Shown here: positions 1 through 64,000 of the stretch, one piece after another | How the letters are laid out: every line of letters begins with the position of its first letter | How positions within the stretch are numbered: position 1 is the stretch's first letter | DNA from: Verrucomicrobiia bacterium | GTDB lineage: Bacteria; Verrucomicrobiota; Verrucomicrobiia; Limisphaerales; Pedosphaeraceae | Reading direction: 5' to 3' | DNA: 64,000 nucleotides | NCBI GenBank assembly: GCA_036268055.1 | Contig: DATAUW010000012.1 | Coordinates: forward strand, 248,001 to 312,000 | Notes under the pieces: model-generated | Database searches by the model: none | What the model saw: only the letters and a program-made list of their open reading frames with translations | What the model was told of the DNA's origin: nothing | Made by a program: the position numbers and the translations under genes

Positions 1-150
1 CATTCCGCCCCCAGCGGTGGAGATCCCAACATCCCGGGAATGGCGCCCGCGCCGACGCTTGGCCCGACGATTGATGGCCAGCCGTCGAACAATCCTTTTC
101 AACATGAGGTTCCGCGCTCGTTCCAACTCCAGCCACCTTTCGGTCCCTGA
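1..150 (+). CDS. C-terminal end of an unidentified protein (partial)
   Basis: An open frame runs in from the window edge and stops with TGA at 148-150. The 49 visible residues are rich in Pro, Gly and Asn and show no recognisable domain; they look like a disordered tail. The next gene starts 6 bases later on the same strand, so the two probably share a transcript. Function cannot be inferred. Confidence 0.5.
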   Translation, partial: HSAPSGGDPNIPGMAPAPTLGPTIDGQPSNNPFQHEVPRSFQLQPPFGP

Positions 151-156
151 GCGCGC

Positions 157-1149
157 ATGAGATTATCTATCCTTCGAAAAACCATTGCCGCGTCCCTGCT
201 GATTTCCGCCAGCGCGGCGGCGTGGGCGCAATCTCCCGCCGCGCTTGACCAGCTCAACACCACCCAGCAGCATCGCGACCTTGATCAGGCCGGCGAATCG
301 CTTTACGACAAGGACTCACTCGCGCCCGAACTTTATCCGCACGAGGCCGACGACATTGGCCCGCAATCTGTTCTCAGCACGAAATCGCCGCGCACACTTT
401 TTGAAGGCGTCGCCGACGTCCAATATTATTATAGCGACAACGCCTTTCTCGATCACAACGTGCGCCTGCCTGCCGGCGTGCTGGTGAGCAGCGCGCAGTT
501 TTCCCTCGCGCCCACGCCGTCTCCATTAGGCAATGGACAATCCGCGCCGCGCGTCGGTTTTCGTGAGCAATGGTTCGATTTCCTGCAATACGACAGCCAC
601 GGCCTCAACCTCAATGCGTTCGATTTCAATGTCCAAACCGTATTCGCCGAGGAACGGTGGAGTTACAAGAATTGGATCTTCGGCGCGGGCTTTGATTACA
701 ACCGATTGCTCACCACGTCAGCGTACCGGCAATTTTATTCCGAGTATGTTCCGCGCTGGGAAGCGACCCGGATTTTCAGCACCGGCCGGCATCAGGCATT
801 TTCCCTGGGTTATCAAGGCTACTATCACTTTGGAAATTCCAGCGTCTTTCAACTTCCCGACTCGGGATTTGCCGACCGGCTCGACCAGGTGCTGCTCGCC
901 ACTTACTCGTACGGCGTGACCTCCGATTTTATTCTCCAGCCCTACTACACGTTTCGCTACACGCATTTCACCGGCGAGAACCGCGAGGACTACGAAAATT
1001 CCGTCGGCCTCGGCCTGTATTATTTCATCGGCAATTACGTCAGCGCGCGGGCTTATGTCGGTTACGACGTGCGCAACTCCAGCGTCCTCGACGCGGAATA
1101 TCACCAGTTCGATGCCGGCGGCGGGTTGAATTTTACGATTAGGTTTTAG
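157..1149 (+). CDS. Putative outer-membrane beta-barrel protein
   Basis: A 330-residue exported protein. Residues 1-24 form a typical signal peptide (positive start, Ala-rich core, cleavage after AWA before QSPAAL). From about residue 85 the protein is dominated by alternating aromatic and polar stretches rich in Tyr and Phe (YYYSDNAF, YQGYYHFG, LGLYYFIG), as in transmembrane beta-strands. It ends in Phe (NFTIRF), the usual C-terminal signal for outer-membrane assembly. I infer an outer-membrane barrel of unknown cargo. It follows the preceding truncated gene by 6 bases, suggesting co-transcription. No specific family is recognised. Confidence 0.7.
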   Translation: MRLSILRKTIAASLLISASAAAWAQSPAALDQLNTTQQHRDLDQAGESLYDKDSLAPELYPHEADDIGPQSVLSTKSPRTLFEGVADVQYYYSDNAFLDHNVRLPAGVLVSSAQFSLAPTPSPLGNGQSAPRVGFREQWFDFLQYDSHGLNLNAFDFNVQTVFAEERWSYKNWIFGAGFDYNRLLTTSAYRQFYSEYVPRWEATRIFSTGRHQAFSLGYQGYYHFGNSSVFQLPDSGFADRLDQVLLATYSYGVTSDFILQPYYTFRYTHFTGENREDYENSVGLGLYYFIGNYVSARAYVGYDVRNSSVLDAEYHQFDAGGGLNFTIRF

Positions 1150-1187
1150 AAATCAGCGTACTCCGGCAATTTTGTCGTTGGTAAGAT

Positions 1188-1622
1188 TCATCGCCACATG
1201 CCATCCAAAAAATTGGTACAACCAATTATTTTTTGTTTGTGAATGCTCCAGATGCGAAGTTGGGCTTGCATGCGCCCGTGAGCGTTGGTTTGAGAAACAA
1301 TTTCAAGATGATAAGGTTCTCCCCATAGATCCGTGAATTGTTCCTTTTGATGCCAAATCCCGTTTCCAGTCGCGACAAAATCAATGAATGAATCATTCAC
1401 TTTCAAATGGCTCAATCGTTTATATAATAAATGATTGTTGGTGATAACCGATTCGTCGATTTGGCTGTCAGTCACGATGGAATATTGTTCGATGGCCTCA
1501 GCGATGCCAATAAAGTCTGATCGCACGGTCTTCTCAATCGGTTCAACGATCACATGACTCGGCGCCAAATAAATCGCGAGGACGATAGCGGCAAAGATGA
1601 TCATCAACGATAACTTGCTCAT
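1188..1622 (-). CDS. Small membrane-anchored hypothetical protein, faintly pseudopilin-like
   Basis: A 144-residue protein with one hydrophobic N-terminal segment (about residues 5-20), then a soluble domain. Near residue 100 is DLWGEPYH, reminiscent of the DPWGNPY motif of type II secretion pseudopilins, but the prepilin cleavage site and the Gly/Glu-5 pattern are missing, so this is only a resemblance. The gene stands alone and converges on the barrel gene. Base composition is somewhat more AT-rich than the neighbours. Function unknown. Confidence 0.5.
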   Translation of the reverse strand: MSKLSLMIIFAAIVLAIYLAPSHVIVEPIEKTVRSDFIGIAEAIEQYSIVTDSQIDESVITNNHLLYKRLSHLKVNDSFIDFVATGNGIWHQKEQFTDLWGEPYHLEIVSQTNAHGRMQAQLRIWSIHKQKIIGCTNFLDGMWR

Positions 1623-1712
1623 TGGCGGTGAAATTGAATCCTTAAATTAAAAAATGATCGGTGTCTCCTTTTCTGTCGCACACAATCAACAAACGGCAAG
1701 TATAATTCGCTT

Positions 1713-2135
1713 ATGATGAACTGGGTTTTCTGGGCAGTGCTCTCCGCCTTCTTCGCGGGTGTCACCGCCGTGCTCGCCAAAAAAGGTGTCGAGGGCATTG
1801 ACTCCAATCTTGCCACCGCCATTCGCACAACAGTGGTACTCGTGTTCAGTTGGGCGATTGTCTTTGCGCTGCAAACGCGTTTCACGCTGACGGAAATTTC
1901 CCGCCGCGCCTGGATTTTTCTGGTGCTCTCCGGGCTTGCGACGGGACTTTCGTGGCTCTGCTATTTTCGCGCGCTTCAACTGGGCGAGGCCTCACGCGTC
2001 GCGCCGGTGGACAAACTCAGCGTGGTCTTTGCCATCATTCTCGCCGCGCTCGTGCTGCACGAAAAACTCGGCTGGCAACATCTCTTCGGCGGCGCGCTGA
2101 TCGTGAGCGGCGCGATCATTCTCGCGTGGCGATAA
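1713..2135 (+). CDS. EamA-domain half-transporter (DMT superfamily)
   Basis: A 140-residue integral membrane protein with about five hydrophobic helices, matching a single EamA unit (drug/metabolite transporter superfamily). Most members have two EamA units in about 300 residues; half-size versions such as this work as dimers. The family hallmark near the last helix is visible (SRVAPVDKLSVVFAI, then LHEKLGWQHLFGGALIVSGA). Substrate cannot be told from sequence. Start taken at the first of two adjacent ATG codons. The stop lies 9 bases from the end of the convergent DedA gene. Confidence 0.8.
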   Translation: MMNWVFWAVLSAFFAGVTAVLAKKGVEGIDSNLATAIRTTVVLVFSWAIVFALQTRFTLTEISRRAWIFLVLSGLATGLSWLCYFRALQLGEASRVAPVDKLSVVFAIILAALVLHEKLGWQHLFGGALIVSGAIILAWR

Positions 2136-2144
2136 ATTCGCAAA

Positions 2145-2777
2145 TCACTTCGCCGCCGCCGGAATTTTTTTCATGTGGCGATGGACGAAGAAATAATAGA
2201 CCGCGCCGAGCGCGAGCACAATCGCTCCCACCCACATCACCATGTGCCGGTATTCACCCTTCATCAGTTGTTCGTCCTGCCCCATCTTGACGCCCAGCCA
2301 GCACAGCACGCAGCACCAGATTCCCGAGCCAAGCAAAGTGAAAAGTGAATACCACCGAAAATCCATCCGTACGATTCCCGCCGGAATGCCGATAAGATGC
2401 CGCACCACCGGCAGCAAACGCGAAATAAAAACTCCCATCGAACCAAAGTGCGTGGCCCAACGCTCCGCGCCTTCCACTTTCTCCGGCGAAATCATCGCGT
2501 AACGTCCGTAGCGCAGCACCAGCGGACGCCCCGCCACGCGCGCCGTCCAATACATGATCGCCGCGCCAATCCACGAGCCCAGCGTCCCCACGATAATGAT
2601 GCCCGCGATGGAAAGATTTCCGTTCGCATGCGTGTACGCCAAATGCGCGGCCGGCGGAATAATAACTTCGCTGGGCAGCGGGACGATGGTGCTTTCCATC
2701 GCCATCATCAGACCGACCAGCGGCAAGCCGCCGGTCTGAAGCGCATTCGTGTACCAATCGAGCAAAGACTTGAACAT
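2145..2777 (-). CDS. DedA family membrane protein
   Basis: A 210-residue inner-membrane protein of the DedA/SNARE-associated (VTT) family. DedA proteins support membrane homeostasis and the proton-motive force, and some act as undecaprenyl-phosphate or phospholipid flippases. Visible signatures are the N-terminal re-entrant region with an acidic residue (PLPSEVIIPPAAHLAY), the Gly-rich segment GTLGSWIGAAIMYW, and FISRLLPVVRHLIGIPAGIVRMDFRWY, the conserved Arg/Pro amphipathic helix of the family. Length is typical. Convergent with the EamA gene. Substrate not deducible. Confidence 0.85.
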   Translation of the reverse strand: MFKSLLDWYTNALQTGGLPLVGLMMAMESTIVPLPSEVIIPPAAHLAYTHANGNLSIAGIIIVGTLGSWIGAAIMYWTARVAGRPLVLRYGRYAMISPEKVEGAERWATHFGSMGVFISRLLPVVRHLIGIPAGIVRMDFRWYSLFTLLGSGIWCCVLCWLGVKMGQDEQLMKGEYRHMVMWVGAIVLALGAVYYFFVHRHMKKIPAAAK

Positions 2778-2847
2778 CTCAAGTGATTAGCGGGAAAACC
2801 GCCCGCGGGCAAGTTACATTGCTAAGGTGACGCGCTGACAAAAAATC

Positions 2848-2873
2848 TTAGCCACGGATGAAAACACGGATTT
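2848..2873. repeat. Dispersed 'TTAGCCACGGAT...ACACGGAT' repeat, copy 1
   Basis: A short copy of a motif (TTAGCCACGGAT followed by ACACGGAT) that recurs as a perfect palindrome at 53036-53086 and again near 55066-55102. Non-coding. Confidence 0.6.
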
Positions 2874-2959
2874 TTGGAACGGTGAATTATCAATAATGGT
2901 GCGTATGGGTTGCGAAAGCTTTACTTGAGTGGAGTGAAAGTAAGGATTAAGGTGTGGCG

Positions 2960-3175
2960 ATGAAATATACGGATCGCATCACCTTCGACCCGGAGCAATG
3001 CGGCGGGCGGCCTTGTATTCGCCACTATCGTATCCGGGTGAAGGATGTGTTGGATATGCTGGCAGCGGGGGTATTGGAGGCTGAGATTCTTCGAGATTAC
3101 GCATTTCTCGAACCGGAAGATATTCGCGCGTGCCTGAGTTTGCTGCTGAACAGGTTAATTACCCGGTGGTTGTGA
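2960..3175 (+). CDS. DUF433 antitoxin-like protein with frameshifted C-terminus
   Basis: A 71-residue product from the ATG at 2960 (GTG at 2954 is an alternative). It matches the DUF433 family, small proteins usually encoded upstream of DUF5615 PIN-like toxins: ITFDPEQCGGRPCIRHYRIRV, then LAAGVLEAEIL and EPEDIRACL. After RACLS the frame gives LLLNRLITRWL, unlike the family. Reading one base out of phase from 3139 gives FAAEQVNYPVVVST and TAA at 3181-3183, the expected DUF433 ending. So a single-base deletion (or sequencing error) has shifted the end. The downstream toxin is also only a stub. Probably a decaying toxin-antitoxin module. Confidence 0.7.
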   Translation: MKYTDRITFDPEQCGGRPCIRHYRIRVKDVLDMLAAGVLEAEILRDYAFLEPEDIRACLSLLLNRLITRWL

Positions 3176-3187
3176 GCACTTAAACGC

Positions 3188-3277
3188 GTGCGCTTTTTTG
3201 TGGACTTGCGACTGCCACCTGGTTGTCACCGTCCTGCGCGTCGAAAAAAAGTTTTCAGTTTCCTGCTGAAAACTTGA
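3188..3277 (+). pseudogene. Remnant of a DUF5615 PIN-like toxin
   Basis: A GTG-started frame of 29 codons begins VRFFVDLRLPPG, which matches the N-terminus of DUF5615 PIN-like toxins, including the conserved early Asp. These normally follow DUF433 antitoxins directly, as here. After about 12 residues similarity stops, and the frame runs into the terminator hairpin of the yidC operon and ends. The rest of the toxin (about 100 residues) is missing. Identification rests on a short match plus context. Confidence 0.5.
3244..3275 (-). terminator. Rho-independent terminator of the rpmH-rnpA-yidD-yidC operon
   Basis: Ten-base-pair inverted repeat (AAGTTTTCAG at 3249-3258 with CTGAAAACTT at 3266-3275, 7-nt loop). 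On the minus strand it is followed by a run of seven T (A run at 3244-3250). It lies 9 bases past the yidC stop. Confidence 0.8.
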
Positions 3278-3283
3278 GACTTA

Positions 3284-5128
3284 TTATTTCTTCTTTTGCG
3301 GCGCGACGGAGACGGTGGTTTTGGTGGCATTCGCAACGATCGGGTCCACTTGGGCGCGCGTGAGTTTGGTTTGGAGGACGGTGAGAAGATTGCTCACGGT
3401 CCAGTAAAGCGCGAGGCCGGACGAAAGATTGTACATGAACACCAGCATCATCAGCGGCATGTATTTCATGATTTTCTGTTGCGAGGCATCCATGCTGGGC
3501 GCGGGCGGCGTGAGGCTGGCCTGCCAGAGCAACGCTCCCGCCATGATCAGCGGCATGGGGTTGAGCGGCAGAAAACCGTCACTGTAACCGAGATAATGGA
3601 GTGGGAGGGGGAGCGAGAAAACGGTGTCGGGCTTCGACAAATCACCGATCCACAAAAAGGGCGCACCGCGAAGTTCAATGGCGGTGCGGAGCATGGAATA
3701 AAAACCGATGAACACGGGAATCTGCAACAGCGCGGGCAGGCAGCCGCTCATGGGGTTGACTTTATTTTTCTTATAAAATTCCCATTGCTTGGCGGTGAAT
3801 TTTTGCGGGTCGTCCTTGTATTTTTCCTGGAGCGCCTTGAGCTGGGGCTGGAGCACCTGCATGCGTTTGGCGGAGCGCATGCTGGCCTGCGTGAGCGGCC
3901 AGAAAAGCAATTTGATGACGATGGTGATGAGGATGATGATGATGCCGTAGGCCAGGCCGGCGGAGAAATGCAGCCAGTTCATCGTGACGAGCAGCGCCTT
4001 CGAGACGGGGCCGAAGAAACCGAAGTTCATGATGAGGTCGGCGTCGTTATTGAAACGCGCGCCGAGGTTGGCGAGGGTCTGATATTCCTTGGGACCGGCG
4101 AAGAGGGTGAATTGATTCGTGAGCGCCTGGCCGGGATCGAGATGTGCGCCGGGATAAACGAGCGTGGCTTGAAGGGCTTTGGGATTGCGAATGGTGGCGG
4201 GGTCAGCCTGAAGTTCCTCGGGCGTGGGCGGCGGCAAATCAATCATGTGAACGACCACGGACTCCGCCGGCGCGTGCGGCATGGTCAGCAGCGTGAAAAA
4301 TTGATTTTGCGCGGAAACCCAAGAAACGTCATTGCTGCCGGCGACAAATTCCTTCGCGGGCGTGCGCGAGACGAGGCCCATGAACGAGGAAGTATTGGTG
4401 TTGAAATAACTCAACATGACCGGCTTGGCTTTGCCGTTATACCAATAAACCGTTTGGGCCATGCCGTTGTCGCGCGGGTCCATGGGCGTGGCGGTACCGG
4501 CGACCCATTGCTGCGGCGGGACGACGATCGGTAGCTTGGAATCATTTTGAAAACGCACGGAGGTGGTGAGCAAATAATTCGTGCTGAGTTGAAAATCCTT
4601 GATGATGACCAAGCCGTTCGACAAACCCTTCACCGCCTGCACGCCGTTGGGAACGAGCGTCAGTTTATAGTTGCCATCGCCTTGCAACGATTCATCACCG
4701 AGAATGGCGTAAGTCGGAAGAACATCGGGGCCGTTGAGCGTGGCGAGTTGATTCGTGGTTTTATTTTTTTTACGGACGGAACTGACGGTCTCGGGGTAGT
4801 GCAACAACTGGACTTCCTTGAGGCCGCCGCCGCGCGAGGTGAAGATGTAGCGGGCATTGTCATTGGTGATGACGAGCAATTCTTCGGGGACATCGTTACG
4901 CACGATGAAATTTCCACCGGGCCGACCGGGGGAGAGCGCGGGGGATGGGGCGACGGCTTGGTTGGTGTCAGCGCTGAAAGAGACGGCGTTGCTGGCCGTG
5001 GTGTTCGCGATGCTGTTCGTTGCGGGGTGCGGGTGGTTCATCGCGGGGTACTTCTTTTGCAACATGTATTGCCACGAAAGAATGAGTCCGAAGCAGGCGA
5101 CGAGAATGAGAATTGATTTGCGGTCCAT
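3284..5128 (-). CDS. yidC: Membrane protein insertase YidC
   Basis: A 614-residue YidC/Oxa1 insertase that inserts and folds inner-membrane proteins, alone or with SecYEG. Layout is the Gram-negative form: N-terminal anchor (residues 5-23), a Thr/Ala/Pro-rich linker, a large periplasmic beta-sandwich domain (about 80-370), then the conserved insertase core (about 385-600). The core shows GLAYGIIIILITIVIKLLFWPL with the functional Arg region following (QASMRSAKRMQ), the coiled cytoplasmic hairpin (LQPQLKALQEKYKDDP), MSGCLPALLQIPVFIGFY, and the final helices. It closes the rpmH-rnpA-yidD cluster, 11 bases after yidD. Confidence 0.97.
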   Translation of the reverse strand: MDRKSILILVACFGLILSWQYMLQKKYPAMNHPHPATNSIANTTASNAVSFSADTNQAVAPSPALSPGRPGGNFIVRNDVPEELLVITNDNARYIFTSRGGGLKEVQLLHYPETVSSVRKKNKTTNQLATLNGPDVLPTYAILGDESLQGDGNYKLTLVPNGVQAVKGLSNGLVIIKDFQLSTNYLLTTSVRFQNDSKLPIVVPPQQWVAGTATPMDPRDNGMAQTVYWYNGKAKPVMLSYFNTNTSSFMGLVSRTPAKEFVAGSNDVSWVSAQNQFFTLLTMPHAPAESVVVHMIDLPPPTPEELQADPATIRNPKALQATLVYPGAHLDPGQALTNQFTLFAGPKEYQTLANLGARFNNDADLIMNFGFFGPVSKALLVTMNWLHFSAGLAYGIIIILITIVIKLLFWPLTQASMRSAKRMQVLQPQLKALQEKYKDDPQKFTAKQWEFYKKNKVNPMSGCLPALLQIPVFIGFYSMLRTAIELRGAPFLWIGDLSKPDTVFSLPLPLHYLGYSDGFLPLNPMPLIMAGALLWQASLTPPAPSMDASQQKIMKYMPLMMLVFMYNLSSGLALYWTVSNLLTVLQTKLTRAQVDPIVANATKTTVSVAPQKKK

Positions 5129-5139
5129 GAAATTGATTT

Positions 5140-5472
5140 CTAACGGCGTGCGTGGCCCTTGCCGATTTCGCGCCCGGAGGGAAACAGCGCGTCATTGAAG
5201 GGCGAAACGGAAAAATTTTGTTTTTTGGATTTGCGCGGCGGCACGGGGTCGTGTCCGCAACGGCCCCACGGACCGCAGCGCAGAATCCGCCAAGCCGCGA
5301 GGGCAGCGCCCTTGATCGCGCCGTGAGATTGGATGGCTTCGATGGCGTATTGGGAACAGGTGGGGGTGTAGCGGCATTGGCCGAGCGGGCCGACGAGACG
5401 GGTGAGCATCGGCGAGAGCACGCGTTGATAGGCGCGCAAGCCGAAAACCAGAATGTGTTGAGCCCAATTCAC
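5140..5472 (-). CDS. yidD: Membrane protein insertion efficiency factor YidD
   Basis: A 110-residue protein that supports YidC-dependent membrane insertion. The family signature is clear: [15 protein letters not shown] in the slightly changed form [15 protein letters not shown], preceded by [15 protein letters not shown] and an amphipathic N-terminal helix ([16 protein letters not shown]). I place the start at the GTG at 5470-5472, which overlaps the rnpA stop as GTGA. The open frame continues upstream inside rnpA, but that part is a shadow. The overlap implies translational coupling to rnpA. Confidence 0.93.
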
Positions 5473-5843
5473 TGTTTCAATAACCGAGCCTTCCGCAACA
5501 TCGCCATGAATGCTTCCTCCACCACCGGCATACCCTTGCCCAACAATGGCGGTTGCGCAACCAGAACCAGATCCACCGGCTGCACGAAATCGTGCTGGTG
5601 CAGGCGAAACACCTCCCGCAACAGACGGCGCGCGCGGGCGCGGGCGACGGCGTTGCCGAACTTTTTCGCCGTGATCACGCCCAGATGCATGGCCGAGCCG
5701 GGCGGTAATACCTGCCAGTTCGCGATGAAACAACCGCAGGCCATCCGGCGTCCCTCCCGGCGCACTCGCGCGAAATCCCGGGCCTGCTTGAGGCGCATGC
5801 GCCGCCCGAAGAGACAACGGGCCTGCGGAGCGTCAGCGGCCAC
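5469..5843 (-). CDS. rnpA: Ribonuclease P protein component
   Basis: A 124-residue basic protein, the protein subunit of RNase P, which removes 5' leaders from pre-tRNAs. The start of the family pattern is [19 protein letters not shown], followed by the central [26 protein letters not shown] (a diverged form of the RNR motif region KRNRVKRRLRE). The start used is a GTG at 5843; an ATG at 5798 is too late to include the first strand. It sits between rpmH (11 bases upstream) and yidD (overlapping), the standard order. Confidence 0.93.
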
Positions 5844-5854
5844 AGGTGAACGGG

Positions 5855-5992
5855 TTATACCGGGGTCAAGCGCTTGCGGCCTTCGCGGCGGCGATTGGCG
5901 AGGGTGGCCTTGCCGCTCTTGGAGGAGTTGCGATTGAGGAATCCGTGCTGCCGTTTGCGGCGAATCTTGGACGGTTGATATTGACGTTTCAT
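5855..5992 (-). CDS. rpmH: 50S ribosomal protein L34
   Basis: A 45-residue, very basic protein: [14 protein letters not shown], then [20 protein letters not shown] and [10 protein letters not shown]. This is an unmistakable L34, a structural protein of the large ribosomal subunit and one of the shortest in the cell. It heads the rpmH-rnpA-yidD-yidC cluster. In many bacteria this cluster lies beside dnaA and the replication origin; no dnaA is visible here. Confidence 0.97.
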
Positions 5993-6281
5993 ATTCGATT
6001 TAAATTAATGTGCCCCGCCACGACGATGCAGCGACGTTCCGACACTCCGCTATTCACGGAACGCGAGAGGATACCAATGAAAACGGGGGTGTCAAGCGAG
6101 GGAATTAGGGGCGGTAAATTTAGCTTCGCCAGTGTTTAGAAATGAAAATCATTACATTCCCGGTAATAAAGGGGCTGGCCCAACAGATGACCTCTCTCGT
6201 TTGTATAAAAACACTTGCTAACGAGCAACCTATCGGCAATAGGACTTTTAAGACTTTTTAAAGAGGCGTGTCTTTAATTGC

Positions 6282-6887
6282 TTACATCCCAGTTTTGCCA
6301 TGAAAGGTATTGTCGGGGTCGAGCGAAATGCCTCGTGGCCATTCTGGGCAATTATCGGTGCTGCTGGTTTTTAAAGGGGCATCGAATGTATGCTCCGGGA
6401 AATATACATGCTTTTCGCGAGACGCTTCATCCTTGTTGAATTTATCGTGGGCGCGACAAAGTTGCCATGCAAAAATATTGCAGGCTTCTTCAACCGCTCT
6501 ACTTACCGGAATAGCGGCCCATGTTTTGCGGTCAGATGTAATGTATGCTTCTAACTCAAGCAAAAGGTGATACATTTCGTGAGCGATGCAAATTCTTGCT
6601 AGATGTTTGTTTGCATTTTTATGAATGAAAATAGATGCTTTTACGCGATTAATTTTTGTTGTGCCACCAGCTACTCCTTTTATGTTGGATGGCTCAATAA
6701 TAATAATACTTGGAGCCTTGCTTCCGCCTGCCGATGCAAGTCCACTACGATCCACTAAAATACGAACATCGAGTTCGATTCCATTTTTTAAGAAGTGCCT
6801 TGTGACGCCACGTATGGTATGAGCCATTAACGCTGAAAAAGATTCTTGAAAAATATTATCAGCGGATTTTTCGGGATTAATAGGCAT
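6282..6887 (-). CDS. ImmA/IrrE-type zinc metallopeptidase, putative
   Basis: About 201 residues from the ATG at 6887 (a TTG at 6899 gives four more). The zinc-peptidase motif IAHEMYHLL (HExxH, about residues 103-107) sits in RICIAHEMYHLLLE, and EEACNIFAWQLC follows about 40 residues later, the pattern of the third ligand helix of ImmA/IrrE (M78/DUF955) peptidases. Such enzymes cleave repressors in mobile elements or stress regulators. No helix-turn-helix repressor is adjacent. The gene is strikingly AT-rich relative to the window, as is its upstream neighbour, which suggests transfer. A terminator-like hairpin abuts its start. Family call is moderately sure; target unknown. Confidence 0.65.
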   Translation of the reverse strand: MPINPEKSADNIFQESFSALMAHTIRGVTRHFLKNGIELDVRILVDRSGLASAGGSKAPSIIIIEPSNIKGVAGGTTKINRVKASIFIHKNANKHLARICIAHEMYHLLLELEAYITSDRKTWAAIPVSRAVEEACNIFAWQLCRAHDKFNKDEASREKHVYFPEHTFDAPLKTSSTDNCPEWPRGISLDPDNTFHGKTGM

Positions 6888-6900
6888 GGTGTTGGGCAAT

Positions 6901-6946
6901 AAAAAAGCCCATAATTACATCTTTGTCGAGGCAATTATGGGCTTTT
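6901..6946 (-). terminator. Terminator hairpin between the 92-residue gene and the metallopeptidase
   Basis: Perfect 14-bp inverted repeat (6903-6916 with 6933-6946, 16-nt loop). On the minus strand it ends in six T. It sits after the 92-residue gene and only 13 bases before the metallopeptidase ATG, so it either ends the first transcript or attenuates read-through into the second gene. Confidence 0.75.
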
Positions 6947-6965
6947 GAATTTTCTTTCGAATTCT

Positions 6966-7244
6966 TTAGGCAAGATCCAGTTCGATCAATCCTTCTTTTT
7001 CTAGGAATTTATATTCGAAACAGGCAAGGCGCATCTCTTCATTAACTTGTCCGCCCATCGCGTAAATATGATATTCACCCGGGAGATTCATTTTCAAAAC
7101 TGCGATTTTCTTTTCAGTATCAATTGCACCGACAGAATTATATAATTCGGCGAGGCGATTATCTCCGGCGGTGCCAAATCTCGCGCCGGACGTAGGCGAA
7201 GCAGCGGCTTGTAGTTCTTCTACTACTATGGTTTGTTCGCTCAT
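6966..7244 (-). CDS. Hypothetical 92-residue protein
   Basis: A small acidic soluble protein with a low-complexity start (VVEELQAAASPTSG), then LAELYNSVGAIDTEKKIAVLKMNLPGEYHIYAMGG and an acidic tail. No signal peptide or membrane segment. No family recognised. A plausible ribosome-binding purine run (GGAGT) lies just upstream of the ATG at 7244. AT-rich like the downstream metallopeptidase, and likely part of the same acquired segment. Role unknown; it could be a partner or substrate of the peptidase, but nothing in the sequence proves that. Confidence 0.55.
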   Translation of the reverse strand: MSEQTIVVEELQAAASPTSGARFGTAGDNRLAELYNSVGAIDTEKKIAVLKMNLPGEYHIYAMGGQVNEEMRLACFEYKFLEKEGLIELDLA

Positions 7245-7643
7245 AAGACTCCTCCGATTCGGTTGTTTGTTTGTTGGTTATTATTCTTACTTATGACACG
7301 GTTAAAGCAAACTTATGACGTGACGCTAAAAAACGATTCATTTTCCGTATTAAAGATCACATGGTTCGCGAACATAAGCGAGTAAGAGTCTTCACATGAA
7401 AACCTCATTGTCAAGAGGTTTGACACGTTTTTTTTTGTGATTTTTCTCACACTTCTCACAAGCGAACTTCATACCATTAGTCATATAATGCAAATTAATA
7501 ATGCAAACATTTAAGTAATATTGATTTGTATTAAATATATGTAACATGCAAAAGGTATAAATATTTAGTAAAAGTGTCGCATATTATTACACAAATGGAT
7601 GAATTTTACACATTTTGCATTTTTTAGATTTAATGGTTGTGCT
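7245..7643. other. AT-rich intergenic region without genes
   Basis: Roughly 400 bases, visibly AT-rich (mostly A/T from 7420 to 7630), with poly-T and poly-A tracts and TTTGACA-like elements near 7420, but no convincing ORF, tRNA or palindrome. TTTTACACA near 7603 differs from the DnaA box TTATCCACA at two places, so an origin is not supported. Probably promoter DNA for the 92-residue gene plus neutral AT-rich spacer. Confidence 0.6.
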
Positions 7644-8648
7644 CTAAAGCTTCAACAACTGAATATTTCCGCCGCTGGTTTTCAGGGCGAGGTTGGGGCC
7701 GCCGCCGTTGATTTTGCCTTCGAGGTGGCCGTCTTTTTGTTTGCCGAGGACGGTCACGGGCAGGCTGGTGTTCACGGCTCCGCCTTCGGTGAGGGCGTGG
7801 AGGGTCAGGGCGGCGTCTCCGGGGAGGCGCGCGGTGATGTTTCCGCCGCTGGTGCTGAACCAGCAATCGCCGGTCGGTTCTTTGGCCAGGCCGACGTTGA
7901 TGGAGCCGCCTGAGGTATCGGCGTAGGCGGAGGGGCCGGCGAAGCCTTCGATGTTGATGTTGCCGCCGGAGGTTTTGACCTGCAACCGGCCTTCGCAATG
8001 GGTGACGTCTATGTTTCCGCCGGAGGTATCGCCTTGCGCGGAGGGGCCGGTGTAATCTTTGATGACGATGTTTCCGCCGGAGGTTTGGAGGGTCAATTTA
8101 TCGGAGCAGGCGAAGGCTTTGACATTGCCGCCGGAGGTGTGGCCTTCGACGGGGCCCTGGATTTTGGTGAAGGTGAGGTCGCCGCCGGAAGTGCGGGCGT
8201 CAAGTGTGCCTTGAAGATTGGAGACGGTCACATCGCCGCCGGCAGTGCTGAGGGTGGCATTGAAACGGCGCGGAACGATGACGCGAATGTGGACGTCCAA
8301 CCCGGGCGGGGCGGACGAAAATAATCCGTGCGAGGCTTTCGCGGTGGTGGCTTCGAGGCGGATGGTGTTGTTGTCCTGGCTGAAAACGACTTTCTGGCGT
8401 TTCAACGCTTTTTCGAGGTCGCTCTTGCCGCCGTGAGCAAGTTCGCGCTCAACGGTGATATCCACGGTGTTCTGGCTGGCGGTGACGACTTCGATGTCGC
8501 CCTGGTCGGTGTCCACATTGAGATCGCCGCCGGGTTGCACGGTGAAAGTTTTGGTGATGGTCTTTTCAGTGAAGGTATCCGCCGCGAACGCAGGCGGGAT
8601 TGCGGTGAGGAATCCGAGGCAGAAAATGGCAGCGATGATTTTTTTCAT
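7644..8648 (-). CDS. Secreted DUF4097-type beta-helix repeat protein
   Basis: A 334-residue exported protein. The chosen start (8648) gives a signal peptide MKKIIAAIFCLGFL...AFA; the longer frame adds 14 implausible residues. The mature protein belongs to the DUF4097 group of putative adhesin/beta-helix proteins: from residue 150 on, a TSGGNI/TSGGDL/TSGGSI strand-turn unit recurs about eight times at roughly 20-23-residue spacing, as expected for a right-handed parallel beta-helix. Homologues are envelope or surface proteins of unknown function, often near stress regulators. The gene stands alone. Confidence 0.8.
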   Translation of the reverse strand: MKKIIAAIFCLGFLTAIPPAFAADTFTEKTITKTFTVQPGGDLNVDTDQGDIEVVTASQNTVDITVERELAHGGKSDLEKALKRQKVVFSQDNNTIRLEATTAKASHGLFSSAPPGLDVHIRVIVPRRFNATLSTAGGDVTVSNLQGTLDARTSGGDLTFTKIQGPVEGHTSGGNVKAFACSDKLTLQTSGGNIVIKDYTGPSAQGDTSGGNIDVTHCEGRLQVKTSGGNINIEGFAGPSAYADTSGGSINVGLAKEPTGDCWFSTSGGNITARLPGDAALTLHALTEGGAVNTSLPVTVLGKQKDGHLEGKINGGGPNLALKTSGGNIQLLKL

Positions 8649-8755
8649 ACGGTGATAGATGTCCCTTGATCCTGCGAAACTTTGGTTCAAAACAAGAGGG
8701 ATGTCGAGATGAATTGGTGCAGCACAGTTTGGGTATTATCGGACTGGGAAGAAAT

Positions 8756-8821
8756 AAAGATGTGGCCGGCGAGGGCGCCAGCCACTGCACGCGAGGGCGC
8801 GTGCGCTCCCCGGGACAAGAC
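8756..8821. repeat. 66-bp dispersed repeat, copy A
   Basis: Identical over 66 bp to 43313-43378. It contains the hairpin GCACGCG-AGGG-CGCGTGC. Lies between the FAD enzyme 3' end and the DUF4097 promoter. Resembles a REP-type intergenic element. Confidence 0.8.
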
Positions 8822-8871
8822 GGGTTTTCGTCTCCGCTTGAACGGGTTGGCCGCAATACAAGAAGCGACGA

Positions 8872-10107
8872 TTATTTACCCGCTTGGCGAATATGTTCCG
8901 GGCGGAAGCCGATGCCGACCATGCGGGCGGGAATTCTTCGCAGGCGGGGATATTTCTCGAAGAGCCGCATGGGCAGCGGCGGGGGAATGATTTCGGTGGA
9001 GTTGAAAATCGGTTCGAGGAGATGTTGGTGCAAAAATATTTGCGCGCGCTGGGTCAGGCGGGCGGGGCGTCCACGGCGGTTTTGCACGGCTTGAAGGTCG
9101 GTGGACGTGACGGAATGGGATTTTAATTTTGCGGCCAGCAGATTCGCGGTGGCGACGGCGTCCTGGATGGCGAGGTTGATGCCCACGCCGCCGACGGGAG
9201 ACATGGCGTGGGCGGAATCGCCGATGCAAAGCAGGCCTTCGCGATGCCATGAGCGGAGGTGATCCACTTTGACGTTTAGAAGTTTCACATCATCCCATTG
9301 CTTCAATTCGTCCATGCGATCCTTGAGAAAGGCGGCGCAGCGGGCGACTTCATCGCGGAAGGCAGGCAGGCCGCGTGCGCGTTTTTCGTCGAACGAGCCT
9401 TTGCGGATGACGTAGGCGCATTGCCAATAATCGGCGCGGTCAAGGAGGACCATGAATTGGCCGACGCCAACGAATCCGAAGGCTTGCGCGGGATCGTTTG
9501 GGCGTTTGGGAAGACGGAACCAGAGAGCATCAATGGGCGCGCCGAGATCAATGACTTCAAGGCCCGCGCGTTCGCGGGTGGTGGAACTGCGGCCATCCGC
9601 GCCGACCACCAAGTCGGCACGGATTTCGAGAGCGCCCTGGGGAGTGTTGGCTTTCACGCCGACGACGCGTTCCTGCTCGAAGATCAGATCGGTCACTTCG
9701 GTTTCCATGCGGAGACGGAAGTTGGGATATTTTTTTGCGTGCGTGCTGAGGAAGTTTAGAAAATCCCATTGGGGCATGAAGGCGATGAATTTGCAATGGG
9801 TGGGCAAATGGGTGAAGTCGGCCATGTGGACGATCTCGGGGCCGAAGTGTGCGGTTACTTCGCGCAATTCCTGATGCGGCAGGCGAAGGAATTCGTCGAG
9901 CAAGCCGAGTTCGTAGAGTAATTCCAGCGTGGAGGGGTGGATGGTATCGCCGCGAAAATCGCGGAAGAAATCCTTGTGCTTTTCCACGACGAGAACGTCC
10001 ACGCCGGCGCGCGCGAGGAGGAAACCGAGCATTACGCCAGCAGGGCCGCCGCCGACGACACAGCAGTTGGCGCGGTCGGATGGTGGTGGCTGGTCAGTGG
10101 CGTTCAT
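8872..10107 (-). CDS. FAD-dependent monooxygenase-type oxidoreductase
   Basis: A 411-residue flavoprotein of the PHBH/UbiH family (FAD-binding_3). Motifs in order: the Rossmann dinucleotide motif CCVVGGGPAGVMLGFLLARAG (about residues 16-36) with the ribose-binding acid VVEK; the DG motif LVVGADGRSSTTRE (about 170); and GDSAHAMSPVGGVGINLAIQDA (about 290), which contacts the FAD. Family members hydroxylate aromatics or oxidise quinone and alkaloid-like substrates; the substrate here is unknown. Start: the ATG at 10107 gives a family-like N-terminus; an upstream ATG at 10134 is possible. It lies 63 bases after threonine dehydratase, same strand. Confidence 0.85.
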   Translation of the reverse strand: MNATDQPPPSDRANCCVVGGGPAGVMLGFLLARAGVDVLVVEKHKDFFRDFRGDTIHPSTLELLYELGLLDEFLRLPHQELREVTAHFGPEIVHMADFTHLPTHCKFIAFMPQWDFLNFLSTHAKKYPNFRLRMETEVTDLIFEQERVVGVKANTPQGALEIRADLVVGADGRSSTTRERAGLEVIDLGAPIDALWFRLPKRPNDPAQAFGFVGVGQFMVLLDRADYWQCAYVIRKGSFDEKRARGLPAFRDEVARCAAFLKDRMDELKQWDDVKLLNVKVDHLRSWHREGLLCIGDSAHAMSPVGGVGINLAIQDAVATANLLAAKLKSHSVTSTDLQAVQNRRGRPARLTQRAQIFLHQHLLEPIFNSTEIIPPPLPMRLFEKYPRLRRIPARMVGIGFRPEHIRQAGK

Positions 10108-10170
10108 TTGAGTAACGAAGCATAAGTTCGTCATTTGTAAAATTCAAATGGGGACGATAGCTGGAGATTT

Positions 10171-11421
10171 TTAAGGCAATCTCAAAGAGCGTTCTTCGTG
10201 GAAGATTTCCACGCCATTTTCGGCGAGGCGTTGCTGGATTTCCGTGATGTGCGCGCGGTCGCGGGTTTCGACGGTGCAGAGCACGTGAACGCGCGAAAGG
10301 TCCGGGCCGGCGAAGGTCCGGTTGTGGACGATCTCGGTGACGTTTGCGCCGGCATTGGCGAGCACGGTGGAAAGATGCATGAGGCCACCGGGGCGGTCGG
10401 TGAGCAGGACGTCGAATTGGTAGATGCGACCGTCAGCCGCCAAGCCGCGTTCGATCACGCGACTGTGGGCCAAGGGGTCAATGTTGCCACCGGTGAGCAG
10501 CAGGACGACGCGGCGGTTTTTCAGTTCAGGCAAATGGCCGCTGAGCAGCGCGGCCAACCCGGCCGCACCGGCGCCTTCGATAATGCACTTTTCGAGTTCG
10601 GCCAAACGCAGCATGGCGAGGGCGAGGGTTTCTTCCTGGACTTGCACCATGCGATGAACCAAGGGCCGGGCGATGGTGAGGGCAAGCTGGCCAGCTTCCG
10701 CGACGGCCAAACCATCGGCAAGGGTGAATCGAGTGGCGACGGGCACGGGAGCTTCCGCCGCGAGGCCGGCGGCAAAACACGCGGCGCGGGCGGGCTCGAC
10801 GCCGATGATTTGCAAATCGGGTTTGAGCGCATGAAAAACGGTAGCGACGCCGGCCAGCAATCCGCCGCCGCCGACGGGCACGATGATGGCTTCCGCATCG
10901 GGAACTTGTTCGAGAATTTCAAACGCAAGAGTTCCCTGTCCGATGATGACTTGCGGATCGTCGAAGGGATGGATGTAGGCGAGTTGGCCGGCTTTGGCCA
11001 GGCGGCCGGCTTCCTTGCGGGCTTCGTCGAAGGTGTCTCCGTGGAGGATGACCGTGGCGCCGAACTGGCGGCAGCGCGCAACTTTCACCAGCGGAGCAAA
11101 ACGTGGCATGACCACCGTGACGGAGATGTTCAGCAAGCGTCCGTGCCAGGCCAATCCCAGCGCGTGATTTCCCGCCGAGGCGGCGATGACGCCTTTGCGC
11201 GCCTGGTCGGGGGTGAGTTGGGCGAGGGCGTTGCGGGCGCCGCGTTCCTTGAAGCTGCCGGTGCGCTGGAGGTATTCCTGTTTGCAAAAGATGCGGGCAC
11301 CGGTCAATTCGCTCAGGGCGGCGGACTCGGGGCACTGGGTGTAGTTGATCGCGCCATTGAGGCGCGCGCGGGCGGCAACGATTTCGGAAAGCGAAACGGC
11401 GGCGGTGGTTTGATTTTTCAT
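10171..11421 (-). CDS. ilvA: Threonine ammonia-lyase (threonine dehydratase)
   Basis: A 416-residue PLP enzyme deaminating threonine to 2-oxobutanoate, the first step of isoleucine synthesis or threonine catabolism. Visible: the PLP lysine in GSFKERGARNAL (Lys58), the phosphate-binding loop VGGGGLLAG (about 181-189), and a C-terminal ACT domain (about 330-410, beginning FDVLLTDRPGGLMHLSTVLA). The single ACT domain and about 400-residue size match the short IlvA/TdcB-type enzyme rather than the 500-residue E. coli IlvA. A terminator-like hairpin and a possible Ile/Val/Leu-containing leader peptide precede it, suggesting attenuation. Confidence 0.92.
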   Translation of the reverse strand: MKNQTTAAVSLSEIVAARARLNGAINYTQCPESAALSELTGARIFCKQEYLQRTGSFKERGARNALAQLTPDQARKGVIAASAGNHALGLAWHGRLLNISVTVVMPRFAPLVKVARCRQFGATVILHGDTFDEARKEAGRLAKAGQLAYIHPFDDPQVIIGQGTLAFEILEQVPDAEAIIVPVGGGGLLAGVATVFHALKPDLQIIGVEPARAACFAAGLAAEAPVPVATRFTLADGLAVAEAGQLALTIARPLVHRMVQVQEETLALAMLRLAELEKCIIEGAGAAGLAALLSGHLPELKNRRVVLLLTGGNIDPLAHSRVIERGLAADGRIYQFDVLLTDRPGGLMHLSTVLANAGANVTEIVHNRTFAGPDLSRVHVLCTVETRDRAHITEIQQRLAENGVEIFHEERSLRLP

Positions 11422-11437
11422 ACGATGGTTGGCAAAT

Positions 11438-11467
11438 AAAAAACCCCGAGCGATCAGCCCGGGGTTT
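11438..11467 (-). terminator. Terminator/attenuator hairpin upstream of ilvA
   Basis: An 8-bp G+C-rich inverted repeat (AAACCCCG at 11441-11448 with CGGGGTTT at 11460-11467) followed on the minus strand by TTTTTTATTT. It ends 17 bases before the ilvA ATG, so it must either end transcription from upstream or attenuate ilvA itself. Confidence 0.75.
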
Positions 11468-11499
11468 GGAATCGAGAGTTGCGGTGAATCGGCGCGCGT

Positions 11500-11568
11500 C
11501 TATCCCAGCCCCAAGCAGGGGCGAATAATGACCGCCGGGCTCATTCGGAATGACGCTAAGTTGAACAT
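11500..11568 (-). CDS. Possible leader peptide for ilvA attenuation
   Basis: A 22-codon frame reading MFNLASFRMSPAVII then RPCLGLG and TAG. It has Val-Ile-Ile and two Leu codons near its end, overlapping a GCCCC/GGGGC stem (11508-11512 with 11518-11522) and lying upstream of the terminator at 11438-11467. AAGG lies 3 nt upstream of the ATG. A candidate TTGACT (11600-11605), 17-base gap, TATCTA (11577-11582) promoter would place the transcript start almost at the ATG, making it leaderless. Short frames arise by chance, so confidence is low. Confidence 0.3.
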   Translation of the reverse strand: MFNLASFRMSPAVIIRPCLGLG

Positions 11569-11642
11569 CTGCCTTTTAGATAGGTCTTGCGCCAAACGAA
11601 GTCAAGCCGGTCTGCGGGAGGGCAAACTGATTGATCATGCGA

Positions 11643-12398
11643 TCACGCATTGGTGCCGCCGTCCACGGTGAGGTTCGCTCCGGTGATGTAGGCGGACTCG
11701 GGGCTGGCGATGAAAGCGACGAGGGCGGCGACTTCTTCAACTTTTCCGTAGCGGTTGAGGGCGGTGGCGGCTTTCTGAGGCGTGGCCCAATCGCCGGAGG
11801 CGGGGTTGAGGTCGGTGTCAATGGGGCCGGGTTGGACGTTGTTGACGGTGATGCCGCGGGCGCCGACTTCGCGGGACAATCCCTGGGAAAACATTTTGAC
11901 GGCGCCTTTGGTGGCGGAGTAGGCGACGAGGCCGGGCGCGACGACGCGTTCGCCGACGCAGGAGCCGATCATGATGATGCGTCCGCCGCTTTTCATGTGC
12001 TTGAGGGCGGCCTGGGTGGCGACCATGACGCCGCGGATGTTGATGGCGATCAAGAGGTCCATTTCTTCAAGGGGCGTTTCTTCAAAAGGCTTGGGCATGG
12101 CGGTGCCGGCGTTGTTGACGAGCACGTCGAGTCCACCAAAGGTGGCGGCGGTTTTTTCCACGGCGGCTTTGACGGCCTGGGCGTTGGAGGCGTCGGCCTG
12201 GATGGCGAGGGCTTTTCCGCCGGCGCTTTCGATGGCTTTGACGATGGAGGCGGCGGCGTCCGCGCCTTTGGAATAGGTGATGGCTACGCTCGCGCCGTCG
12301 GCGGCGAGACGTTTGGCGATGGCGGCGCCGATGCCGCGAGAGCCGCCGGTGACGAGGGCGGTTTTACCGGTCAATTTTTCTTCGTGGTTAGTGCTCAT
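11643..12398 (-). CDS. Short-chain dehydrogenase/reductase, FabG-like
   Basis: A 251-residue classical SDR. Cofactor motif TGGSRGIG (residues 17-24), NNAG (95-98), catalytic Ser146 in IGSCVG, Tyr160 and Lys164 in YSATK, and the C-terminal TGANLTVDGGTNA typical of 3-oxoacyl-ACP-reductase-like SDRs. The pattern after strand 2 (TYSKG) suggests NADPH preference. It stands apart from any fatty-acid gene, so a general NADPH-dependent carbonyl reductase or sugar/polyol dehydrogenase is more likely than the housekeeping FabG. Substrate not deducible. Confidence 0.9.
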   Translation of the reverse strand: MSTNHEEKLTGKTALVTGGSRGIGAAIAKRLAADGASVAITYSKGADAAASIVKAIESAGGKALAIQADASNAQAVKAAVEKTAATFGGLDVLVNNAGTAMPKPFEETPLEEMDLLIAINIRGVMVATQAALKHMKSGGRIIMIGSCVGERVVAPGLVAYSATKGAVKMFSQGLSREVGARGITVNNVQPGPIDTDLNPASGDWATPQKAATALNRYGKVEEVAALVAFIASPESAYITGANLTVDGGTNA

Positions 12399-12631
12399 AG
12401 ATGGCAGGTGTGGCTTTTTTCTAATTTGGTTTGGTTATTTAATTGCAGAACAAATCGTTCGCGAGCGAAGAATCGTTCATGTTGAAGGATTGTCAAAGAG
12501 TTTGGATTTTTGTTTGGTTCATGACGAAGGACTCTGGTTATGCGCAGGTTCTTGATTTGTTGAAAATGAGGATGGGCTGATTGGCAACGCCGCTCGGCTG
12601 GTATCTAAATTTTAAATAATGTGCAGAATGG

Positions 12632-12886
12632 AGATGCTCGCTTGGGCTCGCCTCGCTGCGCTCGATATAGAGGAGTTGTTTTGGTGAGGAGTCCCCCAAC
12701 TGAAGTTGGGGGTTAATGAGAAGCGTTGGGCGAGTGGGTGAGGGTTGGTTCCAAGAGGAAAATTCTTTCGTCCCTGCGGGACTTGGTTTGGAACGGAGGC
12801 AAACCCAGCAATAAATTGCTGGGCTAAGATCTGTCGTCCCTGCGGGACTTCGGATGGTGGAGCGGCAGCGCAGACCTACCGTGCGC
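12632..12886. repeat. About 255-bp palindromic dispersed repeat, copy 1
   Basis: Shares its whole length, with scattered changes, with 48041-48294, and its second half with 50512-50603. It holds several perfect hairpins: CCCCCAACT/AGTTGGGGG, CCCAGCAAT-AA-ATTGCTGGG (12804-12823) and two GTCCC-TGC-GGGAC units. A REP/BIME-like composite. It fills most of the gene-free stretch 12399-13092; the flanks contain further decayed GTCCCTGCGGG units at 12900-12980 and nothing else recognisable. Confidence 0.8.
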
Positions 12887-13057
12887 CGGGATGTCGGTTG
12901 TCCCTGCGGGGCTTCGGACGGCGGAGCAGCAACTCCGCCTTACCGTGTCTTGGATTGTCGGTTGTTCCTGTGGGATTTCGGCGGCGCATCAGCGTCAGCT
13001 TGTCATTTGGGGGTAGTGCGCAAATACGCCCGCCGTGATCTGCTGTAATCGCCGGGC

Positions 13058-13085
13058 TTGACAAGCTGGTGCCAAAATGGCACCA
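13058..13085 (+). promoter_or_regulatory. TA operon promoter -35 and operator palindrome
   Basis: A perfect -35 TTGACA (13058-13063) is followed directly by the inverted repeat TGGTGCC-AAAAT-GGCACCA (13067-13085), which ends 7 bases before the antitoxin ATG at 13093. Position and symmetry fit autorepression by the antitoxin. The -10 is not obvious. Confidence 0.55.
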
Positions 13086-13092
13086 TTCAGGC

Positions 13093-13377
13093 ATGGCGGA
13101 AGTCATTGAAGAATCTCGAAAAAGGATTACGGCCCGGGTTTCTGACAAGGTGCGGGACACGCTGGAGCAGGCGTCGGAGCTTTTGGGCGCGACGGTGAAT
13201 CAGTTTGTGGTCCAAACAGCTTATGTGGAAGCGCAGCGGGTCATTGAGCGGGAATCGGTCATCCGGCTTTCGCAGAAGGACGCGCGCAAAGTGCTGGCGC
13301 TGCTGGATCATCCGCCGAAACCCAACAAGCGGCTCAAGGCGGCGGTAAAGGCGTTCAAAGGCGCGGTGCGTGCGTAA
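13093..13377 (+). CDS. DUF1778 (TacA-like) antitoxin
   Basis: A 94-residue protein from the ATG at 13093 (an earlier GTG at 13069 would run through the operator). The N-terminal ribbon-helix-helix (SRKRITARVSDKVRDTLEQASELLGATVNQFVVQTAYVEA) is the DUF1778 signature of antitoxins that bind DNA and, through the C-terminal tail, neutralise GNAT acetyltransferase toxins of the TacT type. It overlaps the toxin gene by 8 bases, so the two are translationally coupled. The operator palindrome just upstream supports autoregulation. Confidence 0.85.
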   Translation: MAEVIEESRKRITARVSDKVRDTLEQASELLGATVNQFVVQTAYVEAQRVIERESVIRLSQKDARKVLALLDHPPKPNKRLKAAVKAFKGAVRA

Positions 13378-13885
13378 GATCGAACTGCTCGCGAAGTCGC
13401 ATGACCGGGAGGGGTTCGATTGCGGAAGCGAGCCGCTTAATTTGTTTCTCAAACAAACGGCCCGTCAACACGCGGAGCGGGGAATTTCACGCACGTTTGT
13501 TTTGGTGGAGAAAACCGAGTCCGCGCCCAAACCCATTCTCGGTTTTTTCTCACTTAACATTTGCCAGATCAAATCGGAATCGCTGACGGTGGGAGAGGCG
13601 AAAAAACTGCCGCGCGACGTGGCGGGTGTCAGGCTGGGGCGGCTGGCGGTGGCCAAAGAAAATCAACGGCAAGGGATTGGAAAAATATTGCTGGTGGCGG
13701 CGATGGGGAAGTTCATGGAGATTTTCGATTCGGCGGGAGGGATTGGACTGTTTGTGGATGCGAAGGATGGAGACGCAAAAAGTTACTATGAACAATTTGG
13801 ATTCGTCGCGATGCCATCCAATGAGCTGGAATTATTTTTGCCGGTGAAAACGATTCGGGAGGCGCTGGGGACAAGGGGCGGTTGA
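13370..13885 (+). CDS. GNAT acetyltransferase toxin (TacT-like)
   Basis: A 171-residue GCN5-type N-acetyltransferase beginning at GTG 13370. The hallmarks of TA-associated GNATs are present: FDCGSEPLNLFLKQTARQH near the start, the acetyl-CoA-binding segment VRLGRLAVAKENQRQGIGKILL (R/Q-x-x-G-x-G), and the YYEQFGFVAM tail with the conserved Tyr. TacT toxins acetylate the amino group of charged tRNAs and stop translation. All key motifs are intact, so the module looks functional, unlike the two decayed modules in this window. Confidence 0.87.
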   Translation: MRKIELLAKSHDREGFDCGSEPLNLFLKQTARQHAERGISRTFVLVEKTESAPKPILGFFSLNICQIKSESLTVGEAKKLPRDVAGVRLGRLAVAKENQRQGIGKILLVAAMGKFMEIFDSAGGIGLFVDAKDGDAKSYYEQFGFVAMPSNELELFLPVKTIREALGTRGG

Positions 13886-14070
13886 TGGCGACGAGGGTTT
13901 CAGTTTCAAGTTTTGTAAATTAAAAATTTAAAATTAAAAATGAAAATTGGGAAATGAGGACTCGCGAGGGGTTGGGTATGGGATAGAGGTTTCAAGTTTT
14001 CAGTGGTACCACCTCTCCCCGGCCCTCTCCCCCGCGAGCGGCGGTGGAGAGGGAGAAGATTGGGGGGCTG
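13886..14070. other. Gene-free spacer after the TA module
   Basis: AT-rich tract (13915-13960) followed by C/G-rich hairpin-forming CTCTCCCC...GGAGAGGG sequence near 14010-14060. No gene. Together with the MITE-like element and terminator that follow, it makes up the gap 13886-14339. Confidence 0.5.
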
Positions 14071-14246
14071 GAGCATTTCCACAAAATGATGCAGCGGTGT
14101 GGGGCGCCATGAAGGGAAGCGGTCTTTTTGGCTTTGGCTTCGTTTCGGCTCAGTCACGGGCCGCTGCGGGTCTGTTCCTTCGCCAAAGCCTCGCCAAAAG
14201 TCAAAAATCCTCGCTTCACACCGCTACATCATTTCTGTCAATGCTC
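14071..14246. mobile_element. MITE-like 176-bp imperfect palindrome
   Basis: The ends are imperfect inverted repeats of about 30 bp (14071-14101 and 14217-14246; roughly 25 positions pair, both beginning GAGCATT on their own strand), and the interior is also self-complementary (GGCTTTGGC against GCCAAAGCC; GAAGCGGTC... against its complement near 14195-14217). No ORF of its own. Looks like a non-autonomous element that folds into a single long hairpin. A fragment resembling its two ends joined lies at about 15533-15553. Confidence 0.55.
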
Positions 14247-14290
14247 TAAGGAGGACGCAGGATTTGGAGGCGAGGCTGCTTCAAAAATAA

Positions 14291-14324
14291 AAAACGCGCA
14301 GAGCGGAGGGGCTCTGCGCGTTTT
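14291..14324. terminator. Strong terminator hairpin downstream of the sorting-tail protein
   Basis: Perfect 14-bp stem (14291-14304 with 14311-14324, 6-nt loop GGAGGG) flanked by T runs on both strands, so it can terminate in both directions. It ends 15 bases beyond the stop of the minus-strand gene at 14340. Confidence 0.9.
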
Positions 14325-14339
14325 TTTGATTAAGGATAA

Positions 14340-15122
14340 TTAAGCGCGGTTCAGGCGGCGGCGCAGGAAGGCGAGGCCGGTGAAGCCGGAACTGAGAAGG
14401 AGCATGGTGCTGCCGCCATCGGGCGCGGAGACGCCGAACACTTGCACGTTGGCGTCAGAGTTTTTGTCCCAGCCAGCGAAGCCGGGATCGTAGGTGCCGT
14501 CGCCGGTGCCGGTATCCCAGGTGTCAACGGTTCCGGTGTTGGGATCATAGAACAGGAATGTGCCGTCGGAGCCGTCCTGCGGCGAACCGCTGAGGGCGGC
14601 GTTGGAGGCGGCGATGAAAGGACTCTGAGTCGAACCGGGCAGGGTATTGGCCAGGAAGAAATCGAACGTCTGTCCCGCAGTCAGGGAGAGAGCGACGGTG
14701 AAATCCAACTGGAGAATGGGAAGACTCGTGCCGATCTGCGACAGATAACCCTGGCCGTTCGCATAGGTGACGGGGGTGGCCGTGACGCCAGTGCTGATGA
14801 CTCCGATGGGGGAGCCGGAAATTCCGCCTAACAGGGTCACAGGACTTTGACCGCCGCCGACTTCCCAAACCCGGATGTCGGTCACGGTCGCCGCGGTGTT
14901 GAGCGAGAAGCTATCGCCGGGGGCGAAGGGGAGTGTGCCGGCGGGCTCATTGTCAGCCCAGGCGACGTTGCTGCGGTCGGGATTGGGGTCGGGCAAATTA
15001 ACATTATCCGTGGGCAGGCCGCGATCAACGAGGAGGGTTTGGGCGTAAGTGGACGAACCGCCTAATACGATGGAAATGCCCGCCACCAGAGGCGTCAGCG
15101 TGTTTTTGAATGGATGCTTCAT
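14340..15122 (-). CDS. Exported protein with PEP-CTERM/VPDSG-like sorting tail
   Basis: A 260-residue secreted protein. Signal peptide about residues 1-27 (ending STYAQ). The body is rich in Gly, Ser, Thr and Asp with beta-sandwich character and no catalytic motif. The C-terminus is a tripartite sorting signal: APDGGST, a hydrophobic helix (MLLLSSGFTGLAFL), then RRRLNRA. This closely resembles the VPDSG-CTERM/PEP-CTERM tails processed by exosortase in Verrucomicrobiota. The motif here is APDGGST rather than VPDSGST. Likely a surface or matrix protein; function unknown. Followed by a strong terminator. Confidence 0.8.
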   Translation of the reverse strand: MKHPFKNTLTPLVAGISIVLGGSSTYAQTLLVDRGLPTDNVNLPDPNPDRSNVAWADNEPAGTLPFAPGDSFSLNTAATVTDIRVWEVGGGQSPVTLLGGISGSPIGVISTGVTATPVTYANGQGYLSQIGTSLPILQLDFTVALSLTAGQTFDFFLANTLPGSTQSPFIAASNAALSGSPQDGSDGTFLFYDPNTGTVDTWDTGTGDGTYDPGFAGWDKNSDANVQVFGVSAPDGGSTMLLLSSGFTGLAFLRRRLNRA

Positions 15123-15585
15123 TATATGGGTATCTTGGTTTGGTTTAGCTTTCGGTTATGCGGTCGGACATTTTAAAGTTTGCCCGTTCCTCAAACGCAA
15201 ACTCCCCCTCTAATCAAATAGCCACAGTTGCGTTTAGGAAACGGAAAGTCTTGAGCATAAATGACGCCAGCGATCGGTGAAGAAAATTTTTGTGATTCTA
15301 AGGTGGTGATTATTAGTGAGTAACACCGGTCGTTTTCTGCTTTTAAAGCCGGGACGAGTTACATCAATGAAACTTAATTTGTAAGAGTTCCCGACGATTT
15401 GACGCGGGTTTTTGCGCTTAATTCTCAATTAAAATACTGCAAATAAGCGGGTTATATTTGGGCGTGGAAAATCGTAATGAATTCCGACGATTCATTTCTT
15501 AACGAACGGTGGTTTTGAATGCGTAAACTTAGAGCATTTCTATCAATGTTCTATCTGAAGAATGAGGGGATGGCGATTTATCAGA
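15123..15585. other. Gene-free region upstream of the sorting-tail protein
   Basis: No coding frame with protein-like composition. The only structured piece is GAGCATTTCT-ATCAATGTTC near 15533-15553, which resembles the two ends of the MITE-like element at 14071-14246 brought together. The rest seems to be promoter and spacer DNA. Confidence 0.5.
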
Positions 15586-15951
15586 TCAGGCTCGCAGTGC
15601 GCCGGCTTCATGAATCTCAATGCGGTTGCCAAAGGGATCGCGTACGAAGAAGCGTTTCCAAGGCGCTGGACGGCCATCGGCAGTTTCCACGCCGGCAGTC
15701 TTCAGATTGGCTCTCAATTTATCCACATCGGCACACTCAAGGCCGAAGTGCCGTTGCGCGTCTGGTCCAAAAGGTTGCTCCTCGACTGAGAGATGAATAT
15801 CAAGTCCGCCGGCGTCAAACCATACGCCGCCGCGAACTCGAAGCGGCTCGGGTTTGGGAATTTCCCGCAAGCCAAGCTGCCCGGTGTAGAACGAACGGGC
15901 AAGGTCTTCGCTGCCCCTGGGCATGCTGATATTGATATGGGAAAGACGCAT
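15586..15951 (-). CDS. VOC (glyoxalase/bleomycin-resistance) family protein
   Basis: A 121-residue single-domain VOC protein. The start at 15951 (MRLSHINISM) matches the family; a longer frame adds six residues. It shows the beta-alpha-beta-beta-beta repeats, metal-ligand positions near His5 (LSHINI), HFGLECADVD and the final RDPFGNRIEIHE with the conserved metal-binding Glu. VOC enzymes include glyoxalase I, dioxygenases and resistance proteins; the exact activity is not readable. Confidence 0.85.
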   Translation of the reverse strand: MRLSHINISMPRGSEDLARSFYTGQLGLREIPKPEPLRVRGGVWFDAGGLDIHLSVEEQPFGPDAQRHFGLECADVDKLRANLKTAGVETADGRPAPWKRFFVRDPFGNRIEIHEAGALRA

Positions 15952-16029
15952 GGAGGGTAATGTTTCCAATAATCACTCCGCGGTGCAATAGTGAATGTTC
16001 TTCAACGCATTCAAGTTTCCAGCCGCACC

Positions 16030-16290
16030 TTATATTTGTGGTGAGGTCCGCCGTCCCTGCCGGGACGGATTATTTTGTTTGGAGGTCGTTCCGGGGATGT
16101 TATTCCCGGTAAGATCCAGCAACCCTCCGGGTTGCAAGAAACTGGGATGCGCTCAACGGGCGCAACTTGACACTGCCCCCAAAAACGGCAGGGCTGAACT
16201 GCCCGGCACGGAGCACCTTTGCTGGCGTACGAATGCTCCACCGGCGGCGCGGCAGCGCCGCCGTATCACGGGGCAGTCCGCGGATGCGCG
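16030..16290. repeat. Cluster of tandem imperfect palindromes
   Basis: A run of short hairpins in series: GTCCCTGCCGGGAC, GTTCCGGGGATGTTATTCCCGG, AACCCTCCGGGTTGC, GCGCTCAACGGGCGC and CGGCGGCGCGGCAGCGCCGCCG. The first is a variant of the GTCCC-TGC-GGGAC unit of the 255-bp repeat. It occupies nearly all of the gene-free interval 15952-16312. No coding frame. Confidence 0.6.
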
Positions 16291-16312
16291 CAATTCAAGC
16301 TCTCGCGACGCG

Positions 16313-16585
16313 TTAGGCGGTGTGCTCGCAATAAATCTCGGGTGGCGTTCCGGTTGGTCGTGAGGGTGGCGTCAAGGATGGCGGAGTTGGCGGCGGTGAA
16401 CCTCCACCACTGGATGATGATCCTCGGAGGCGATGGTTGAGGGTGATAACCACGTGGGTAATCACGTAAAGCAATGGAAGCACTAAGGCTACGCCGGTGA
16501 GAATGTCGTGACCGCGAAGGCGGTAAAAAATCGCGAGGATCAATGAGCCTGAAAGGATGTGGTTGAGTGCGATTTTTGGGTTCAT
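16313..16585 (-). CDS. Small membrane protein, hypothetical
   Basis: A 90-residue frame with two hydrophobic segments (about residues 10-22 and 27-49) and a Gly/Ser/Pro-rich cytoplasmic or periplasmic tail ending in EHTA. No family recognised. It lies next to a palindrome cluster, and the Pro-rich tail could reflect translated repeat DNA, so it may not be a real gene. Confidence 0.35.
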   Translation of the reverse strand: MNPKIALNHILSGSLILAIFYRLRGHDILTGVALVLPLLYVITHVVITLNHRLRGSSSSGGGSPPPTPPSLTPPSRPTGTPPEIYCEHTA

Positions 16586-16764
16586 ATTTTTTTCGTACGT
16601 GGCGATGGTTTTGTCGATTAAGTATCGTGTCCTCGAAAACCGAAATGGTAAGCGACAAAACGATTAACCTTTTGGAAAAAATCGGCGATGAATTTTAATC
16701 GCATCCTACTTGGAATTGGTAAATGGTCATCCTTGCTTGCTGGTTTTCCCCTCATCAGTTGGAT

Positions 16765-17808
16765 TTAGTAATCTGACGCAGAATTAAACCAACTCAAGTC
16801 GCGTCCGATTAATAGTTCGGTCATTTTCGCATGGTGTGTGTTTTTCATCGCAATGGGTTTGGCCTGAAATCCAAACTCTGCGGCGAGTATCGCGACTTCG
16901 GGAGTGTTGTCGTAGGTCATGAGGAAATCGCCCTTGCAGACTCGCATTGCCGCAAATAATCGGCGATGGTCAATCTGCCATTTTGTGTAGAGACGCCGCG
17001 CCGCGAGTGTGTATGGTGGGTCAATAAAAAAGACCGCATCTTTGTCAGCTCTCTGTTCTTCAAGGAGAACGAATCCGTCACCCTCTACAAATGTTAGTCG
17101 ATCTTTAAGGTGATTTATTTCCCGAATCCGACGCGCAAGCGTTTCAGGATACCACCGGGACATAAGTCCTCGACCATTTTCGCCCGCTTTGACCAGACCC
17201 GCTCCAGCAGCCATAATTCCACCGCGTTGAACACGATTGCGTAGAATCGTCTGAAACGCTTTTTCGCGAACTGATTCAATTGATGCGTCAAGAACTCTGC
17301 GAACATTCTCTATTGAGAGTTCAAAGCCTAGGATCTCATTCGCGAGCCACTCTGCATGTCCGTTTAACACAACACGCCAAACAGCTGCTACTCCGGAATC
17401 AAGCTCAGCGAAGACTACATGTTTCGCCAAACGTTCAAACGCCACTGTGAGACTTACAATGCCGCCGCCGGCAAATGGCTCTATGAAGCGAGTCGGCAAT
17501 TTCGATTTGCTCTGAAGCCAGTCCCGAAGATACGGAATGAACCAAGTCTTGCCGCCAGGGTATCGAAATGGGCTCCGCTGCGGAACACTCGCGACGTTGA
17601 TGGGCTGGTCTGAAGTATAGCGAACCCGGCGTTGCGGAGCGGCTTCCAAAAACAAGCCATTGGGTTCCTCTCGAACACAGAAACTGCCCGCCGCGTCGAG
17701 ATGGTGGGCGATGTCTAGAAGATCATTCGCCATCCGAGCTGGTACCCGGATAACGGTAGTTTTGCCCGAGGTCCATTTCCTAGGAAAGGTAGTTGAAGAG
17801 CGGCCCAT
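16765..17808 (-). CDS. D12-class (Dam-type) N6-adenine DNA methyltransferase
   Basis: A 347-residue methylase of the D12/Dam alpha class: FRYPGGK (residues 81-87), EPFAGGG (110-116, S-adenosylmethionine site) and the catalytic DPPY (263-266, FIDPPYT). It transfers a methyl group to adenine N6 in a specific DNA site. The first 75 residues are an extra N-terminal part (WTSGKTTVIRVPARMANDLLDIA...) that resembles nothing in Dam and may form a small DNA-binding or AbrB-like module. It is divergent from a NotI-family endonuclease 144 bases away, so it is almost surely the protective methylase of a restriction system. Composition is poorer in GC than neighbours. Confidence 0.88.
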   Translation of the reverse strand: MGRSSTTFPRKWTSGKTTVIRVPARMANDLLDIAHHLDAAGSFCVREEPNGLFLEAAPQRRVRYTSDQPINVASVPQRSPFRYPGGKTWFIPYLRDWLQSKSKLPTRFIEPFAGGGIVSLTVAFERLAKHVVFAELDSGVAAVWRVVLNGHAEWLANEILGFELSIENVRRVLDASIESVREKAFQTILRNRVQRGGIMAAGAGLVKAGENGRGLMSRWYPETLARRIREINHLKDRLTFVEGDGFVLLEEQRADKDAVFFIDPPYTLAARRLYTKWQIDHRRLFAAMRVCKGDFLMTYDNTPEVAILAAEFGFQAKPIAMKNTHHAKMTELLIGRDLSWFNSASDY

Positions 17809-17844
17809 GCGACGAAATCTAGTACATCAACTGCCCGGAGTCAA

Positions 17845-17874
17845 CCCTGTAACAGGGCTATTATCCGTGTTACA
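17845..17874. promoter_or_regulatory. Inverted repeats between methylase and endonuclease genes
   Basis: The shared promoter region has CCCTG-TAA-CAGGG (17845-17857) and a wider TGTAAC (17848-17853) / GTTACA (17869-17874) pair. Such symmetry is what a controller or methylase autoregulator would bind. No controller (C) gene is present. Confidence 0.45.
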
Positions 17875-17952
17875 TCTCAATTATTGGCCATACCGCTGTG
17901 ACTTTCGAAGCTTTAGGCTCGCTCTTGTGACGGGACTGTTGAAAATAATTGC

Positions 17953-18786
17953 ATGGCTTTCAAAATTACGGAAGTTTTCGGCTACTCCGTGGAAGACAAG
18001 AGTCCGGAAGCAATTGCTTCACGGGTGGAGAAACCATGTCCCTTTCAGTTGCCTGGAATGCCTTGCACCAAGGTCAGTAAATCTGACCCTTTGGGTGTCT
18101 GCATGTTCGGCGACTCTCAAATCGGCACCCCTGTTTGCCCGATCCGTTTTGTTCAGAACGGTCAGATGTTTGTAGATGTCGCGAGGGCTGCGTTTGGCAC
18201 CGGACGAAAGATTGTTATCCGTCCCGAGTTACGGATTTTACGAAAGGAAAATGGCAAAAAGGCAGGCAAAGTCGACTACATTATCGGTTTGCTCGGTGAA
18301 GATGGAAAGCCTGCTGATTTCTGCGCTCTCGAAGTCCAAGCAGTTTATGTGTCTGGGAATTCCTATTATCCGATGTTCCATGAATTCCTCAACACGGGCA
18401 TCCCACCTCACGAGCAAAGGGGTATGGATTGGCTTTCTAGCCGCAAGCGCCTAATCTACCAACTCAATCTCAAAGTACCAGTTTTTCGTCGCTGGGGCAA
18501 AAAATTCTTTGTTGCGGTAGACCAACAGTTTTTCAAGGCGCTTCCCAAAATGAAACGCGTTCCTGACATCGAGAACAGTGAGGTGACGTGGGTGCTTTAC
18601 GATTTCAAACGCCGGGATAAGGGCGCACGGTTCAGCATGAGCCCCGCAGAATTTTACTGCACCGAATGGGCAGACGTTGAGGTAGCTTTACGCGAGGGAG
18701 TTCCGCCAAAACAAATGGAAATCCTCAATGATGTTTACGCCGCGATGACGAGGAAGCAACGGCCAATAACGGCGATTGACATTTAG
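17953..18786 (+). CDS. NotI-family type II restriction endonuclease
   Basis: A 277-residue protein resembling NotI. Residues 1-62 give ITEVFGYSVEDKSPEA and a four-cysteine set (Cys29, 38, 50, 62; CPFQLPGMPC, PLGVC, PVCPIRF), as in the iron-binding Cys4 site of NotI. The nuclease core follows with Asp108 (KVDYII), Glu127 and Gln129 (ALEVQAVYVSG), the PD-(D/E)xK variant with Gln used by NotI. It cuts unmethylated DNA at a specific site, not predictable here. The partner is an adenine methylase, whereas NotI is paired with a cytosine-N4 methylase, so the site should contain an A. Start ATG 17953. Confidence 0.75.
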   Translation: MAFKITEVFGYSVEDKSPEAIASRVEKPCPFQLPGMPCTKVSKSDPLGVCMFGDSQIGTPVCPIRFVQNGQMFVDVARAAFGTGRKIVIRPELRILRKENGKKAGKVDYIIGLLGEDGKPADFCALEVQAVYVSGNSYYPMFHEFLNTGIPPHEQRGMDWLSSRKRLIYQLNLKVPVFRRWGKKFFVAVDQQFFKALPKMKRVPDIENSEVTWVLYDFKRRDKGARFSMSPAEFYCTEWADVEVALREGVPPKQMEILNDVYAAMTRKQRPITAIDI

Positions 18787-18821
18787 CTTTGCCAGCATCA
18801 TTCATAACACCATTCTCTTGA

Positions 18822-19046
18822 CTAACAATAAACCTTACCCGACTCGATATTCCGTCAACCCGACCGCTGCTTGACCTGAATAATTATCGCTTCCATGATT
18901 TGCCGACTTACGGGGCGGTATCGAATCGCACGCGGTACGCGGAGGTGGGAGTTCAAGATCGTGCTTTAGAGCTTCTTCAAACAACCGATTCATTTGATTT
19001 GGAGAGCCTGAAGGATTCCATCAAGACAAACACCTATGCCGCTTGA
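18822..19046 (+). pseudogene. Unidentified gene remnant
   Basis: A stop-free stretch of 74 codons without a start codon reads like a natural C-terminus: LDIPSTRPLLDLNNYRFHDLP, then SNRTRYAEVGVQDRALELL and FDLESLKDSIKTNTYAA before TGA. It lies between the NotI-like gene and the broken Phd antitoxin module. The SNRTRY...ALELL...FDLESLKD pattern is faintly like the end of C45-family acyltransferases, but too short to assign. Confidence 0.35.
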
Positions 19047-19103
19047 GTGGGAATGTGCTTATGATAAAATGGTTAGTGACTGGTTAATTTGAAAAAGGTG
19101 AAT

Positions 19104-19394
19104 ATGGCAAGTATCTCAGTTCTTGATGCAAAAACTCGCTTTGGTGAGTTGCTCGAAAGGGTCGCGCAGGGTGAGGAGGTGGTGATCACCAAGCACGACA
19201 AGCCGGTGGCGCGCATCATCCCGGAGGGGCGTTCGTCTGCCAAATCCATTCGGGAAGCGGTGGCTTCGATTCGGGAGTTGCGCGGGCGGATCGAAGCCCG
19301 GACGAAGGGCAAATCAAAGCTTTCATTGGATGACGTCAAATCGGCGCGGGGCGAGGGCCGCAAGTCAGCGGTTCGTGGGTGGTGGATGCTATAG
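19104..19394 (+). CDS. Phd/YefM-type antitoxin with read-through tail
   Basis: A 96-residue product from the ATG at 19104, preceded by AAAAAGGTG; a TTG at 19089 is less likely. ASISVLDAKTRFGELLERVAQGEEVVITKHDKPVARIIP is the Phd/YefM family signature (DNA-binding antitoxins of VapC/Doc/RelE toxins). After ARGEGRK the frame continues SAVRGWWML, unlike relatives, which stop here. A one-base change would restore a GTGA overlap at 19364-19367 (now GTCA): TGA would end the antitoxin and GTG would start the toxin. The toxin downstream is a stub, so this is an orphan of a broken module. Confidence 0.78.
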   Translation: MASISVLDAKTRFGELLERVAQGEEVVITKHDKPVARIIPEGRSSAKSIREAVASIRELRGRIEARTKGKSKLSLDDVKSARGEGRKSAVRGWWML

Positions 19395-19522
19395 CGGGCC
19401 GGGGCGGGTTTAGAGTTAGTGGAGATCATACGGCTCGCGGGTTTACGTGTTCAAATTGCAAAGCTGCGGTAGAGAGTAGTGAAACCATATGCACTGGTTG
19501 TGGATCAGTTTTGCTATCCTAA
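19364..19522 (+). pseudogene. VapC-like toxin start fused to a zinc-ribbon remnant
   Basis: In the frame that overlaps the antitoxin end, the sequence reads VSGSWVVDAIAG, resembling the first strand and catalytic Asp of a VapC PIN toxin, then diverges and ends FTCSNCKAAVESSETICTGCGSVLLS before TAA. The second half is a clear zinc ribbon (CxxC...CxxC) unrelated to VapC, so two gene fragments have been joined, probably by deletion. No functional start remains (GTC instead of GTG). Confidence 0.4.
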
Positions 19523-19598
19523 ACCAAAAGAAATTTGAGTTTGCTAAATAAAAAACGGTTAATGATAATCGTCTGATAATTAAATGTTAAGGCGTCAT

Positions 19599-20048
19599 AT
19601 GAAAAGTAAAAATTCCTTAAAAAAAACAACTAGGAAAATTGTAAAACCCACTAAGTTATCAACTAGTGTTAAGAAGGCTATCCCTGCGCCGATCGTTCTT
19701 CAAAATAGCGTATTAACGATGCTAGAGAGCGGAGAAATTTATTTGGATCTGGATAATAATCCCGAATTTTACAATTTTGTACATGGGGTGGGAGATCGCA
19801 CCTGTCGAGTTCGAGTCCAAGCGCCAGCAATTTGGTTGCGGCTCCCTCCTACGGCACAGGTGTCTGTGCAAGTTTTTGGCTTTACTAGAATGGATTTTGA
19901 CAATGGCGCCAATGCTCGGTTGTTGGTGAGTGTCGAGCAGCCGGCCAATGTAAGAAGCGACTATTTTATAAATGTATCAGTTTGGGGTAATACGATTCTC
20001 TATTCAGTTGCCTTTCAATATGCCTCATTTGGATATATAGCCGGCTGA
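19599..20048 (+). CDS. Hypothetical 149-residue protein
   Basis: Starts at the ATG at 19599 (an upstream ATG at 19584 adds five residues). The first 30 residues are Lys/Ser/Thr-rich and basic (KSKNSLKKTTRKIVK); the rest is mostly beta in character (LTMLESGEIYLDLDNNPEF, CRVRVQAPAIWLRLPP, VQVFGFTRM), ending in aromatic strands. No signal peptide, no motif recognised. AT-rich against its neighbours and next to decayed genes, so probably acquired. Function unknown. Confidence 0.5.
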   Translation: MKSKNSLKKTTRKIVKPTKLSTSVKKAIPAPIVLQNSVLTMLESGEIYLDLDNNPEFYNFVHGVGDRTCRVRVQAPAIWLRLPPTAQVSVQVFGFTRMDFDNGANARLLVSVEQPANVRSDYFINVSVWGNTILYSVAFQYASFGYIAG

Positions 20049-20099
20049 GGTAAAAGTTTTACGCTACGCTCGCCCTCCCTTTTTTTTCAGTTGATTGGT

Positions 20100-20561
20100 T
20101 TAGATGATGTAGTCGAGGGGGTTGGCGTGGGTTCCTTGCAGGTCTTTCACGCGCTGGCAGAGTTCGGCGACGGTGACGCCTTCGAGGATTTTGGCGATGG
20201 CGTCGCGGACTTCTTTCATGATGCTGCGGATGCCGCACTTGGATTCGTCGGGGCAGGAGCATTTGGAGTAGAATTTTTCGCTGACGCAACCGACGGGCGC
20301 GAGGGGGCCCTCAATGTGGCGGACGACGAGGGCCAATGAGATTTTCTCGGGGGGCTTGCTGAGGCGGTATCCGCCCGCGACGCCGCGGCGGCTCTCGACG
20401 ATGCCGGCGGATTTGAGGTCGTTGAGGATTTGTTCGAGGAAGCGTTTGGGGATATTTTGTTGCTCGGAGATGGTTTGGATGCGCAGGACGCGTTGATCGT
20501 AATTGAGGCCCAGAACTACGAGGGCTCGAAGGGCGTATTCTCCGCGCAAGGAAAGTTTCAT
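20100..20561 (-). CDS. Rrf2 family transcriptional regulator
   Basis: A 153-residue winged-helix regulator: MKLSLRGEYALRALVVLGL and QQNIPKRFLEQILNDLKSAGIVESRRGVAGGYRLSKPPEKISL are the Rrf2/IscR family signature. Three cysteines lie in the C-terminal loop (GCVSEKF, KCSCPDESKCG), where IscR and NsrR bind Fe-S clusters, so a redox or NO sensor is likely. It is divergent from a porin, with a large inverted repeat overlapping that gene's likely promoter, so autoregulation and porin control are plausible. Confidence 0.88.
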   Translation of the reverse strand: MKLSLRGEYALRALVVLGLNYDQRVLRIQTISEQQNIPKRFLEQILNDLKSAGIVESRRGVAGGYRLSKPPEKISLALVVRHIEGPLAPVGCVSEKFYSKCSCPDESKCGIRSIMKEVRDAIAKILEGVTVAELCQRVKDLQGTHANPLDYII

Positions 20562-20652
20562 AGGGGATAATATACAATCCGCACCGATTTGCTCAAGATT
20601 ATATCGAGGAGAGATTTATAGCGAAAAAAGCCAATGAAAACGGCTGTAAATA

Positions 20653-20698
20653 ATAATATCATAATCTCTATTGACATACTGTAGATTATTGATATTAT
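20653..20698 (+). promoter_or_regulatory. Near-consensus sigma-70 promoter inside a large inverted repeat
   Basis: TTGACA (20671-20676), 16-base spacer, TATTAT (20693-20698) point toward the porin. An imperfect inverted repeat with 15- and 16-nt arms (20653-20667 and 20683-20698; one base offset) covers the spacer and -10. This looks like an operator for the adjacent Rrf2 regulator. About 120 bases separate it from the porin ATG. Confidence 0.6.
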
Positions 20699-20821
20699 CG
20701 TGTGCGTTAACTGAAATGAAGCTTATGAAACACAGGTTCGATTTGGCGTTGGTGGGTGATTGGGCGCGGATGCGCGCGATTTTGGCGTCGCCAGCAAATT
20801 GAACGGTCAAATTCCAATCCC

Positions 20822-22261
20822 ATGAAAAAACCTCGATTCAAACAATTCAATCGTCTGGCAGTGGTCACTGCCATTACTGGTCTTCAACTTGGCGCGGCGG
20901 CACTCCACGGCGCGACGCTTTCGGATGAGGATGTGCAGGCACTCGTCAAGCGGGTCAATGAACTGGAGCAGCAGGTGAAAATTCTCCAGCGCAATCGCGA
21001 GGTGGATCAGGATGTCGCGACGGATAAGGCGAAGGAGTCGGCGATGGTTTCGCTGGGCACCACGGGGTTGGTCGTCAAATCGGGCGATTCGAATTTCACG
21101 ATGATTGCGCATGGATATGTTCAGGCGGACGCGCGTAATTACATCGGGTCGAAGGCGACGCCGGATGAATTTCTATTGCGTCGCGTGCGCCCGATCGTGG
21201 AAGGCACGATTTGGGATAAATTTAATTATCGCCTGATGCTCGACCTGGCGTCGGGCAGCGTGACGGGCAGCACGGCGAACAATGTAGGCATCCTCGATGA
21301 TGCTTATCTTAACGCGCGCATCTTCGATGACCTGCAAGTTCAAGCGGGCAAATTCAAATCGCCCGTGGGATTGGAACGCCTTCAATCCACCGCGGATTTG
21401 TTTTTCGTCGAGACGGGTTTCGCGACCGAGTTGACGCCCAATTACGATCTCGGTGTGGAAGTTCACAATGACCTTTTCACATCGCCCATTGCTTACGCCG
21501 TGGGCGTGTTCAACGGCGCGTCCGATAATGCGAGCGACGATGCCGAAACGGACGAAGGCAAGGACGTGGCTGGCCGGTTGTTCCTGCAACCGTTTTTGAA
21601 AAAGAACATCGCGCCGTTGCGGAATTTGGGTTTCGGCGTGGCGGGTTCTTATGGCGAGCACAATGGCGGTTCGCTTACGAGTTACAAGACGCCTGGGCAG
21701 CAAACGATGTTCACCTACGCCAATGCCGCGCCCGGCGGCGATCTGTATCGCATAGACCCGCAGTTGTTTTGGTATTGGGGTCCGTTCGGCCTGGAGGGCG
21801 AATACAATTTGTCGTCGCAAAAATTGATCTCCACCAAAACCGGCGCGGGAATTCCGCCTTACCAACGCTTCAACAATACCGCGTGGCAGGTCGAGGCTTC
21901 TTACTTCCTCACTGACGAAGAAAATTCTTTCAAGGCAAGTTCGCTCAAGCACGTCACGCCGTGGCATCGGTTCGCACCGACGCAGGGCGAGTGGGGCGCA
22001 TTTGAAGTGGTGGCGCGCGTGCAGCAACTTTCGCTGGATGAAAACGCGTTCACCAGCCACGCGGGCACGAGCTACGCCGCGGCGGGTTCGGCGCAGCGCG
22101 CGACGGCGTGGGGCGTGGGATTGAACTGGTATCTCAACGAAAACCTGAAACTCAATCTCGATTACGAATCCACGACGTTTCACGGCGGCACCGCGCTGGC
22201 CGGATCGGCGACGTCGCGGCCGGAGCATGTGATTCTCAGCCGCATTCAATTCCAATTCTGA
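20822..22261 (+). CDS. Phosphate-selective-type porin (OprO/OprP family)
   Basis: A 479-residue outer-membrane porin. The start is set at ATG 20822, which gives a signal peptide (MKKPRFKQFNRLAVV...ALHGAT); the upstream extension is not protein-like. Residues about 35-60 form a short coiled coil (VKRVNELEQQVKILQR), common in this family. The rest alternates strands and turns, with the family-typical segment FLLRRVRPIVEGTIWDKFNYRLMLD and LQVQAGKFKSPVGLERLQ, ending IQFQF with terminal Phe. Relatives pass phosphate or polyphosphate; specificity here is not proven. Divergent from an Rrf2 regulator and followed by a terminator. Confidence 0.85.
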   Translation: MKKPRFKQFNRLAVVTAITGLQLGAAALHGATLSDEDVQALVKRVNELEQQVKILQRNREVDQDVATDKAKESAMVSLGTTGLVVKSGDSNFTMIAHGYVQADARNYIGSKATPDEFLLRRVRPIVEGTIWDKFNYRLMLDLASGSVTGSTANNVGILDDAYLNARIFDDLQVQAGKFKSPVGLERLQSTADLFFVETGFATELTPNYDLGVEVHNDLFTSPIAYAVGVFNGASDNASDDAETDEGKDVAGRLFLQPFLKKNIAPLRNLGFGVAGSYGEHNGGSLTSYKTPGQQTMFTYANAAPGGDLYRIDPQLFWYWGPFGLEGEYNLSSQKLISTKTGAGIPPYQRFNNTAWQVEASYFLTDEENSFKASSLKHVTPWHRFAPTQGEWGAFEVVARVQQLSLDENAFTSHAGTSYAAAGSAQRATAWGVGLNWYLNENLKLNLDYESTTFHGGTALAGSATSRPEHVILSRIQFQF

Positions 22262-22287
22262 TTTGTTAGGTTAGTAAGTCCTGCGTT

Positions 22288-22327
22288 AAGAGCCGATGGG
22301 TGAAAGTCCGTCGGCTCTTTTATTTTT
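22288..22327 (+). terminator. Terminator after the porin
   Basis: Nine-base-pair stem (AAGAGCCGA at 22288-22296 with TCGGCTCTT at 22311-22319), then TTTATTTTT. It lies 26 bases past the porin stop. Confidence 0.85.
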
Positions 22328-22420
22328 ACGATTGCGTTGCGGCCAGAGATGCAAAAGCGATTTCCTTTCACACCAGACATTGACAACTTCGCGCGCGCAT
22401 CGGAAGGTTAGTCACCAAGC

Positions 22421-25318
22421 ATGATTTTCCTGCCGATTGTCGAACGCGAATTGCGCGTGGCTGCGCGCCGAGGAGCAACTTTTGTGTGGCGATCACTGAT
22501 GGCGCTTTGTGCCATCGGCATCGGCATCATCGTTTTTCTCGCCAACTTCAACCAGCCCGACACCGTGGTTGGCTACGCCATTTTCACCGGACTGGCCGTG
22601 CTTGCATTGGTTTATTGTCTCTTTGCCGGACGCCTTTCCACCGCCGATTGTCTGAGCGAAGAAAAGCGCGAAGGCACGCTCGGCCTGCTCTTTCTCACGG
22701 ACCTGACCGGCAACGACGTCGTGCTTGGGAAATTGGCGGCGACATCTTTGAACGCCTTCTACGGTTTGCTCGCGTTGTTTCCCGTGCTCGCTTTGCCGCT
22801 GCTCATGGGTGGTGTCGCCTACACGGAATTTACGCGGCTCGTGCTCGTGTTGCTCGACACTTTTTTATTTTCACTCGCCATCGGCATGTTTGCTTCGTCG
22901 CTCACCCGCGATCTTCGCCACGCGATGGCCGTCAACTTTGCCATGCTGCTCGCGTTGACGCTGGTGATCCCGTGTATTGGTGCGGCTATCGCCGCGTGGT
23001 GGCACGTGATTATCAATCCATTTGGATATACCAGCCCCATCTACTGTTTCGTGTTGGTCTTTGACCGGTTTTACAAACCGACGCCATACAATTTCTGGTT
23101 CTCGTTATTCATTATTCATGGCATCACGTGGTGGCTGCTGTACCAGGCGGGACGCATCGTGCCGCACTCGTGGCAGGACGCGCCCAAACCAAAACCAGTT
23201 ACGGCAAAAAACAAAGCGCCGCGGCAGGGCTGGTGGCACAAGTGGAGCTACGGCCCGGTTGAAAAACTTCCCGCGCACCGGAAAAAATTGCTCGATGTGA
23301 ACGCCTTCTTCTGGCTTTCCTCGCGCGCGCGGCTCAAGCCCATGCACGTCTGGGTTTTTCTTTTTCTGCTGGGCGCGTGGTATTTCTTTCTTCACATCAC
23401 CGCCGATGGAATCGTGGATGATGCCCTCGACCTCATGGCCGCGCTGCTGCTGACCACGACGCTCAAACTGTGGCTCGCGCTCGAAGCCGGCCAGCAACTT
23501 GCGCGCGATAAAAAATCCGGCGCGCTCGAATTGCTGCTCTCCACGCCGCTCAATGAGCACGACATCGTGCGCGGACAAATGCTCGCCCTGCGCCGGCAAT
23601 TTTTTTTCCCGACGATTGCGGTTTTGATTTTGGATTTGGTCCTGATGTACGGCGCGCTTAGCTTCAACAAGCAGCATCCCGATCCACAACTGGGCTATAT
23701 CTGGATGGGCTCGATCCTCATGGTTCCGATAGACCTGATCGCGCTCAGTTGGTTCGGCATGGCCTCGGCGCTCACGGCAAAAAATTACAATCGCTCGGTG
23801 ATGGCGGCGGCGGGCATGCTGGCGCTGCCGTATCTGATTTTTGGCGTGGGCACGGTCATAGCTGAAGTGTGGATTGACCTGACTTCAAGCCCGCCCGCGT
23901 TCGGCTCGGCTTTTCACCCGGGGTGGTTTTTTGCGCTCTCGCTGGTGACCGATGTCTTTTTTGGACGGCGCGCTTACAAGCAATTATTTGGCGGGATGCG
24001 CCGCATGGCTTCGCAACGATTTATTTCCGCCACGCGCGCGGAAGCCGAAATCAAACCCGCGAAACCTAAAATCTCGCGGCGCAAACTTGCTCTGCGCTGG
24101 GCGGTGGCGACGGCTGTGATCGCTGTCGTGGCCGGATACCTGAGCATGGATTCGCCGCGCCATTTTCCGCCGCCAGTTATCGTGCCGATGAGCACCGGGC
24201 AAGGGACGTTGCAGGTTTTTCCGTCGAGCGCCGGGGCGATTTTTATTTTGCCGGATGGGACGTTGTGGCGATTCGGCAAAACCGGAGGGAACATGGACCG
24301 GGCGATCGTGCCGGAACCGTTCGACACCAATCGTTGGACGAGTGTGGCGGCGGCGCCGGAGGATTTTATCGGCATTCGCGACGACGGGACATTATGGCAG
24401 GAGCCGTTTCGTTACGGTGCTCCCGGTGGGCTTTCTCAACTGGGCTCGGACCATGATTGGGTGAAAGTCTCCGGCGTCAATTCCCACGGTTGCGCCATCA
24501 AACGCGACGGCTCCTTGTGGGTGTGGGGAAACAATCAGATCGGCCAATTGGGCATCGGCCCGGGTCCGTTTCAGGAAACACCCGTGCAGGTCGGCAGCGA
24601 TAAGAATTGGTCGTCCACCTTTTGCTCGGGCGCGGCCACGCTCGCCATCCGAACCGATGGCACACTCTGGGCCTGGGGACGCACGTTTTTCATCAGTGGC
24701 TTTCAGTACTCCTCCGTCGCCAATTTCGCAACTCCCACCCAGGTCTGCCGCGACACCAACTGGAGCGATTTCCCAGTCACAGGCATGACCATCAAGGTTC
24801 GCAATCGCGCGGGCGAACTTTGGGAGCCATTCCTCCTGCCACCCGATGCGCTGCTGGGCGCGGATGCCACCTGCCGCCTCGCCTGTTACGCGGCAAACTC
24901 CAATCGGCTCGCTTATGCTTTTTGCGGAGAACCAACAGCTTTTGAAATTCGCACCAACGGCACGCTTTGGCGGAAGGAATACACAAGTGGCTCGACCATG
25001 ATTGCATCCACCGAGAAATGGCAGCAGGTCGGCAAACGCGCGGACTGGGTTTCGCTTTGGGGCGGCGGTGGGACGATTTACGGCCTGACGACGGATGGTG
25101 TTCTTTGGACCTGGGGCTTCGACCCGACCCGCACGGATGAGCCGGATAATTTTCACGAAAGCCTGCGCGTGTTTCATTTGCAAATCCTCGCCGCCATGGG
25201 TAAAGCCTCTGGCGGCGCACGGTTCGGGATGAATCGAAACGCCGTCTGGCAATACGAAAAAAAACCGCACGCCATCCTGCGTCTCACTGGCGCGCCGTCG
25301 GTGGCTTCGACACCATAG
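22421..25318 (+). CDS. ABC-2-type permease fused to an RCC1-like propeller
   Basis: A 965-residue protein with two parts. Residues 1 to about 560 carry a dozen hydrophobic helices in two blocks of ABC-2-permease type, each beginning with a family-like segment (LSEEKREGTLGLLFLTDLTGNDVVLGKL at about 77; DKKSGALELLLSTPLNEHDIVRGQML at about 365), so two permease units seem fused. After a helix near 565-580 the C-terminal 380 residues hold RCC1-like repeats (AIKRDGSLWVWGNNQIGQLG, AIRTDGTLWAWG, LTTDGVLWTWG). RCC1 propellers bind proteins. No ATPase gene is next to it. Role unknown. Confidence 0.7.
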   Translation: MIFLPIVERELRVAARRGATFVWRSLMALCAIGIGIIVFLANFNQPDTVVGYAIFTGLAVLALVYCLFAGRLSTADCLSEEKREGTLGLLFLTDLTGNDVVLGKLAATSLNAFYGLLALFPVLALPLLMGGVAYTEFTRLVLVLLDTFLFSLAIGMFASSLTRDLRHAMAVNFAMLLALTLVIPCIGAAIAAWWHVIINPFGYTSPIYCFVLVFDRFYKPTPYNFWFSLFIIHGITWWLLYQAGRIVPHSWQDAPKPKPVTAKNKAPRQGWWHKWSYGPVEKLPAHRKKLLDVNAFFWLSSRARLKPMHVWVFLFLLGAWYFFLHITADGIVDDALDLMAALLLTTTLKLWLALEAGQQLARDKKSGALELLLSTPLNEHDIVRGQMLALRRQFFFPTIAVLILDLVLMYGALSFNKQHPDPQLGYIWMGSILMVPIDLIALSWFGMASALTAKNYNRSVMAAAGMLALPYLIFGVGTVIAEVWIDLTSSPPAFGSAFHPGWFFALSLVTDVFFGRRAYKQLFGGMRRMASQRFISATRAEAEIKPAKPKISRRKLALRWAVATAVIAVVAGYLSMDSPRHFPPPVIVPMSTGQGTLQVFPSSAGAIFILPDGTLWRFGKTGGNMDRAIVPEPFDTNRWTSVAAAPEDFIGIRDDGTLWQEPFRYGAPGGLSQLGSDHDWVKVSGVNSHGCAIKRDGSLWVWGNNQIGQLGIGPGPFQETPVQVGSDKNWSSTFCSGAATLAIRTDGTLWAWGRTFFISGFQYSSVANFATPTQVCRDTNWSDFPVTGMTIKVRNRAGELWEPFLLPPDALLGADATCRLACYAANSNRLAYAFCGEPTAFEIRTNGTLWRKEYTSGSTMIASTEKWQQVGKRADWVSLWGGGGTIYGLTTDGVLWTWGFDPTRTDEPDNFHESLRVFHLQILAAMGKASGGARFGMNRNAVWQYEKKPHAILRLTGAPSVASTP

Positions 25319-25516
25319 CCAGACTCCAAAAGAAGTTTCACTTTGCCGGGAACAGCTTCTTTTCTGCTAACTCATAACCGGTAAATGGTTTCAGTTGATG
25401 GGCGACGCGTGGCTTTTGCCGCCGTTCGCTTGTGAAAAAAATCACAAATTCAACTTGCCGTCTTTTTCCCGCCTGATTAGTTTGTTTAAGACGGCGGTAT
25501 TTCCACCGCTAATCTT

Positions 25517-26041
25517 ATGCAGACAAGCACCGAGATCGGCTATAATTCGAAGGTCGAAGGCGACGTCGTCGTTACGCAACTGGACGCCGCCCTCAACTGG
25601 TTCCGCAAGAATTCCCTTTGGCCCATGCCAATGGGGCTGGCTTGCTGCGCGATCGAATTGATGGCTGCGGGCGCGAGCCGGTTCGATATTTCCCGCTTCG
25701 GTTCCGAAGTCATGCGATTTTCGCCGCGCCAATCCGATGTCATGATTGTCGCCGGCACGGTCACTTATAAAATGGCGCTGGCGGTCAAACGCATCTACGA
25801 CCAAATGGCTGAACCCAAGTGGGTTATCGCGATGGGCGCGTGCGCCTCGACCGGTGGCATGTATCGCAGCTACGCCGTTTTGCAAGGCGTGGATCGCATC
25901 ATTCCGGTGGATGTTTATGTGGCCGGTTGCCCGCCGCGTCCCGAAGCTTTGCTCGATGCCCTGATCAAACTGCAAAATAAAGTGGCCAAAGAACCGGTCA
26001 TTTCCGTGCAGCGAAAAGTCATCGCTGACACTTCGGTATAA
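25517..26041 (+). CDS. nuoB: NADH-quinone oxidoreductase subunit B
   Basis: A 174-residue subunit carrying the N2 [4Fe-4S] cluster, the last electron carrier before ubiquinone or menaquinone in complex I. Ligands: Cys43-Cys44 (LACCAIELM), Cys109 ([10 protein letters not shown]) and Cys138 (GCPPRPEA), all conserved. It is the first gene of the operon here; nuoA, which normally precedes it, is absent. The start, ATG 25517, is in the AT-rich end of a gap with no clear promoter. Confidence 0.97.
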
Positions 26042-26057
26042 TTTAATTCGGATTCAT

Positions 26058-26729
26058 TTGCCCGTGGAACTTGCGCAAAAATTAAAAGAGAAATTCGGCG
26101 ACCTCATCGCGGAACCCGTGGAGTTTCGCGGCGAGACGACGCTGAAAGTGCTCGATGCCGAACGCATCGCGGACGTGTGCGCCTTCGCGAAGAACGAACT
26201 GAAGTTCGATTACCTGATTGATATTTCGTCGGTGGATAATTACGGCGATGATCCACGTTACACGGTCGTTTATGAACTTTACGGTTTGGGTCATCACGTG
26301 CATTTGCGTTTGAAGACTGATGTCAGTGAAGAAAAATGTGAATTGCCGACCGTCACCGGTGTGTGGCGCACCGCTGACTGGCACGAGCGCGAGGCTTTTG
26401 ACATGATGGGTTTGCGTTTTCGCGGGCATCCCGACCTGCGCCGTATTTTGATGTGGGAAGGCTATCCGTATTTTCCGTTGCGCAAGGATTTTCCGCTCTC
26501 GGGCAAGCCGACGGATTTGCCGGAAGTGGCTTTCACCAAGCCCGCGCCGCTCGAAGGCGGCCCGTTCGTCACCATTGCCGGCGGCAAAGACCGTGTCGCC
26601 CGCGAACCGCGCGTGCGCATTGCCGAATCGGAAACCGTTCCGCTCAACGCGCGCCTCGAACGCCGCAGCGACATCAAAGACGCCCACGGCCAATCGCATG
26701 GGCCGGGAACTGTGGACAAGAAAAGTTAA
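26058..26729 (+). CDS. nuoC: NADH-quinone oxidoreductase subunit C
   Basis: A 223-residue peripheral-arm subunit (30-kDa family) that packs against NuoD at the quinone site. The family hallmark is ADWHEREAFDMMGLRFRGHPDLRRILM, with the Phe/Leu-rich end DYPLR-like stretch seen as DFPLSGKPTD. The tail from about residue 175 is a variable extension. The start is TTG 26058 or GTG 26064; no ATG is available, and the ribosome site is weak. It is separate from NuoD, unlike the fused NuoCD of E. coli. Confidence 0.95.
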   Translation: MPVELAQKLKEKFGDLIAEPVEFRGETTLKVLDAERIADVCAFAKNELKFDYLIDISSVDNYGDDPRYTVVYELYGLGHHVHLRLKTDVSEEKCELPTVTGVWRTADWHEREAFDMMGLRFRGHPDLRRILMWEGYPYFPLRKDFPLSGKPTDLPEVAFTKPAPLEGGPFVTIAGGKDRVAREPRVRIAESETVPLNARLERRSDIKDAHGQSHGPGTVDKKS

Positions 26730-26733
26730 TTAA

Positions 26734-28014
26734 ATGGCCACGACTCACGACATTGAATTTCGCGACCCGCAGGCGCGCATCGTCACCGCGCTCGCGGCGG
26801 ACGCTGCCGGCACGTCGCCTTCGCATGAGTTGACGGACATGCAGGGCGAGAAGATGGTCCTCAACATGGGGCCGTCGCACCCGGCGACGCACGGCGTGTT
26901 GCGCATCATTCTCGAACTGGATGGCGAACTGATCACCAAGGCTTTTCCCGACATCGGTTATCTGCATCGCGGCGATGAAAAAATCGCCGAGAACATGACC
27001 TACACGCAGTTCATTCCCTACACCGACCGCCTCGACTATCTCGCGCCGCTCGCGAATAACGTCGCCTACGCGCTCGCAGTGGAAAAACTGCACGGCATTG
27101 ACAAAGACCTTCCGCCGCGCTGCCAATACATCCGCGTGATGTGCTGCGAACTGGCGCGCATCTCGTCGCATTTGCTTGGCCTGGGCGCGTTCGCGATGGA
27201 CGTCGGCGCGCTCACGGTTTTTCTTCATACCTTCACGCAGCGCGAGACGATTTATAATTTGATCGAGGCCCTCACCGGCGCGCGATTCACGACGAGTTAC
27301 ACGCGCATCGGCGGTGTGTCGCGCGATTTGCCGCCCGGTTGGCTGGACCAGTTGCGCAAGTTTTTGAAGGAAGTTGCGGTGAATTTTGAGGAGTCGGAAA
27401 AATTGCTGACGCGCAATCGCATCTTCATGGATCGCACGCGGGACATCGGCGTGATCTCGAAGGAAGACGCGATTGATTACGCGCTCAGCGGGCCGAACCT
27501 GCGCGGCAGCGGCGTGGATTTCGATTTGCGCAAGGCGCATCCGTATTTGGTCTATGACCAGTTGCAATTCGATATTCCGACCGGTTCGGTGGGCGATTGC
27601 TACGACCGTTATCTCGTGCGCATGGAAGAGATGCGCCAGAGCGCCCGTATTTTGGCGCAATGCGCCGATAAAATTCCCGACGGCCCGGTGCATATCCAAA
27701 ATGGCAAGACGGTTTTGCCGCCGAAGGAAAAAGTTTTGACGGGCATGGAAGAATTGATCCATCAATTCATTCTAGTGACGCAGGGTGAGAACGCGCCCCC
27801 GGGTGAAGTTTATTTCGGCGCGGAAAATCCCAAGGGCGAACTCGGCTTTTATATCCACAGCAAAGGCGGCGGCACCCCGCATCGCCTCAAAATTCGCGCG
27901 CCATCGTTCGTGAACCTGAGCATCCTTTCCCATTCGCTGCCCGGCCACCTGATGAGCGACGTCGTGGCGATTCTCGGGTCGCTGGATTTCGTGATGGGAG
28001 AATGCGACCGCTAA
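26734..28014 (+). CDS. nuoD: NADH-quinone oxidoreductase subunit D
   Basis: A 426-residue peripheral subunit (49-kDa family) forming the quinone pocket. Recognisable are NMGPSHPATHGVLRIILELDGE (near residue 48), YLHRGDEKIAENMTYTQFIPYTDRLDYL, and the invariant end DVVAILGSLDFVMGECDR. It overlaps the operon rhythm, starting 4 bases after nuoC. The 30-residue N-terminal part before EKMVLNMG is not conserved. Confidence 0.97.
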   Translation: MATTHDIEFRDPQARIVTALAADAAGTSPSHELTDMQGEKMVLNMGPSHPATHGVLRIILELDGELITKAFPDIGYLHRGDEKIAENMTYTQFIPYTDRLDYLAPLANNVAYALAVEKLHGIDKDLPPRCQYIRVMCCELARISSHLLGLGAFAMDVGALTVFLHTFTQRETIYNLIEALTGARFTTSYTRIGGVSRDLPPGWLDQLRKFLKEVAVNFEESEKLLTRNRIFMDRTRDIGVISKEDAIDYALSGPNLRGSGVDFDLRKAHPYLVYDQLQFDIPTGSVGDCYDRYLVRMEEMRQSARILAQCADKIPDGPVHIQNGKTVLPPKEKVLTGMEELIHQFILVTQGENAPPGEVYFGAENPKGELGFYIHSKGGGTPHRLKIRAPSFVNLSILSHSLPGHLMSDVVAILGSLDFVMGECDR

Positions 28015-28022
28015 AAAATGTT

Positions 28023-28382
28023 ATGAACCAAATCGTGTGGTGTGACATACCGGTGAAAAATTTGGATCGTTCGATCCAATTTTATAGCGCCGTGCTTGGG
28101 TCGGCGGTGAAAAAAGAATCCATGCCCGGCATGACGTTCGGGCTGTTGCCGCACGCCAACGACAGCGTGAGCGGCTGCCTGGTTGAAACAACGGAAGTGA
28201 AGCCTTCCGAGCATGGCCCGTTGATTTATTTGAATTGCGACGGCCGCCTGGATGCGGCCATCGCCGCCGTGGAAGCGAACGGCGGGAAAGTTTTGAAACC
28301 GAAACATCCAATCGGCCCGTATGGTTTTCGCGCCGTGATTTTGGACAGTGAAGGCAACCGCCTCGCCTTGCACTCGAAGTAA
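28023..28382 (+). CDS. VOC family protein within the complex I operon
   Basis: A 119-residue single VOC domain (glyoxalase fold): IVWCDIPVKNLDRSIQFYSAVLG at the start, a middle strand HGPLIYLNCDGRLDAAIAAVEANGGKV, and GFRAVILDSEGNRLALHS at the end, the usual metal-Glu position here replaced by Leu/Ala-containing strands, so catalysis is doubtful. It is on the operon strand between nuoD (8 bases after its stop) and nuoE (1 base before its start), so it is co-transcribed with complex I. Such insertion is unusual; its function there is unknown. Confidence 0.85.
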   Translation: MNQIVWCDIPVKNLDRSIQFYSAVLGSAVKKESMPGMTFGLLPHANDSVSGCLVETTEVKPSEHGPLIYLNCDGRLDAAIAAVEANGGKVLKPKHPIGPYGFRAVILDSEGNRLALHSK

Positions 28383-28383
28383 A

Positions 28384-28869
28384 ATGAGTTTTACCGTTCC
28401 AGCCGCACTTGAAGCCGAGTTGAACGAACTCGTGACGCATTATCCGCAAAAACGGAGCGCGTCGCTGATGTTTCTGCACGCCATTCAAGAGCATTTCGGC
28501 TACATCTCGAAAGAAGCCGTTGAGTGGACTGCCGCGAAGCTCGAGTTGCAGCCGATCAACGTGTATGAGTTGGTGACGTTTTACCCGATGTTCCGGCAGG
28601 AGCCGGCGGGCAAGACGGTGTTGAAAGTTTGCCGCACGCTGAGTTGTGCGCTTGGCGGTTCAAAACAGTTGCACGAACATTTTTGCCAGAAGCTCGGCCT
28701 CGATAGTCACGCCCACGGATTGCAGACGACGAAGGACGGGAAATTTTCGGTGGAATTTGTCGAGTGCCTGGCCAGTTGCGGCACCGCGCCGGTCATGATG
28801 TGCAATGAGGATTTTTACGAAGGCGTGAGCAACGCGAAGGCGGACGAACTATTGGAGAAGTATAAATGA
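28384..28869 (+). CDS. nuoE: NADH-quinone oxidoreductase subunit E
   Basis: A 161-residue thioredoxin-fold subunit (24-kDa family) that binds the N1a [2Fe-2S] cluster and regulates NADH oxidation with NuoF. The cluster ligands are Cys83 and Cys88 (VCRTLSC) and Cys128 and Cys132 (ECLASC), the exact family spacing. The start at 28384 avoids an upstream frame that overlaps the VOC gene. Coordinates fit the operon: 1 base after VOC, 174 bases before nuoF with a tRNA in the gap. Confidence 0.96.
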   Translation: MSFTVPAALEAELNELVTHYPQKRSASLMFLHAIQEHFGYISKEAVEWTAAKLELQPINVYELVTFYPMFRQEPAGKTVLKVCRTLSCALGGSKQLHEHFCQKLGLDSHAHGLQTTKDGKFSVEFVECLASCGTAPVMMCNEDFYEGVSNAKADELLEKYK

Positions 28870-28903
28870 AGACTTTCCACACTCCGCATTCCGCACCGGG
28901 AAT

Positions 28904-28977
28904 TGGCTGCCGAACATGGATTCGAACCATGACAGACTGCTCCAGAGGCAGCCGTGCTACCATTACACCATTCGGCA
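28904..28977 (-). tRNA. tRNA-Gln (anticodon CTG)
   Basis: A 74-nt cloverleaf read on the minus strand. Acceptor stem TGCCGAA pairs with TTCGGCA; the D arm is GTGT...GCAC; the anticodon stem GCTGC pairs with GCAGT around the loop CTCTGGA (anticodon CTG, Gln); the T arm is CATGG-TTCGAAT-CCATG; the discriminator is G and CCA is encoded. It lies antisense between nuoE and nuoF, so complex I transcripts run through it backwards. Confidence 0.95.
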
Positions 28978-29043
28978 AGCAGCAATTTAAAAAGCTAGTG
29001 GGTTTATCGGCGGAGTCAAGCCTCGCCTTAACCTTTGATTGAT

Positions 29044-30474
29044 ATGCCCCAGGAATATCGCCTTATCTTAAAACATGCGGACGAGCCCGGTTACACGCCG
29101 GAGATTGATTCCTATTTGCGCGTGGGCGGTTACGAGACGCTCAAGAAGGCGCTGGCGATTGCGCCCAAGAGCTTGCCCGATGGCAAGACGCAAAGCGCGC
29201 AGGAACAAATCCGCGACGAGGTCAAACTCTCCGGTTTGCGCGGTCGCGGCGGCGCGGGTTTTTCGTGCGGCTTAAAATGGTCGTTCGTGGACCGGCGCAG
29301 CGGCAAACCGATCTATCTCATTTGCAACGCCGACGAATCCGAGCCCGGCACGTTCAAGGATCGCCAGATCATTTACAAAGATCCGCATCAGATGATCGAA
29401 GGCATGATCATCTCCTGCTTCGCGAACGACGTGAAGCTTGCCTATATCTATATCCGCGGCGAATTTCCCGAGGGCGCGCGCATATTGAATCGCGCCTTGA
29501 AAGATGCGCGGGCGAAAAATTTTCTCGGCAAGAATATTCTGGGCAGCAGCTACGATCTGGAAATCTACGTTCACCGTGGCGCGGGCGCTTACATTTGCGG
29601 TGAAGAAACGGGCTTGATCGAATCGCTCGAAGGCAAGCGCGCCTACCCGCGCATCAAGCCGCCTTATTTTCCCGCGATTCTCGGCCTTTATCAATGCCCA
29701 ACCATCGTCAACAATGTTGAAACGCTTTGCGCGGTGAAACATATCGTGGCGATGGGCGCATCGGAGTTCGCGAAACTCGGCACGCCGAACAACACCGGCA
29801 CGCGCATCGTGAGCATAAGCGGGCATGTGAAAAAGCCGGGTTACTACGAAGTCGAAGTGGGCAAGGCGACGATCGGGCAGTTGATCAATGAATTCGCGGG
29901 CGGCTTGCGCGACGGGCGCAAATTGAAAGCGATCATCCCGGGCGGTTCGTCCTCCAAAGTTTTCAGGGCCGGCGAAAAGTTCAAATTGAAGAAAAAAGTG
30001 GACGGGAAAGATGTCGAGCAGGAAGTGGAAGTGCTCGATCTGCCTTACGATTTTGACTCGCTCATGGCGGCAGGCACCATGTCGGGCTCCGGCGCGATCA
30101 TCGTGGTTGACGATTCCGCGGACATCGTGGAAGTGCTGGCGAACATCAGCGAATTTTACGCGCACGAAAGTTGCGGCCAATGCACGCCGTGTCGCGAGGG
30201 CTCGCTCTGGATGAGCAAGACGCTGCATCGCATGACGCACGGCGAGGGCCGCAAGCAGGACGCCGATTACCTCGTGAAAATCGCCGACAACATTCCCGGT
30301 GGCCGGACGATCTGCGCCTTCGGCGAAGCTTGTTCCTGGCCCGTGCAAAGTTTCGTGGCCAAGTTTAAAGATGAATTCGTGGCCAAAGGCGCGGCGGATG
30401 AAGCAAAGCGCGCGGCTGGCCAAGGCGCCGGGCCGACGCATGATTTAAAAATCGCGGCGAGTCCCAACGCATAG
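29044..30474 (+). CDS. nuoF: NADH-quinone oxidoreductase subunit F
   Basis: A 476-residue subunit (51-kDa family) that oxidises NADH with FMN and passes electrons through the N3 cluster. Visible are the flavin/NADH loop LRGRGGAGFSCGLKW (near residue 68), the FMN region CNADESEPGTFKDRQ, GAGAYICGEETGLIESLEGKR and the [4Fe-4S] ligands ESCGQCTPCREG (near 375) plus GRTICAFGEA further on. The start used is ATG 29044 (TTG 29035 adds three residues). It follows the tRNA and precedes two TA modules, breaking the usual nuoF-nuoG contact. Confidence 0.96.
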   Translation: MPQEYRLILKHADEPGYTPEIDSYLRVGGYETLKKALAIAPKSLPDGKTQSAQEQIRDEVKLSGLRGRGGAGFSCGLKWSFVDRRSGKPIYLICNADESEPGTFKDRQIIYKDPHQMIEGMIISCFANDVKLAYIYIRGEFPEGARILNRALKDARAKNFLGKNILGSSYDLEIYVHRGAGAYICGEETGLIESLEGKRAYPRIKPPYFPAILGLYQCPTIVNNVETLCAVKHIVAMGASEFAKLGTPNNTGTRIVSISGHVKKPGYYEVEVGKATIGQLINEFAGGLRDGRKLKAIIPGGSSSKVFRAGEKFKLKKKVDGKDVEQEVEVLDLPYDFDSLMAAGTMSGSGAIIVVDDSADIVEVLANISEFYAHESCGQCTPCREGSLWMSKTLHRMTHGEGRKQDADYLVKIADNIPGGRTICAFGEACSWPVQSFVAKFKDEFVAKGAADEAKRAAGQGAGPTHDLKIAASPNA

Positions 30475-30495
30475 TTTTAAAATCATTGACCAACT

Positions 30496-30729
30496 ATGAA
30501 TGCGACCACTGAACAAGTATTCATCGAAGCGCTCTCGTTGCCGACGCAGTCGCGCGCAGAGCTGGCGCAAAAATTATTGGCGAGCTTGAATCGTGAGACT
30601 GACTCGGCAGAAATAGAAGCCGCATGGGCAGAAGAAGCCGTTGGGCGGTGCAATGCATACGATCAGGGCAAAATTCCTGAGCGTGATTCCATGGATGTAT
30701 TGCGGGATGCCTACAAAAAAGTTGGGTGA
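30496..30729 (+). CDS. Addiction-module antitoxin 1 (Unstab_antitox family)
   Basis: A 77-residue protein of the small antitoxins that accompany ParE/RelE-type toxins. VFIEALSLPTQSRAELAQKLLASL is the family core, and IEAAWAEEAVGR plus the IPERDSMDVLRDAYKK tail agree. It follows nuoF by 21 bases and overlaps its toxin by 4 bases (GTGA). A paralogue lies 550 bases downstream. It should be co-transcribed with the nuo genes, so its supply depends on complex I expression. Confidence 0.85.
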   Translation: MNATTEQVFIEALSLPTQSRAELAQKLLASLNRETDSAEIEAAWAEEAVGRCNAYDQGKIPERDSMDVLRDAYKKVG

Positions 30730-31022
30730 AGAGAATAACTTATTTAAGTGTCGCCGAGACAGAATTGACCGATGCCGCAAAATATTATGATGAACAACAA
30801 CCGGGACTTGGCAGAGAATTTCTTGATGCGATCAAAAGCGCCCAGGAATTCATCCAGCGCAATCCGGAATTGCCATCTATTTACAAAGAACTCGTGCGCA
30901 GTCGGCGGGTTAAGCCATTTTCCTATAAATTGCTCTACCGCGAATTATCAGACCGTATCCAAATCGTCGCGGTTATGCATTGCAGCCGGCGGCCTGATTA
31001 TTGGCAAAACCGAATCTCATAA
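30726..31022 (+). CDS. ParE/RelE-type toxin 1
   Basis: A 98-residue toxin of the ParE/RelE superfamily, starting at GTG 30726. Family pattern: LSVAETELTDAAKYYDEQQPGLGREFLDAIKSAQEFI, then the strand VKPFSYKLLYREL and IVAVMHCSRRPDYWQNR. ParE toxins poison gyrase and RelE toxins cleave mRNA; the sequence alone does not choose. The gene is intact and paired with an antitoxin, so it is presumably active. It sits between nuoF and nuoG. Confidence 0.85.
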   Translation: MKRITYLSVAETELTDAAKYYDEQQPGLGREFLDAIKSAQEFIQRNPELPSIYKELVRSRRVKPFSYKLLYRELSDRIQIVAVMHCSRRPDYWQNRIS

Positions 31023-31047
31023 ATCTGAGCTGAATGATTTAAATTAG

Positions 31048-31072
31048 ATGTCCACACCCGCACCAACTGAAA
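31048..31072. repeat. 25-bp direct repeat of the nuoG start, left copy
   Basis: Identical to 31633-31657 (ATGTCCACACCCGCACCAAC plus TGAAA). The two copies bound a 585-bp segment containing the second TA module. They end differently (AAGCC here, CGAAG in nuoG), so the duplication is exactly 25 bp in the coding part. Confidence 0.9.
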
Positions 31073-31311
31073 AAGCCATGACAACGACCGCATTGGAATT
31101 TTGCGTCAAGGCATTGAGTTTGCCTCGCCAAACCCGGGCTGAAATTGCCGAGCATCTTTTGAGCAGTCTTGAGGATGATGAATCTTTCGCACATACTGAG
31201 GCACTATGGAGAAATGAAATACGCCGCCGCCGCGACGAAATTCGCGACGGAAAAACCAAATTGCGCCCGGCTGACAAAGTTATGCGGAGTGCCCTGCGCG
31301 CAATAGCGTGA
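31048..31311 (+). CDS. Addiction-module antitoxin 2, N-terminus derived from nuoG
   Basis: An 87-residue antitoxin of the same family as the one at 30496: EFCVKALSLPRQTRAEIAEHLLSSLEDD aligns with its core. Its first 25 bases (31048-31072) are identical to the first 25 of nuoG (31633-31657), so the encoded MSTPAPTE is the nuoG N-terminus; the native antitoxin start is probably ATG 31078 (MTTTALEF). The nuoG ribosome site and start codon were therefore duplicated and now lie in front of the antitoxin. It overlaps its toxin by 4 bases. Confidence 0.82.
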   Translation: MSTPAPTEKAMTTTALEFCVKALSLPRQTRAEIAEHLLSSLEDDESFAHTEALWRNEIRRRRDEIRDGKTKLRPADKVMRSALRAIA

Positions 31312-31601
31312 AGCCTGTTTACTATCACTGTGAAGCCGATGTTGAACTTGTTGCAGCCGCAAAATATTACCAATGCCAGCGCACTGGATTGGGCAGGCGT
31401 TTCCTTCAATCTGTTCACAAAACATTGGCAACAATTCAAGAAAGTCCAAAACGATATTCTTATTATGACAGGCCATTACGAAGCTGCCGCGTCGTGGGAT
31501 TTCCCTATCGCGTCGTTTATGATGAAACGCCGGATGCAATTCACATTCTCGCCGTTATGCACCTTGCTCGGGAACCGGATTATTGGAAACATCGGCACTA
31601 A
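31308..31601 (+). CDS. ParE/RelE-type toxin 2
   Basis: A 97-residue toxin starting at GTG 31308, clearly paralogous to the one at 30726: VELVAAAKYYQCQRTGLGRRFLQSV aligns with TDAAKYYDEQQPGLGREFLDAI, and CRVVGFPYRVVYDE plus ILAVMHLAREPDYWKHR match the C-terminal strands. It overlaps the antitoxin by 4 bases and ends 31 bases before nuoG. Intact, with no frameshift. Target (gyrase or mRNA) not readable. Confidence 0.85.
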   Translation: MKPVYYHCEADVELVAAAKYYQCQRTGLGRRFLQSVHKTLATIQESPKRYSYYDRPLRSCRVVGFPYRVVYDETPDAIHILAVMHLAREPDYWKHRH

Positions 31602-31632
31602 CTTGATTGTAAGATTTTAGTAACTGGAATAC

Positions 31633-31657
31633 ATGTCCACACCCGCACCAACTGAAA
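31633..31657. repeat. 25-bp direct repeat, right copy (nuoG start)
   Basis: The source copy of the duplication at 31048-31072. It is the start of nuoG, with the ATG as its first base. Confidence 0.9.
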
Positions 31658-33321
31658 CGAAGGCCGCGCCGCCGCCGGTTGAGACCATCAAGGTCAAGGT
31701 GGATGGCCGCGAGATTTCCGTGCCCAAGACCACGCCGGACCCGATCACAGGCAAGCCGACGCCCACGACGATGATTCAGGCGTGCGCGCTCTCCAAGGTG
31801 GATGTCCCGCATTATTGTTATCATCCCAAGTTGCCGGTGGTCGGCAACTGCCGCATGTGCCTGGTCGAGTTCGGCACGCCCGCGCTGGGGCCGGACCGCA
31901 AGCCGGTCATGAATCCCGACGGCACGCCGAAGATCGCGAAATCGCCGCGTCCCGCGATTGCCTGCGCCACGCCGGTTTCGCCGGGGATGGAAATTTACAC
32001 GAACACGCACGGCGTGAAACAGATGCGCGAGGGCGTGCTGGAATTTTTGCTGATCAATCATCCGCTGGATTGTCCGATTTGCGACCAGGCGGGCGAATGC
32101 AAGTTGCAGGAATATTCCGTGGATTACGGCCAGGCGACGAGCCGCTTCGTGGAGACGAAAGTCCACAAGCCCAAGCACGTTGACCTCGGGCCGCGCATCG
32201 TCCTCGACGACGAGCGTTGCATCCTGTGTACCCGCTGCATCCGGTTTTCGCGCGACATCGCGCAGGACGACGCCCTGGGCATTGTCAATCGCGGCAGTTA
32301 CAACACGCTCAGCGCGTATCCCGGCAAAGCCTTTGACAATAATTACACGCTGAACACGGTGGACATTTGCCCGGTGGGCGCGCTGACCTCGAAAGATTTT
32401 CGTTTCCAGATGCGCGTGTGGTTTCTCAAGGAAACCAAGAGCGTCTGCACGAGTTGTTCGACGGGCTGCAATATCGTTGTCGGTTCGCGCGAAGAAAAAG
32501 TGTTTCGCTACGAGCCGCGCGAGAACGATGCCGTCAATTCGAGTTGGATGTGCGATGCGGGCCGCCTTAATTATAAATGGATCGGCAGTGAAAATCGTTT
32601 GACTGAAGTGCGCATCGGCAAAACCTCGACCACCTGGGCGGCGGCGCTCAACGAAATTTCCGACAAACTTGCGAAAGTCAAAAATGGCTCCGTCGCCATC
32701 GTTGCTTCCGCGCGACAGACGAACGAAGAATTATTTTTGCTCGCAAAACTGGCGAAGAAATTCAACGCCATCACCGACTCCGTTCCGCGCCCGCAAGCGG
32801 CTGACAAATTGCTCGTCAGCAACGACCGCAATCCGAACAGCAATGGCGCGACGCTCACGGGCATCGCGCCCGCGACGATGGGTACGAATTTGCCGCATAT
32901 CGCCCAAGGCATCCGCAATGGCAGCATCAAGACGCTGATTGTTTTTGGTGAAGACGTGACGAAGCATGGTATCGGCACGGATTTGCTCAGCAAATTGGAC
33001 ACGCTTATCGTCAGCGAAATTTTGCCGAACACGACGACCGAACTGGCGCATTACACGTTGCCCGGTTGCGCGCATATCGAAAAGCGCGGCAGCTTCACGA
33101 ATGGCAAGGGCCGCGTGCAGAAATTCATGAAGGGCGTCGAGCCTCGCGGCGACGCGCGTCCTGAGTGGGAATTTTTGCACGAGTTGGTTTACAACGTCAC
33201 TGGCCAAAACGGTTTTGCGAGCATCGAAGGATTGTTCAATCAGATGGCGAAGGAAATTCCGGCGTTCAATGGCCTGACCTGGGCCGGGCTCGGTGACACG
33301 GGAGCAAGCATAACCATTTAA
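31633..33321 (+). CDS. nuoG: NADH-quinone oxidoreductase subunit G (short form)
   Basis: A 562-residue subunit (75-kDa family) wiring electrons from NuoF to NuoI. Ligands visible: [2Fe-2S] N1b Cys62, 73, 76, 111; N5 His143, Cys147, 150, 156; N4 Cys196, 199, 202, 246; and the extra N7 set Cys272, 275, 279, 307. The rest is a shortened molybdopterin-like domain; E. coli NuoG has about 900 residues. An inserted segment (TPDPITGKPTPT) sits in the ferredoxin-like domain. N7 ligands are found only in some phyla. Confidence 0.94.
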   Translation: MSTPAPTETKAAPPPVETIKVKVDGREISVPKTTPDPITGKPTPTTMIQACALSKVDVPHYCYHPKLPVVGNCRMCLVEFGTPALGPDRKPVMNPDGTPKIAKSPRPAIACATPVSPGMEIYTNTHGVKQMREGVLEFLLINHPLDCPICDQAGECKLQEYSVDYGQATSRFVETKVHKPKHVDLGPRIVLDDERCILCTRCIRFSRDIAQDDALGIVNRGSYNTLSAYPGKAFDNNYTLNTVDICPVGALTSKDFRFQMRVWFLKETKSVCTSCSTGCNIVVGSREEKVFRYEPRENDAVNSSWMCDAGRLNYKWIGSENRLTEVRIGKTSTTWAAALNEISDKLAKVKNGSVAIVASARQTNEELFLLAKLAKKFNAITDSVPRPQAADKLLVSNDRNPNSNGATLTGIAPATMGTNLPHIAQGIRNGSIKTLIVFGEDVTKHGIGTDLLSKLDTLIVSEILPNTTTELAHYTLPGCAHIEKRGSFTNGKGRVQKFMKGVEPRGDARPEWEFLHELVYNVTGQNGFASIEGLFNQMAKEIPAFNGLTWAGLGDTGASITI

Positions 33322-33324
33322 GCG

Positions 33325-34440
33325 ATGCACCCTATTGAATCACTCACGAACTGGTTGAACGGCCTGACGCCGGCAAACCAATTCATCGTTTTTTCCTGCA
33401 TCAAAATCGCCATCGTCTTCGGCATTTTGCTGACCTTCGTCGCGTATTCAGTTTTGGCCGAGCGCAAAATTTCCGCGTGGATTCAGGATCGCGTCGGCCC
33501 GAATCGCGTGGCGCTGCCGTTGATCGGAAGCATTCCGATTCTCGGACCATTTCTGACGCGCCTCGGTATTTGGCAGCCGATGGTGGATGGGCTCAAATCG
33601 TTTTTGAAGGAAGACTTCACGCCCGGCCACGTGCGCAAAGTTTATTTCTGGCTCGCGCCCGCGATCACGATGATTCCCGCGTTGCTCACGGTAGCGGTGA
33701 TTCCATTCGGCTCGAACATCGGCGGGCAGCACATGGTCGTCGCGAATTTGAACGTCGGCATTCTCTACAGCTTCGGGATCGTTTCACTCGGTGTGTATGG
33801 CATCGTGCTTGCGGGTTACGCGGCGAATTCCAAATATCCGTTCCTTGGCGGCATCCGTTCGAGCGCGCAACTTATCTCCTACGAAATCTGCATGGGCATG
33901 TCCGTCATCGGCGTGTTCATGATCGTGGGCAGTTTGAACCTGGGCGATGTCATCGCCTACCAGACGCACACCTGCTGGCTGATTCTCAAGCAGCCGCTGG
34001 GTTTCGTGATTTTCCTCGTGGCGGCGTTTGCGGAAACGAACCGCCTGCCATTCGACATGCCCGAATGCGAAAGCGAACTCGTGGCCGGTTACAACACCGA
34101 ATATAGCTCGATGAAATTTGCGCTGTTTTTCATGGGCGAATACGCCAACATGATCGTTTCGGCGGGCATGATGGTGACGCTGTTCCTCGGCGGATGGACG
34201 TTGCCATTCGCGGGACTCGACCAGCCGGCCACGACCGTCACGATGGGCATCGTCAGCATCCTGATTTTCCTGGCGAAGGTGATTGTGCTCATGGGCCTGT
34301 TCATTTGGGTGCGGTGGATGCTGCCGCGGTTTCGTTACGACCAGTTGATGAACCTGGGCTGGCAGCGGTTCATTCCGTTGACGCTGGCGAATATTTTTGT
34401 GACGGCGTTGATTTTGTGGATCATCGCCTTGAAGCATTGA
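33325..34440 (+). CDS. nuoH: NADH-quinone oxidoreductase subunit H
   Basis: A 371-residue membrane subunit with eight or so helices that forms the quinone channel next to NuoB and NuoD. The family loop AERKISAWIQDRVGPNRV is present near residue 45, followed by WQPMVDGLKSFLKEDFTP, and the invariant ETNRLPFDMPECESELVAGYNTEYSSMKFALFFMGEY near residue 240. Spacing to nuoG is 3 bases. Nothing unusual apart from a slightly long N-terminus. Confidence 0.96.
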   Translation: MHPIESLTNWLNGLTPANQFIVFSCIKIAIVFGILLTFVAYSVLAERKISAWIQDRVGPNRVALPLIGSIPILGPFLTRLGIWQPMVDGLKSFLKEDFTPGHVRKVYFWLAPAITMIPALLTVAVIPFGSNIGGQHMVVANLNVGILYSFGIVSLGVYGIVLAGYAANSKYPFLGGIRSSAQLISYEICMGMSVIGVFMIVGSLNLGDVIAYQTHTCWLILKQPLGFVIFLVAAFAETNRLPFDMPECESELVAGYNTEYSSMKFALFFMGEYANMIVSAGMMVTLFLGGWTLPFAGLDQPATTVTMGIVSILIFLAKVIVLMGLFIWVRWMLPRFRYDQLMNLGWQRFIPLTLANIFVTALILWIIALKH

Positions 34441-34470
34441 GCGATGCCGGACGAAAAATAATTTAAGCGA

Positions 34471-35016
34471 ATGATTGTTAAGCGCGAAAAACTGAATTTT
34501 TGGGAACGCCTTTACCTGCCGGCGCTGGTCGGCGGGTTCAAGGTGACGCTGCGCCATTTCTTCAGCAAGAAGATCACGATGCAGTATCCCGAGGAAAAAT
34601 GGGTGGTGCCGCCCGGTTATCGCGGCGCGCCGTACCTCGTGAAGGACCAGGAGAACCGGACGAAATGCGTCTCGTGCCAGTTGTGCGAATTCGTGTGCCC
34701 GCCCAAGGCCATCCGCATCACGCCGCCGGGACCCGCGGGAACGCCGGACGCCGGCAATGTCGAGAAGGGGCCGAAGGAATTTGAGATCAATATGCTGCGG
34801 TGCATCTTCTGTGGTTTCTGCCAGGAAGTGTGCCCGGAGGAAGCGATCTTCCTGATGAAAGATTATTCGCTCACCGGCACGAACCGCAAAGAGATGATTT
34901 ATAACAAAGAAAAATTGCTGTCGCTCGGCGGCATTCATCAGGACAAAATCCACAAGTGGCAGCACAAGGCGGACGAAGCCCGGGCGCAGGAAAATTTTCC
35001 GGTGAAAGAAATTTAA
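34471..35016 (+). CDS. nuoI: NADH-quinone oxidoreductase subunit I
   Basis: A 181-residue peripheral ferredoxin-like subunit with two [4Fe-4S] clusters (N6a and N6b). Ligand sets are CVSCQLCEFVC (Cys66, 69, 72, 76) and CIFCGFCQEVC (Cys111, 114, 117, 121). The middle loop between the clusters carries an insert (PAGTPDAGNVEKG). It passes electrons from NuoG to NuoB. ATG 34471, 30 bases after nuoH. Confidence 0.97.
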   Translation: MIVKREKLNFWERLYLPALVGGFKVTLRHFFSKKITMQYPEEKWVVPPGYRGAPYLVKDQENRTKCVSCQLCEFVCPPKAIRITPPGPAGTPDAGNVEKGPKEFEINMLRCIFCGFCQEVCPEEAIFLMKDYSLTGTNRKEMIYNKEKLLSLGGIHQDKIHKWQHKADEARAQENFPVKEI

Positions 35017-35050
35017 TGACGGCCAACCCCTCGCGGCACATCAGCAGGCA

Positions 35051-35539
35051 ATGATGCAGGACATTTTGTTTTATATATTTTCGGCGCTGGCGCTGCTTTG
35101 CGGCGTGTTTGTCATTGTGGGGCGCAACCCCGTGAACAGCGCCATGTTCCTGGTGCTCACGATTCTTTCGCTCGCGGGATTGTTCGTCCTGCTGCACGCG
35201 TTTTTTCTCGCGGCGGTGCAGATCATCGTTTACGCGGGTGCGGTGATCGTGTTGTTCCTGTTTGTGATCATGCTGCTCGATTTGAAAGAAGAACAGCGCC
35301 GCAAGATCAAGGTCGCCAGCGTTGGCCTGGGGGTGGTTTCGGTTGCGGCCATCGGCGGTTTATTTTGGCGCGCGCTTTCGCAAACGCCGTTGTCGGCGAC
35401 CTCCGGCGTCGAGGGCGGGCCGTTGGAACTGGGGCGCATCCTGTTTTCAAGTTATACGCTGCCATTTGAAATATTGTCCGTGCTGCTGCTCGTGGCGATG
35501 GTGGGCGTGATTCTCATCAGCAAAAAGGATTTGAAATGA
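35051..35539 (+). CDS. nuoJ: NADH-quinone oxidoreductase subunit J
   Basis: A 162-residue membrane subunit with five helices (hydrophobic segments at about 3-20, 28-50, 55-75, 92-112, 138-160). The conserved early motif VIVGRNPVNSAMFLVL and VQIIVYAGAVIVLFLFVIMLLDLKEE are present; the latter is the pi-bulge helix important for coupling. It overlaps nuoK by 4 bases. Confidence 0.95.
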   Translation: MMQDILFYIFSALALLCGVFVIVGRNPVNSAMFLVLTILSLAGLFVLLHAFFLAAVQIIVYAGAVIVLFLFVIMLLDLKEEQRRKIKVASVGLGVVSVAAIGGLFWRALSQTPLSATSGVEGGPLELGRILFSSYTLPFEILSVLLLVAMVGVILISKKDLK

Positions 35540-35850
35540 ACCTGACGCCGGTGGGGCCGGAACATTATTTGATCGTGAGCGGGCTGCTGTTTTGCCTGGG
35601 ATTGATGGGCGTAGTCATGCGCCGCAATCTTCTGGTGATTTATATGTGCCTCGAGATGATGCTCAACGCCGCGAACCTCGCGCTGGTCGCGATGTCCCGC
35701 AGCAACGGCAATCTCGACGGACAGATCGTGGTGTTCTTTATCATCACGGTCGCGGCGGCGGAAGTCGCGGTAGGGCTGGCGCTGATCGTGGCGTTGTATC
35801 GCCGCCGGCAAACGGCCCACGTTGAAGATCTCACGGCAATGAAATTTTAG
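35536..35850 (+). CDS. nuoK: NADH-quinone oxidoreductase subunit K
   Basis: A 104-residue three-helix membrane subunit, homologous to MrpC. The two conserved membrane Glu residues lie in MCLEMMLNAANLALVA (residue 40 region) and AAAEVAVGLALIVALYRR (residue 76 region). It overlaps nuoJ and is followed after one base by nuoL. Family length about 100, so complete. Confidence 0.96.
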   Translation: MNLTPVGPEHYLIVSGLLFCLGLMGVVMRRNLLVIYMCLEMMLNAANLALVAMSRSNGNLDGQIVVFFIITVAAAEVAVGLALIVALYRRRQTAHVEDLTAMKF

Positions 35851-35851
35851 C

Positions 35852-37762
35852 ATGGCACATCTGGAAAATTTAGCGTGGTTGATTTTGTTTTTGCCGCTGT
35901 TCTCGGCGGTGATCATAACGGTATTCACCCGCGCGAAACCGGTCGCGAGCGCGCAGATTTCCATCGGCGCGGTGGTGGTATCGTTCGTGTTGACGTGCAT
36001 TCTGTTCGTCGTCCTGCATTCATCGGGAGCGACGACGCTGCGCGACACAAGTTACTCGTGGCTTTCGGTCGGCGATTTGGATGTGAGCATTGGTTTGAAG
36101 CTTGATTACCTCAGCCTGACGATGGCGCTGATCGTCACGGGCGTGGGCAGCCTCATCCATATTTATTCGTCGAAATACATGGAAGGCGACGGCGCGTATT
36201 ACCGCTATTTCGCGTGCCTGAGTTTGTTCACGTTCTCGATGCTCGGTATCGTGCTCGCGAATAATTTTTTGATGATGTTCATTTTCTGGGAACTGGTGGG
36301 CGTGTCCAGTTATCTGCTCATCGGTTTCTGGTATGAAAAAGCTTCGGCGGCGGATGCGTGCAAAAAAGCTTTCATCACGAATCGGCTCGGCGACTTCGGT
36401 TTTCTGCTCGGCATCCTGCTTGTGTGGGCGACGCTGGGGCATCATTTGAACTTTGAGGACTTGCGCGCGTATCTCGGCAATCACACGGCGGAATACGGCG
36501 TGGTGGCCACGATCGCCGGCCTGCTGATTTTTTGCGGCGCGGCTGGCAAATCGGCGCAATTCCCGCTGCACGTGTGGTTGCCGGACGCGATGGAAGGCCC
36601 GACGCCGGTGAGCGCGCTCATCCATGCCGCGACAATGGTGGCGGCGGGTGTTTACATGCTGTGCCGGGTTTTCTTTTTACTCAATGTATCGGATTCGTTC
36701 GCGCTTGAAGTCATCGCGTGGATCGGCGGTTTTACGGCGTTACTGGCGGCGTTGATCGCGGTGCAGCAAAACGACATCAAACGCATTCTCGCTTACTCGA
36801 CGCTTTCGCAGCTCGGTTACATGGTGATGGCGGTGGGCATGGGCGGGCCGACTGAGGCGATGTATCATTTAACGACGCACGCGTTTTTCAAGGCGCTGCT
36901 GTTCCTCGGCGCGGGCTCGGTGATTTACGCGGTGCATCACGAGCAGAACATTTGGAAGATGGGCGCGCTTCGCAAAAAATTGCCGGTGACATTCTGGACG
37001 TTCATCGTGGGCACGCTGGCGTTGTGCGGCATGTGGCCGTTGAGCGGATTTTTCAGCAAGGACGGCATTCTCGGGTTGGCGCTGGAAAAAAATCACATCG
37101 CGCTTTTTGTGCTGGGCGCGGGCGTGGCGTTTTTGACGACTTTTTACATGTCGCGATTGGTTTTCGTGGCGTTCTTCGGCGGCGAACGCTCGCACGCGGC
37201 GGAGCATCCGCATGAATCGCCGGGGATCATGTTGTGGCCGCTGCGAATTCTTGCGGTGTTGAGCGCGATTGGCGGTGTCATAGGCATCGAAGGAATTTAT
37301 CAACGCGCGTTTGAGCCGAACACGGTATTGGAAAGTGGAGGATTTTTGGGACAGATTCCCGCGCGTTTGCTGGGGCCGTTCGATGCGCAACCGTTGGGCG
37401 CGGTCATCGGGCTTGGCTGCGTAATTTTTGGCGCGTTGCTGGCGTGGTCATTGTATGGAAGCGCGTCGGTGGATCCGCTGCCTTCGAAGCTTGGCTGGCT
37501 TTCGCGCGCGATGCGTAATCGGTTTTATTTTGACGAATTTTACGAACACGTGCTGATTCCTTACACGCAGGAAGCGGCTTCAAAAATTGCCGATGCCTTC
37601 GACCGCATGATCATCGCCGGCCTGGGCGTGCGCGGAACGGAAGGCACGACGGATTTGTTCGGCCGTGCGCTACGCCTGGCGCAAAACGGAAGCATCCAAA
37701 CCTACGCTTTCCTGCTCGTGGCAGGACTCGCGGTCGTGTTGTATTTCGTGCTGGCACAATGA
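35852..37762 (+). CDS. nuoL: NADH-quinone oxidoreductase subunit L
   Basis: A 636-residue antiporter-like proton-pumping subunit. Core motifs: WELVGVSSYLLIGFWYEKASAADACKKAFITNRLGDFGF (near residue 140), GAAGKSAQFPLHVWLPDAMEGPTPVSALIHAATMVAAGVYML (near 230; proton-channel Lys and His), and LIAVQQNDIKRILAYSTLSQLGYMVMAVG. It ends with the long lateral helix and a final membrane helix. After it lies a large hairpin before nuoM. Confidence 0.97.
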   Translation: MAHLENLAWLILFLPLFSAVIITVFTRAKPVASAQISIGAVVVSFVLTCILFVVLHSSGATTLRDTSYSWLSVGDLDVSIGLKLDYLSLTMALIVTGVGSLIHIYSSKYMEGDGAYYRYFACLSLFTFSMLGIVLANNFLMMFIFWELVGVSSYLLIGFWYEKASAADACKKAFITNRLGDFGFLLGILLVWATLGHHLNFEDLRAYLGNHTAEYGVVATIAGLLIFCGAAGKSAQFPLHVWLPDAMEGPTPVSALIHAATMVAAGVYMLCRVFFLLNVSDSFALEVIAWIGGFTALLAALIAVQQNDIKRILAYSTLSQLGYMVMAVGMGGPTEAMYHLTTHAFFKALLFLGAGSVIYAVHHEQNIWKMGALRKKLPVTFWTFIVGTLALCGMWPLSGFFSKDGILGLALEKNHIALFVLGAGVAFLTTFYMSRLVFVAFFGGERSHAAEHPHESPGIMLWPLRILAVLSAIGGVIGIEGIYQRAFEPNTVLESGGFLGQIPARLLGPFDAQPLGAVIGLGCVIFGALLAWSLYGSASVDPLPSKLGWLSRAMRNRFYFDEFYEHVLIPYTQEAASKIADAFDRMIIAGLGVRGTEGTTDLFGRALRLAQNGSIQTYAFLLVAGLAVVLYFVLAQ

Positions 37763-37805
37763 AACTAACATTTGAAAATTTGAATGCGGTGGGATTCGTC
37801 TGCTT

Positions 37806-37893
37806 GACGCAGAGGCGCAGAGGCGCAGAGCAATTAAAAAGTAATCTCCGCCTATTTCCTCTCTGCGCCTCTGCGCCTCTGCGCCTCTGCGTC
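37806..37893. repeat. Large inverted repeat of 'GCAGAGGC' units between nuoL and nuoM
   Basis: Left arm 37806-37830 (three units of CGCAGAGG-type) is the exact reverse complement of 37869-37893; the right side has one extra unit (37861-37868). Stem of 25 bp, G+C-rich. Similar CGCAGAGGCGCAGAG tracts lie near 53010, 55130 and, diverged, at 40972. It may act as an mRNA stabiliser or partial terminator within the operon. Confidence 0.75.
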
Positions 37894-37926
37894 GAAACGA
37901 ATTTACCGAGCGCCCACGAATAACGA

Positions 37927-39468
37927 ATGTCCACCTCTCTCACATATATTATTGGCTGGCCGTTTGCGGCGGCGTTGTTGTTGTGTGTCGTGCCGCGGAA
38001 TTATCGGTTCGTGATGCGGTTGGTTGCGGTATCGGCGACGCTGGTGAGCATGCTGCTCGCGATCAAATTGTTCTGCCAATTCAATGGCGCACCGGCGGAT
38101 GCGGATGGTTTCAAATTCGTGCACAAACTTCCGTGGTGGGGCGTGCAATCATTGGGCATCGGTTATCACGTCGGGGTGGATGGCATCAATGTGGGGCTGA
38201 TTTTGATGGGCGCGATTGTGGCGTTCGCGGCGGCGTGCGCGGCCTGGGAAATCAATGATCGGGAAAAAGAATTTTACGTTTTGTTGCTGGTGATGACGGG
38301 GGGAATTCTCGGCGCGTTTGCATCGCTGGATTTGTTTTTCTTTTATTTCTTCCACGAACTCGCGCTGGTGCCGACGTTCATCATGATCGGCGTGTGGGGC
38401 CGGGGCGAAAATAAAAATCTCGCGACGTTCCAGATCACGCTTTACTTGAGTTTGGGCGCGCTGATTTCCTTGATCGGTTTGATCGCGCTTTATGTCATGT
38501 CCGGCGCGCAATCGTTTGACATTGTCGAAATCACGCGGCATGTGCGGGAACATCCGTTATCGCTGGCTTCGCAAAACTTTATTTTTCCGCTGCTGCTGTT
38601 CGGATTCGGCATCCTGATTTCGCTGTGGCCGTTTCATACGTGGGCGCCGCTTGGGTATGGTTCCGCGCCGACTTCGACCGCGATGCTGCACGCGGGCGTG
38701 CTGAAAAAATTCGGTTTGTATGGCTTGATTCGCATCGCGCTTCCGCTGTTGCCGCAAGCGACGGCGCATTGGGCGACGGTCATTTCGTGGCTTTGCCTCG
38801 GCAATATCGTTTATTGCGGGCTGGTCGCGATGCGCCAGAAAAACCTGAATATGCTCATCGGTTATTCCAGCGTGGCGCACATGGGTTTTGTTTTTCTCGG
38901 ATTGGTGAGCCTGAATATTATCGGCGTGACGGGCGCGGTAATGGTGATGATCGCGCACGGTTTTCTCGCGGCGCTGACGTTTGGCTTGAGCGGATATATT
39001 TACCAGGAGACGGGCACGCTGGAGATCGCGCAACTGGGCGGATTGTTGCGCCGGTTGCGGTTTGTGGGAGCGGCGCTCATCATGGCGATGTTCGCGGGTT
39101 GCGGAGTGCCGGGCTTTGCGAATTTCGTGGGTGAAGTTTCGGTGTTCTTCGGCGCGTGGAAAAATTTTCCTTTGGTGACGGGGCTCGCGCTCTGGGGCGC
39201 GCTGGTGATCGGGGCGGTTTATATGTTGCGCGCAGTGCGCAATGTTTTGCACGGGCCGCTGCCGGACAAATGGATGGCGGTGGCGGAATCCACGTGGCCG
39301 TTGCGCAAATTGCCGTACCTCGCGCTGTTGATGAGCCTTTTGATCTTCGGATTTTTCCCGCGACTGCTGACCGATAAAATCCAGCCGAGCGCGGAGACCA
39401 TCGTGAACATGGCGACGGCCCCGGCGATGAATGTCAGGGCCTCGGTGGTGGCGCAGGCAAATCCGTGA
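37927..39468 (+). CDS. nuoM: NADH-quinone oxidoreductase subunit M
   Basis: A 513-residue antiporter-like proton-pumping subunit. The conserved segments are FHELALVPTFIMIGVWG with the key Glu (near residue 145), FLWPFHTW-like ISLWPFHTWAPLGYGSAPTSTAMLHAGVLKKFGLYGLIR (near 240; channel Lys) and LNMLIGYSSVAHMGFVFLGL (near 320). The usual NuoM length. Start ATG 37927, 164 bases after nuoL, the widest gap in the membrane part of the operon. Confidence 0.96.
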   Translation: MSTSLTYIIGWPFAAALLLCVVPRNYRFVMRLVAVSATLVSMLLAIKLFCQFNGAPADADGFKFVHKLPWWGVQSLGIGYHVGVDGINVGLILMGAIVAFAAACAAWEINDREKEFYVLLLVMTGGILGAFASLDLFFFYFFHELALVPTFIMIGVWGRGENKNLATFQITLYLSLGALISLIGLIALYVMSGAQSFDIVEITRHVREHPLSLASQNFIFPLLLFGFGILISLWPFHTWAPLGYGSAPTSTAMLHAGVLKKFGLYGLIRIALPLLPQATAHWATVISWLCLGNIVYCGLVAMRQKNLNMLIGYSSVAHMGFVFLGLVSLNIIGVTGAVMVMIAHGFLAALTFGLSGYIYQETGTLEIAQLGGLLRRLRFVGAALIMAMFAGCGVPGFANFVGEVSVFFGAWKNFPLVTGLALWGALVIGAVYMLRAVRNVLHGPLPDKWMAVAESTWPLRKLPYLALLMSLLIFGFFPRLLTDKIQPSAETIVNMATAPAMNVRASVVAQANP

Positions 39469-39492
39469 CGGTTTGATTTAGAAACAACGCAG

Positions 39493-40950
39493 ATGAATTA
39501 TTCGCTGATCATTTTGGAAATCGAAGTGGTGATACTCGGCCTGGCGCTGCTGCTGGCCGACCTGTGGACGCCTTCGCTCAAGCAGAAGCGCAACCTGGGA
39601 TATTTCGCCGCAATCGCGCTGGGCATCATTTTGGTGACGAGCTTTGGTTTCGAGGGACGGCTCATTCGTTTCGCTTTTGGCGGCGAATATGTCATGGACG
39701 ACCTCGCGATGTTTTTCAAACGCTTCTTTTTGGTCGCTGCGATCATCGTTTTGGTGTTGTCAGTGGAATTCGCCGACCAGATGGAAGCGGGCATCTCGGA
39801 ATTTTACGCGCTGATCGTTTTTGCGCTCGCGGGAATGATGTTTGCGGCGTCGGCGAATGACTTCGGGCTGATGTTCGTGGCGCTGGAACTGATCACAGTG
39901 ACGTTTTATATCCTCACCAGTTTTCAACGCAACCGCCTGTTGAGCCTCGAAGCGGGGGTGAAATATCTTGTGTTCGGCGCGCTGTCCTCGGCGTTCATGG
40001 TTTATGGCATCGCTTTGATTTTTGGGACGACGGGCAAATTGAATTTTCACGACATCGCGGCAATGGGCGGGCAACTGGAAGGCAATCGGTTGTTTCTGCT
40101 GGGCATTTTGCTCGTGCTGGTCGGGCTGGGATTCAAGATTTCGGCGTTCCCGGTGCAGATGTGGGCGCCGGATGTTTATCAGGGTTCGCCGACGCCCGCG
40201 ACGGCTTTTCTGGCGGTCGGTTCCAAGGCAGCGGGATTTGTTTTGGTGTTGCGCGTGTTGTTTGCGGCGGCTCCGGTGGCAACCGCGATGGGGACGAAGT
40301 TGCTTATCGGCATCGCGATGGTGACGATCCTTTACGGCAACCTGTGTGCGATTCCGCAGCGCAACTTGAAACGGCTGCTGGGATATTCGAGCATCTCGAA
40401 CGCGGGTTACATGCTGCTGGGCGTGGCGGCGCTGAGCACGGCGGGACAATCGGCACTGCTGTATTATTTGGGCGGTTATCTGTTCACGCTGCTCGCGGCG
40501 TTCTCGGTGATTATTCTTGTGATGCGCAAACTGGACTCAGAGCAAATTTCTTCACTGGCGGGATTGCATCATCGTTCGCCGCTGCTGGCGGCGACGCTGA
40601 CGATGTCCATGGTTTCGCTGGCGGGCATTCCGCCGCTGGCGGGATTTTTCGGCAAATTTCTGTTGTTGAAATCAATCGTGGAGCAAGGGGCGTGGAATCA
40701 TGGCTATTACTGGCTCGCGGCGGTGACGCTTTTTGGGGTGGTGATTTCGATCTATTATTATTTCGGCGTGGTGAAGGCGATTTATTGGTCGAAGGATGCG
40801 CCGGACCTTTCGCCCATCACGATTTCCCGCCCGATGAAAGCGACGATTTATGGATGCATCGCGGGGATGTTATTTCTCGGCTTGTTCCCGAACGCGGTGG
40901 TGAATTGGACGGATCAGGCGGCGAGGGCGTTGCCGGAGATTAAGCGCTAG
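39493..40950 (+). CDS. nuoN: NADH-quinone oxidoreductase subunit N
   Basis: A 485-residue antiporter-like subunit, the third proton pump. Motifs: FGLMFVALELITVTFYILTSFQRNRLLSLEAGVKYLVFGALSSA (near residue 130), GFKISAFPVQMWAPDVYQGSPTPATAFLAVGSKAAGFVLVLR (near 225), and RNLKRLLGYSSISNAGYMLLGV. It ends the operon. No clear terminator follows; the next gene converges. Confidence 0.96.
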   Translation: MNYSLIILEIEVVILGLALLLADLWTPSLKQKRNLGYFAAIALGIILVTSFGFEGRLIRFAFGGEYVMDDLAMFFKRFFLVAAIIVLVLSVEFADQMEAGISEFYALIVFALAGMMFAASANDFGLMFVALELITVTFYILTSFQRNRLLSLEAGVKYLVFGALSSAFMVYGIALIFGTTGKLNFHDIAAMGGQLEGNRLFLLGILLVLVGLGFKISAFPVQMWAPDVYQGSPTPATAFLAVGSKAAGFVLVLRVLFAAAPVATAMGTKLLIGIAMVTILYGNLCAIPQRNLKRLLGYSSISNAGYMLLGVAALSTAGQSALLYYLGGYLFTLLAAFSVIILVMRKLDSEQISSLAGLHHRSPLLAATLTMSMVSLAGIPPLAGFFGKFLLLKSIVEQGAWNHGYYWLAAVTLFGVVISIYYYFGVVKAIYWSKDAPDLSPITISRPMKATIYGCIAGMLFLGLFPNAVVNWTDQAARALPEIKR

Positions 40951-41005
40951 AGCAAGCGGAGCGGGAATTTAACCGCGGAGACGCGGAGGCGCGGAGGGAA
41001 AAATT

Positions 41006-42220
41006 TTAAACTTTTAGGAACCATTTGCGGCGGTACATGAACCACGCGATTAGGTAGAGTAACACCACGTAGGTTAGCGCCCAGCTTAGGGAACAGATTT
41101 TTGGTGAGAGGCCGAAGTTGGCGAGAAGGTGGTTGAAAAAGGTTTCGAAGAGGTAATTTTTTAGCGCGACGGGATTGCCGGTGGCGTCGCGGACTTTGAT
41201 TTCCAGAGTGAGGCGGCCGAGGATTCCCGACAGCATGAAGACGGTGATGGCGTTCATGCCGTAAATGGCGAATGGTTTTGACCAGCGTTGCCAGCCTTTC
41301 ACATCCACGAGCCAATAGCAGATGGCGAAAATATTCGCCGCCAATCCCGCCATGAAAACGGAATAGGACGTGGTCCACAAATTTTTGCTGATGGGTATCC
41401 AGATGTTGAGCACGGCGCCGGTGAACATGAGCAAATTGCCGCCGACGAACAGCCACGCGGTTTTTTGTTCGGCGCTGCGTTTGATTTGCAAAAGCTGGCC
41501 GGTGAGGATGCCGAAGAGGCAGGTCGCGATGGCGGGGATGGTGCTGACGATGCCTTCGGGGTCCCAGGGCGCGCCGTGCCAGGTGTGTTTGCCGAGGACG
41601 CGGGCATCCACGTAGGCAGAAAAATTTCCTTCCTTGGTGAAATCCCACGGCGCATGGCCGGGCACGGGTGCGAATTTCATCAGCAGCCAGTAACCGGCGA
41701 GCAGGCCGATGAGCCACGCGATTTGTCCGCGCCATTTGCTGGTGAGAAAAATCGCGCTGGCGAGGAGATAGCAAATCGCGATGCGCTGGAGAACTCCCGG
41801 AATGCGAATGGTTCCGGCGATTTCGCTGAGCCACGGGCCGAGGCCGCCGTCTTTGGCAAACGAACCGTTGATGACGAAGCTGAAGAAAGCGAGGAACAAT
41901 CCGAAAGCAAAAATGATGGCCGCGCGGCGAATGACGTGCAGAAAAAGTGTGGAACGACTCTCGCCGCGTTCGAGCCGTTTGGCGGTGGAAAGTGGAATCG
42001 CGACGCCGACGATCCAGAGGAAAAAAGGAAAGATAACGTCGGTGAAAGTCCAGCCGGTCCATTCGGCGTGATCGAGTTGCGGGTAGAGGGCGTCCCAGGA
42101 GCCGGGATTGTTCACGAGCATCATGGAGGCAATCGTCGCGCCGCGAAAAACATCGAGCGACACGAGGCGGGTGGAGGATGTGGCGGCTTTTGCAGGGCGA
42201 GGCTGGCTTTTCGTTTGCAA
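41006..42220 (-). CDS. HGSNAT/NagX-like acyltransferase family membrane protein
   Basis: A 404-residue membrane protein with about 10-11 helices. The N-terminus LVSLDVFRGATIASMMLVNNPGSW and WTFTDVIFPFFLWIVGVAIPLS match the family of heparan-alpha-glucosaminide acetyltransferase and its bacterial relatives (DUF5009/DUF1624, NagX/YeiB group). GVLQRIAICYLLAS is also typical. The human enzyme transfers acetyl from cytosolic acetyl-CoA to glucosamine across the membrane; bacterial members are thought to modify sugars in the envelope. Substrate here unknown. It stands alone, convergent with nuoN. Confidence 0.85.
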   Translation of the reverse strand: MQTKSQPRPAKAATSSTRLVSLDVFRGATIASMMLVNNPGSWDALYPQLDHAEWTGWTFTDVIFPFFLWIVGVAIPLSTAKRLERGESRSTLFLHVIRRAAIIFAFGLFLAFFSFVINGSFAKDGGLGPWLSEIAGTIRIPGVLQRIAICYLLASAIFLTSKWRGQIAWLIGLLAGYWLLMKFAPVPGHAPWDFTKEGNFSAYVDARVLGKHTWHGAPWDPEGIVSTIPAIATCLFGILTGQLLQIKRSAEQKTAWLFVGGNLLMFTGAVLNIWIPISKNLWTTSYSVFMAGLAANIFAICYWLVDVKGWQRWSKPFAIYGMNAITVFMLSGILGRLTLEIKVRDATGNPVALKNYLFETFFNHLLANFGLSPKICSLSWALTYVVLLYLIAWFMYRRKWFLKV

Positions 42221-42316
42221 CGCGATGAGCGTAAATTATTTTGCGAAGGAAGCAATGTTGAAGCGGAAGGCTTCTGGTTTTTTAATGATTTATCTCGGGG
42301 ATGGGAGTGACGTGCC

Positions 42317-42419
42317 GCTCCTACGGAGCTTGGTCGAGTTTGAGGCGTTGGTTATAAACATGGCGCTCCTAACGGAGCTTGGGCAGGTGATTTTGCGGTC
42401 ATAAGCTCCGGTAGGAGGC
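42317..42419. repeat. Three palindromic 'GCTCC-TAC-GGAGC' units
   Basis: GCTCCTACGGAGC (42317-42329), GCTCCTAACGGAGC (42365-42378) and a decayed GCTCCGGTAGGAGGC (42405-42419). They fill the middle of the gene-free gap 42221-42567, whose ends are promoter-like AT-rich DNA. REP-type hairpins different from the GTCCC-TGC-GGGAC family. Confidence 0.6.
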
Positions 42420-42567
42420 TATGCTTATAGAATAGTCGCGCTATAAACAAGCTTCGCTGGGCGGCATGAACAGGCTGATTTAAAATCGCGGAAATTAAAA
42501 CTTACTTTGGATCGTTGCAATTCGGGTTGCGCGTGGTTATCGGTGGCTTTAGTTTGATTAGTAAGTC

Positions 42568-43146
42568 ATGAAGAATTTTTGGCGAGTTACATTTTTTCAG
42601 TTGTGGCTGGGCGTTTTTTTGAGCGCTGGGTTGTTGAATTGCAGGTCGGCGGAAACGGCGGGTCTTGGACTGGATGGGAAATCGCTGAATCCTCTGGCGA
42701 ACACGAATGCGGCGACGGTGCTGGTTTTTATCAGTGACGATTGCCCGATTTCAAATCGTTACGGGCCGGAGCTTGAGCGATTAGAGAAGGCATATTCTTC
42801 GCGCGGGGTAAAATTCTGGCTGGTGCATTCGGATGCGACGGAGACGGCGTCGGCGATTCGCGAGCATGCGCGTGCGTACGAATTGACGATCCCGGAGATA
42901 CGGGACCCGCATCAGGAGTTGGCGAAGTTAGCGCATGCGCAGGCGACGCCGACGGCGGCGGTGTTCACGCCCGTTGGGAAATTGGTGTATCACGGGCGGA
43001 TTGATAATCGCGCGGTGACTTTGGGGACGGAACGCGCGCATGCGACGACGCATGATTTGACGGATGCGTTGGATGCGGTGCTGGCGGGTCGCGCTGTCGC
43101 GGTGCCGGCGACGCTGGCGGTGGGGTGTGCGATACCGGGGTTGTGA
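42568..43146 (+). CDS. Exported redoxin-family protein
   Basis: A 192-residue protein with a signal peptide (MKNFWRVTFFQLWLGVFLSAGLL...). The fold is thioredoxin/peroxiredoxin-like: VLVFISDDCPISNRYGPELERLEKAY, the cis-Pro region QATPTAAVFTPVGKLVYHGRIDNR, and the characteristic end TLAVGCAIPGL. The active site is CPxS (DDCPIS), with one Cys instead of CxxC, as in the AlkP/SbmC-like redoxins of Planctomycetes and Verrucomicrobia. Periplasmic redox or stress role likely. It is alone between repeat-rich spacers. Confidence 0.8.
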   Translation: MKNFWRVTFFQLWLGVFLSAGLLNCRSAETAGLGLDGKSLNPLANTNAATVLVFISDDCPISNRYGPELERLEKAYSSRGVKFWLVHSDATETASAIREHARAYELTIPEIRDPHQELAKLAHAQATPTAAVFTPVGKLVYHGRIDNRAVTLGTERAHATTHDLTDALDAVLAGRAVAVPATLAVGCAIPGL

Positions 43147-43232
43147 AGATTATTGAGGTCGGAGCGTTGGGAGAAAGAGGAGAAATAAATGCCTCGGTCT
43201 CATTTCGGAAAAAAGGAAACCCCTCTCTCCGG

Positions 43233-43262
43233 CTCTCTCCCCGCGTGGTCGCGGGGAGAGAG
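43233..43262. repeat. 13-bp perfect hairpin, C/G-rich
   Basis: CTCTCTCCCCGCG (43233-43245) pairs with CGCGGGGAGAGAG (43250-43262), loop TGGT. A similar but decayed structure lies near 14010-14060. Together with the 66-bp repeat it accounts for most of the gap 43147-43496. Confidence 0.65.
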
Positions 43263-43312
43263 AGAAGAATTTAGCACGTGTCAGGATGCAAATGGCAGGC
43301 TTTGGCGCGTGG

Positions 43313-43378
43313 AAAGATGTGGCCGGCGAGGGCGCCAGCCACTGCACGCGAGGGCGCGTGCGCTCCCCGGGACAAGAC
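43313..43378. repeat. 66-bp dispersed repeat, copy B
   Basis: Identical to 8756-8821. Contains the GCACGCG-AGGG-CGCGTGC hairpin. It lies upstream of the xylulokinase gene. Confidence 0.8.
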
Positions 43379-43496
43379 TGTCAGTCGTTCGCGCTTGGAT
43401 AAATGGGGGCTGCAATTTTAAGAACCGTGAAGGAGTATCGTCCAGTTGAATAGACTTTCCACGGATTCGCGGGTGTGGTTTCGTATCGCATCGTCT

Positions 43497-45029
43497 ATGA
43501 GAACACTTTTGATCGGAATTGATAGCGGAACGCAATCCACCAAAGTCCTGGTTGTGGACGCGCGAAATGGGAAGGTGCTGGGCTCGGCGGCGCAAGCTTA
43601 CGGCCTGATTCCAAAACTTCCGCCGGGCGCGAAGGAGCAGCATCCCAAGACCTGGCGCGATGCGACTGCGCGCGCGATGCGGGATGCGCTTAAGGCCGCG
43701 AAAGCGAAAGCTGCGGAGGTCGTGGCCATCGGCGTGAGCGGTCAGCAGCATGGATTTGTGCCGCTGGACGCGAAGGGCGAGGTGATTCGGCCAGCGAAAC
43801 TTTGGTGCGATACTTCGACGATCGCGGAGTGCGAGGAGATCACGGAGAAATTGGGCGGGACGAAAAAGACGATTGCGGCATTGGGCAATGCGGTGCTGCC
43901 GGGATTCACGGCGCCGAAAATTCTTTGGTTGAAGAAGCATGAGCCAAAACATTTTGCACGGCTGGCGACGGTGTTGTTGCCGCATGATTATTTGAATTTC
44001 TGGCTGACGGGAAATCGCGTGATGGAATTTGGCGACGCGAGCGGAACGGCGTTGTTCGACGTGCGCAAGCGCAAGTGGTCGGCGGCGGCGCTGGCGGCGA
44101 TTGATAGTGGACTTGAAGAAAAATTGCCGCCGTTGATCAGCAGCGATCAGCCGGCGGGCGGATTGAGCGCGGCGACGGCGAAGGAATTGGGGCTGAACCC
44201 CAGCGTGCTGGTGAGCGCGGGCGGTGGCGACAATATGATGGGCGCGATCGGCACGGGCAACACGAGCGAGGGCGTGATCACGGCGAGCTTCGGCACGAGC
44301 GGGACGATTTACGCGTGCGCGAACAAGCCGGTGGTGGATCCCGAGGGGGAAATCGCGGCGTTCTGCGATTCGACGAACCGCTGGCTGCCGTTGTTGTGCA
44401 CGATGAACGTGACGACAGCGACGGAGTTGATGCGTAAGTCGAGCGGGTGGACGCATGAAATTTTTTCGACGGCGGTGGCGCGCGTGCCGGCGGGAGCGCG
44501 GGGGCTTTTGCTGTTGCCGTATCTTGAAGGCGAGCGCACGCCGAATGTGCCGTCGGGCACGGGCGTGTTGCTGGGCGTGAATCATGGAACCTACGCGCCG
44601 GAACATCTGGCGCGCGCGGCGATGGAAGGAGTGACGATGGGAATGAATTATGGGTTGCGCCGACTGGCGGAACTGGGCGTGAAGCCAGCGCAGATTCGCG
44701 TGACGGGCGGCGGCGCGAAATCAAAGGTGTGGCGTCAAATCATGGCGGATGTTTTCAACGCGGAAGTGGTCACGCTTAAGGTCGGCGAGGGCGCGGCTTA
44801 CGGGGCGGCGTTGCAGGCGCTGTGGTGCTGGCGATTGCAGGCAGGGGAGAAAGTTTCGATCAAGGAAATCACCGACAAGTTTATCGAAGTGAACAAGAAG
44901 GAAACGGCGCAACCGAAACGCGCGAATGTGGAGTTGTATCGCGAGTTACAGGCGTTGCAGGATGATATTTCGAAGAGTTTGCGCGGGGTGTTTGCGAAAC
45001 ATCGGGAGTTTGTGTTGCGGGGAGTATAA
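43497..45029 (+). CDS. xylB: Xylulokinase
   Basis: A 510-residue FGGY-family sugar kinase phosphorylating D-xylulose to xylulose 5-phosphate, linking xylose use to the pentose phosphate pathway. The start is placed at ATG 43497, giving the family N-terminus MRTLLIGIDSGTQSTKVLVVD (ATP-phosphate loop 1); a longer frame begins in repeat DNA. Also visible: GVSGQQHGFVPLD (near 80, typical of xylulokinase), the FGGY C-terminal signature with RVTGGGAKSKVWRQIMADVF (near 400) and the adenosine motif. No xylose isomerase is adjacent, so the sugar assignment within FGGY kinases is likely but not proven. Confidence 0.9.
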   Translation: MRTLLIGIDSGTQSTKVLVVDARNGKVLGSAAQAYGLIPKLPPGAKEQHPKTWRDATARAMRDALKAAKAKAAEVVAIGVSGQQHGFVPLDAKGEVIRPAKLWCDTSTIAECEEITEKLGGTKKTIAALGNAVLPGFTAPKILWLKKHEPKHFARLATVLLPHDYLNFWLTGNRVMEFGDASGTALFDVRKRKWSAAALAAIDSGLEEKLPPLISSDQPAGGLSAATAKELGLNPSVLVSAGGGDNMMGAIGTGNTSEGVITASFGTSGTIYACANKPVVDPEGEIAAFCDSTNRWLPLLCTMNVTTATELMRKSSGWTHEIFSTAVARVPAGARGLLLLPYLEGERTPNVPSGTGVLLGVNHGTYAPEHLARAAMEGVTMGMNYGLRRLAELGVKPAQIRVTGGGAKSKVWRQIMADVFNAEVVTLKVGEGAAYGAALQALWCWRLQAGEKVSIKEITDKFIEVNKKETAQPKRANVELYRELQALQDDISKSLRGVFAKHREFVLRGV

Positions 45030-45104
45030 GAAGGATTTTAATCTTGAAGCGTGCGGGGGACATGCGGAGTATCAAGGCGACATCGTATTATCAGCGGTTT
45101 GATT

Positions 45105-45446
45105 ATGGCATTGCAACGCTATCAACTGGACAAATTCACGAAGGGCTGGTTCGTGGGAAATTTTTCGCCGACGCTCATTCCTTCGGAGGCGGTCGAGGTC
45201 GCGGTGAAACATTATCGCGCGGGCGAGGCGGAGAGCGCGCATTATCATAAAGTGGCGACGGAGTTGACGCTGATCGTGTCGGGCCGGGTGCGGATGAGCG
45301 GCGAGGAAGTGGGCCCGGGCGAAATCATCAAGATCGAACCGGGGCAGGCGACGGATTTTATTCCGCTGACCGACGCGACGACGGTGGTGGTGAAGATGCC
45401 GTGCGTGAGCGGCGACAAATATCTTTGCGAAAACAAACCGGCATGA
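45105..45446 (+). CDS. Cupin-domain protein
   Basis: A 113-residue single cupin barrel. Motif 1 ESAHYHKVATELTLIVSGRVRM gives the metal ligands (HYH...E); motif 2 is GPGEIIKIEPGQATDFIPLTD. It starts at ATG 45105, because the longer frame is preceded by xylB-tail sequence. It overlaps the following HAD gene as ATGA. Likely a sugar-nucleotide or metabolite-binding cupin in a sugar cluster with the HAD phosphatase and nucleotidyltransferase. Its activity is not known. Confidence 0.85.
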   Translation: MALQRYQLDKFTKGWFVGNFSPTLIPSEAVEVAVKHYRAGEAESAHYHKVATELTLIVSGRVRMSGEEVGPGEIIKIEPGQATDFIPLTDATTVVVKMPCVSGDKYLCENKPA

Positions 45447-46063
45447 AGATCAAAGCGGTGTTATTCGATTTGGACGGCGTGCTGGTGGACGCGACGGAGT
45501 GGCATTACGAGGCGTTGAATCGCGCGCTGGGGTTGTTCGGTTATAACATCGCGCGCTACGAGCATTTGACGACTTACAACGGCCTGCCGACGCGCAAAAA
45601 ACTCGACATGCTCTCGGTTGAAAAAGGTTTTCCGCGCGGACTGCACGCGCTGGTGAACAAGATCAAACAGAAATATACGCGGGAAGAAATTTTGCGGAAT
45701 TGCACGCCGGTGTTCGAGAAGGAGTTCATGGTGCATCAGCTCAAGCGGGAGGGTTACAAGTTGGCGGTGTGCTCGAATTCGATCCGCGAGAGCGTGGAAC
45801 TGATGTTGCGCGGGAGCGGGATCTGGGATTTGTTCGATTGCGTGTTGAGCAACGAGGACGTGGTGCAGGCGAAGCCGGACCCGGAAATTTATTTGATGGC
45901 GTGCGAGAAATTGGGCGTGAAGCCGCAGGAAACGGTGATCGTGGAGGACGCGCCGCACGGCGTGGAGGCGGCGAAACGCAGCGGCGGCGTGCTGTGCGAG
46001 GTGGCGTCGTTCAACGAAGTGGATTACGCGCGCGTGAAGCGCACGTTGGAAAGCGCGAGTTAA
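45443..46063 (+). CDS. HAD-superfamily sugar phosphatase/mutase
   Basis: A 206-residue HAD enzyme, phosphoglycolate phosphatase/beta-phosphoglucomutase subgroup (cap type C1). It has motif I LFDLDGVLVDATEWHYEALNRAL with the nucleophile Asp and the DGV/DATE signature, motif II CSNSIRES, motif III/IV AKPDPEIYLMACEKLG and VIVEDAPHGVEAAKRSG. It starts at ATG 45443, sharing ATGA with the cupin stop. Substrate is probably a sugar phosphate, in line with the nucleotidyltransferase that follows 2 bases after the stop. Confidence 0.9.
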   Translation: MKIKAVLFDLDGVLVDATEWHYEALNRALGLFGYNIARYEHLTTYNGLPTRKKLDMLSVEKGFPRGLHALVNKIKQKYTREEILRNCTPVFEKEFMVHQLKREGYKLAVCSNSIRESVELMLRGSGIWDLFDCVLSNEDVVQAKPDPEIYLMACEKLGVKPQETVIVEDAPHGVEAAKRSGGVLCEVASFNEVDYARVKRTLESAS

Positions 46064-46065
46064 CC

Positions 46066-46806
46066 ATGTTGCAAATCATCATACCACTCGGGGGCAAGGC
46101 GGCGCGTTTTCAGGAGCGCGGGCATACGTTTCCGAAGCCGCTGTTCGAGATCGGCAATCGCTCGATGATCGAGGTGGTGCTGGAAAATCTCGCGCCGCCC
46201 GCGCCGGTGCAATACACGTTCATCTGCCGCAAGGAGCATCTCTCGCAATTTTATCTGGGCGACATGCTGCGATTGCTGGCGCCGGGTTGCCGGGTGATTG
46301 CGCTGGAAAATGAAACGGCGGGGGCGTTGTGCTCGGTGTTGCTCGCGGTGGACCAGCTTAAACTGGACGAGGAAATCATCGTCGCGAATGGCGATCAATT
46401 TATCACGACGAGTTTGGAGCCGTTTTATGCGGCTTGCCGGGAACCGGGAATTGACGGGTGCATTTTGACATTCACGGCGACGCATCCGCGGTGGTCGTTT
46501 GCGAAGACGGACGCCGCGGGAAAAGTGGTGGCGGTGGCGGAGAAGCGGCCGATCAGCAAGCAGGCGACGGCGGGGTTGTATTATTTTCGGCGCGCGCGCG
46601 ATTTGATCGAGGCTTCCGAGCGGATGATCTTGAAAGGGCTGACGACGAGCGGGCAGTTTTTTGTGTGCCCGGTTTACAATGAATTGATCCTGGCGGGGAA
46701 AAATGTTCGCACCCATCATTTGCCGGAGGGCACGATGCACAGCCTGGGCACGCCGGAAGATCTGGATGTCTTCATGAAATATCAGCTCGGCAATGTGCGG
46801 CGATGA
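46066..46806 (+). CDS. Sugar nucleotidyltransferase
   Basis: A 246-residue NTP-transferase (nucleotidyl transferase family, GT-A fold), the type that makes NDP-sugars from sugar 1-phosphate and NTP. IIPLGGKAARFQERGHTFPKPLFEIGNRSMIEVVLE is the NTP-binding signature (modified GxGxR...K with LGGKAARF and PKPL), and IIVANGDQFITTS carries the metal-binding Asp. The start 46066 follows the HAD stop by 2 bases. Together cupin-HAD-NTase look like a small pathway making an activated sugar for envelope polymers. Confidence 0.87.
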   Translation: MLQIIIPLGGKAARFQERGHTFPKPLFEIGNRSMIEVVLENLAPPAPVQYTFICRKEHLSQFYLGDMLRLLAPGCRVIALENETAGALCSVLLAVDQLKLDEEIIVANGDQFITTSLEPFYAACREPGIDGCILTFTATHPRWSFAKTDAAGKVVAVAEKRPISKQATAGLYYFRRARDLIEASERMILKGLTTSGQFFVCPVYNELILAGKNVRTHHLPEGTMHSLGTPEDLDVFMKYQLGNVRR

Positions 46807-46860
46807 GTTGTAAAAACGCATTGGACAAAGGGCTTGAACCGGCTAAAGTCTGCGCATCTT

Positions 46861-47130
46861 ATGAAAAATAACCAACTGACGGCCATGCTCGTGGGGCTGC
46901 TTTTTTTGAGCACGCTGGGGAGCGTGGCATTGATTTGGAAATATAATTCCGCTTACCGCACGGCGCGGAACCTGGAGGGAGCGGTCAAGCAAGTTTCCGA
47001 GATTGAACGAGTGATGGGAATGCTTTCGAGCGAAACGGTGGAGTACAACGCGACCACGAAGAATCCCGACATGACGCGGCTGTTGCAGTCTTTCGCAAAT
47101 AAAACCGCCCCCAAACCGGCTGCCAAATAA
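46861..47130 (+). CDS. Small single-pass membrane protein, hypothetical
   Basis: An 89-residue protein with one N-terminal helix (KNNQLTAMLVGLLFLSTLGSVALIW) then a soluble, mostly helical tail (LEGAVKQVSEIERVMGML). No family recognised. The start at 46861 is chosen because the longer frame has an unlikely beginning. It precedes another small membrane protein by 3 bases; the two are likely an operon. Both follow the sugar cluster. Confidence 0.6.
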   Translation: MKNNQLTAMLVGLLFLSTLGSVALIWKYNSAYRTARNLEGAVKQVSEIERVMGMLSSETVEYNATTKNPDMTRLLQSFANKTAPKPAAK

Positions 47131-47133
47131 TTT

Positions 47134-47469
47134 ATGAGCGAAAATACTTTTGAATCCCCGAGCGGGTCCGAAGCGGAAAGCCTGCGCAGCGAAGTGCAAT
47201 CGTTACGGACGGTCATTTCGTTTTCCCTGCTGCTGATGTTTATCCTGAGTGTTTGCGTGAATATTTTTCTGTTTCGCCAGGTGAAATTGATGGATGTCCA
47301 AGTGGCGAATGAGCAGGCCGTGGTCAATACTTTTGAAACCGCAGGCGGCGGCGTGCAGGTGGTGGAGATCTGGATGAAGTTGAATGATTACGCGCGGACG
47401 CATCCGGATTTTGCGCCGATCGTGGCGAAGTACAAACCGTTCTTCGACGCGCACATGAAGAAGAAGTAA
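47134..47469 (+). CDS. Small single-pass membrane protein with helical tail
   Basis: A 111-residue protein with an N-terminal helical segment (SEAESLRSEVQSLRTVI), one transmembrane helix (SFSLLLMFILSVCVNIFLF) and a soluble tail (VNTFETAGGGVQVVEIWMKLNDYARTHPDFAPIVAKYKPFFDA). Similar in layout to the preceding gene, probably its partner. Unknown function; no known domain. A terminator follows 29 bases downstream. Confidence 0.6.
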   Translation: MSENTFESPSGSEAESLRSEVQSLRTVISFSLLLMFILSVCVNIFLFRQVKLMDVQVANEQAVVNTFETAGGGVQVVEIWMKLNDYARTHPDFAPIVAKYKPFFDAHMKKK

Positions 47470-47497
47470 GGGGAGAAGTTTTCAGTTTCAATTTTTC

Positions 47498-47530
47498 AGC
47501 GTGAGGGTTTGATACCTTCACGCTTTTTTT
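47498..47530. terminator. Terminator after the small membrane-protein pair
   Basis: AGCGTGA (47498-47504) pairs with TCACGCT (47518-47524), followed by a run of seven T. It may also serve the convergent LAB_N gene weakly. Confidence 0.75.
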
Positions 47531-47544
47531 AACTGAAAATGCTA

Positions 47545-47952
47545 TCAGTCCGTTTTGGTTTTCATTGGCAGAAGTTTTGCGCCGCAGGCGAAGCAGAAAT
47601 TGGATTTGGGAGGGCAGACGGTATCGCAGTCGGGGCAGACGAGACGCAGTTGCGCGTGGCGATAGTGAATGACGAGATTGCGGACGTAGGGGAGCCAGCT
47701 AAAGGCGAACGAAAAAATAAACACGGAATCGTGTTTGTAAAAAACCGAGTAAGCGAGCAGCACCAGCGAACCGCTGAGGCTGAGCCACCAAAATGCGCCG
47801 GGGACGACGACCTGTTTTTTCTTTTCGGTGGCGTACCATTGGACGATGAAGCGGGAGGAAAAAATGGCGTTGCCAAGCCAGCCGAGAGCTTTCCACCAGC
47901 CCCATTCGATGCCGAGGAAGTGTCCGTTGTGCATTAGCCAGCCGTCTGTCAT
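47545..47952 (-). CDS. Lipid-A-disaccharide synthase N-terminal-like membrane domain with zinc ribbon
   Basis: A 135-residue protein. Residues about 15-95 match the LAB_N domain (found at the N-terminus of some LpxB and as stand-alone membrane proteins): LGWLGNAIFSSRFIVQWYATEKKKQVVVPGAFWWLSLSGSLVLLAYSVFYKHD, with three helices. The C-terminal 30 residues are a zinc ribbon (CPDCDTVCPPKSNFCFACG). The combination is unusual. Catalytic LpxB residues are absent, so it is not a synthase by itself; it might carry or regulate a lipid-linked glycosyl step. Confidence 0.75.
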   Translation of the reverse strand: MTDGWLMHNGHFLGIEWGWWKALGWLGNAIFSSRFIVQWYATEKKKQVVVPGAFWWLSLSGSLVLLAYSVFYKHDSVFIFSFAFSWLPYVRNLVIHYRHAQLRLVCPDCDTVCPPKSNFCFACGAKLLPMKTKTD

Positions 47953-48040
47953 TGGGTGGGATTAAGCCGAAAGCCCGCGGCGGTGACAAACTCTATTTTA
48001 TTCGTGGGTGCGGGAGATTCGAGATGGCGGGGTTTGGGGG

Positions 48041-48294
48041 AGATGCTCGCCTGGGCTCGCCTCGCTTTGCTCGATAGAGAGGTTTGTTTTGGAGGCGGGT
48101 GTTCCCCCAGCTAAAGCTGGGGATTAATGAGAAGCGTTCGAATGTTTCATATTGTTGGTCCAAGGAATGATTCTTTCGTCCCTGGCGGGACTTGGTTTGA
48201 GGGGATTTCAACCCAGCAATAAATTGCTGGGCTAAGATCTGTCGTCCCTGCGGGACTTCGGATGGCGGAGCGGCAGCGCAGCCCTACCGTGCGC
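48041..48294. repeat. About 255-bp palindromic dispersed repeat, copy 2
   Basis: Closely matches 12632-12886 over its length, including AGATGCTCGC, the CCCCCAGC/GCTGGGG hairpin, CCCAGCAAT-AA-ATTGCTGGG and GTCCCTGCGGGAC. It fills most of the gap 47953-48339. Confidence 0.8.
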
Positions 48295-48339
48295 TGCCAC
48301 GATTGGTTGCAGTTGCCGAACGGACCGATGGGAAAAGAA

Positions 48340-49464
48340 TTATTGTTCGGCGAGGAGCTTGGTGACTTTTTCTTCGAGTTCGCCGCGGGCGTTTAGGTCG
48401 CGGAGGTTGCCTTTTTTGTCCACGAGCCACATGGTGGGAATGCTGTTGATACCGAATTGCTGGCCGAATTTATTTTTCCAGCCGTCGCCGTCGAAATATT
48501 GCGGCCAGGTCATTTCTTTTTCCTTCAAGGTTTTTTCGAGGGCGCCTTTATCCTGGTCGAAGCTGATGCCGACGATTTCAAATCCTTGAGGATGAAGTTT
48601 GGCATAGGCGGCTTTGACGTTGGGCAATTCGCCCATGCACGGGCCGCACCAGGTCGCCCAAAAATCCACGAGCACGACTTTGCCTTTGAGCTTGGAGATG
48701 TCCACCGCGCGGCCGTCCACGGCGGTGTATTGGATGTCCACCGGTTTGCCGACACTGTCCATGCGTTTGAGGACGCCTTTGGCTTGTTCCTTGACTTCAT
48801 CGGGCGCGGAACTGTTCACGATTTCCTGGGCGAGAGATTTGGCGTCGTCGCCTTCACTTTCCATCATGAGGCTGGTCATGACTTGATACGCTTCAGGGCG
48901 GTCGGGAAAATCTTTTTGCAAGGCGCGCGCTTTTTTCAACAGTTCAGGTCGGGAGTCGGGCAATTTCGCGAACAATGGTTTCAGCGCGGACATACGCATC
49001 TCCAATTTTTCATCGGGACTCAATGAAGGATCGTTCGCGCGCGCGGCGGTGAGGGCATCCAGGCGCGCGGTTTGGGTGGTATCGCCGAAACGCGTCGTGG
49101 CGATGGTCAGCAATTCGTATTCGATGTGGTGGGCATCGGCGGCTTTCGGGTGAGTGGGATATTTGGTGTAAAAATCTTTGGCTTCGTCGGCGCCTTTCAA
49201 GAGCAAGGGGAGATAAAACTTGGCGGCCTGTTCCTGAGTGGGCGGGGTGGTTTGCCACTCGGTGGGCGGCATGGGAGACTGGGCGGCCTTGCGCACGAGG
49301 CGCCACGCGGCATCGGCGTCTGCATTGGCGGTGGTGTTGGTGCTGGTCGAAGCGGGGGCATCTTGCGCGCGCGACAAAGTGACGTTGCAGGCGAACAGAC
49401 TGATCGCCAAGGCGGGCACGATGAGGGCGCGATAATTGCCGAGAGAGGAGAAGGTTGGTTTCAT
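48340..49464 (-). CDS. Periplasmic TlpA-family thioredoxin-like protein
   Basis: A 374-residue exported protein. Signal peptide about 1-34 (...CNVTLSRAQ). The middle, 50-240, is alpha-helical and TPR-like (ALQKDFPDRPEAYQVM). The C-terminal 130 residues are a TlpA/ResA thioredoxin domain: GKVVLVDFWATWCGPCMGELPNVK (Cys273 and Cys276 of CxxC) and the cis-Pro region INSIPTMWLVDKKGN. Such proteins reduce disulphides of cytochrome c or other periplasmic proteins. Fits a respiring cell; the exact client is unknown. Confidence 0.87.
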   Translation of the reverse strand: MKPTFSSLGNYRALIVPALAISLFACNVTLSRAQDAPASTSTNTTANADADAAWRLVRKAAQSPMPPTEWQTTPPTQEQAAKFYLPLLLKGADEAKDFYTKYPTHPKAADAHHIEYELLTIATTRFGDTTQTARLDALTAARANDPSLSPDEKLEMRMSALKPLFAKLPDSRPELLKKARALQKDFPDRPEAYQVMTSLMMESEGDDAKSLAQEIVNSSAPDEVKEQAKGVLKRMDSVGKPVDIQYTAVDGRAVDISKLKGKVVLVDFWATWCGPCMGELPNVKAAYAKLHPQGFEIVGISFDQDKGALEKTLKEKEMTWPQYFDGDGWKNKFGQQFGINSIPTMWLVDKKGNLRDLNARGELEEKVTKLLAEQ

Positions 49465-49504
49465 AGTGGATCCTTTATTTCAACTATTTGTAACCTGTTT
49501 TGGG

Positions 49505-50134
49505 CTAGACCGCAAGTTTCGTCATGTCGGTTTTTGATTGTTGCTCGGCGCGCACGGCGACGCGGGCGGATTCCATCAGAATGGCGCAGGGTTCGAGGCA
49601 GGGAATGAGGCTTTTTTGTGCGGGGGCGTCCGGTGCGAGGCCGGTAACGCTCCACAGGCGGCGTTTCAAACAATTCGCCGGGGCGCATATCATTTGGATG
49701 ACTTGCGCGGCGGCGAGGTCGGAGAGCATGGTGGTGATGCGATACATGCCGGATTGGCGGTTGGTGTAATCGCGGTAGTTGGTGACGGGCGGTTGGGCGG
49801 ATTGGGCGGCATACCAATCGGCGATGGCGCCGGGGTAAAGATGGCTCAAGGCGGTTTCGAGGTCGGGGTCGTTTTTCGCGGCAATGCGCCAGCCACGTTG
49901 CAAAGTGGGCGCGGATTTGAGGGGGCGGAATTCGCCGGTGGCGGTGACTTGTGCGAGCGCGCGGGCGGCGGGGATTTCGATGAGGCGCAAGGATTGGGGC
50001 GGCGCGGAGGCGTCGTCAAGGTGCAGCAATTCGTAACCCGGCGTGCATCGGCGGATGAGAACTTGCGCGAGGGCAAGTTCGTGGCCGATTTGGGCGGCGA
50101 AGGCTTTGAGCGCGGGATTTTCGATGTGTGACAC
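49505..50134 (-). CDS. DR2241-like 4Fe-4S cluster protein, putative
   Basis: A 209-residue soluble protein. The C-terminal half has a cysteine pattern C150-x4-C155 (MICAPANCLKRRLW) and C179-x3-C183 (IPCLEPCAI), fitting a [4Fe-4S] cluster. The segment PPVTNYRDYTNRQSGMYRITTMLSD recalls the DR2241 cluster-binding domain that is usually fused to a CbiX-type sirohydrochlorin chelatase. Here there is no chelatase domain, so it stands alone. The N-terminal part (residues 1-100) could be the DR2241 stabilising domain. Assignment is from memory of the family and should be treated as tentative. Confidence 0.55.
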   Translation of the reverse strand: MSHIENPALKAFAAQIGHELALAQVLIRRCTPGYELLHLDDASAPPQSLRLIEIPAARALAQVTATGEFRPLKSAPTLQRGWRIAAKNDPDLETALSHLYPGAIADWYAAQSAQPPVTNYRDYTNRQSGMYRITTMLSDLAAAQVIQMICAPANCLKRRLWSVTGLAPDAPAQKSLIPCLEPCAILMESARVAVRAEQQSKTDMTKLAV

Positions 50135-50511
50135 TTGTAAGACAAGTTAGAGAAATGAGGGGATTTGGAAACGAAATAATTGTGGCATGGGTGGGTGGCA
50201 TATTTGCACATTGGGGGTTGGCGAGGGCGTCGATGAAGGCGGTAACGCGCCTTGGGGCGCGACTCGCTGCGCTCTATATGGTGGGGGGATTTTTGGCGGG
50301 TGACCCAGGGTAGGTTCGAGGACGAACCAACCCTGGGCTTTGTTGCGGAACCTACTTCGAGGTTCCCGGAGGGACGGCGGAGTGGCAGGTGCGCCTTCGC
50401 CGCTGAGGTGGTGTGCGGGGTGAAACGGGGCTATGTTACGGCTCGCGGGTACGCTCGCCCTCCCCAATTAAGGGGCGGCGGGTTGTGAGAGGTGTGGTGC
50501 AGGGATTAAGC

Positions 50512-50603
50512 TTTCTTTCGTCCCTGCGGGACTGGGATTGAAGGGGAGTTCAACCCAGCAATAAATTGCTGGGCTAAGATCTGTCGTCCCTGCGGGACTT
50601 CGG
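50512..50603. repeat. Palindromic dispersed repeat, partial copy 3
   Basis: Matches the second half of the 255-bp repeat (TTCTTTCGTCCCTGCGGGAC ... AACCCAGCAATAAATTGCTG ... GTCCCTGCGGGACTTCGG). The rest of the gap 50135-50798 has decayed palindromes (AACCTACTTCGAGGTTCC near 50350) and no gene. Confidence 0.8.
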
Positions 50604-50798
50604 CGGCTTGGCAGCACCGCCACGGGGGTAGTGCGCGGATGCGCGCAGAGCAGCGGTCGCGGAGGTTCGGTTTGACGCAAAAGGCGTTGCATATATATAA
50701 TAGCAACATGGCCGAACGCATTGAAACGGGACGAGATGGGGATGTCGCGGCGTTTGGAATTTTTGGCTTCACCACTTTTAAGCATCTTAGGAACTATC

Positions 50799-52985
50799 AT
50801 GGCTGATTCCGCTGTACTCAAAAAAATTTGCGCGTTATTGGGCGAGAAATATGGCAAGGCCGGCGAAGGCGCGGCGGAGCGATTGCAGCAATGGCTCTCG
50901 GGCGCAATGCCTTTTGCCCACACGGAGATGATCGAAAAGCATCTCGACGAAAAACATGCGGGTTTGTTGTTTGATTGTTTCTGGCAGGTGCTTCCGTTCG
51001 GCACGGGCGGGCGGCGCGGGCGCGTGGGTTATGGCGCGAATCGCCTGAACCACACGACGGTGGCGATGACGGTGCAGGGGCATTGCCAATATTTGCGCCG
51101 GGTGTATGCGAACCAAAAAGATTTGACGGTCGTGGTGGCAAATGACGTGCGCGTATTTCGCGACATTGCGGGCGTTTATGGCTTTCTCGGCAAGGATCAT
51201 CCGCTGCTGGGGGTGTCGTCGCGGTCGTTGTCGAAACTGGCGGCGGAAATTTACGCGAGCAACGGGATCATCGCCTACATCAACGCCCCGAACGCCAGCG
51301 ATGCGGTGCTGAGCACGCCGGAACTTTCGTTTGTCATCAACAAGCTCAAGGCGGTCGGAGGCATTAACATGTCTGCCTCACATAATCCGCCGGATGATAA
51401 CGGGCTGAAAGTTTATGACGATTACGGCAGCCAGCCGATCGCGCCGAATGATCAGTTGCTGGTCGAGGCGATGAATCAGGTTCGCGAAGTGAAGCCGATG
51501 CCTTTTGCGGAAGGGTTGGCGCAAGGTCTAATCCGTGAAGTGCCGCGTCATTTGCACGAGGAATATGTTCAGACGTACGTGGATTTATACGCGAATTTAC
51601 AGGCGCCGGTGAAGGACTTGCCGATTTGTTACACGCCGCTTTGCGGAGTGGGATTGACGACGGTGGGCGATGTGTTGAATCGAATCGGTTTTCCAATCGT
51701 CACGCCGCCGGACGAAAAGGCGGATGGAACTTTCGCGGTGATTCCGTTCAAGGCGCCGAATCCGGAAGTGGCGCAGGCGACCGATCCGGCGAAAGTTTTT
51801 GCGGACGCGAATCATTCGGGCGTGGTGCTTTCGAGCGATCCGGACGCGGACCGCGTGGGTCTGGAAGCGAAGCTCGCGGACGGGACGTGGTATCATTTTG
51901 ACGGCAATCAAATCGCCGCGATCCTGTGCTATTATTTGATGCTCGATCCCAAAGGGCCGAAGCGCAAAGGGCTCGTGATGGAGACGCTGGTGACGACGAA
52001 GATTTTGAGCAAGATTGTCGAGAAGGCGGGCGACTCGATGTTGATTGATGATTTGCTGGTTGGTTTTAAATATGTCGCGAATGTTTTGAAATGTTTGGAG
52101 CGCGACGGTTCGTTTCGGCAGGTGAAATGTTCGCCGCAAAAATTGGTCATCGCGACCGAGGAAAGTCACGGCGTGATTTTGGTGCCGACGATTCGCGACA
52201 AGGACGCGACGCCCGCGTGTTTGTATCTCGCGGCGCTTTATCAGCGGTTGCGCCAGGAGGGGCGGACGTTTTTGGATTATTACGCGGGCATTCTCGAGGA
52301 GTGCGGCGGTTATGATACGGTGAATCGTTCCATCACGATGACCGGCGGCGAAGGCATCATGCGCAAGGATCGTATCATGGAACAACTGCGGCAATCGCCG
52401 CCGAAAACTTTGGGCGGCCAGGCGGTGCGCAAGGTCGTGGATTTCTGGGACCAAAAAGAGTTTGGACCGTTCGTGAGTGAGACGGATAAGTTGCCGCGAA
52501 ATGTGATCCAGCTTTTCACGGACAGTTTTATCATCACGATTCGTCCGTCGGGCACGGAGCCGAAGTTGAAATTTTATTGCCAGCTTTTGCCGTTTGGAAA
52601 ACCGTCCACCGCGAAGGGCGCGGCGTTGTTGAACGAAGTGCGTACGAAGGCGGATGAAGTCTCGCGCGTGATCTATAATGATCTGCTGGGGATCATCGGA
52701 GTTTCGTTGAGCGAGGCGGCGTTGATGCTGCCGGACATTGTTGATCTCGAATGCAAGCAACAGTTCGACCGCGAAACGGTCAAGGGCCTGGAAGAGGCGC
52801 TGGCGAAGGGAACTTTTGCGAAGGTGGAGCAGGCTTTGGATTGGGTGCGGCTGAAGTCCGCGCCAATGACACCGGGCGCGAATCCGTTGCCGGCTTTAAA
52901 AGCGCCGCTGGCTTACTTGTGCAAACAATGGTCGGCGAAGTATGGGGGCGTGGCGGCGGAGTTGGGGCGTTGGGCGAGCAAGTGA
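50799..52985 (+). CDS. Phosphoglucomutase/phosphomannomutase, long form
   Basis: A 728-residue alpha-D-phosphohexomutase. Start set at ATG 50799 (MADSAVLKK); the longer frame is spacer. Four motifs are intact: phosphoserine loop NMSASHNPPDDNG (Ser194), metal loop SSDPDADRVG (347-352), sugar-binding ATEESHG (454-457), and phosphate-binding RPSGTEPKLKFY (583). The family usually has 450-600 residues; here there are about 80 extra residues at the start and about 120 after the last domain. It interconverts hexose 1- and 6-phosphates for glycogen, cell-wall or NDP-sugar synthesis. Confidence 0.88.
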   Translation: MADSAVLKKICALLGEKYGKAGEGAAERLQQWLSGAMPFAHTEMIEKHLDEKHAGLLFDCFWQVLPFGTGGRRGRVGYGANRLNHTTVAMTVQGHCQYLRRVYANQKDLTVVVANDVRVFRDIAGVYGFLGKDHPLLGVSSRSLSKLAAEIYASNGIIAYINAPNASDAVLSTPELSFVINKLKAVGGINMSASHNPPDDNGLKVYDDYGSQPIAPNDQLLVEAMNQVREVKPMPFAEGLAQGLIREVPRHLHEEYVQTYVDLYANLQAPVKDLPICYTPLCGVGLTTVGDVLNRIGFPIVTPPDEKADGTFAVIPFKAPNPEVAQATDPAKVFADANHSGVVLSSDPDADRVGLEAKLADGTWYHFDGNQIAAILCYYLMLDPKGPKRKGLVMETLVTTKILSKIVEKAGDSMLIDDLLVGFKYVANVLKCLERDGSFRQVKCSPQKLVIATEESHGVILVPTIRDKDATPACLYLAALYQRLRQEGRTFLDYYAGILEECGGYDTVNRSITMTGGEGIMRKDRIMEQLRQSPPKTLGGQAVRKVVDFWDQKEFGPFVSETDKLPRNVIQLFTDSFIITIRPSGTEPKLKFYCQLLPFGKPSTAKGAALLNEVRTKADEVSRVIYNDLLGIIGVSLSEAALMLPDIVDLECKQQFDRETVKGLEEALAKGTFAKVEQALDWVRLKSAPMTPGANPLPALKAPLAYLCKQWSAKYGGVAAELGRWASK

Positions 52986-53035
52986 GGTTTTTATGAAGGC
53001 TATTTTAACGCAGAGGCGCAGAGCGGGGAAAAGAT

Positions 53036-53086
53036 TTTAGCCACGGATTGAACACGGATGAAATCCGTGTTCAATCCGTGGCTAAA
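53036..53086. repeat. Perfect 24-bp palindrome downstream of the phosphohexomutase
   Basis: Arms 53036-53059 and 53063-53086, loop GAA. The arm is the TTAGCCACGGATTGAACACGG repeat also seen at 2848 and near 55070. Position between two convergent genes suits a terminator-like role, but no clear T run follows. Confidence 0.8.
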
Positions 53087-53138
53087 GCCCCGTCTTGCTG
53101 AAAACTGAACACTTGAAACTTGACACTTCCCCACGTTT

Positions 53139-54479
53139 TTACGCGACAAACCCATAATCATACGGCTTCCGCATCTCCCGACTAAGATGCTGATTCGCCT
53201 CCTCCGCCCCTTCGCCCGTGAACATTTCCTTCGCCGCATCCCACTGATATTTTTTCCCCGCGCGCAGGGCGATGATGATCAAGTGCCCGATCACCGCCGA
53301 GTAATGGCCGACTTCCACGCTCGCCACCGGGTCTTTGCGTGAACGCATGCAATCAAAGAAATTTTTCATGTGATCATTGCTCACCTCGAGATGCGTGGCC
53401 GTCGCGGGCAACGGCGTCGCGATGATTTCATCCTTGCTCGCGTCCAGCGTCCCGCGATTCACCCAGATCCAGCCGTCCGAGCCGATGAACTTCACGCCGT
53501 TGCGCTGCCCGTTCGGATTCACGATGCCTCCCGACCATGTATCATCCGTCGTCGTCTTGACCGTTTGCTTGATGCCATTCGCCCACGTCAACGTCGCTGC
53601 AAATTCACTCGGCGTCGTGTAACCACCGGGAATCGGCGCATTCAAAACCTTCGCCTCCACGTCCAGCGGCCCTTCCTGTCCGATGCCCCAGCGCGCGATG
53701 TCATTGTGATGCGCGCCCCAATCCGTCACCGGGCCGCCCGCGTAATCCCACCACCAGCGAAACGTCCCGTGGCAACGCTCGCGCATATAATCCACACTCG
53801 GCGTCTGCCCCTGCCAGAAATCCCAATTCAACTCCTTCGGCACCGGCTGGGCATGGAACGGCCCGCCCTTTGCGCCCGCCGGAACCCACACATTCACTTC
53901 CTCCAGCTTGCCGATGCGTCCGTTGCGCACCAGTTCGCACGCGAGCCGAAACCGCCGGTCACTCCGCTGCTGGCTGCCCGTTTGAAAAACCACCTTGTTA
54001 TCGCGCACCGCCTTGATCACGTGCCGCCCTTCCGCGATGCACAACGTCAGTGGCTTCTGCCCATAAATATCCTTCTTCGCATTCGCCGCCGCAATGTTGA
54101 TCAGCGAATGCCAATGGTCCGGCGTCGCATTGATGACCGCGTGAATATCATCCCGCTTCAACAACTCGCGAAAATCCGAATACTTCCCCGGGTTGCCGCC
54201 CTTCGCCAGCCTCGATGCCGCCGCATTCAAGTGCCCCTCGTCCGGATCACAAAACGCCACCAGATTCCCCAGCCGCGACGCATCCTGCGCATTCCCCGTC
54301 CCCATCCCGCCGCAACCGATGAGCGCAATATTCGGCCGCTCCTTCGCCGCGCTGCCCGTGGACGCATCCTCCGCCAAACTGCGCCCAACAAACCAAAGCG
54401 GCAACCCGCTCGCCGCCGCGGTCATCGAACATGTTTTGAGAAAAGACCGCCGTGAAATTTGGATCTGTTTATCAGTCAT
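53139..54479 (-). CDS. Gfo/Idh/MocA-family oxidoreductase with Tat signal
   Basis: A 446-residue NAD(P)-dependent oxidoreductase exported by Tat. Start set at ATG 54479: the N-terminus contains QISRRSFLKTCSMTAAASGLPL (twin Arg, then hydrophobic core, then a cysteine-free end ASTG). The Rossmann motif is IALIGCGGMGTGNAQDASRLGNLVAFCDPDEG, and the substrate domain has YGQKPLTLCIAEG, AINATPDHWHS and WWWDYAGGPVTDWGAHHND, typical of the large Gfo/Idh group of Planctomycetes and Verrucomicrobia that act on sugars such as inositol or glycan pieces. Substrate unknown. Confidence 0.9.
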   Translation of the reverse strand: MTDKQIQISRRSFLKTCSMTAAASGLPLWFVGRSLAEDASTGSAAKERPNIALIGCGGMGTGNAQDASRLGNLVAFCDPDEGHLNAAASRLAKGGNPGKYSDFRELLKRDDIHAVINATPDHWHSLINIAAANAKKDIYGQKPLTLCIAEGRHVIKAVRDNKVVFQTGSQQRSDRRFRLACELVRNGRIGKLEEVNVWVPAGAKGGPFHAQPVPKELNWDFWQGQTPSVDYMRERCHGTFRWWWDYAGGPVTDWGAHHNDIARWGIGQEGPLDVEAKVLNAPIPGGYTTPSEFAATLTWANGIKQTVKTTTDDTWSGGIVNPNGQRNGVKFIGSDGWIWVNRGTLDASKDEIIATPLPATATHLEVSNDHMKNFFDCMRSRKDPVASVEVGHYSAVIGHLIIIALRAGKKYQWDAAKEMFTGEGAEEANQHLSREMRKPYDYGFVA

Positions 54480-54598
54480 ATAAAATAATTTGGTGCCTGA
54501 GATGTTTGTACGCAAATCCTTCTTGCCATACCAGTCGTGAAATATAACTACGCCACACTGCAACCAGGCTTATTAAATGCGCTAAAAAAATTGAACCT

Positions 54599-54988
54599 TC
54601 AGACGTGCCCCTCCCCTCGATGGCACATCTTCAATGCCCTCTCCAAATCCTCCTTGCGAACAAAAACTGTAAACTGATCTTTAGCCTTGGTTTCATTATC
54701 CGCCTCGCGTTCCTCTTTAAGCTTTTCCGCCCAAAATACGATCCCTTCACGTTCCATCTGCCAGAATAACTTCACCGCACTATAAGAATCATAAACAACA
54801 AAACGCTCGAAACCTACTGGCAATCCCGTTTCCTCATTAAACTGAATCGGATTGCCTGTACTATCCATAGGCACCCCTGCTTCTTCAGTCTCCGCCACAA
54901 CCCCGACAGCTTTCAATGGTTCCTGATCAATACTGCAAGTTACGGCCTCATCCGGATATTCCGCCCCACAATAAGTGCATTTTTTCAT
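54599..54988 (-). CDS. Zinc-ribbon protein, hypothetical
   Basis: A 129-residue protein from ATG 54988. The N-terminal zinc ribbon KKCTYCGAEYPDEAVTCSIDQEPL (CxxC...C with a Cys/Asp fourth ligand) is followed by an acidic linker and a domain with FERFVVYDSYSAVKLFWQMEREGIVFWAEKLKEE and FTVFVRKEDLERALKM; the last part resembles the small DUF2007 signal-transduction-like domain. It stands alone, moderately AT-rich. Function not known. Confidence 0.6.
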   Translation of the reverse strand: MKKCTYCGAEYPDEAVTCSIDQEPLKAVGVVAETEEAGVPMDSTGNPIQFNEETGLPVGFERFVVYDSYSAVKLFWQMEREGIVFWAEKLKEEREADNETKAKDQFTVFVRKEDLERALKMCHRGEGHV

Positions 54989-55194
54989 AAGATCATCAGG
55001 TGTCCCGGCGATCATGGAAAATTCGATTCAAACCACGCTAACAGACCGCGCCGTTCTTATCAGTAGAAAAAATCCGTGTTTCCCCCGTGTTCAATCCGTG
55101 GCAAAAATAATCTCTCCCGTTTTCTCTGCGCCTCTGCGTCAAAAATTTGTTTTCTGAATACTTGAAACTTTCCGCCGCTCAAGCTAACCTTCTC
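54989..55194. repeat. Repeat-containing spacer
   Basis: Contains a degenerate copy of the ATCCGTGTT...CCGTGTTCAATCCGTGGC motif (about 55066-55102) and a CTCTGCGCCTCTGCGTC tract (about 55125-55141), relatives of elements at 53036 and 37861. No gene. It forms the first part of the gap before the efflux gene. Confidence 0.6.
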
Positions 55195-55230
55195 GCGCAA
55201 TGTTAGTGCGCAATCAAATGTCCGTCCAAA

Positions 55231-55399
55231 ACGCCGATGCCTTCCTGGCATCTCCGGCGATTGCGTACCCGTACGTCTGCGTCGTCGTCGTAAAGGCTCA
55301 CTTCGTCACCCTGGCGTGGCGAAACGGCGGGCAGCGCGCACGAGAATAACCAAAACAAAATTTCTCCTGCCCTGCTCCCGAAAGGTGGCAGGGCTTTTT
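55231..55399 (+). promoter_or_regulatory. Structured leader RNA with terminator before the Fsr efflux gene
   Basis: A series of pairings: hairpin P1 CGCCG-ATGCC...GGCAT-CGGCG (55232-55259), hairpin P2 TTCGTCAC-CCTGGC-GTGGCGAA (55302-55323), then GGGCAG (55329-55334) that can pair with CTGCCC (55367-55372), competing with a terminator stem GCCCTGC/GCAGGGC (55369-55375, 55388-55394) followed by TTTTTATTTT. This is the architecture of a riboswitch or attenuator. I do not recognise a known class. Confidence 0.5.
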
Positions 55400-55411
55400 A
55401 TTTTAACCAAA

Positions 55412-55429
55412 ATGAAAGCCGTGTCGTGA
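55412..55429 (+). CDS. Five-codon upstream ORF coupled to the efflux gene
   Basis: ATG AAA GCC GTG TCG TGA: a tiny frame encoding MKAVS whose stop overlaps the GTG start of the efflux gene as GTGA. It would let ribosomes terminate and restart, coupling translation. No good ribosome site is visible before it. Confidence 0.35.
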   Translation: MKAVS

Positions 55430-56676
55430 ATATAAAAACTGAAATCGCACCCGCGCCCGCTCCGCAGAAACGCGCCGCCGCCGTCGTGCGCAATTCCACC
55501 CTCGGCATCCTCTTCGCCCTCAGTGGATGCCACCTCCTCAACGATTCCATCCAGGCGCTCATCCCCGCGATCTATCCCATTCTCAAGGATTCCTTCGACC
55601 TCAGCTTCACGCAAATCGGCCTCATCACCCTGACCTTTCAAATGGTCGGCTCCGTTTTTCAGCCGCTCATCGGCCTTTATACCGACAAACATCCCAAGCC
55701 CTACTCACTCGTCGCCGGCATGGCCATCACGCTCGTCGGATTGATCGCGCTGGCGCTCGCGCCAAGTTATGCCGCCGTCCTCATAGCCGCGGCGATGGTC
55801 GGCATGGGCAGCGCCATTTTTCACCCTGAATCCTCACGCATGGCCCGGCTCGCTTCCGGCGGACGCCACGGCTTCGCGCAATCGCTCTTTCAAGTCGGCG
55901 GCAACGCGGGCAGTTCGTTCGGACCGCTCCTCGCCGCGGGCATCATCGCCAAATATGGCCGGCGCGAAATCCTTTGGTTCACGATCATCCCCTTCGCCGG
56001 GATGCTCATCCTCGCCCGCGTCGGCAACTGGTACAAGCAACACCTCGCCGAACGCCGCGCCGGCAATTTCACCGAGGAACATCATCATCCCGTCGCCAGG
56101 GCGCAGGTTCCCATCGTGCTCGCTATCTTGCTGTGCCTGATGTTCTCCAAATTCTTTTACCTCGCCTCGATGACGAACTACTACACGTTCTACCTCATCA
56201 ACAAATTCGGCGTGAGCGTGCAGCAATCGCAGATTTATCTGTTTGTGTTCCTGTTCGCCACCGCCGTGGGAACCATCGCGGGCGGTCCCATCGGCGATAA
56301 AATCGGCCGCAAGCTCGTCATCTGGATTTCCATCCTAGGCATGGCGCCCTTTGCGCTCCTGCTGCCGCACGCCAATTTATTTTGGACCATCGTGCTCAGC
56401 GTCGTCAACGGCATGATCCTCGCGTCAGCCTTCCCGGCGATCCTGGTTTACGCCACCGAACTGCTGCCCGGCAAAGTAGGCGCCATCGCCGGATTATTTT
56501 TCGGCTTCGCGTTCGGCATGGCCGGCATCGCCTCCGCCGTGCTCGGCAAACTCGCCGACGCCACCAGCATCATCTTCGTGATCAAAGTCTGTTCGTTCCT
56601 GCCCTTGATCGGATTGATGACTGCGTTTCTGCCCAACCTTAAAACCGATACACATAACGTAACATTGGAAGATTGA
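55426..56676 (+). CDS. fsr: Fosmidomycin-resistance-type MFS efflux transporter
   Basis: A 416-residue major facilitator of the Fsr family with 12 predicted helices. The signatures SGCHLLNDSIQALIPAIYPILK (helix 1), GLITLTFQMVGSVFQPLIGLYTDKHPKPY and AAAMVGMGSAIFHPESSRMARLASGGRHGFAQSLFQVGGNAGSSFGPL are those of Fsr. Known members export fosmidomycin or similar compounds. The only family-like start is GTG 55426, overlapping a 5-codon upstream ORF. A structured leader with terminator precedes it, so it is probably induced by a ligand. Confidence 0.87.
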   Translation: MNIKTEIAPAPAPQKRAAAVVRNSTLGILFALSGCHLLNDSIQALIPAIYPILKDSFDLSFTQIGLITLTFQMVGSVFQPLIGLYTDKHPKPYSLVAGMAITLVGLIALALAPSYAAVLIAAAMVGMGSAIFHPESSRMARLASGGRHGFAQSLFQVGGNAGSSFGPLLAAGIIAKYGRREILWFTIIPFAGMLILARVGNWYKQHLAERRAGNFTEEHHHPVARAQVPIVLAILLCLMFSKFFYLASMTNYYTFYLINKFGVSVQQSQIYLFVFLFATAVGTIAGGPIGDKIGRKLVIWISILGMAPFALLLPHANLFWTIVLSVVNGMILASAFPAILVYATELLPGKVGAIAGLFFGFAFGMAGIASAVLGKLADATSIIFVIKVCSFLPLIGLMTAFLPNLKTDTHNVTLED

Positions 56677-56746
56677 TGCTGCCCTCTTGCCGGCACCAGG
56701 CTTGGCAAAAGGGATTTCTCGACTGCCGGATAATAAAGATGTCTCA

Positions 56747-57841
56747 TTACTTTGCCGACAGTACCGCTGCATTACTCAAACTTTTCGCTTTAGAACTCGT
56801 ATCCGTTGCCAAACACCGGTACTGATAACTATTCATGGCCGTAGTTACTGGATTGACCGTGAGCGTGCTCGTGGTTGTTCCAGAATAAGGCGCTCCTTCG
56901 GAAAGATTTTGCCAATTTACTCCATCGGTGGATAGTTCCCACGAATATTGCGTCGCCCCGCCGGTGGCTACCGCCTTAAATTGAGCCGACGCAGGGCCGA
57001 GCGCGACCGTGACGGAAACAGCGGCCGGTTGCGTCGTGAACGACGGCGGAGTGGCCAGAAGATTCGTCAGTAATTGATTCTGTGATGGGTTATTAGTCCG
57101 GTTGGAATTGGCCTTGTTGACGTCGTTTTGTATGAGTTGCAGTCCATAATAAAACGAGCCGTAGGTATTGTAAGTGACGGCATCATTGATTGCCGCTTCC
57201 ACATCGTACTTTGCCAACGGCAGCGCCTGTTTGGGAACGATAAAATTATTATAATAATTCTGCTGGTTGCTGAGAATCGCGCCCGTTAAAGATTCGACTA
57301 GGGCATCCCGATAAGTTTGATTATTGAATAGTTCCCGGCTCGCGATAATGCCCGTTGCCGCAGCAGATAGAGCTTTTGCGGTGGTAGCCGCCGCCAGCGA
57401 GGCGCCTCCGGTGAGCCCCAAAGCCGCTGCACCCAGAAAAATATTCATGTTGTTCTGGGTGGCCTTTAGATCGGCCAAATGCTGCTTCGTTGTCTTATCC
57501 GCAACGCCGATGATCGCGTTTTGCAACGTGTTTCGATATACGATGGCTTTGTTCGGGTCTGAGTCAGACGATGACAATGCTTTGCTGTATAATGAGTCAT
57601 CTCGATTACCTATTACCAGGCCGTTTTTAGGGTCTCTTGCTGCAGCGGGATTATAAGTTCGGGGATTTATCAAATACCCCGCATCGCCATTTTGAATTGA
57701 AAAGTAATGCGGATCTTTCCAACTATCAGCGTATGGCTCTGAACCTATGATTTCGTTAGTCCGATAAACCGACCCGCAGCCAGTCACGAACAAAATAACC
57801 GAACTGAATGCCACCACCCTAATGACCTTTTTCACCCGCAT
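56747..57841 (-). CDS. Lipoprotein with C-terminal Ig-like domain
   Basis: A 364-residue lipoprotein (start ATG 57841). Signal peptide with lipobox VTGC (about residues 18-21). The middle (about 90-260) is helical with a Gly/Ala-rich hydrophobic part (FLGAAALGLTGGASLAAATTAKAL). The last 100 residues form an immunoglobulin-like domain: PSFTTQPAAVSVTVALGPASAQFKAVATGGATQYSWELSTDGVNWQNL..., ending YQYRCLATDTSSKAKSLSNAAVLSAK, as in surface proteins of Verrucomicrobia. Likely an outer-membrane-anchored binding or structural protein. Convergent with the efflux gene. Confidence 0.7.
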   Translation of the reverse strand: MRVKKVIRVVAFSSVILFVTGCGSVYRTNEIIGSEPYADSWKDPHYFSIQNGDAGYLINPRTYNPAAARDPKNGLVIGNRDDSLYSKALSSSDSDPNKAIVYRNTLQNAIIGVADKTTKQHLADLKATQNNMNIFLGAAALGLTGGASLAAATTAKALSAAATGIIASRELFNNQTYRDALVESLTGAILSNQQNYYNNFIVPKQALPLAKYDVEAAINDAVTYNTYGSFYYGLQLIQNDVNKANSNRTNNPSQNQLLTNLLATPPSFTTQPAAVSVTVALGPASAQFKAVATGGATQYSWELSTDGVNWQNLSEGAPYSGTTTSTLTVNPVTTAMNSYQYRCLATDTSSKAKSLSNAAVLSAK

Positions 57842-58143
57842 TATTATCATAAATATCCCCTTTGTTCAGTATGTTTAGTTTATTAGAAAATATCTTTTGT
57901 GATCTTTTTGTATGGCTATACGCGAAGCCCCGCAGGATTTCGCGACAACCATTCCACAAGCTATTCACCAACCTTGTTACATCTTATTTCGATCCCGAAG
58001 ACATCGGTCGCTATATCCTTCGAAAGTAGCCCAAGCCATTGCTTGTTTGGTATTTTTACACCCCGAAGATTTACCCTCCTTTGCTTCTTCGGTTCTTTCC
58101 ATTTGACACCCCTCCATGCCCTTGGTGACAGTCATCCAAACAA
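57842..58143. other. Gene-free upstream region of the ECF sigma gene
   Basis: AT-rich, with T runs near 57890-57910. No tRNA, ORF with coding character or hairpin stands out. It probably carries the divergent promoters of the lipoprotein and the sigma-factor gene. Confidence 0.5.
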
Positions 58144-58905
58144 ATGGCTCGCGGCGAAAAATATTCCCCCGCTAAAACCACCGCCGCCTCCGGTGGCCGC
58201 AATGCCGCTTTCGCCACCACCCATTGGAGCATTGTCCTCGAAGCCAGCCGCGGCGAACTCGTCCAGTCCGCCGCCGCGATGGAAAAACTTTGCCAGCGTT
58301 ATTGGTATCCTATCTATGCCTTCGTGCGACGCCGCGGCTCCGACCGCCAGGAGGCCGAAGACCTTACCCAGGCGTTCTTTGCGCATTTGCTTGAGCGCGA
58401 TACCCTGAAGAAAGTGGATCCCAAGAAGGGCAAATTTCGCACCTTCCTGCTTGCTTCGTTGAGCCATTTTCTCGCCAACGAATGGGACAAACGCCAGACC
58501 TGGAAACGCGGCGGGCGCGCCCAAACCATTTCTCTCCACGAAGCCAATGCCGAGGAAATCTACGGCCGCGAACCCATCGAACCCGCCACGCCCGAAAAAC
58601 TTTTCGACCGGCGCTGGGCCTTGCTCCTCGTCGAAGCCGTCCTCGCGCGCCTCCGCGAAGAGTATGCCAACAAGCCCGAACTTTTCACGCGGCTCGAACC
58701 CGCCCTGACCGGCGAACTTTCCCCCGGTTGGTACGCCGAAGCCGCCGCGTCGCTTGACATGACCGAAGGCGCGTTGCGGGTCGCGCTCCATCGGTTGCGA
58801 CGCCGTTTTGGCGAATTGTTGCGCCGCGAAATCGGCCAAACCGTCGCCACCGAAACCGACATTGACGACGAAATCCGCCAGTTATTTTCCGCCATGACCA
58901 GTTGA
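58144..58905 (+). CDS. ECF sigma factor, kinase-associated type
   Basis: A 253-residue sigma-70-like factor. Region 2: MEKLCQRYWYPIYAFVRRRGSDRQEAEDLTQAFFAHLLERDTLKKVDPKKGKFRTFLLASLSHFLANEWDK is the core-binding/-10 recognition module, in the ECF form with RTFL. The C-terminal part, PELFTRLEPALTGELSPGWYAEAAASLDMTEGALRVALHRLRRRFGELLR, is region 4. It has an unusually long linker. It is followed directly by a Ser/Thr kinase, the arrangement known in Planctomycetes and Verrucomicrobia where the kinase may control the sigma factor by phosphorylation. Confidence 0.85.
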   Translation: MARGEKYSPAKTTAASGGRNAAFATTHWSIVLEASRGELVQSAAAMEKLCQRYWYPIYAFVRRRGSDRQEAEDLTQAFFAHLLERDTLKKVDPKKGKFRTFLLASLSHFLANEWDKRQTWKRGGRAQTISLHEANAEEIYGREPIEPATPEKLFDRRWALLLVEAVLARLREEYANKPELFTRLEPALTGELSPGWYAEAAASLDMTEGALRVALHRLRRRFGELLRREIGQTVATETDIDDEIRQLFSAMTS

Positions 58906-58910
58906 CGGCC

Positions 58911-60842
58911 ATGCAAAAGAAATGCTCGAGTTGCGGAGCCGATTTGCCGCCCGACGCTCCCGGCGGCCATTGCGTTTCCTGTCTGCTGCAACTCGGCCTC
59001 GCCGCCGCTGAATCGGACGCCGCCGAATCGCTGTCTTTAAAAATCGGCGAACGCATTGGCCGTTACAAACTTCTCGAACAACTCGGCGAAGGCGGTTGCG
59101 GCATCGTTTTCCTTGCCGAACAGGAGGAACCCGTGCGACGCCACGTCGCGCTCAAGATCATCAAGCTCGGCATGGACACGCAGCAGGTCATCGCGCGCTT
59201 TGAAGCCGAGCGCCAGGTGCTCGCGCTTCTCGACCACCCGAACATCGCGAAAGTCCTCGACGCCGGCGCGACCGAAACCGGCCGTCCGTTTTTCGTGATG
59301 GAACTCGTTCGCGGCGTGAGGATCACCGAATATTGCGACCGCCAAAAACTGGCCACGCGCGAGCGCCTTGAATTATTCGTCCAGGTTTGCCACGCCGTTC
59401 AACACGCGCATCAAAAGGGCATCGTCCACCGCGACCTCAAGCCGTCGAACATTCTCGTCGCCGAAAGCGAAGGCGCACCCGTCCCCAAGATCATAGATTT
59501 CGGCATCGCCAAATCCACCGAGCAACGCCTCGCGGGTCAGACTTTTTTCACCGCCTTCCAGCAATTCATCGGCACGCCCGCCTACATGAGCCCCGAGCAA
59601 GCCGGCCTGATGGATATTGATACCCGTAGCGATATTTATTCGCTCGGCGTCCTGCTCTATGAACTGCTGACCGGTCTCGCGCCGTTCGATGCCGCCACGC
59701 TTCATCAATGCGCGCTCGAAGAAATGCTCCGTTTCATCCGCGAAACCGAACCGCCGCGCCCTTCCACACGCGTCACGAGTCTCAGCGCGCCCGAACTCAA
59801 CACCGTCGCCAACTGCCGCCGCATTGAACCCGGCCGCCTCCCGCGCCTGTTGCAAGGCGACCTCGATTTGATCGTGATGAAGTGTCTCGAGAAAGATCGC
59901 GACCGCCGTTACGAAACCGTCTCCGGCCTCGGTGCGGATTTGCTGCATCATCTCAATGATGAACCCGTCACCGCGCGCGCGCCCGGTAATGCCTATCGTT
60001 TCCAAAAATGGGCGCAACGCCATCGCACCGCGTTCATCGCGGGCAGCGCCATTTTGCTTTCACTCCTCATCGGCTTTGGCGTTTCCACGTTTTACTTTTT
60101 CAAGGAACGCGAAGCCCGCCATCGCGCCGTCGCCGCGGAAGCGGTGGAACACGACCTCCGCGTGGAAGCTGAAAAACTTCGCGCCGCCGCGCTCGCCGAA
60201 GCCGCCAAGAGCCGCGAAGTGGCGCAATTTTTGGAAACGATGTTGCATGGCGTCGCACCGTCCGTAGCACACGGGCAGGATACGACGATGCTCCGCGAAA
60301 TCCTTTCGCAAACGACCAACCGCATCGCGCGCGATTTGAAAAGCGAACCCGACGTCGAAGCCGAAGTTCGTTATGTCTTGGCCGAAGCCTACCGCGACCT
60401 TCATGATTACCCGGCGATGGCTGCGATGGACCGCCGCGCCCTCGAACTACTCCGCCCGCAACCCGGCATTGAAAGCCGTGAAATTGCCCGCGCCCTCGCC
60501 CAACTCGCCAGCGCGCAACTGCATCTCCGCGATTTCCCTGCTGCCGAAGCCACCGCCCGCGAAGCCCTCGCCCTGCAAAGAAAACTTCTCGGCAGCCAAA
60601 ACCCCGCCGTCGCCGCCACCTTGGGAACCCTCGCCTTCACCCTCGCCAATCAACACCGCTTCTCCGAAGCCGAAACCGCCGACCGCGAAGCCTTGGCCAT
60701 CACCCGCAAGCTCCCAAATATTTCCCCCATCGAACTTGCCGCTCGCATCGAAAACCTCGCCAACGACATCGCCGCCCAAAACCGCGACCCCGAAGCTGCC
60801 CAGCTTTTTAAAGAATCTCAAAACTTAAAAGCCAATCCATAA
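58911..60842 (+). CDS. Membrane-bound Ser/Thr protein kinase with zinc-ribbon start and TPR tail
   Basis: A 643-residue kinase. N-terminal zinc ribbon KCSSCGADLPPDAPGGHCVSCLL (residues 4-27), a Hanks-type kinase domain (about 45-350) with glycine loop LGEGGCG (58-64), catalytic Lys82 (VALKII), HRDLKPSN (173-180) and DFG (196-198), all intact, so it should be active. A transmembrane helix (375-397), a helical hinge and TPR-like repeats (LAEAYRDLHDYPAMAAMDRRALELL, LAFTLANQHRFSEAETADREAL) follow. It overlaps the sigma-gene frame by a few bases upstream of ATG 58911, so they are coupled. It may phosphorylate the sigma factor. Confidence 0.88.
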   Translation: MQKKCSSCGADLPPDAPGGHCVSCLLQLGLAAAESDAAESLSLKIGERIGRYKLLEQLGEGGCGIVFLAEQEEPVRRHVALKIIKLGMDTQQVIARFEAERQVLALLDHPNIAKVLDAGATETGRPFFVMELVRGVRITEYCDRQKLATRERLELFVQVCHAVQHAHQKGIVHRDLKPSNILVAESEGAPVPKIIDFGIAKSTEQRLAGQTFFTAFQQFIGTPAYMSPEQAGLMDIDTRSDIYSLGVLLYELLTGLAPFDAATLHQCALEEMLRFIRETEPPRPSTRVTSLSAPELNTVANCRRIEPGRLPRLLQGDLDLIVMKCLEKDRDRRYETVSGLGADLLHHLNDEPVTARAPGNAYRFQKWAQRHRTAFIAGSAILLSLLIGFGVSTFYFFKEREARHRAVAAEAVEHDLRVEAEKLRAAALAEAAKSREVAQFLETMLHGVAPSVAHGQDTTMLREILSQTTNRIARDLKSEPDVEAEVRYVLAEAYRDLHDYPAMAAMDRRALELLRPQPGIESREIARALAQLASAQLHLRDFPAAEATAREALALQRKLLGSQNPAVAATLGTLAFTLANQHRFSEAETADREALAITRKLPNISPIELAARIENLANDIAAQNRDPEAAQLFKESQNLKANP

Positions 60843-60891
60843 CCGTTACGACATTCTACCGCGCGTAAATCGCAAATCGTAAATCGTAAAT

Positions 60892-61410
60892 TCACTTTCC
60901 CACCTTCTCCGCCGCCAGCCTCGACGCATCCGCGACCAAACCCAGATGCTTCAAAAATTCCTCCTGCTTTTCCGTTGGCAACACCGACAAAATCTCCATC
61001 TGCAATGTCAACGCAATCTCGCGCACTTCGTCATACTTCCTGCGCCCCAATGGCTTGAGACTAATGCGGTAAGCGCGACGATCGCGCTCATGCGCTTTGC
61101 GTTCCACGAGGCCCACCTTATCCATGCGTTCCAATAATGAAGCGATGGTATTGGGATCGCTGCTCATCATGTCCGTGAGTTCGCGCTGCGTCATGCCCTT
61201 GGCATCGCCTTCGAGCAAGGTACGCATGACTGTGAATTGGTCCGGCGTAATGCCCGTATGATGAATGCGCCGGCGAAATGTCTGGTTGAGGTTGAACCAG
61301 CAGCGCCGTAACAACGATGGCAGCCGCCGGCGGCCCGGATCGTCCGCCGGCAAATTCTCCGTCGCCGCCCGACTTCCCACTTTGCCCCTCGCTGGATTTT
61401 CGGATGCCAT
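60892..61410 (-). CDS. MarR-family transcriptional regulator
   Basis: A 172-residue winged-helix regulator. MTQRELTDMMSSDPNTIASLLERMDKVGLVERKAHERDRRAYRISLKPLGRRKYDEV is the MarR DNA-binding wing. The first 30 residues are a basic, Arg-rich extension. MarR proteins usually respond to phenolics or oxidative stress. A palindrome TTAC-GT-GTAA (61415-61424) sits right in front of the start codon and is a likely autoregulatory site. Divergent from the propeller gene, so the latter may be its target. Confidence 0.87.
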   Translation of the reverse strand: MASENPARGKVGSRAATENLPADDPGRRRLPSLLRRCWFNLNQTFRRRIHHTGITPDQFTVMRTLLEGDAKGMTQRELTDMMSSDPNTIASLLERMDKVGLVERKAHERDRRAYRISLKPLGRRKYDEVREIALTLQMEILSVLPTEKQEEFLKHLGLVADASRLAAEKVGK

Positions 61411-61414
61411 AGTA

Positions 61415-61424
61415 TTACGTGTAA
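61415..61424. promoter_or_regulatory. Palindrome TTACGTGTAA before the MarR gene
   Basis: TTAC-GT-GTAA in an AT-rich setting (AGTATTAC...GTAAGTATTA), 4 bases upstream of the MarR start codon at 61410, in the shared divergent spacer. Position fits a regulator binding site. Confidence 0.45.
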
Positions 61425-61544
61425 GTATTATTAAGTTGCGTTGCTCACTCAGATGTAGAATACTGCCGCGAATCTTGGAAGCAAATTAGGCGGCGGCCCG
61501 CCTGTCGTTGCCAGCCGCCCGTCCGTTTAAATGTCAAATTGGCT

Positions 61545-63872
61545 ATGAAAATGACTATTCGCTTTTCTGCCCGCCTGCTCGGCTTCGCGCTTTCCACCGT
61601 CATCCCGCTTGCCGCCGCCCACGCCGCACCCGTCAAAGGCTGGCTGAATTGGCGCGGCCCCCAGCAAAATGGCACGTCGCTCGAAACCGGTTTGCCCGAC
61701 ACCGTTGATCCCCAGCACCCGCTTTGGGTCGCCGACCTGCCCGGCCAATCCACCCCCGTCATTGCCAATGGCCGTCTTTATATCATGGGCTATCTCGGCG
61801 ATGGCGAAAATCTTCAGGAAGGTGTCCTCGCCTACGATGCCGAGACCGGCAAGGAACTTTGGCGCCAGCTTTTTAATGATTTCCTGAGCGATACTATTTA
61901 TCTCCGTTACGGCACTTCCAGCCCCGCCGTGGATCCTGAAACCGGCAATGTCTTCATGCAAGGCACGCAAGGCATCCTCGCCGCCTTCACGCCCGACGGC
62001 AAAATGCTTTGGCAACATTCCCTCATGGAAGAGTATGGTCGCCTGACTTTCCCCAACAGCCGCACCGCCTCGCCCGTGATTGAAGGCGACCTCGTCATCA
62101 CCCGCGGCATCACCGCCAACTGGGGCGGCAACGGCCCCGGCGCGGATCGTTTTTACGCTTTTGACAAAAAAACCGGCGAATTAGTTTGGGCCTCGACTCC
62201 CGGCGCGCAACCCAAGGACAATTCTTTCTCCCACCCCGTCATCGGCACGCTCGACGGCAAGCGCGTCCTCTACTCCGCCACGGGCGATGGCGCGGCCATC
62301 TGCCTCAATGTCCTTACCGGCGAACCGATTTGGCGCGTGCCGCTGACCAAGGCGGGCATCAACTCCGCCGTGCTCGTCCACAATAACGACAAAGTCATCT
62401 GCATTTACGGCACGCCTTACGAACCCGGCCAGTTGGTCGCGCTGAAGATTCCCCATGTCTCGCCCCCAAATGCCGCCGCCGCCCCCGTGGTCGTGGAACG
62501 CAAGGCATCGCAAATTTGGGCCGATGACATTTCCACCTCCACCAGTTCGCCCATCCTCGTCGGCGACCGCGTCTACGTCGTCAGTGAAAAAGGCGACCTC
62601 TACTGCGTGAACGCCAACGACGGCACGATTCTTTGGAAACTCAAAATCGGCATCGAAGAGCGTAATTCCTGCCCCATCTTCGCCGACGGCAAAATCTACG
62701 TCCCCATGCTCGACGACCCCGCCGCGAAGGTCGAAGGCTCCGGTGAGTCCGGCACCAAGGGCGCGCTCTACATCATCAAGCCCACTGACCAGCAAGGCGA
62801 AATCCTCGCGCACGTCTCGCTCGATGGCCGCTGCTTCGGCACGCCCACGCCTTACAACGGCAAGGTATATATCCAAACCACCCGCCATGTTTATTGCTTC
62901 GGCAAACCCGGCAATAATCCCGGCCTCGCGCCCGAACCCGCCGCCGAACCCGCGCCCACCGTCGGCCCCGCCACGCAATTACAGATCATCCCCGCCGAAG
63001 TCCTCATGCGCCCCGGCCAAACCGAGCCTTTCCGCGTGCGTTCACTTGATGCCCATGGTTACACCGTCGAGGAATTCAAAGACCTCTCGAACGTGAAATT
63101 TGCTTCCTTCATTCCGCCCACAGCGAAAGTCAAATCCACGATGAAAGCCAGCTTCAACGCCCAGGGCCAGCTCGTCGCCACCGCCGAGGAAGCTCCTTCC
63201 GCCGGCGCTTTTCAAGCTTCCGTTGGCAATCTCAAAGGTTATATGCGCGGTCGCATCCTGCCTTACCTGCCGATCAAACAAAATTTTGAGTGGGCCACCA
63301 ATCTCAGTGAAACCAATCTCGCCGACGGCGGCGCGATGTTTGCCTATCCGCCGTTGCCGTGGATTGGCGCGCGTTTGAAATTTGAGGTTCGCGATCTCGA
63401 CGGCAATAAAGTCCTCGCCAAGACCCTCGACAATCCTTTCTTCCAGCGCGCCACCGTTTTCATCGGCGAGCCGTCCACGAAAAATTACACGATGGAAGCC
63501 GACATCATGAGCGAAGGCAACAAGCGCGTTATGTCCGAGATTGGCTTGGTCAACCAGCGCTATTACATCGTTCTGAAAAGCAACGACCACAAACTCGAAG
63601 TGAATTCAACCCAGGAATTGTTCCGCCACGACACTGATTTCACTCCCGTCGCCAATACCTGGTATCATCTCAAGACTCGCGTGGATGTCGCCGCCGACGG
63701 CTCCGGCGTGGTGCGCGCCAAGATTTGGAAAAAAGCCGACCCCGAACCCGGCGCATGGACCATCGAAGTCCCGCACCAACATGCCAACGAATGCGGTTCG
63801 CCCGGCTTCTTCGCTTTTGCCCCGCAGAAACGTGTCTATATTGACAACATCACCGTCACGCCAAATAACTGA
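61545..63872 (+). CDS. PQQ-like beta-propeller protein with concanavalin-like tail
   Basis: A 775-residue exported protein from ATG 61545 (TTG 61539 adds two residues). Signal peptide MKMTIRFSARLLGFAL...AHA. Residues about 30-440 hold WD40/PQQ-like blades (LNWRGPQQNGTSLETGLP, AYDAETGKELWRQL, AFTPDGKMLWQHSL, AFDKKTGELVWAST, CVNANDGTILWKLKI) as in outer-membrane assembly or dehydrogenase-like propellers; no PQQ-binding Glu/Asn pair is assured. A Pro-rich linker (EPAAEPAP) leads to a beta-sandwich region of the 3-keto-disaccharide-hydrolase/LamG kind (about 580-775). Likely a periplasmic or outer-surface binding protein. Confidence 0.8.
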   Translation: MKMTIRFSARLLGFALSTVIPLAAAHAAPVKGWLNWRGPQQNGTSLETGLPDTVDPQHPLWVADLPGQSTPVIANGRLYIMGYLGDGENLQEGVLAYDAETGKELWRQLFNDFLSDTIYLRYGTSSPAVDPETGNVFMQGTQGILAAFTPDGKMLWQHSLMEEYGRLTFPNSRTASPVIEGDLVITRGITANWGGNGPGADRFYAFDKKTGELVWASTPGAQPKDNSFSHPVIGTLDGKRVLYSATGDGAAICLNVLTGEPIWRVPLTKAGINSAVLVHNNDKVICIYGTPYEPGQLVALKIPHVSPPNAAAAPVVVERKASQIWADDISTSTSSPILVGDRVYVVSEKGDLYCVNANDGTILWKLKIGIEERNSCPIFADGKIYVPMLDDPAAKVEGSGESGTKGALYIIKPTDQQGEILAHVSLDGRCFGTPTPYNGKVYIQTTRHVYCFGKPGNNPGLAPEPAAEPAPTVGPATQLQIIPAEVLMRPGQTEPFRVRSLDAHGYTVEEFKDLSNVKFASFIPPTAKVKSTMKASFNAQGQLVATAEEAPSAGAFQASVGNLKGYMRGRILPYLPIKQNFEWATNLSETNLADGGAMFAYPPLPWIGARLKFEVRDLDGNKVLAKTLDNPFFQRATVFIGEPSTKNYTMEADIMSEGNKRVMSEIGLVNQRYYIVLKSNDHKLEVNSTQELFRHDTDFTPVANTWYHLKTRVDVAADGSGVVRAKIWKKADPEPGAWTIEVPHQHANECGSPGFFAFAPQKRVYIDNITVTPNN

Positions 63873-63907
63873 TTTTGGCGGCATCGGCTCACAACTTTGA
63901 TCAAAAA

Positions 63908-64000
63908 ATGAAAACAGTTAATCCAAAAAAAATTTCAACCACTGCGCTAGCCGGTGCTGTGGCATTTGGTTGTGTATTTTTTACCAGTTGTTCAAAGAAG
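63908..64000 (+). CDS. Start of a lipoprotein (partial)
   Basis: ATG 63908 opens a frame of 31 codons that runs off the window. It reads MKTVNPKKISTTALAGAVAF then GCVFFTSCSKK, a lipoprotein signal peptide with lipobox FTSC. It follows the propeller gene by 35 bases and is probably co-transcribed. The mature part is not visible. Confidence 0.6.
   Translation, partial: MKTVNPKKISTTALAGAVAFGCVFFTSCSKK

Follow-up and report, generated by a model that had tools for sequence, protein, structure and literature searches.

The gene pair and its surroundings

The stretch of 64,000 nucleotides analysed here (the window) belongs to a Verrucomicrobiia bacterium with a genome of 5.1 Mb and contains a methyltransferase gene (16765-17808, minus strand) and, in divergent orientation, an endonuclease gene, separated by an intergenic gap of 144 bp (Table 1). 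Both genes are intact and lie where the initial annotation had placed them. The decayed neighbourhood noticed there is represented by a truncated ParB-like gene, to which we assign no part in the mechanism. In L029, one of the related loci (numbered here with the prefix L), the ParB-like protein is whole (~370 aa) and stands beside the same restriction-modification (R-M) system, followed by an Mrr-type (Mrr_cat) gene, and the R-M system therefore probably sat in a defence island. The L029 protein matches the PADLOC model PDC-M38A (1e-46) and, weakly, the PD-Lambda-5_A models.

The two genes had initially been described as AT-rich. Their GC content (51% and 49%) is indeed lower than that of the window (55%), as is their third-position GC content (0.48 and 0.54) compared with the neighbouring genes (0.67-0.80), but the bias is mild. 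The DNA similarity between the window and L029 (79%) is confined to positions 16775-19051, and the similarity to L030 and L031 is restricted to the R-M system. That similarity to all three loci ends at or close to the edges of the system agrees with the horizontal transfer proposed at first. The acquisition is probably recent, and in a methylated host of this kind little avoidance of the recognition site would be expected. Elsewhere in the window, a gene for a TacA1-like antitoxin (PF08681) is followed by one for a GNAT acetyltransferase (13069-13885), probably a toxin-antitoxin pair of the TacAT type, and a Phd/YefM-type antitoxin is encoded at 19089-19394.

Table 1 Features of the R-M locus in the window and palindromes in three other loci
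Feature	Position	Strand	Basis
NotI-family restriction endonuclease, 277 aa	17953..18786	+	PF12183; NotI fold; C29/C38/C50/C62, D108, E127, Q129
Dam-class (D12) N6-adenine methyltransferase core, residues 69-347, RYPGGK and DPPY motifs	16765..17604	-	PF02086 3e-11; fold Z 20-23
Methylase N-terminal extension, residues 1-68, proposed DNA-binding autorepressor domain	17605..17808	-	conserved in 16 other loci
Putative operator O1, CCCTGTAACAGGG (= CCCTGTTACAGGG on the methylase strand)	17845..17857	.	conservation, single genomic copy
Putative degenerate second operator O2, AGATGTAACACGG on the methylase strand	17865..17877	.	20 bp from O1
Putative methylase promoter: -35 TTGACT adjoining O1, 17-bp spacer, -10 TAGATT	17816..17844	-	consensus scan
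ParB-like gene remnant, 70 codons	18828..19037	+	tblastn 79% identity over 70 residues, E 3e-34, vs L029 protein
CCGTGAATGTTCACGG-type palindromes	L014 5015-5067; L015 2795-2927; L116 upstream of methylase		

The endonuclease belongs to the NotI family

The endonuclease matches the Pfam family PF12183 (NotI) with an E value of 1.8e-41 (142.5 bits, cut-off 22). Its AlphaFold model (pLDDT 92) resembles both NotI structures, with Z 19.7 to 3c25 (266 residues, rmsd 5.2, 17% structural identity) and Z 18.5 to 3bvq (265 residues), while the best unrelated PDB entry reached Z 7.1. A profile built from 10 endonuclease relatives recovered NotI (3bvq, E 7.7e-4); a profile from 25 endonucleases did not. 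NotI was likewise absent from the Foldseek list of PDB entries with E < 0.001, which is uninformative because the structural comparison gave NotI the Z score of 19.7. None of this places the protein elsewhere, and the initial assignment to the NotI family stands. The four cysteines and the D...E-x-Q residues picked out at first (Table 1) are intact and invariant across 25 relatives; when more relatives were compared, the second cysteine was missing from L025, and L027 was incomplete. In NotI, the cysteines form a Cys4 iron site and the catalytic lysine is replaced by glutamine (PMC4081073). The fold, the four metal-site cysteines and the D...ExQ active site are thus common to the two enzymes, and the chain described here is shorter.

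The methyltransferase core is Dam-like

The divergent gene encodes a D12-class adenine methylase, as first proposed: it matches PF02086 and contains both motifs of Table 1, and the model of residues 76-340 has the Dam fold, with Z 23.2 to 7m6b, 21.1 to E. coli Dam and 20.5 to DpnM. It was considered as Dam proper and rejected as such, since its score against NCBIfam TIGR00571 (41.4 bits) is far below the curated cut-off of 114.85; the enzyme is Dam-like. Among the PADLOC models, the one nearest to the core is PD-Lambda-5_B (1.8e-43), a component of PD-lambda-5, which Vassallo et al. (2022, PMC9519451) presented as a compacted RM+Abi system. Identity with PD-lambda-5 was also rejected, because only the B component is matched, whereas the endonuclease has no match to any PD-Lambda-5 model, A included, and just the ParB-like remnant lies nearby. 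The methylase probably protects the recognition site by N6-adenine methylation, and it is a fair inference that this site contains adenine.

NotI-type endonucleases are frequently paired with Dam-type methylases

According to the initial annotation, the partner of NotI itself is a cytosine-N4 methylase, unlike the Dam-class adenine methylase and the presumably adenine-containing site of the system in the window, and the pairing was regarded there as unusual. This view did not survive comparison. When 84,980 species genomes were scanned with the methylase and the best 80 genome-contig relatives were kept, a NotI-type gene was present in the locus in 68 of these 80 (within 500 bp in 67), across many phyla. 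On viral contigs, 11 of 14 close methylase relatives also had a NotI-type gene in the locus; a search of viral contigs with the endonuclease alone found no relative. The plasmid methylases closest to that of the window (52% identity), from Thermus, Aeromonas, Variovorax, Burkholderia and Achromobacter, are annotated next to NotI-family genes as well. Within the phylum of the window, a methylase of the same type occurs in five of the eight other NotI loci. Further NotI relatives are partnered by C5 methylases or by one of the N4/N6 type. In the literature searched, none of the characterised NotI-family R-M systems had a methylase of the Dam type. The family would be a source of numerous rare-cutting endonuclease candidates, each inherited together with its methylase.

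Within one endonuclease lineage (82-85% identity), the partners are a C5 methylase and Vsr in L013, from Paraburkholderia, but a Dam-type methylase in the Achromobacter and Aeromonas loci L014 and L015, which indicates an exchange of partners across methylation chemistries. Because it is found with both C5 and Dam-type partners, the recognition site of this lineage should contain both C and A, provided that all its members cut the same site.

An N-terminal extension defines one methylase clade

The extra N-terminal part of the methylase noted at first comprises 68 residues, and its amino-acid sequence is conserved in 16 other loci (L029-L044). It is confined to a single methylase clade (support 0.989), formed by the window and these loci, mostly from Verrucomicrobiota MAGs, with others labelled Nitrospira, Spirochaetales and Paceibacterota. 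Its consensus reads M(A/G)RSSTTYPRKWxSGKTTVIRVPxxLADxLLxIARRLD. Searches of Pfam and PHROG returned no family for the extension, searches of PDB sequences no significant match and a search of 388 genomes of the phylum no significant further copy of the domain. A profile comparison with AmrZ (3qoq) remained at chance level (E 0.54). The monomer model, of low confidence in this region, has one helix (residues 24-40) and a hairpin, with a strand-like RVP segment before the helix; a classical ribbon-helix-helix would have a second helix, which the model does not clearly show, and such a fold is a guess.

Cyanobacterial plasmids and a cyanophage encode small, unnamed stand-alone relatives of the domain, 64-136 residues long (L167-L177). 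They share the motif KWxxGxTxxIRVP and, unlike the domain in the window, have no attached methylase. The promoters of some of them contain palindromes of the TTGTnACAA type, such as CACTTGTCACAAGTG and TCTATTGTTACAATAGA, and in several others there is no clear palindrome, nothing rising above shuffled sequence.

A conserved palindrome accompanies the extension

The symmetry that the initial annotation had placed at 17845-17874, upstream of the methylase gene, consists of the 13-bp palindrome O1 and the degenerate copy O2, and a controller gene is absent, as had also been remarked. The suggestion that the methylase itself binds its promoter gained strong comparative backing. In all 16 testable loci with the extension (the window, L029-L042 and L044; L043 is cut off), one of two palindromes, CCCTGTTACAGGG or CCCNNGTAACNNGGG, precedes the methylase start by at most 60 bp, and neither occupies this position in any of 85 loci without the extension, although these are not 101 independent events, since the extended methylases form one clade. 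In the 85 loci, the palindromes match twice in ~0.6 Mb, both times outside R-M promoters. The 13-bp type CCCTGTTACAGGG occurs in ten loci (the window and L029-L037, with one mismatch in L036) and the 15-bp type CCCNNGTAACNNGGG in six (L038-L042 and L044); most of the relatives are metagenome-assembled contigs.

In eight aligned loci of the 13-bp type, the operator is 100% identical and the flanks are 23-34% identical, which is near chance. In these eight loci, O1 is directly followed by the -35-like TTGAC (with one extra base in L037), and in most loci of this type a second, weaker copy of the palindrome lies 20-21 bp further upstream. The locus could be an ordinary NotI-type R-M system whose extension and promoter symmetry are unremarkable, as the common pairing and the typical enzymes would allow, but an operator conserved against randomised flanks makes this highly improbable.

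Operator and extended methylase have been kept together despite endonucleases of different lineages and gene orders that are divergent, convergent or tandem. In the convergent systems, the operator is present at the methylase promoter only. The endonuclease gene is missing from L031, where operator and methylase are retained; there, the similarity to the window's DNA begins inside O2, at 17874. It is unlikely that the palindrome is a structural element or a site for some regulator of the host, and that the extension is an unrelated module for DNA specificity or dimerisation. What is said of the extension's fold and function is a prediction, which leaves room for this, but extension and operator occur together on contigs binned to several phyla, relatives without the extension lack the operator, and some of the stand-alone homologues, with no methylase to assist, have related palindromes in their promoters.

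By pattern search, the 13-mer occurs once in the 5.1-Mb genome of the window. Across 388 genomes of the phylum there are 12 other matches, no more than expected by chance, and none of them is near such a methylase.

A second extension and a second palindrome

The methylases of L014, L015 and the viral contig L116 have a common extension (RRIERLKEQGVTRATVLVHNECKPALEGLRHHF...) that is unrelated to that of the window, and CCGTGAATGTTCACGG-type palindromes are located upstream of these methylase genes (two copies each in L014 and L015). The palindrome CTCCGTGAATGTTCACGGAG of L015 is the candidate counterpart of its extension. These loci appear to represent an independent parallel case, with a domain and a palindrome of their own in another methylase branch.

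These results also bear on the idea that the palindrome is the methylation target of the methylase, so that promoter methylation sets expression. Control of this kind is known for CfrBI (PMC3874152), and the palindrome of the window does contain adenines. However, the 13-mer is present only once in 5.1 Mb, the palindrome is absent from methylases with the same core and no extension, the 13-bp and 15-bp types differ in their outer bases, and the second branch combines an unrelated extension with an unrelated palindrome; we therefore regard a methylation target as quite improbable.

A methylase that would repress its own gene

R-M systems that enter a cell must make the methylase before the endonuclease, and to our knowledge the timing in systems without a controller gene is mostly unexplained. 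We consider it likely that the window contains a complete, horizontally acquired type II R-M system in which the Dam-type methylase represses its own transcription. The sequences show the homologies, the intact active-site residues, the pairing of the genes, the conservation of domain and operator and the uniqueness of the operator, whereas DNA binding, dimerisation, repression, enzymatic activity and the nature of the recognition site are inferred. In the proposed scheme, the NotI-family enzyme would cut a palindromic and probably rare site wherever it is unmodified, and the Dam-type methylase would protect this site, probably by N6-adenine methylation. Residues 1-68 of the methylase would be the built-in controller, a small, probably dimeric DNA-binding domain, perhaps with a ribbon-helix-helix-like fold. 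The dimer would occupy O1 and, through co-operative binding, also O2, a weaker site at a distance of two helical turns. The -35 element of the methylase promoter (promoters were assigned by consensus only) adjoins O1 directly, and binding should therefore shut the methylase gene down once there is sufficient enzyme. Methylase would be abundant when the system arrives in a new host and restricted later, which would keep foreign DNA from being protected as well. With the divergent gene order of the window, the endonuclease promoter may also be affected.

The extended methylase might instead activate its promoter in a positive loop resembling C-protein circuits in their early phase, and the 13-bp type, with O1 just upstream of the -35 element and O2 20 bp further up, has its operators in positions compatible with an activator. 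In L039 and L044, however, the operator lies between the -35 and -10 elements (promoters assigned by eye), and in L033 and L042 an operator copy adjoins the start codon; at such positions a block of the polymerase is expected, and repression is favoured over activation for this reason. The -35 boxes are, moreover, already near consensus, and the characterised methylase-linked regulators repress their own gene (PMC12707154; PMC3874152). Activation thus seems unlikely, and we retain repression as the working model.

Comparison with known regulated systems

Methylases that act as regulators have been described before. Residues 1-71 of M.SsoII regulate transcription (PMC3978073), and M.Ecl18kI and M.EcoRII are further examples (PMC12707154; PMC3874152); these are C5 methylases with helix-turn-helix domains. 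As in M.SsoII, M.Ecl18kI, M.EcoRII and M.MspI, an N-terminal region of ~70 residues is proposed here to bind an operator in its own promoter, and as in Ecl18kI the genes are divergent. The SsoII-type features of a ~70-residue extension absent from simple relatives and of a conserved promoter palindrome are both present in the window. Membership of this type was nevertheless rejected: the characterised SsoII-type enzymes are C5-cytosine methylases with a helix-turn-helix, whereas the core here is of the D12 class and fused to an unrelated, unnamed domain without a family match, so that the system would work like the SsoII type and not be a member of it. The NotI-type partner endonucleases are a further difference from the characterised C5 methylases with fused repressors. 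Type II R-M systems controlled by C proteins resemble the window in having a small DNA-binding regulator (with binding proposed here) and palindromes at R-M promoters. Unlike in those systems, there is no separate C gene, the regulator lies within the methylase, and convergent relatives have the operator only at the methylase promoter.

For a widespread R-M family, a regulator built into the adenine methylase and acting on a defined operator is a candidate answer to the problem of timing. If true, the fused-repressor principle, which reviews document for C5 methylases, would extend to Dam-type enzymes, and an unnamed small protein family would gain a function. With somewhat less confidence, yet still as the favoured reading, we propose that residues 1-68 represent an undescribed autorepressor family, stand-alone on cyanobacterial plasmids and fused here to a Dam-type methylase; that domain and operator form a portable module kept through endonuclease exchange; and that a second, unrelated domain with its operator arose in parallel (L014, L015 and L116). 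NotI-type R-M systems would then have met the need for a controller within the methylase itself on at least two occasions. Among the stand-alone relatives (L167-L177), several have repeated operator-like elements on both sides of the promoter.
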